DNA of 17,840 nt, taken from Burkholderiales bacterium (GTDB lineage Bacteria; Pseudomonadota; Gammaproteobacteria; Burkholderiales; SG8-39). The notes under the pieces were generated by a model. It was not told the DNA's origin. It worked only from the letters and a program-made list of their open reading frames with translations, and made no database searches. This document shows positions 1 to 17,840 of this stretch, in pieces. A program made the position numbers and the translations under genes. The DNA lies in NCBI GenBank assembly GCA_029266935.1, contig JAQSVY010000012.1, positions 1-17,840 on the forward strand, in the 5' to 3' direction. Position 1 is the stretch's first letter, and each line of letters opens with the position of its first letter.

Positions 1-227
1 GCCTTCGCGTCGAACACGAACCCCGCCGGCGTGCGCGCCGCCCAGAGGCGTGCCGTCTGCTCGCTCGGCAGCGCGTAGTAGGTGCTGTCGATCTCCACGA
101 GCGGGAACTGCTTCGCGTAGTAGCGCAGGCGCGCCTCGGCGCTCTTCGCCGAGCGCGGGTAGAAGCAGCCGGACTCGATCAGCGTCCTGTCGGTCCAGGA
201 GGCCGTGCCGACGAGGATGCGGCCCAT
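1..227 (-). CDS. DUF72 (YecE-like) family protein, N-terminal part
   Basis: Partial gene: the first 75 codons are present and the rest lies beyond the left edge. The reverse strand reads MGRILVGTASWTD, then GCFYPRSAKSAEARLRYYA, then EIDSTYYALPS and a Trp-rich stretch. This is the typical N-terminus of the DUF72/YecE family, a TIM-barrel-like protein of unknown biochemical role. The ATG at 227 starts three bases after the stop codon of the upstream hydrolase gene (232-966), so the two are probably co-transcribed. No signal peptide is seen, so a cytoplasmic protein is expected. Family assignment is by recognisable motifs only; no function is claimed. Confidence 0.85.
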   Translation of the reverse strand, partial: MGRILVGTASWTDRTLIESGCFYPRSAKSAEARLRYYAKQFPLVEIDSTYYALPSEQTARLWAARTPAGFVFDAK

Positions 228-231
228 GGCA

Positions 232-966
232 TCACCGCGCGGGCAGCGCCTCGATGAACTCGCGCAGCACGCGCGCGAGCGCCTCCTCCTTGCCATTGTA
301 GAAATGGTCGGCGCCGGGGATCACCGCCTGGCGCGAACCGGGGATCCGTTCCAGCGCTGCGCGCCGCGCCGGCGCCGAGGCCAGCACCGCCGCGTTGTCC
401 TTCTCCCCATAGACGTCGAGCACGGGCTGCCGCAGCGCCTCCGCATCGCCCAGATCGCCGCCCCGCCCCAAGCATATCCAGGCGGCGAAGCCCCCCGTCT
501 TCGCCGTCTCGAGAGCAAAGCGGCTCCCCAGGCTGTGCGAGGCGAGCACGATGCGCTCGTGCCCCTTGCCGCCCAGCCAGCCCGCCGCAGTTGCGATGCG
601 CGCGACCGCCTCGGGCACGAGCGGCTCGTACGCTTCGCCCGCGGCGTCCGCGGCAAGCACGGGCATCTGGATCGACAGCGTGGTGAACCCCATGTCGTTC
701 AGCGCCACACGCAGCATGCCGATCACGCCGTGGTCCGGGTGCACGCCGAGGCCGTGCACGAGCACGATGGCCGGCTTTCCTTTCGCGCCCTCGGCATGAA
801 GGCCGAGGAACTTGCGCCCCGTCGGGCCGGCGATCTGCACCGCGTCGCCGACGACGAGGTTGCCCAGCACCTCGGAGCGCCAGCGCGCCTCGCGCTCGTA
901 GTCCTGCGCCATCCCCGATGTGCCAAGGCAAAGCAGAACGAGCAAGAGGGGCCGCGCCATAGTCAT
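232..966 (-). CDS. Exported alpha/beta hydrolase (DUF3530-like)
   Basis: 244 residues. Residues 1-20 form a signal peptide with a Leu-rich core and likely cleavage after GMA, so the protein should be periplasmic or secreted. The alpha/beta-hydrolase elements follow in order: oxyanion strand LVHGLGV at about 69-75, nucleophile elbow SHSLGS with Ser145 (a variant of GxSxG in which the first Gly is Ser), acid Asp190 in YGEKD, and His221 in GADHFYNG. This layout resembles the DUF3530 group, whose substrate is unknown. The ATG at 966 has an in-frame alternative two codons later (960). The gene is divergent from the LysR gene with only 20 bases between starts, so both promoters must overlap the opposing 5' ends. 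It probably shares an operon with the DUF72 gene downstream. Confidence 0.8.
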   Translation of the reverse strand: MTMARPLLLVLLCLGTSGMAQDYEREARWRSEVLGNLVVGDAVQIAGPTGRKFLGLHAEGAKGKPAIVLVHGLGVHPDHGVIGMLRVALNDMGFTTLSIQMPVLAADAAGEAYEPLVPEAVARIATAAGWLGGKGHERIVLASHSLGSRFALETAKTGGFAAWICLGRGGDLGDAEALRQPVLDVYGEKDNAAVLASAPARRAALERIPGSRQAVIPGADHFYNGKEEALARVLREFIEALPAR

Positions 967-986
967 AAATGTAATATAGCGGCACG

Positions 987-1895
987 ATGGCAGATCGGCG
1001 CCTCCAGGTGTTCCACGCGGTCGCGAAGCACCTCTCGTTCACCAAGGCGGCGGAGGCGCTGTTCATGACGCAGCCGGCGGTCACCTTCCAGATCCGCCAG
1101 CTCGAAGAACACTTCAACACGCGCCTGTTCGACCGCGCCCACGGGCGCATCGCGCTTACGCCGGCCGGGCAGGTCGCCCTCGACTACGCGGAGCGCATCC
1201 TCGGACTGTCCTCAGAGCTCGATACGCGGCTGAAGGAGCTGAGCGGGCAGGTGGCCGGGCCCCTGCTCATCGGGGCGAGCACCACCATCGCGGAATTCCT
1301 GCTGCCGCAGGTGCTGGGCGAGTTCAAGGCGCGCTACCCGGCGGTCGTGCCGCGGCTCTTCGTCGCCAACTCCGAGGCGGTGCAGGGGCGCATCGCCGAG
1401 CGCTCGCTCGACCTGGGTTTCATCGAGGGCGACTCGCACCTGCCCTCGCTGGTGACCGACGTGTGCTGCGACGATGAGCTGCGGGTCGTCTGCGCACCCT
1501 CCCACCCGCTGGCAAAGCTGGAGAGCGTCGTCCCCAAGGCGCTCATGGAGCACGCCTACGTGAGCCGCGAGCCGGGATCGGGGACGCGCGAAGTCGTCGA
1601 CAACTACCTGCAGAAAGCCGGCGTGCAGCCCGATTCCCTGCAGGTGGTGATGGAGCTCGGCAGCCCCGAGGCGCTGAAAGGCCTGGTCGCCACCGGCCTG
1701 GGGTTCACGATCATGTCGCGTGCCATCGCCGCCCTGGAGGTCAAGCTCGGCCGCCTGGTGCAGATTCCGCTCGCCCCGCCGCTCATCCGGCACCTGTCGG
1801 TGGTGTACCCGAAGGAGCGGTTCCACTCCCGGCTGGTGAACGGGTTCGTGCAGTTCGCGAAGGAGCGGCTCGCCGCCATGCAGGCCGCTGCCTGA
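987..1895 (+). CDS. LysR-family transcriptional regulator (CysL/CbbR-like)
   Basis: 302 residues, the usual LTTR length. The N-terminal winged helix-turn-helix spans about residues 1-60 (SFTKAAEALFMTQPAVTFQI, then LEEHFNTRLFDR). The effector domain, about 90-297, starts at GPLLIGASTTIAEFLLP and contains VSREPGSGTREVV, a motif shared by CbbR and CysL-type regulators. The family binds DNA as tetramers and responds to small metabolites; the ligand here cannot be read from sequence. It sits divergent from the hydrolase operon and converges on the sulfur dioxygenase/sat pair, with the neighbouring stop codons four bases apart. Control of sulfur genes is plausible from location but not shown. The ATG at 987 has only a weak Shine-Dalgarno, but it matches the family N-terminus exactly. 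Confidence 0.92.
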   Translation: MADRRLQVFHAVAKHLSFTKAAEALFMTQPAVTFQIRQLEEHFNTRLFDRAHGRIALTPAGQVALDYAERILGLSSELDTRLKELSGQVAGPLLIGASTTIAEFLLPQVLGEFKARYPAVVPRLFVANSEAVQGRIAERSLDLGFIEGDSHLPSLVTDVCCDDELRVVCAPSHPLAKLESVVPKALMEHAYVSREPGSGTREVVDNYLQKAGVQPDSLQVVMELGSPEALKGLVATGLGFTIMSRAIAALEVKLGRLVQIPLAPPLIRHLSVVYPKERFHSRLVNGFVQFAKERLAAMQAAA

Positions 1896-1920
1896 GCGGT
1901 CAGCCCTGCGGGCTGGCCGC
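1896..1920. terminator. Hairpin at convergent gene junction, possible bidirectional terminator
   Basis: An 11-bp inverted repeat with a three-base loop: arms GCGGTCAGCCC and GGGCTGGCCGC around TGC, interrupted only by one G-U-type pair. It begins one base after the LysR stop and includes the last codons of the dioxygenase gene. Because the two genes converge here, it could end both transcripts. There is no T-tract on either side, so it is not a classical intrinsic terminator. Confidence 0.35.
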
Positions 1921-2649
1921 CATCGTTTCACAGTATTCCCTGAGGTCGTCGGCGATATGGGGCGGGCAGACGCCGCATTCCCGGTTCCCGGGCACGGCGT
2001 GGTCGATGAATTTCGGGTAGGGCAGCTTGAGCTCGCGCATGATCGCGACGAATTCCGCGAGGCTGCGATCGCCACCCAGGCGGGGGTTGCGACTGCGCTC
2101 CTGGGCGATCGTCGAAACGCGCCGTTGCTGGTAGTCGTGCGCGGGATAGACCAGCGTGTCTTCGGGGAGCGTGAACAGCCGCTCCCGCACGCTGCGGTAC
2201 AGCGTCGCCGCGTCGCCGTTCTGGAAATCGGTACGGCCGCAGCCATCGATGAGCAACGCATCACCGGTCAGGACCCGTCCGTCGACGAGGTACGAGAAGT
2301 GGTCGTCCGTATGCCCGGGAGTGAAGAGCGGCAAGAGCGCGATGCCACCGAGGCGCACTTCCCTTCCCTCCTCGATCCTCAGGTCTGCGCACCCTGCCCG
2401 CGAGGGCGCAGGGTAGGCGATGCGGCTGCCCGTCTCTCGCTTCAGCCGCAGCGCCGCGGTGATGTGATCGGCGTGGACGTGGGTCTCGACGGTGTACGCC
2501 AGCTTGAGCGACAGAGCGTTTAGGGCGGCGAGATCGCGCTCCCACGCAGGCATGACCGGGTCGATGAGCAGAGCCTGCCCGGTCTCCTCGCAGCCGAGGA
2601 GATAGGTGTAGGTGCTGGAGACCGGTTCGAAGAGTTGGCGGAAGATCAT
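1900..2649 (-). CDS. ETHE1-like sulfur (persulfide) dioxygenase, MBL fold
   Basis: 249 residues, the usual length for bacterial ETHE1/SDO proteins. These mononuclear-iron enzymes oxidise glutathione persulfide with O2 to sulfite and glutathione. The MBL metal motif THVHADHIT is at 56-64, His113 lies in TPGHTDDH, Asp130 in LTGDALLIDGCGRTDFQNGD, and His171 in YPAHDY. The GCGRTDFQ segment is characteristic of ETHE1 rather than glyoxalase II. The open frame extends upstream through sat, but homology begins at MIFRQLFEP, fixing the start at 2649. No signal peptide is seen, so it is cytoplasmic. It follows sat by 32 bases on the same strand. Sulfite made here could feed APS formation and sulfate release through Sat, although no APS reductase genes are in the window. 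Confidence 0.92.
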   Translation of the reverse strand: MIFRQLFEPVSSTYTYLLGCEETGQALLIDPVMPAWERDLAALNALSLKLAYTVETHVHADHITAALRLKRETGSRIAYPAPSRAGCADLRIEEGREVRLGGIALLPLFTPGHTDDHFSYLVDGRVLTGDALLIDGCGRTDFQNGDAATLYRSVRERLFTLPEDTLVYPAHDYQQRRVSTIAQERSRNPRLGGDRSLAEFVAIMRELKLPYPKFIDHAVPGNRECGVCPPHIADDLREYCETMAASPQG

Positions 2650-2681
2650 CCGGATTTGAAGCCCGGACGAGGCGCGAGTTC

Positions 2682-3830
2682 CTAAAGCCCGGCGTAGTAC
2701 GCGCGCAGGACCTCGAGGACTTCGGGCCGGCTGAACTCCGCCGGGACGGCGCTGCCCTCGGACAGCCACTTGCGCAGCTGCGTGCCCGACACCTGCAGCC
2801 TGTCGGCGTCGCCGTGCGGGCAGGTGCGCCCCGAGGCCATGCCGCCGCAGCGGTAGCACCAGAAGGTCACGTCCATCTTCAGCGGCCGGGTCTCGAGCGC
2901 GTCGCGCGGGATCTCGTCGAAGATGCCGTGCGCATCGAAGGGGCCGTAGTAGCTGCCGACGCCGGCGTGGTCGCGGCCCACGACCAGGTGCGAGCAGCCG
3001 TAGTTCTGGCGGAACAGCGCATGCAGCAGCGCCTCGCGCGGCCCCGCATAGCGCATGTCGAGCGGATAGCCGGCCTGCACCACCGTGCCCGCGCGGAAGT
3101 ACTTCTCGATCAGCACGCCGATGGCGCGCGTGCGCACCTCGGCCGGGATGTCGCCCGCCTTGAGGGCCCCCAGCAGCGAGTGCACGAGCACCCCGTCGCA
3201 GGTCTCGATGGCCACCTTGGCGAGGTACTCGTGCGAGCGGTGCATGGGATTGCGCGTCTGGAAGGCGGCGACACGCGACCAGCCCAGCCGTTCGAACTCG
3301 GTACGCGTCTCGGCCGGCGTCATGAACAGCTCGCCGTACTTCTCCCGGAAGCCGCCGTCGGAGAGCACCTTCACCGGCCCGGCGAGGTTCGCCGCCGGTT
3401 GCTGCATCACCATCTTCACGCCAGGATGCGCGGGGTCGGTGGTTTTGAAGACCGACGCGCACTCGTGCGCCTTGTCGATCGCGTACTTCTCCGTGACGCG
3501 CATGGTGGCGAGCAACTCGCCGTCGTCCGGGTCCGCGAGCGCGATCTCGCTGCCCACCGCGACGTCGGCGTCGGTCGACAGCGTGATCGGGATCGGCCAG
3601 AACACGCCCGCGGCGGTCCGGTACCCGTCGCAGACGCCCTGCCAGTCGGCGCGGGTCATGAACCCCTCGAGCGGCGTGAAGCCGCCGATGCCGAGCATGA
3701 CGAGGTCGCCTTTCTCGCGCGAGCTGACGCGGATCGAGGGCAGCGACGCGGCACGCTTGCGCTCGGCGGCCAGCGCCCCGCCCGAAAGCATGAGCGTCCG
3801 CCCGGCCCGGTTTCCTCTATAAAGCAACAT
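2682..3830 (-). CDS. sat: Sulfate adenylyltransferase (ATP sulfurylase)
   Basis: 382 residues. Sat interconverts ATP plus sulfate with APS plus pyrophosphate; in sulfur oxidisers it usually runs towards ATP and sulfate. Diagnostic motifs: [13 protein letters not shown] (about 46-58), [13 protein letters not shown] (nucleotide-binding QxRNPxHxxHE), [16 protein letters not shown], and near the C-terminus CYRCGG followed by CPHG (C-x2-C-x8-C-x-H), a likely zinc site found in homo-oligomeric Sat. No APS-kinase domain is attached. The N-terminus is short: the family's usual PHGG-containing leader of about 10-20 residues is absent, and recognisable alignment begins near SGGALAAE. The start is uncertain: ATG 3830 keeps TLML, while ATG 3791 would leave room for a promoter between this gene and the divergent DsrE gene 26 bases away. 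Probably co-transcribed with the dioxygenase. Confidence 0.93.
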
Positions 3831-3856
3831 CGACTATACGATTCGGAGGGGGCGAA
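3811..3856. promoter_or_regulatory. Divergent control region between sat and the DsrE/sox genes
   Basis: Only 26 bases separate the longest sat start (3830) from the DsrE start (3857), in an AT-richer patch. On the plus strand TATAAA at 3818-3823 could be a -10 element, but no good -35 is visible; GGAGGGGG at 3845-3852 is a strong ribosome binding site for the DsrE gene. On the minus strand TATAGT (3838-3833) could be a -10 for sat, which would place the transcript start downstream of ATG 3830 and favour ATG 3791. These are sequence resemblances only. Confidence 0.3.
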
Positions 3857-4279
3857 ATGGAGCGCAGAAGATTCCTGGCGACGATCGGTGCCGTGCCCAT
3901 GCTCGCAGCGGGCTGCGCGCAGATGCAGGGGAAGCAGAAGCAGCAGGTCGTGCTGCAGATCAGCGACGACAACGTGAAGACCTGGCAGACGACCTTCAAT
4001 GTGGTCAACAACCTGGCCAACACCTATGGGAAGGGGAACGTGGAGATCGAGCTCGTCGCTTTCGGCGACGGCATCAACGCGCTCACCTTCGATTCCAAGG
4101 CGGCGAGCCGCATCCCCGGCGCCGTGGGACAAGGCGCCAAAATCATCGCCTGCGAGAACTCCATGACGCGATTCAAGCTCTCCAAGGGAGACATGGCGCC
4201 CGACCTCGTGTACGTTCGCGCCGGCGTGCAGCGCATCATCGAGCGCCAGCGCGAAGGCTGGACGGTGATCCGGCCCTGA
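3857..4279 (+). CDS. DsrE-family lipoprotein, exported
   Basis: 140 residues. The N-terminus MERRRFLATIGAVPMLAAGC combines a twin-arginine start (RRRF) with a lipobox (LAAGC) whose lipidated residue would be Cys20, so the protein should be anchored on the periplasmic side. The rest is a DsrE/DsrF-like fold: VVLQISDDN strand, a helix ending NVVNNLANTYGKG, the VEIELVAFGDGI strand, then KIIACENSMTRFKLSKGDM and the C-terminal VYVRAGVQRIIERQREGW followed by TVIRP. Cys99 in IIACENSM occupies the conserved position of the sulfur-carrying cysteine in DsrE-type sulfurtransferases. It has a strong ribosome binding site and starts the plus-strand run that leads into sox. A role in sulfane-sulfur handling with SoxYZ is inferred from family and context. 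Confidence 0.85.
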   Translation: MERRRFLATIGAVPMLAAGCAQMQGKQKQQVVLQISDDNVKTWQTTFNVVNNLANTYGKGNVEIELVAFGDGINALTFDSKAASRIPGAVGQGAKIIACENSMTRFKLSKGDMAPDLVYVRAGVQRIIERQREGWTVIRP

Positions 4280-4293
4280 CGGGCCGGCGGCAG

Positions 4294-4710
4294 ATGCGCA
4301 GGCTCCTGGCACTGGCTTGTTTCGCCCTTGCGCTGGCCGGCGAGGCCCACGGACAGGCGATTCGGGCCGTCTATCACTTCGCAGATGGCCTGGACCAGGC
4401 GTCGCGCGGCCTGCAGTACTTGCGCAACCACCTGGAGACCGATCCGGACGCCAAGATCGTCGCCGTGGCCCACGCCGCAGGGGTCGATTTCCTGATGAAG
4501 GGCGCGAAGACCGCGAAAGGCAACGAGTATCGGGGCGCAGTCGAGGACCTCGATCTGCAAGGCGTCGAGTTCAGAGTCTGCGAGATCACCCTGCGCGAGC
4601 GCGGCCTGCGGCGCGAGCAGTTTCTTCCCGAGGTGAAGTACGTGGCCTCGGGCGTCGCCGAGATCGCGCGGCTGCAATCGCGCGAGGGCTACGCGTACCT
4701 CAGGCCTTGA
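4294..4710 (+). CDS. DsrE-family protein with Sec signal peptide
   Basis: 138 residues. Residues 1-20 are a Sec-type signal peptide (MRRLLALACFALALAGEAHG) with cleavage near AHG-QA, so a soluble periplasmic protein is expected. The mature part follows the DsrE pattern: AVYHFADGLDQASRGLQYL, AKIVAVAHAAGVDFLMKG, FRVCEITLRERGL with Cys96 at the conserved sulfur-carrier position, and the C-terminal VKYVASGVAEIARLQ, then GYAYLRP. It starts 14 bases after the DsrE lipoprotein gene and precedes soxY by 97 bases. The two DsrE proteins are clearly related but divergent in sequence, which suggests an old duplication or a heteromeric pair. Cytoplasmic DsrE relatives pass sulfur atoms between protein cysteines; the partner here is unknown. 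Confidence 0.85.
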   Translation: MRRLLALACFALALAGEAHGQAIRAVYHFADGLDQASRGLQYLRNHLETDPDAKIVAVAHAAGVDFLMKGAKTAKGNEYRGAVEDLDLQGVEFRVCEITLRERGLRREQFLPEVKYVASGVAEIARLQSREGYAYLRP

Positions 4711-4807
4711 CCGCAGGCGGATAAGCCGATAAAGAGATTTAATATTCGTCGCGGATTTTCGCTGCGCGGGCATATTAATATTCCCACACGAACTGGAGGG
4801 AACAGGC
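4711..4807 (+). promoter_or_regulatory. Probable sox promoter region
   Basis: This 97-base gap is the largest within the plus-strand run and is much richer in A+T than its surroundings. It contains two AT blocks that could serve as -10 elements (TTTAATATT near 4738-4746 and ATATTAATATT near 4772-4782), and a TTGACC at 4707-4712 that overlaps the previous stop codon. No pairing of -35 and -10 is convincing. GGAGGGA at about 4796-4802 is a good ribosome binding site for soxY. Confidence 0.45.
4739..4783 (+). repeat. Pair of 9-base direct repeats TTAATATTC, possible operator
   Basis: TTAATATTC occurs at 4739-4747 and again at 4775-4783, start-to-start distance 36 bases, each containing the palindrome AATATT. 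Exact AT-rich 9-mers repeated within 45 bases are unexpected in DNA this GC-rich. The location just upstream of soxY fits an operator or regulator-binding site. No known consensus is claimed. Confidence 0.4.
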
Positions 4808-5177
4808 ATGATCGCTCAACGAAGAGGGCTGCTGAAGGCGGCCGGCGCGCTCGCGGTGCTCGCGGCGGGACTGCTCAGGCCCATCGCTGCGCTCGCCGCG
4901 ACCTGGAACAAGGACGCAGATCGCCGAGAACGGCGCCGTGGTGCCGATCGAGATCACGAGCAAGATCCCGGGCACGACGTCGATCGCGGTGCTGGTGGAC
5001 AAGAACCCGTATCCCCTGGTGGCGAAGTTCGACTTCATGGAGGGCGCGCTGCCCTTCGTCAAGATCAACGCCAAGATGGGCGAGACTTCCGACGTGCGCG
5101 TGGTTGCCACCGCGGGTGGCAAGCACTACCAGGCCACGAAGGAGATCAAGGTGACCATCGGCGGTTGCGGCGGATAA
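4808..5177 (+). pseudogene. soxY: soxY, disrupted by internal deletion and frameshift
   Basis: SoxY carries the sulfur substrate as a thioconjugate on the cysteine of its C-terminal GGCGG arm. Both ends are here but in different frames. Codons 1-37 from ATG 4808 give a Tat-type signal peptide (AQRRGLLKAAGAL) and the family's mature start ATWNKDA. From about 4917 the continuing SoxY sequence QIAENGAVVPIEITSKIPG is in another frame. It runs to KEIKVTIGGCGG and a TAA at 5175-5177, with the substrate-carrying Cys intact. Compared with usual SoxY proteins, about 30 residues (the F/L-KALG helix and the D-I-x-I-x-A-P strand) are missing at the junction near 4911-4918. The missing length must be 2 modulo 3. 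A GTG at 4938 could restart translation, but without a signal peptide. As given, no functional SoxY can be made. True deletion or assembly error cannot be separated from this sequence. Confidence 0.85.
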
Positions 5178-5190
5178 CGGAGGAACGGAC

Positions 5191-5487
5191 ATGGCAGGAC
5201 CGATGAAAATGCGCGCGACGCTGAACGGGGGCTTCACCGACGTGCGCGTGCTGATGACCCACCCCATGGCGACCGAGCAGCAGACCAAGGGCAAGCCGCA
5301 CTTCATCCAGAACCTCACGGTGAAGCTGAACGGCAAGATTGTGATCGAAGGCGAGATCAGCCAGGCGGTATCGCGCAACCCGGTGTTCAGCTTCCGCCTC
5401 AACGGCGGCGCGAAAGGCGACAAGATCGAGGTGAGCTGGCTCGACAACAAGGGCGACACCAACAAGACCGAAACCGCGGTCGCCTGA
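5191..5487 (+). CDS. soxZ: SoxZ, partner of the SoxY sulfur carrier
   Basis: 98 residues, typical for SoxZ, which forms the SoxYZ heterodimer in the periplasm. Recognisable segments: MKMRATLNGGFTDVRVLMTH, then PMATEQQTKGKPHFIQNLTV, a middle NGKIVIEGEISQAVSRNPVF, and the terminal FRLNGGAKGDKIEVSWLDN. It has no signal peptide, as expected for SoxZ, which is co-exported with the Tat-targeted SoxY. It starts 13 bases after the soxY stop with GGAGGA in the gap. SoxZ is intact with no sign of decay, which is odd if soxY were truly dead, because SoxZ has no known role without SoxY. Confidence 0.95.
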   Translation: MAGPMKMRATLNGGFTDVRVLMTHPMATEQQTKGKPHFIQNLTVKLNGKIVIEGEISQAVSRNPVFSFRLNGGAKGDKIEVSWLDNKGDTNKTETAVA

Positions 5488-5512
5488 CCGCCGCCCGCAA
5501 CGAAGGAGGAGG

Positions 5513-6304
5513 ATGATGCGCACAGTCATTGGTAGTGCGGCGCTCGCGCTGGCATTCGCGCCTGCGCTCGCGCAGCAGTCGCCGTACGCCGAGTACCAGC
5601 GCATGGCCAGGGAGAGCGCTCCGGTGGAGCTGTTCGAGCTGGCCGGCGAAGAGGCCTGGAAGAAGAAGCAGGGGCCGAAGAACGTATCGCTCGAGCAATG
5701 CGACCTCGGCCAGGGCCCGGGCGTGCTCAAGGGGGCCTACGCCTCGCTGCCGCGCTACTTCAAGGACACCGACCGGGTCATGGACCTCGAGACCCGGCTC
5801 CTGCACTGCATGATGACGCTGCAGGGCCGCAGCCGCGAGGAGGCGACCAAGCGCGTCTTCGGCAATGCCGACAATGCCTCCGAGATGGAAGTGCTGTCGG
5901 CCTACATCGCCGGCCATTCGCATGGCATGCCGATGCGGCCGGGCACCTCGCACGCGAAGGAAAAAGCCGCCTACCAACTCGGCCAGAAGCTTTTCTTCCA
6001 TCGCGCCGGCTCGTGGGACTTCTCCTGCGCATCCTGCCACGGCGAGGAAGACAAGCGCATCCGCATGTCCGGGCTGCCGGTGCTCTACAAGCCCCAGGTG
6101 GCTCGGCCGCTCATCGCCACGTGGCCGGCCTACCGGGTGTCCAACAGCCAGTTCAAGACGATGCAGTGGCGCATGAACGACTGCTACCGCCAGATGCGCA
6201 TGCCCGAGCCGATGTTCGGCTCGGAGGCGATGGTGTCCCTCGTCCACTTCCTGACCGTCACCGCGCAGGGCGAGCCCTACCGCGGGCCGGCGATCAAGCG
6301 CTGA
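5513..6304 (+). CDS. soxA: SoxA, c-type cytochrome subunit of SoxAX
   Basis: 263 residues. SoxAX joins thiosulfate to the SoxY cysteine in the periplasm. Signal peptide 1-20 ends in ALA-QQ. The single haem motif is CASCH at 172-176, and Cys224 in MNDCYRQMRMPEP is the conserved cysteine that ligates the catalytic haem and can carry a persulfide. The first haem site of dihaem SoxA is absent: Cys63 (EQCDLGQGPG) and Cys99 (LLHCMM) remain and may form a disulfide, so this is a monohaem type. AAGGAGGAGG lies immediately upstream; ATG 5513 and ATG 5516 are both possible and 5516 has the better spacing. The gene lies between soxZ and soxX, with 11 bases before soxX. Confidence 0.95.
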   Translation: MMRTVIGSAALALAFAPALAQQSPYAEYQRMARESAPVELFELAGEEAWKKKQGPKNVSLEQCDLGQGPGVLKGAYASLPRYFKDTDRVMDLETRLLHCMMTLQGRSREEATKRVFGNADNASEMEVLSAYIAGHSHGMPMRPGTSHAKEKAAYQLGQKLFFHRAGSWDFSCASCHGEEDKRIRMSGLPVLYKPQVARPLIATWPAYRVSNSQFKTMQWRMNDCYRQMRMPEPMFGSEAMVSLVHFLTVTAQGEPYRGPAIKR

Positions 6305-6315
6305 GGAGACCGAAA

Positions 6316-6942
6316 ATGAGAAGACTCCTGCTCCTTCCCGCCGTCGTGGCGGTCGCCGCCTGCACCACGGCACCGAGCGTCAGCGAGCACCCCAAGCCCT
6401 CGCCGCGCGAACTGGAAGAAGTCACCGCCGTCCTCAAGCGCGATTTCCGCGCGCGCGGCCAGGCGACGATGGACCGAGTCGAGCTCGACGAGGTGCAGCG
6501 GCTGTGCAACCTGCACGCCGACAACCCGCCCGCCGAGCTCGCGCGGCCGATCGAGGAGACGCAGCTCAAGGCCATCCCCTTCCCGGCCGGCAGCATGATG
6601 GGGGACTGGAAGAACGGCGAGAAGATCGCGCAGAGCGGCCGCGGCGCCATGTGGAGCGACAAGCCCGGCGTGCAGGAGGGCGGCAGCTGCTACAACTGCC
6701 ACCAGATCTCGCCGAAGGAGACGGCGTTCGGCACGATCGGGCCGAGCCTCGCCGGCTACGGCAAGACCCGCGGCAACCGCCCGGAGATCCAGCGATACGT
6801 CTACGGCAAGATCTACAACTCCAAGGCGTACAACGCCTGCTCGCAGATGCCTCGCCTCGGCCACTCGAAGACGCTCAACGAGCAGCAGATCAAGGACCTC
6901 GTCGCGCTGCTCCTCGACCCGGCGTCGCCGGTGAACCAGTAG
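6316..6942 (+). CDS. soxX: SoxX, c-type cytochrome subunit of SoxAX (lipoprotein-like)
   Basis: 208 residues. SoxX is the electron-accepting cytochrome of the SoxAX complex. The haem motif is CYNCH at 125-129 and Met178 in CSQMPRLGH is the probable axial ligand. GTIGPSLAGYGKTRG is the usual segment after the haem. The N-terminal MRRLLLLPAVVAVAAC fits a lipoprotein signal with Cys16 as the lipidated residue. The mature protein has an extra N-terminal region (about 20-95) with one Cys (Cys64), as in the longer SoxX variants. The open frame extends far upstream through soxA, but ATG 6316 after GAGGAGA gives the signal peptide and is the clear start. Confidence 0.94.
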   Translation: MRRLLLLPAVVAVAACTTAPSVSEHPKPSPRELEEVTAVLKRDFRARGQATMDRVELDEVQRLCNLHADNPPAELARPIEETQLKAIPFPAGSMMGDWKNGEKIAQSGRGAMWSDKPGVQEGGSCYNCHQISPKETAFGTIGPSLAGYGKTRGNRPEIQRYVYGKIYNSKAYNACSQMPRLGHSKTLNEQQIKDLVALLLDPASPVNQ

Positions 6943-6949
6943 CGCGGGA

Positions 6950-8644
6950 TTGCGGCGCCGGGATTTTCTTCGCCTTCTTGCAAGCGCCGCCGCGGCTGGC
7001 GCCTCGCTGCGGCCGGGGCTCTCCCAGGCGCAGGCGGCCGACGAGCTCTACGAAGTCCCGCCCTTCGGCAATGTGAGCCTGCTGCACGTCACCGACGTGC
7101 ACGCGCAGCTCTTGCCGGTATATTTCCGCGAGCCCAGCGTCAATATCGGCGTAGGCGGCGCCTCGGGCCGCCCGCCGCACGTCGTCGGCGCGCCCTTCCT
7201 CGAGTTCTTCTCGATCGAAAGGCAATCCGCGCGGGCGCATGCCTTCACTCACCTCGACTTCGAGCCGCTGGCGCGGCGCTATGGCAAGGTCGGTGGCTAC
7301 GCGCATCTCGCCACGCTGGTGGAGCGCCTGCGTGGCTCGCGCCCGCACGCGCTGCTGCTTGACGGCGGCGACAGCTGGCAGGGCTCGGCGACCTCGCTGT
7401 GGACGCGGGGGGCGGACATGATCGGCGCGCAGAAACGCCTCGGCGTCGATCTCATGACCGCGCACTGGGAGTTCACTTACGGCGCCGAGCGCGTCCGGCA
7501 GGCGGTCGACAAGGAGCTTGCGCCCATGGAGTTCCTGGCGCAGAACGTGAAGACCGCCGACTTCGAGGACCCGGTGTTCAAGCCCTATAGCCTGCGCACC
7601 GTCGGCGGCGTCGCGCTCGCGGTGATCGGCCAGGCGTTCCCGTATACGCCGATCGCCAACCCGCGCCACATGGTCCCCGACTGGACCTTCGGCATCCAGG
7701 AGCCCCGCCTGCAGCAGCTCATCGACGAGGTGCGGGCGAAGGGCGCGCAGGCCGTGGTGCTGCTGTCCCACAACGGCATGGACGTCGACCTGAAGCTCGC
7801 CTCGCGGGTGCGCGGCCTGGATGCGATCCTCGGCGGCCACACGCACGACGGCGTGCCGCGCCCGGTGCAGGTCGGCAGGACCGTTGTCACCAATGCCGGC
7901 TCCAACGGCAAGTTCCTCGCCGTGCTCGACTTGCAGGTGGGTGCCGGCGGCGTGCGCGACCACCGCTACCGCCTGCTGCCGGTCTTCTCCAACCTCCTGC
8001 CGCCGGACCGCGCGATGGCGCAGTACATCGAGGACGTGCGCAAGCCGTTCCAGACCAAGCTGCAGGAGCGACTCGGCGTCAACGAAACCCTGCTCTACCG
8101 GCGCGGGAACTTCAACGGCACCTGGGACCAGCTGATGCTAGAGGCGCTGCTGCAGGAGAAAGGCGCCGAGATCGCCTTCTCGCCGGGCTTCCGCTGGGGC
8201 ACGACCCTGCTGCCCGGCGACGCGATCACCTTCGAGCACGTCATGGACCAGACGGCGATCACCTACCCTCATTCGACGCTGAGCGAGCTCACCGGCGAGC
8301 AGGTCAAGGTGATCCTCGAGGACGTGGCCGACAACCTCTTCAATCCCGATCCCTACCTGCAGCAGGGAGGAGACATGGTGCGCGTGGGCGGAATGACCTA
8401 TGCCTGCGATCCGCACGCACGGATCGGCGCACGCATCTCCGACATGAGGCTGCGGGGCAAGCCGCTCGATCCGGCGCGGCGCTACAAGGTGGCGGGATGG
8501 GCGCCAGTCGCCGAAGGCGCGAGCGGCGAGCCGATCTGGGAGCTCGTCGCACGCTACCTGCGCGCACGCAAGTCTGTCGGGCCTCTGACGGTGAATCTTC
8601 CGCGTCTCGCCGGCGTTCAAGGTAATCCTGGTATTTCGCAGTAA
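6950..8644 (+). CDS. soxB: SoxB, thiosulfohydrolase
   Basis: 564 residues, the normal length. SoxB is the periplasmic dimanganese enzyme that hydrolyses the sulfate group from the SoxY S-thiosulfonate. It belongs to the 5'-nucleotidase family. The Tat signal RRRDFLRLL is at 2-10. Metal and active-site motifs: TDVHAQLLP with Asp49 and His51, DGGDSWQGS (138-145), HWEFTYG (172-178), LLSHNGMD with His274, and GGHTHDGVP (295-303). The only available start that retains the Tat motif is TTG at 6950, because an in-frame stop lies at 6932-6934 and no other start codon lies between. The gap to soxX is seven bases. A macAB-like gene set follows after 11 bases, so soxB is unlikely to be the last gene of its transcript. 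Confidence 0.96.
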   Translation: MRRRDFLRLLASAAAAGASLRPGLSQAQAADELYEVPPFGNVSLLHVTDVHAQLLPVYFREPSVNIGVGGASGRPPHVVGAPFLEFFSIERQSARAHAFTHLDFEPLARRYGKVGGYAHLATLVERLRGSRPHALLLDGGDSWQGSATSLWTRGADMIGAQKRLGVDLMTAHWEFTYGAERVRQAVDKELAPMEFLAQNVKTADFEDPVFKPYSLRTVGGVALAVIGQAFPYTPIANPRHMVPDWTFGIQEPRLQQLIDEVRAKGAQAVVLLSHNGMDVDLKLASRVRGLDAILGGHTHDGVPRPVQVGRTVVTNAGSNGKFLAVLDLQVGAGGVRDHRYRLLPVFSNLLPPDRAMAQYIEDVRKPFQTKLQERLGVNETLLYRRGNFNGTWDQLMLEALLQEKGAEIAFSPGFRWGTTLLPGDAITFEHVMDQTAITYPHSTLSELTGEQVKVILEDVADNLFNPDPYLQQGGDMVRVGGMTYACDPHARIGARISDMRLRGKPLDPARRYKVAGWAPVAEGASGEPIWELVARYLRARKSVGPLTVNLPRLAGVQGNPGISQ

Positions 8645-8655
8645 AGTCTCTTCCC

Positions 8656-10209
8656 ATGAAGTTCTCGTTGGGCAAGGCCGTGCTCCTAGTCGCGATCGTG
8701 GCCGCGGCCGTCGGCGCCTGGTACTGGCTGCAATCGCGCGGCGTCGACAGCGAGGTGCGCTACCGCCTCGCGAAGGTCGAGCGTGGCCCGATCTCGGCGG
8801 TGGTCGCGGCGAGCGGCACGCTGAACGCCGTGACCACCGTCCAGGTGGGCTCGCAGATCTCCGGGCAGGTCAAGGAGATCTTCGCTGACTTCAACACGCC
8901 GGTGAAGAGCGGCCAGGTGATCGCCCGCATCGATCCGGCGACCTTCGAGCTGCGAGTGAACCAGGCGCGCGCCGACCTCGACGCCGCGCACAGCGCGGTG
9001 GCGGTGGCCCGCGCCGGCCTTGCCGCGCAGCAGGCCGAGCTCGGCCGCGTCAGGGTGGCGCTCGCCGACGCGCAGCGCGACCTCGAGCGTAAGAAATCGC
9101 TCGTCGACAAGAACTACATCTCCCCCGCCGAGCTCGACAAGGCGCGTACCGTATACGACAGCACGCGCGAGCAGCTCAAAGCGGTGCAGGCGCAGCAGCA
9201 GGTGAGCGAGGCGCAGGTGAGAAGCGCGCTCGCTACAGTCAAGCAGCGAGAGTCGCTCCTGAAGCAGTCAGAGGTGGACCTGGAGCGCACCATCATCCGC
9301 GCTCCGGTCGACGGTACGGTGATCCTGCGCAACATCGACGCCGGCCAGACCGTCGCGGCGAGCCTGCAGGCGCCCGTGCTCTTCACTATCGCCCAGGACC
9401 TGCGCGACATGCAGGTCGAGGCGGCGATCGACGAGGCAGACGTCGGGCGCTTGCGCACGGGCATGCCGGTGAGCTTCGCCGTCGATGCCTTTCCGCGCCG
9501 CAGCTTCTCGGGCGACATCCGGCAGATCCGCAAATCGCCCCAGAACGTGCAGAACGTCGTCAGCTATACCGTGGTGATCTCGGCCGCCAACCCCGACCTT
9601 GCGCTGCTGCCGGGCATGACGGCGAACGTGCGCGTGCAGGTCGACAGCCGCGCCAGCGCGCTGAAGGTGCCCAACGCGGCGCTGCGCTGGCGCCCGCCGG
9701 GCGCGGCAGCCGAGCCCGCACCGCAGGAAGGCACGCCGGCCGCCAAGGGCCAGGGCGCCGGCCAGGCGGCGCAGTTCCGCGAACAGCTGATGAAGGAGCT
9801 CAAGCCGAGCGACACCCAGAAGGCGCAGCTCGACGACATCCTCGCCGAGTCGCGGCGGCGCTTCGCCACGCTGCGCGAGCTCGGCTCCGAGACTGAGCGG
9901 CGGCGCGAGATGGAGCGAATCCGCGCCGACGCCAGCGCGCGCATTTCGCAGATCGTCACCGCCGAGCAGCGTCCCGCCTGGGAGAAGCTGCTCGCCGACT
10001 CGCGCGGGCGCGGGCAGGCCATCACCGGGCGCCTATGGGTGCTGCGCGACGGCGAGCCCCGGCCGCTCGAGGTGCGCCTCGGGCTGAGCGACGGCACCAG
10101 CACGGAACTCGTCGGGGGCACGCTCAGTGAGGGCGCCGAGGTGATCGTCGGGCTCGCCCCGTCGGGCGGCAATGGCGGCGCGGGGCTACCCCGCTTCCGC
10201 CTCTTCTGA
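8656..10209 (+). CDS. MacA-like periplasmic adaptor (membrane fusion protein) with Spy/LTXXQ-like insertion
   Basis: 517 residues, longer than typical MacA (about 370-390). Order of parts: N-terminal membrane anchor about 6-25; first lipoyl-like half with AASGTLNAVTTVQVGSQISG (51-70); long coiled-coil hairpin about 95-215, rich in Ala, Gln and Glu; second lipoyl half RTIIRAPVDGTVILRNIDAG; beta-barrel to about 345. Then comes a Pro/Ala linker and an unusual helical insert, about 347-455, with LKPSDTQKAQLDDILAESR and ISQIVTAEQRPAWEKL. These resemble paired LTXXQ motifs of Spy/CpxP periplasmic chaperones. The adaptor fold resumes at GRLWVLRDGEPRPLEVRLG (459-477). The family links an inner-membrane MacB-type ABC transporter to an outer-membrane TolC-type channel. 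The stop overlaps the next ATG by one base. No TolC homologue is in the window. Confidence 0.88.
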   Translation: MKFSLGKAVLLVAIVAAAVGAWYWLQSRGVDSEVRYRLAKVERGPISAVVAASGTLNAVTTVQVGSQISGQVKEIFADFNTPVKSGQVIARIDPATFELRVNQARADLDAAHSAVAVARAGLAAQQAELGRVRVALADAQRDLERKKSLVDKNYISPAELDKARTVYDSTREQLKAVQAQQQVSEAQVRSALATVKQRESLLKQSEVDLERTIIRAPVDGTVILRNIDAGQTVAASLQAPVLFTIAQDLRDMQVEAAIDEADVGRLRTGMPVSFAVDAFPRRSFSGDIRQIRKSPQNVQNVVSYTVVISAANPDLALLPGMTANVRVQVDSRASALKVPNAALRWRPPGAAAEPAPQEGTPAAKGQGAGQAAQFREQLMKELKPSDTQKAQLDDILAESRRRFATLRELGSETERRREMERIRADASARISQIVTAEQRPAWEKLLADSRGRGQAITGRLWVLRDGEPRPLEVRLGLSDGTSTELVGGTLSEGAEVIVGLAPSGGNGGAGLPRFRLF

Positions 10210-10943
10210 TGTCGGACCCCCTCATCCAGGTGCGCGACTTGGTGAAGATCTACACCATGGGCGAAACAGAGGTACGCGCGCTCGCCAGCGTGAGCGCCGA
10301 CATCGCGCAGGGCGAGTTTATCGCGGTGATGGGCCCGTCGGGCTCGGGGAAATCGACCTTCATGAACCTGCTCGGCTGCCTGGACCACGCCACCAGCGGC
10401 GAGTACCGGTTCGCCGGCGAGCGGGTCTCCGAGCTCGACGGCGACCGGCTCGCGCAGGTGCGCAACCGGCGGGTCGGCTTCGTCTTCCAGCACTTCAACC
10501 TGCTCGCGCGCACGAGCGCGCTGGAGAACGTCGAGCTGCCGCTTCTCTATGCGGGCCTTGCGAAGAAGGACCGTGTCGCAAAAGCCCTGCGGATGCTGGA
10601 GAGGGTCGGGCTGGCGCCGCGCGCGCACCACCATCCGGCACAGCTCTCCGGGGGCCAGCAGCAGCGTGTCGCCATCGCCCGGGCGCTGGTCACCGAGCCG
10701 CTGCTGATCCTGGCCGACGAGCCGACCGGCGCCCTCGACTCGCGCACCAGCCTGGAGATCATGGCGCTTTTCCAGGCGCTCAACCGCCAGGGCATGACCG
10801 TGATCGTCGTCACCCACGAGAACGACGTGGCCCGCTTCGCGCGACGCATCCTGCGCTTCCGCGACGGCCGCATCGTCAGCGATGAGGCCAACGCGCCCCT
10901 CGACGCCGCGGCGGTCCTCGCGGTCGAGCCGAAGGCGGCATGA
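10209..10943 (+). CDS. MacB/LolD-type ABC transporter ATP-binding protein
   Basis: 244 residues, one nucleotide-binding domain. Walker A GPSGSGKST (42-50), Q-loop Gln94 in FVFQHFNLL, signature LSGGQQQRV (146-154), Walker B LLILADEPTGALD (165-177) and switch His203 in VTHEND are all intact. The GALDSRTS and FQHFNLLARTSALENVELP segments place it in the MacB/LolD/FtsE branch. The ATPase is a separate protein here, whereas E. coli MacB has ATPase and permease fused. The start overlaps the macA-like stop by one base (TGATG) and the stop overlaps the permease start by four bases (ATGA), so translation of the three genes is likely coupled. Confidence 0.93.
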   Translation: MSDPLIQVRDLVKIYTMGETEVRALASVSADIAQGEFIAVMGPSGSGKSTFMNLLGCLDHATSGEYRFAGERVSELDGDRLAQVRNRRVGFVFQHFNLLARTSALENVELPLLYAGLAKKDRVAKALRMLERVGLAPRAHHHPAQLSGGQQQRVAIARALVTEPLLILADEPTGALDSRTSLEIMALFQALNRQGMTVIVVTHENDVARFARRILRFRDGRIVSDEANAPLDAAAVLAVEPKAA

Positions 10944-12172
10944 ACTTCTCCAGCCTGCTGCGCATCGCGCTGCGCGCCCTCGCGATCAACAAGCTGCGCA
11001 GCGCCCTCACCATGCTCGGCATCGTCATCGGCGTCGGCGCGGTGATCGTGATGATCGCGGTCGGCGCCGGCGCGCAGAAGCGCGTCGAGGAGCAGATCCG
11101 CGCCCTCGGCTCCAACCTGCTGCTGATCATGTCGGGAGCGCGTACCCAGGGCGGCGTGCGCCTTGCGGTCGGCTCGGGGCAGACCCTCTCCGAGGACGAC
11201 GCGATCGCCATCAACCGTGAGATCCCAGAGGCGCTCGCCGCGCCGGCGCTGCGCGGCGGCGCGCAGGTGGTATGGGGCAACGCCAACTGGTCGACGCAGA
11301 TCTACGGCACCACGCCGGAGTACCTGCTGGTGCGCGAATGGCAGCTCGCCGCAGGGCGCCCGTTCGAGCCCTCTGAGACCTCCGGCGCGGGCAAGGTGTG
11401 CCTGATCGGCAGCACCGTGGCGCGCGGGCTGTTCGGCTCGACCGACCCGGTCGGCCAGGTGGTCCGCATCAAGCGCGTGCCGTTCACGGTGATCGGCGTG
11501 CTCGAGACCAAGGGCCAGAGCCTGATGGGCACCGACCAGGACGACCTCATCATCATGCCGATCTCCACCGCGCGCGGCCGGGTGCTCGGCAGCGCGACGC
11601 AGGCGAAGCAGCGCGCCGTTGGTACCATCTGGGTCAAGGCGGCCGACGGCTACGACACCAAGCTCGTCGAGGAGCAGGTGCGCGCGCTGCTACGCCAGCG
11701 CCACCGCCTGCAGCAGGGCAGCGACGACGACTTCTCGCTGCGCAACCTCCAGGAAGTGATGTCGGCGCAGGAAGCGTCTAGCCGCGTGCTCGCGCTGCTG
11801 CTCGCCGCCGTGGCCTCGGTGTCGCTGCTGGTCGGCGGCATCGGCATCATGAACATCATGCTGGTGTCGGTGACCGAGCGCACACGCGAGGTCGGCCTGC
11901 GCATGGCGGTGGGCGCGCGCACACGCGACATCCTTGGGCAGTTCCTGGTCGAGGCGGTGACGCTCTCGCTCATCGGCGGCTTGATCGGCGTCGCCCTGGG
12001 CACCGGCACCTCCCTCGCCATCGGCGGCTTCCTTGGCTGGCCGGTGCTGCTCTCGCCGGAGGCGATCGGCCTCGCGGTCGCTTTCGCCTTCGTGATTGGC
12101 GTGTTCTTCGGCTTCTACCCTGCGCGCAAGGCGGCGCGACTCAACCCGGTGGACGCTTTGCGCTTCGAGTAG
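10940..12172 (+). CDS. MacB-type ABC transporter permease (FtsX-like)
   Basis: 410 residues. The architecture is the four-helix MacB/FtsX type. TM1 at about 22-44 (LTMLGIVIGVGAVIVMIAVG) follows the conserved LRALAINKLRSALT. A large periplasmic domain spans about 45-280. Three C-terminal helices lie around 282-305 (starting SLLVGGIGIMNIMLVSVTER), 335-360 and 370-395, and the protein ends in PARKAARLNPVDALRFE, the typical MacB/LolC-like tail. With the preceding ATPase and the adaptor it should form a tripartite mechanotransmission exporter that moves substrates from periplasm to outside rather than across the inner membrane. The substrate is not readable. The 3' end overlaps the convergent GT-C/TPR gene by 32 bases. 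Confidence 0.93.
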   Translation: MNFSSLLRIALRALAINKLRSALTMLGIVIGVGAVIVMIAVGAGAQKRVEEQIRALGSNLLLIMSGARTQGGVRLAVGSGQTLSEDDAIAINREIPEALAAPALRGGAQVVWGNANWSTQIYGTTPEYLLVREWQLAAGRPFEPSETSGAGKVCLIGSTVARGLFGSTDPVGQVVRIKRVPFTVIGVLETKGQSLMGTDQDDLIIMPISTARGRVLGSATQAKQRAVGTIWVKAADGYDTKLVEEQVRALLRQRHRLQQGSDDDFSLRNLQEVMSAQEASSRVLALLLAAVASVSLLVGGIGIMNIMLVSVTERTREVGLRMAVGARTRDILGQFLVEAVTLSLIGGLIGVALGTGTSLAIGGFLGWPVLLSPEAIGLAVAFAFVIGVFFGFYPARKAARLNPVDALRFE

Positions 12173-13745
12173 GCGCTAGCAACCCGCTGCCGGGATCCTC
12201 GAGGCGTTTCAAGCGGTGCGCGGCGCCATGGAAGCCGAGCTTCACGGCCGTCCGGTAGTGCGTCTTGGCCTCCTCCTCGCGACCGAGGCCCTCCAACGCG
12301 AAGCCGAGCAGGTGTCGCGCCGAGCCCGACTCGGGACGCAGCTCGGCAGCGCGCGCGATGAACGGCAGTGCCGCCTCGTATTGCTCGAGCTCCACATGGA
12401 TGGCGGCGCGCGCGAAATAGCAGTCGTAGGTCATGGGGTACTGTGCGATGCAGCGCTCGGCGACCGCGATCGCTTTTGCGGCCTCGCCGCGGTAAAAATA
12501 TTCCCGCCCGAGCTGGTAGAGCGTTCTCGAGCCGCCCGGCGCGGGCTCGGCCGGCAGCTTGTCGGCAGCGTCCTGCCAGAGCGCGAGGCCGCTGGAGAAG
12601 CTCTGCAAGCGCTCGTGCGCCTGGAAAGCGAGCAGCGGCAGCGCGGCGAGCACCGCCACCTGCAGCCATGGGCGGGTGAGGAGCGCCGCGAGGGCGATGG
12701 CCAGTCCGGGCGCCCAGAGATAGCTGCGGTACAGCACGAAGGGGTCCGCGAAGCGCACCGTGGTGAATTCCACGAGGAAGAGCAGCCAGACGTAGAGCAG
12801 CCCGAAGCCAGCCATGGCGGCGCGTCCGCCGCGCGTCAGAAGGTACGCGCAGAACGCCCCGTAGGCGAGAAAAGCAAGCAATCCGGGCAGCAGGCTGCTG
12901 GCGAGATCCACCCGCACGTCGATCGACATCGCGCCGGTATCGGGCCAGAGCCACAGCGCGAGGTAGCGCAAGAAGAGCTCGAGCTGCGTGGCGACGCTCT
13001 GCAGCCATGCGCCGCCCGCCTCGGCACCGACCTGCTGGGCCACCACGGCAAAGTCCGGCTCGTAGGTGGTGCCGATCTTGCCCCTGACCAGCAGCACGGC
13101 GAGCAGCGCTGCGGGAACGCATGCGAGCGCGTAGATCGCCGCGTGCCGCAGGGCGAAGCGCCGCTCCGCAGCCAAGACCAGCAGCAACGCGGCGGCGGGA
13201 ACGAGCACCGCCGTTTCCTTCGAGAGCACCGCGAGCGAGAACATCACCGCTGCCGTCACCGCGTCGGCGTGCCGGCGCTCGCGCAGGCCGCGGAAAAAGA
13301 AGATGACGGACAGCAGCGAGAAGAGCGTCGCCAGCAATCCGGTGCGCTGGATCAGGTAGGCAACACCGTAGACCGCGACCGGGTGCAGGGCGAACGCCGC
13401 GGCGGCGGCGAAGGCGGCAAGGCGCGACGGCGCGGCGGGCGCGGCATGACGCAGCAGGTCGAGGATCAGCTTGTAGAGCGCGAGGGCGACGCAAAGATGC
13501 AGCGCCAGGCTGACCAGCCGGTGCGCCCCGATGCTTTCCCAGAGCACGTGCACAAGCGCGAGGGAGAAGTAGCCGGGCAGGCGCAGCTCCAGCCCGAGGG
13601 GCGTGGTCGCGTAGCGGGCGAAATTGCGCCCGGAGAAGAAGAACGTGTCGTCGAAGACGAGCAGGTTGCCGAGGAACGGCAGGTACAACGCCAGCCCGAG
13701 CGCGATCAGCGCGCAGGGCCAAAGGAGTGGAGAGAAGCGGGTCAA
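12141..13745 (-). CDS. Polytopic GT-C-like membrane protein with C-terminal TPRs, putative pilin glycosylation
   Basis: 534 residues from TTG 13745. The first helix runs PLLWPCALIALGLALYLP and is followed by an outer loop with LLVFDDTFFFSG. An acidic DD pair at this place is typical of GT-C membrane glycosyltransferases. About ten further hydrophobic segments follow, including HLCVALALYKLILDLL, FALHPVAVYGVAYLIQRTG (a Tmtc-like signature) and LFSLLSVIFFFRGL. The last ~120 residues hold about three TPR units (LYQLGREYFYRGEAAKAIAV, CYFARAAIHVELEQYEAAL, ARHLLGFALEGLGREEEA). It lies directly downstream of the pilin, so a role in pilin O-glycosylation is a reasonable inference only. The frame stays open to a TTG at 13781, but those extra 12 codons are the terminator hairpin itself, so TTG 13745 is preferred. 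The 3' end overlaps the macB permease by 32 bases. Confidence 0.75.
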   Translation of the reverse strand: MTRFSPLLWPCALIALGLALYLPFLGNLLVFDDTFFFSGRNFARYATTPLGLELRLPGYFSLALVHVLWESIGAHRLVSLALHLCVALALYKLILDLLRHAAPAAPSRLAAFAAAAAFALHPVAVYGVAYLIQRTGLLATLFSLLSVIFFFRGLRERRHADAVTAAVMFSLAVLSKETAVLVPAAALLLVLAAERRFALRHAAIYALACVPAALLAVLLVRGKIGTTYEPDFAVVAQQVGAEAGGAWLQSVATQLELFLRYLALWLWPDTGAMSIDVRVDLASSLLPGLLAFLAYGAFCAYLLTRGGRAAMAGFGLLYVWLLFLVEFTTVRFADPFVLYRSYLWAPGLAIALAALLTRPWLQVAVLAALPLLAFQAHERLQSFSSGLALWQDAADKLPAEPAPGGSRTLYQLGREYFYRGEAAKAIAVAERCIAQYPMTYDCYFARAAIHVELEQYEAALPFIARAAELRPESGSARHLLGFALEGLGREEEAKTHYRTAVKLGFHGAAHRLKRLEDPGSGLLAPTRSAKRPPG

Positions 13746-13774
13746 AAAAAAAGGTACCCCGAAGGGTACCTTTT
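13744..13774 (-). terminator. Rho-independent terminator of the pilin gene (UUCG tetraloop)
   Basis: On the minus strand the 11-bp perfect stem AAAAGGTACCC / GGGTACCTTTT encloses the loop TTCG, giving the extra-stable C(UUCG)G tetraloop, and continues into nine T in total. It lies 18 bases after the pilin stop. On the plus strand the same hairpin is followed by only four T, so it acts mainly on minus-strand transcripts. It also overlaps the 5' end of the downstream GT-C/TPR gene. Confidence 0.93.
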
Positions 13775-13792
13775 CTCGCAAGCGAGCCGCGA

Positions 13793-14278
13793 TTACAGCG
13801 TGCCGCGGCAGGAGCCGGGCAGGTATTTCGGCAGGAGGGTCGTGCCGGTCCCGCCGCAGACCCAGCCGTAGAGGCCCTTGCCCATGTCGCCCCCGGGCGC
13901 ACTCGACGCCGGGTTGGAGCCGTCGATCATCGGGATCAGCGTCACCACCGAGCCGTTGACGTCGGTGCTGATGTTGCGGATCTTGGCCGTCACGACGCCG
14001 TTGGCGTCGGTCGTGATGGTCTCCAGGAATTTCGTGGAGCCTTCGCCGCCAGGGCCTGTTTCGCAGCCCCAGGCGCCGGCCGCCGGGGCCGTGCCGCCCG
14101 TCTGGTAGACCTCGGTAATCGAGGTGCGGCAGGCACTCATTCCCAAGATCACTTCCGACACTTTCGCCCGGACCGTGTAGTCCTGGTAGGCGGGCAGTGC
14201 GACCGCCGCCAGGATACCGATGATCGCCACCACGATCATCAGTTCGATCAGCGTGAAGCCACGTTGTATCTGTTTCAT
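13793..14278 (-). CDS. pilA: Type IV major pilin (PilA-like)
   Basis: 161 residues. The class III signal peptide [19 protein letters not shown] has a short basic leader cleaved after Gly7 by the prepilin peptidase. Phe8 becomes the N-methylated residue 1 and Glu12 the conserved Glu5. The hydrophobic helix continues through [20 protein letters not shown]. The globular domain has four cysteines (Cys50, Cys72, Cys141, Cys157). Cys141-Cys157 would close a C-terminal D-region loop, WVCGGTG to [15 protein letters not shown] seven bases before ATG 14278 is the ribosome binding site; the frame is open further upstream but lacks pilin features. It has its own sigma-54-type promoter and strong terminator, consistent with a highly expressed single gene. 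The symbol is by family; which pilin it corresponds to functionally is not shown. Confidence 0.92.
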
Positions 14279-14334
14279 CGATGCACTCCCTTCAGTTGTT
14301 AAAGTTCGATCCCAAAGGACCGCCGGCGTATCAC

Positions 14335-14349
14335 GCAAAGCGCGTGCCA
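14335..14349 (-). promoter_or_regulatory. Sigma-54 (RpoN) promoter of the pilin gene
   Basis: The minus strand reads TGGCAC-GCGCT-TTGC, an exact match to the -24/-12 core (TGGCAC, five bases, TTGC). Transcription would start near 14323, leaving a leader of about 45 bases before the pilin ATG at 14278. PilR-activated sigma-54 promoters are known for pilin genes, so location and motif agree. Upstream on the same side the hexamer CACGGG (plus strand) occurs twice, at about 14381 and 14394, a possible but unproven activator site. Confidence 0.85.
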
Positions 14350-14422
14350 CGGCACAACAGTGACGGATTTGGCGTTTCAGCACGGGTTATCGTCACGGGC
14401 TGCAAAATTTCGGCACCTCGGG

Positions 14423-17400
14423 CTAATTATTGTCAACGCTGGAAAGTACCGTCGGCATGATCGGCCCGAGCGCGTGCGCTGCGAGGAAGGTGAACGTGGG
14501 TTGCCAGGCCGCGGCCGGTCGCAGCCCGCCGCGGTGCTGTCTGAATGCTCGCACCGCGAGGGCACGCTGGCCGGAAACGGTATGGCCGGCCATTAGGGAG
14601 GCCAATGCGTACGCCTTGTCATCTGCGGACAGTTCGGTTTCGGCGTCGAGTATCGCTGCCGCCTTCTCCGCCATGGCCGGGGCGTCGCGCGCAGCCACGG
14701 CGCTATAAAGACCGATCCAGCGCGATTCGGAAGCATTGAGCCTCGACGTACAGCGCGAGATCCTGAACTTCTCCCAGATCTCCATTGCCTGCGCCTTCGG
14801 CAGGTAGGCACTGAGCAGCCGTGCCGGACGGTCAAGCACCGCCTGCAGCACACCGGAGGGCAGCACGATACTGCAATCGACCAGCGCCGCCCGCACTATC
14901 GCCAGTTCGCGCGCTGGTTCGGGCGCCATGAGCTTCAGCATGTCCGGGTTGCCGTGCAGCAGATAGTCGCGCGCCGTCGCGGCTTGTTGCGTAAACAATG
15001 ACCGCCTCGTGCCGGCGACGCGTTCGCCCTTGGTGACGCGCGAGGGCTCGGGTGCATAGCCCGGCTCGAAAAGGTCCAGCAAGGGCAGCGGTGCTTCGCT
15101 GAGATTCACCACGCCCACGGCCTGCTGCTTCATGAATCGCGCCTTGGAAGCATTCAGGTCGATGATCGGGAAGAAATCCGAGTTGGGCTCGACACCAAAA
15201 GCCCGGAAGTACGCGTCCATCGTCCTCTTGGTGCCCACGCGATGGAGGTTGAGGTCGTCCAGGCCGCGAATATGGAAGCGCTCCATCATCGCGGCGAACG
15301 CCGGATTGTCGAATGCCGCACCCTTGGGATCGGGCACGCTGCCGCCGTTTGCCGCGACGAAGATCATGTCGCCGTGGTTCGACAGGTAGATGACATAGTC
15401 GGAGAACGCCGGGCGCAGTGCCTCGACCGCCGATGCAAGCAATTCCGGGGAGAACTCATAGAGCTGTATCCACTGGACAAACAATCCGCCGGGCTTGAGG
15501 TGTCGCCGGACGTGGGAATAAAACTCCACGGAAAACAGCCCCGCCACCCCGCTCACCCAGGGATTGGAGGGCTCCGAGACGATCGCATCGTAGAGAACCT
15601 GATGGCTCGAGAAAAAAGTCTTCGCATCCTCGATGTGCACGCGGCTCCTGGGATCGTCGAACGCGCGCTGGTTGAACGGCTGGAAGTGGCGCGCCGCCCG
15701 CACCACGGCGGGTTCGATCTCGATGGTGTCGAGAACCTCCAGGCGGTCGGAGGCAAGCAGCGCGTGCGCCGTCAGGCCGGTGCCGAAGCCAATGTTGGCG
15801 ACGCGCCGCGCGTCGGGCATCATCATGATCGGCAGTGCGCCCATCATTGCCATGGTCACTTCGTCTCCGGTGGGAGATCCGTCCGGCTTGCTGTTGAGCG
15901 AGCCGTCCGACTTGCCGTTGTTGCGCAGGCTGACGACCATGTCGCGCACGGTAACGCTCACGGTGGACGTCTTGCCGTCTTCGTGCCGCACCAGGTTGTC
16001 GCGATCAGGATGAATCAGCTTACCGTGGCGATAGACGCCTGAAGCCATGTGATGCGCGTCGAGCTGCACACCGAACGCAGCACCCAGTACCAGCACGACG
16101 GACATCGCCACGGCAGCCGCTGCGTACGCTCGCCGGGTTCGCCCGGGCGCGGCGCCGAGGAGCACCACTGCCAGCAGCAAGTCGATCGCCGCGGCGGTGA
16201 TAATAAGGCCCTTCACCCCGAGAAGTGGCAGGCCGAAGTGCACGGCGACCAGCACGCCGATGATCGATCCCGCGGTGTTGGCCGCGTACACCTGCCCGAT
16301 CGCGCGCTCGCCCGAGCCAAGGCCGAGCAGCGTCTTGGTGATCAAGGGCAGCGTCATGCCGGCGCAGAACGCCGCCGGAAACATCACCGCCAGCGCAATG
16401 GCGTGGCTCGCGATGTTGAACGCGACGTAGCCGTCTTCGGTCGACGTGAGCGAGCTCACCAGCCATTGCATCACGTAGAACGAGCCCCCGTAGACCGGCA
16501 GCGTGGCGAGCGCAGCGATGCCCATTGCGAGTTGCACAAAACCGAGCAGGCGCATGGTGTCGGCGGTGGAGTCGATTCTGCGGCGCACCCAAAGGCCACC
16601 GAACGCCAGGCCGAGGATGAACGCGGAGAGCATCAGCTCGAACGCATGCGTCGAGCTTCCCAGCACCAGAGCCAGCATGCGGATCCAGCCGATCTCGTAC
16701 ATGAACGAGGACGCGCCGGTCAGGGCCGCTACCGCGAGCAGCAAACGGACGCGCCCGGCGCTCGCGGCGCTCAGGACCGGGGCCGCGGGGGTCTGGTAGT
16801 GGTGGACAGCGGACGCTGGCTTGCGGGGAAGCAGGATGACGGCCGCCGCCACGGCGAGGTTGATGATGCCCGAGGCGATAAGAGTCCCGGGCAGACCCGC
16901 AGCGGGAATGAAGTAAAAGCCACTGGCGAGAACGCCGATGCCGGCACCGAGGCTGTTGGTGAAATACAACATCGCGATTGCGTGCCCGGAGCGCTCGGCC
17001 CGCAGGCGCACCACGCCCGCGGTCAGCAGCGGGAAGGTCATGCCGAGCAGCACAGACTGCGGCAGGATGAGCACGGCGGCGAGCGTCCACTTGAAGGCAT
17101 GCACCGCCGCCGGATGGCCAATCGCCGGAATGATCTGCGCGAAGGCGTAGTCGCTGACCGCGTTGAACACCGCGTGGAAGGCGAGCGCCGCGAGGCCGAT
17201 CAGCGCTTCGATGATCGCGTAGGCGAACAGCAGGTCGCGCCAGCGCCCCGAGATGCGGCTGCAGCCCCAGGCGCCGAGCGCCATGCCACCCATGAAGATG
17301 GCGAGCACCAGCGTCTGCGCATACGCGGCGTGCCCGAGGAAGAGCTTGAGGTAGTGGCTCCACACCGACTCATAGATCAGCCCGGCGAAGCCGGACGCCG

Positions 17401-17440
17401 TGAAGATCAGCAGGACGATCGGGAAGAAGCCTCTTCTCAT
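14423..17440 (-). CDS. Fused polytopic membrane / spermidine-synthase-like protein
   Basis: 1005 residues. The N-terminal part, about 1-465, has around 13 hydrophobic segments in two similar halves: ASGFAGLIYESVWSHYLKLF (15-34) is echoed by TGASSFMYEIGWIRMLALVL (241-260). A PABS-type Rossmann domain spans about 480-720: NNGKSDGS (507-514), SAM-site motif GFGTGLTAHA (551-560), acidic DTIEIEP (571-577), Asp605 in EDAKTFF, and YDAIVSEPSNPW (617-628). In true spermidine synthases the last motif carries a catalytic Asp, which here reads Glu623, so aminopropyl transfer is doubtful. This is usual in the fused MFS/spermidine-synthase family. The last ~280 residues are soluble and unassigned. Its ATG lies 73 bases from the small ORF upstream, and it sits between the PilB-like ATPase and the pilin, so a pilus-linked role is possible. 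Confidence 0.85.
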   Translation of the reverse strand: MRRGFFPIVLLIFTASGFAGLIYESVWSHYLKLFLGHAAYAQTLVLAIFMGGMALGAWGCSRISGRWRDLLFAYAIIEALIGLAALAFHAVFNAVSDYAFAQIIPAIGHPAAVHAFKWTLAAVLILPQSVLLGMTFPLLTAGVVRLRAERSGHAIAMLYFTNSLGAGIGVLASGFYFIPAAGLPGTLIASGIINLAVAAAVILLPRKPASAVHHYQTPAAPVLSAASAGRVRLLLAVAALTGASSFMYEIGWIRMLALVLGSSTHAFELMLSAFILGLAFGGLWVRRRIDSTADTMRLLGFVQLAMGIAALATLPVYGGSFYVMQWLVSSLTSTEDGYVAFNIASHAIALAVMFPAAFCAGMTLPLITKTLLGLGSGERAIGQVYAANTAGSIIGVLVAVHFGLPLLGVKGLIITAAAIDLLLAVVLLGAAPGRTRRAYAAAAVAMSVVLVLGAAFGVQLDAHHMASGVYRHGKLIHPDRDNLVRHEDGKTSTVSVTVRDMVVSLRNNGKSDGSLNSKPDGSPTGDEVTMAMMGALPIMMMPDARRVANIGFGTGLTAHALLASDRLEVLDTIEIEPAVVRAARHFQPFNQRAFDDPRSRVHIEDAKTFFSSHQVLYDAIVSEPSNPWVSGVAGLFSVEFYSHVRRHLKPGGLFVQWIQLYEFSPELLASAVEALRPAFSDYVIYLSNHGDMIFVAANGGSVPDPKGAAFDNPAFAAMMERFHIRGLDDLNLHRVGTKRTMDAYFRAFGVEPNSDFFPIIDLNASKARFMKQQAVGVVNLSEAPLPLLDLFEPGYAPEPSRVTKGERVAGTRRSLFTQQAATARDYLLHGNPDMLKLMAPEPARELAIVRAALVDCSIVLPSGVLQAVLDRPARLLSAYLPKAQAMEIWEKFRISRCTSRLNASESRWIGLYSAVAARDAPAMAEKAAAILDAETELSADDKAYALASLMAGHTVSGQRALAVRAFRQHRGGLRPAAAWQPTFTFLAAHALGPIMPTVLSSVDNN

Positions 17441-17497
17441 GGGCGGTACGGATTTTACAGGCCCACCGGCACCGAGCCACAGCGACTACGTCACGCG

Positions 17498-17514
17498 GCC
17501 GACGAACGGTCGGC
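17498..17514 (-). terminator. Small hairpin after the PilB-like operon, weak terminator candidate
   Basis: GCCGAC and GTCGGC form a 6-bp stem around a five-base loop (GAACG on the plus strand), touching the stop codon of the 30-residue ORF. There is no T-tract, so if it ends transcription it is not a classical intrinsic terminator. Confidence 0.25.
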
Positions 17515-17606
17515 TAGGGCTGGTAACCGGGAATGCGCGACTCGTCGACCGCGCCGATCTGCTTCGGCATCCCGCGAAGCCCTGCCACGTCGATCGTGGC
17601 GCTCAT
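17514..17606 (-). CDS. Possible 30-residue protein downstream of the PilB-like ATPase
   Basis: A short frame on the minus strand from ATG 17606 to TAG at 17516-17514. It begins MSATIDVAGLRGMPKQIGAV and ends SRIPGYQP. Codon third positions are mostly G or C, like the neighbouring real genes. It starts 17 bases after the stop codon of the ATPase gene, with GTAAGG as a modest ribosome binding site. I do not recognise the product. No signal peptide, cysteines or membrane segment are seen. It may be a genuine small protein or leader, or a remnant of the 5' end of a larger gene. Confidence 0.4.
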   Translation of the reverse strand: MSATIDVAGLRGMPKQIGAVDESRIPGYQP

Positions 17607-17623
17607 GCGGGGCCTTACTCTTA

Positions 17624-17840
17624 CTACTTAATGCAGACCGACCTGACTTCCTTGATGTGCGTAACGCCGGTCAGGCACTTCTCCATGCCGTCCTGCTTGA
17701 GTGTGCGCATGCCCTCCTCCAGGCAGAGCGCGAGCACTTCTGCGACGCGCGCGTGCTCCTGGATCGCCTTCTTCAGGCGGTCGGAAGCGATCAGCAGCTC
17801 GTGCAGGGCGCAGCGTCCCTTGAAGCCGCTGCCGCCGCAC
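17624..17840 (-). CDS. PilB/GspE-family secretion ATPase, C-terminal fragment
   Basis: Partial gene: 71 C-terminal residues are present and the rest lies beyond the right edge. In the frame starting at 17839 the sequence reads CGGSGFKGRCALHELLIASD, then VAEVLALCLEEGMRTLKQDG, then EKCLTGVTHIKEVRSVCIK and TAG at 17626-17624. The CxGSGFKGR-x-ALHELL segment is the end of the tetra-cysteine zinc region, and EGMRTLKQDG and TGVTxIKEV are the standard C-terminal signature of PilB/GspE hexameric ATPases, which power pilus extension or type II secretion. Proximity to a type IV pilin favours a PilB-type role, but the fragment cannot distinguish the two. Three in-frame stops (TAG, TAA and, two codons on, TAA) follow. 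Confidence 0.9.
   Translation of the reverse strand, partial: CGGSGFKGRCALHELLIASDRLKKAIQEHARVAEVLALCLEEGMRTLKQDGMEKCLTGVTHIKEVRSVCIK

Follow-up and report, generated by a model that had tools for sequence, protein, structure and literature searches.

A soxY gene split over two frames in a Burkholderiales metagenome bin: probably a local assembly error

The sox cluster and the lesion in soxY

The window, the whole stretch of DNA analysed here, is the entire contig C200 (17,840 bases, without any N) of metagenome bin G000, which holds 2,188,172 bases in 375 contigs and is 56.53% complete and 0.74% contaminated. It carries a sox cluster in which soxY is split over two reading frames, one base apart, with the following features.

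4808 to 4918, plus strand: 5′ piece of soxY, Tat-type signal peptide and ATWNKDA (translation MIAQRRGLLKAAGALAVLAAGLLRPIAALAATWNKDA)
4914 to 4918, plus strand: soxY join, 89 bases absent compared with relatives (DNA alignment with L002 and L003)
4917 to 5177, plus strand, +1 frame: 3′ piece of soxY, GGCGG arm and stop (translation, PF13501, identity to relatives)
4808 to 5206, plus strand: zero frame from the soxY start, 132 residues, not SoxY past the join
4938 to 5177, plus strand: sole ORF of the 3′ frame with a common start, GTG, 79 residues, without signal peptide
5191 to 5487, plus strand: soxZ, intact (TIGR04490, 95.8 bits, cut-off 76)
5513 to 6304, plus strand: soxA, intact (TIGR04484, 237.7 bits, cut-off 110)
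6316 to 6942, plus strand: soxX, intact (TIGR04485, 88.2 bits, cut-off 61)
6950 to 8644, plus strand: soxB, intact (TIGR04486, 858.4 bits, cut-off 550)

Translation places the signal peptide and the carrier domain in different frames, with the one-base offset at 4914–4918. The 3′ piece reads from 4917 as QIAENGAVV and runs to the carrier arm, which is present as the terminal KVTIGGCGG, and to the stop at 5175–5177. In the DNA alignment, both relatives that cover the join (L002 and L003) place a gap of 89 bases, that is 29 codons plus 2 bases, after position 4914, while L011 is uninformative because its sequence is cut short at that spot. Some relatives, L003 and L034 for example, carry CGC at both ends of the missing stretch, so the join may fall at any position within 4914–4918. 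These data confirm the lesion described in an earlier note on this DNA, which had put the loss at about 30 codons, 2 modulo 3, with a junction at 4911–4918; the note's further argument, that a 2-modulo-3 loss is typical of a simple deletion, cannot decide between a deletion in the organism and a faulty assembly. The zero frame is free of stops before 5204 and terminates at 5206, inside soxZ, whose first base lies 15 bases upstream. In the 3′ frame, no ATG, GTG or TTG occurs from the upstream stop at 4833 to 4917, and a promoter and terminator scan of window positions 4600–5300 found none.

The 3′ piece matches PF13501 over profile positions 23–112 of 112 with 97.4 bits (cut-off 28.4), and it scores 116.5 bits against the SoxY equivalog TIGR04488, below the cut-off of 125. 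All 86 residues of this piece are identical to the full-length environmental proteins P0003, P0004 and P0005, and the 37 residues of the 5′ piece are identical to P0123 at 36 positions and to P0006 and P0007 at 35. Judged by this identity to relatives, signs of decay are absent from both pieces. The spacer from W-N-x-x-A to x-IAENG, a pattern fitted by 188 of 258 SoxY proteins, measures 29 residues in 185 of those 188. The absent residues 38–66 comprise a helix (43–50) and a strand (61–64) in an AlphaFold2 model of P0006 (26 sequences, mean pLDDT 80). Across 134 proteins, the missing stretch is more variable than the 3′ part (mean entropy 0.86 versus 0.27 bits), and this variability is a possible source of an assembly tangle. 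A hairpin in this stretch was considered as well: the DNA of the segment in nine relatives gave fold z-scores of −0.2 to −4.3, as measured against mononucleotide shuffles only, and this was given no weight.

A survey of 399 genomes from the order found SoxY matches in 218 and gave at least 150 places, counted by hand. Among the matches listed, an open frame shorter than 151 residues was seen at 2 of 150 places, the window (113) and G028:C104 (116), and the latter frame sits 90 bases from its contig end. When the 132-residue junction frame was used as a query, 27 proteins were found, all of them SoxY of 150–153 residues, and the junction frame was not met in any of these. The cluster of the 79-residue ORF, P0139, has four member sequences and one contig, the window's own. 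Short SoxY ORFs were considered as further broken genes: those of at most 82 residues account for 24 of the best 120 of 173 proteins, but many of these short ORFs may be contig starts.

Three environmental proteins are unusual in the same region. P0140 and P0196 lack some of the 29 residues that are absent here, with the frame kept, and P0123 is a mosaic SoxY whose two halves each resemble a different lineage most closely, with the switch at the conserved QIAENG block: its 5′ half is close to the window's lineage and identical to P0007 at 65 of 66 positions, while its 3′ half, nearer to another lineage, is identical to P0006 at 71 of 86 and to P0149 at 78 of 86. These proteins may be further assembly faults at the border of variable and conserved sequence, or may reflect real recombination and deletion.

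The genes around soxY align with the loci of relatives, and soxZ, soxA, soxX and soxB, which the earlier note had judged free of decay, indeed all exceed their curated cut-offs. Upstream of soxY (window 3857–4710) lie two small genes, one of 140 residues that begins with a twin-arginine-like sequence and one of 138 residues; they had no NCBIfam match at 1e-10 and may be DsrE-like, and L039 has both next to soxY as well. Divergent to the sox cluster, on the minus strand at window 1903–3830, are an MBL-fold hydrolase, whose best NCBIfam match is GloB-like and below the cut-off, and a sulfate adenylyltransferase (489.4 bits, cut-off 387). A full SoxC was not found in the bin, where a partial match lies at G000:C148:3707-4210 (99.4 bits, cut-off 420); a SoxC match over the cut-off is present in 7 of the 11 genomes of the genus set.

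Broken genes elsewhere in the bin

As a control for soxY, we asked if its bin also contains breaks in genes that a cell cannot do without. A codon-model frame scan was therefore applied to 53 contigs including C200 (305,225 bases; the 52 others, about 287 kb, belong to 55 taken whole), and breaks were verified by homology of the separate pieces. Eight flags were raised in 7 of the 53 contigs, and four were verified as breaks within genes (C40, C150 and twice C310).

L160 (G000:C310), 191-1739: CTP synthase, broken, 83-base loss (profile pieces, DNA alignment)
L160 (G000:C310), 2593-3826: enolase, broken, 10-base tandem duplication (DNA alignment)
L154 (G000:C150), 3911-4529: ABC permease, broken, about 74 bases short (profile coordinates)
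L087 (G000:C40), 43-1414: TctA transporter, broken, about 140 bases short (profile coordinates)

The flags on C100 and C320 were rejected as gene breaks, being boundaries between different genes, and that on C196 is probably a gene boundary too. The flag on C300 falls between DsrK and DsrL-like genes. At this locus (L101, G000:C300), DsrK has as its neighbour an NAD(P)-binding protein that resembles DsrL (PRK12771), which shows that genes of a Dsr pathway are present in the bin. As a control, the loci of nine relatives (110,280 bases) yielded one flag, in L034, which was a false call since soxA aligns at that site without a gap. The soxY break, with its short 5′ piece, escaped the scan, whose counts are therefore lower bounds. 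With soxY included, at least five breaks in 305 kb make a single break in an 18-kb window unremarkable.

CTP synthase and enolase are essential genes, and cells cannot live without them. Both are broken on C310, a contig of 3.8 kb. The CTP synthase matches its profile over positions 5–112 and then 142–531 in another frame, a gap also seen against solved structures, and the DNA alignment gives a deficit of 83 bases compared with all four same-genus relatives. This loss resembles the 89-base loss of soxY in size and kind. In enolase, the frame changes at a 10-base tandem duplication that is absent from all four same-genus relatives. Among the ten other same-genus genomes, the enolase site is spanned by a single frame in all ten and the CTP synthase site in eight, G008 having no CTP synthase match. 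In G010, CTP synthase is split across two contig ends (G010:C134:2-358 and G010:C100:5-1228, profile 120/128), close to the point where it is broken in G000. The relatives have one CTP synthase each, and no unbroken copy of either gene was found in the bin, where the only extra piece is a 43-residue enolase end on C276. Unless the missing part of the genome holds intact copies, living cells cannot credibly have lost both enzymes, and the assembly therefore contains local errors. The two remaining breaks interrupt the ABC permease on C150 (profile 9–103, then 131–237) and TctA on C40 (profile 1–207, then 263–423). The four verified breaks are thus of more than one type: three losses and a small duplication.

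The order of the contigs was also analysed. From C189 to C211, 15 of the 23 contigs form a series of non-increasing length, which none of 20,000 shuffles reached, and C200, with its 17,840 bases, stands in this length-sorted run between contigs of 3,610 and 3,595 bases. Contigs too long for their rank may be the product of joining that followed numbering; alternatively, the order could come from two lists that were interleaved. Verified breaks occur in none of the 29 contigs listed beforehand as length-ordered and in 3 of the 23 others (4 of 24 with the window), a weak contrast (about 0.08 by hand for 3/23 against 0/29) as the 23 include some of indeterminate order. Since the 29 length-ordered contigs are free of verified breaks, the error rate is uneven across the bin.

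Origin of the soxY break

Because essential genes are similarly broken elsewhere in the bin, the soxY break is most likely an assembly mistake, and we give a probability of roughly 0.85 to its being a local error, of which the bin holds several. A wrong assembly was one of four options that the earlier note had left side by side, and the broken essential genes now make it the best supported. The lesion itself, its absence from relatives, the intact neighbours and the two broken essential genes are direct observations. The genes broken elsewhere in the bin support this reading, as do the lack of decay in both soxY pieces and the failure to meet the 132-residue junction frame in another sequence. 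The assembler, or a later joining step, would have fused two stretches of one gene at a 3-base overlap and dropped 89 bases, and the organism itself would most likely have an ordinary full-length soxY within an ordinary soxYZAXB cluster. That the soxY join has the same origin as the other breaks is inferred, and so is the stage of assembly that produced it. The position of C200 in the length-sorted run fits a composite contig, while other explanations for it exist. Several observations weigh against an assembly error: a 3-base overlap is expected from a real deletion as well, the window contains no N, the four other breaks are of mixed type (three losses, one duplication), none of the 29 length-ordered contigs has a verified break, and the in-frame losses of P0140 and P0196 could mean that the segment is truly prone to deletion.

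We regard it as unlikely that the strain has undergone a real, very recent 89-base deletion in soxY without a second copy. In that case, no SoxY would be exported, because translation in the 3′ frame could begin only at a start that yields a 79-residue piece lacking a signal peptide. SoxZ, which bears no export signal and presumably leaves together with SoxY, would stay behind, and thiosulfate oxidation by the Sox system would stop. The frame analysis, in which only the 79-residue ORF can be started in the 3′ frame, is consistent with such a loss, as are the short bases common to both ends and a 3′ part unchanged from three full-length relatives, which is what a very young loss would show. Decay of an idle soxY or of its partners was not seen (86 of 86 residues identical, partners over their cut-offs), but a very recent loss would look alike. 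The consequence would be large, as in Bradyrhizobium SoxY1 is indispensable to thiosulfate oxidation (PMC5748708) and in Hyphomicrobium no thiosulfate is oxidised without SoxXA and SoxYZ (PMC11582611). On the other hand, the CTP synthase and enolase breaks demonstrate that the assembly of this bin makes such errors, and among the sequences found no other carries the junction frame. It is improbable that we are looking at a natural knock-out caught before decay, in a strain where a genuine 89-base deletion has only just removed SoxY and the rest of the Sox cluster is kept. If this were true, SoxXA, SoxB and SoxZ would be idle or serve another carrier, the losses in P0140 and P0196 would mark a deletion-prone segment of soxY, and the locus would offer a natural test of how a Sox cluster functions without SoxY.

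A real but harmless deletion, with the sulfur carried by a further soxY or soxYZ at some other genomic site, seems very improbable. A second, distant SoxY place does exist in some relatives, for example G007, G075, G077 and G081, and up to five soxY copies are possible in symbiotic sulfur oxidisers (PMC11237559). However, 8 of the 9 same-genus genomes with a match, the window's genome included, have one SoxY place, and the bin has a single place each for SoxY, SoxZ and SoxB. The search of the bin thus found no second soxY of the kind that the earlier note had envisaged, and no second soxZ or soxB, which says little at 56.5% completeness: with nearly half of the genome absent from the bin, a missing second copy is weak evidence. 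That soxY works as it stands, by ribosomal frameshifting at the join or as a shorter SoxY, is hardly to be expected. The zero frame is indeed open up to its stop, and P0140 and P0196 have in-frame losses in the same stretch. Against this, no slippery motif was recognised at 4908–4920 (by eye), the 29-residue stretch is kept in 185 of 188 relatives, and the product would lack the region modelled as helix and strand in P0006.

The loss of a carrier protein would alter the sulfur metabolism predicted for the organism. The claim that soxY function is lost and that the Sox cycle should stop here is unsupported, since the same bin also breaks CTP synthase and enolase and has no unbroken copies of them. 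No claim that the cycle stops, or that it runs without SoxY, should rest on contig C200. Frame breaks in metagenome bins are easily mistaken for gene loss, and a look at the essential genes of the same bin is an inexpensive safeguard before any gene is declared a pseudogene; for soxY, this control points to the assembly.

Comparison with known systems

In comparison with canonical SoxY (TIGR04488, PF13501; structures 2nnc, 2oxg, 2ox5 and 4uwq), the window likewise has a Tat-type signal peptide, the QIAENG block and the GGCGG arm, and the gene is placed directly before soxZ in a soxYZAXB cluster. It differs in the 89 absent bases, the changed frame and the 3′ piece that scores below the equivalog cut-off.

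Uncorrected local assembly errors in metagenome-assembled genomes are described in a review (PMC7111523) as spreading in the form of incorrect protein genes; its authors suspect one assembler in particular, and the test given there for a local error is the lack of support from even one read. That test rests on reads, whereas the present case is known from assembled contigs alone. In line with the errors described there, the window has one probably faulty spot in a protein gene within an otherwise good contig, and the bin contains several such spots, with essential genes among them.
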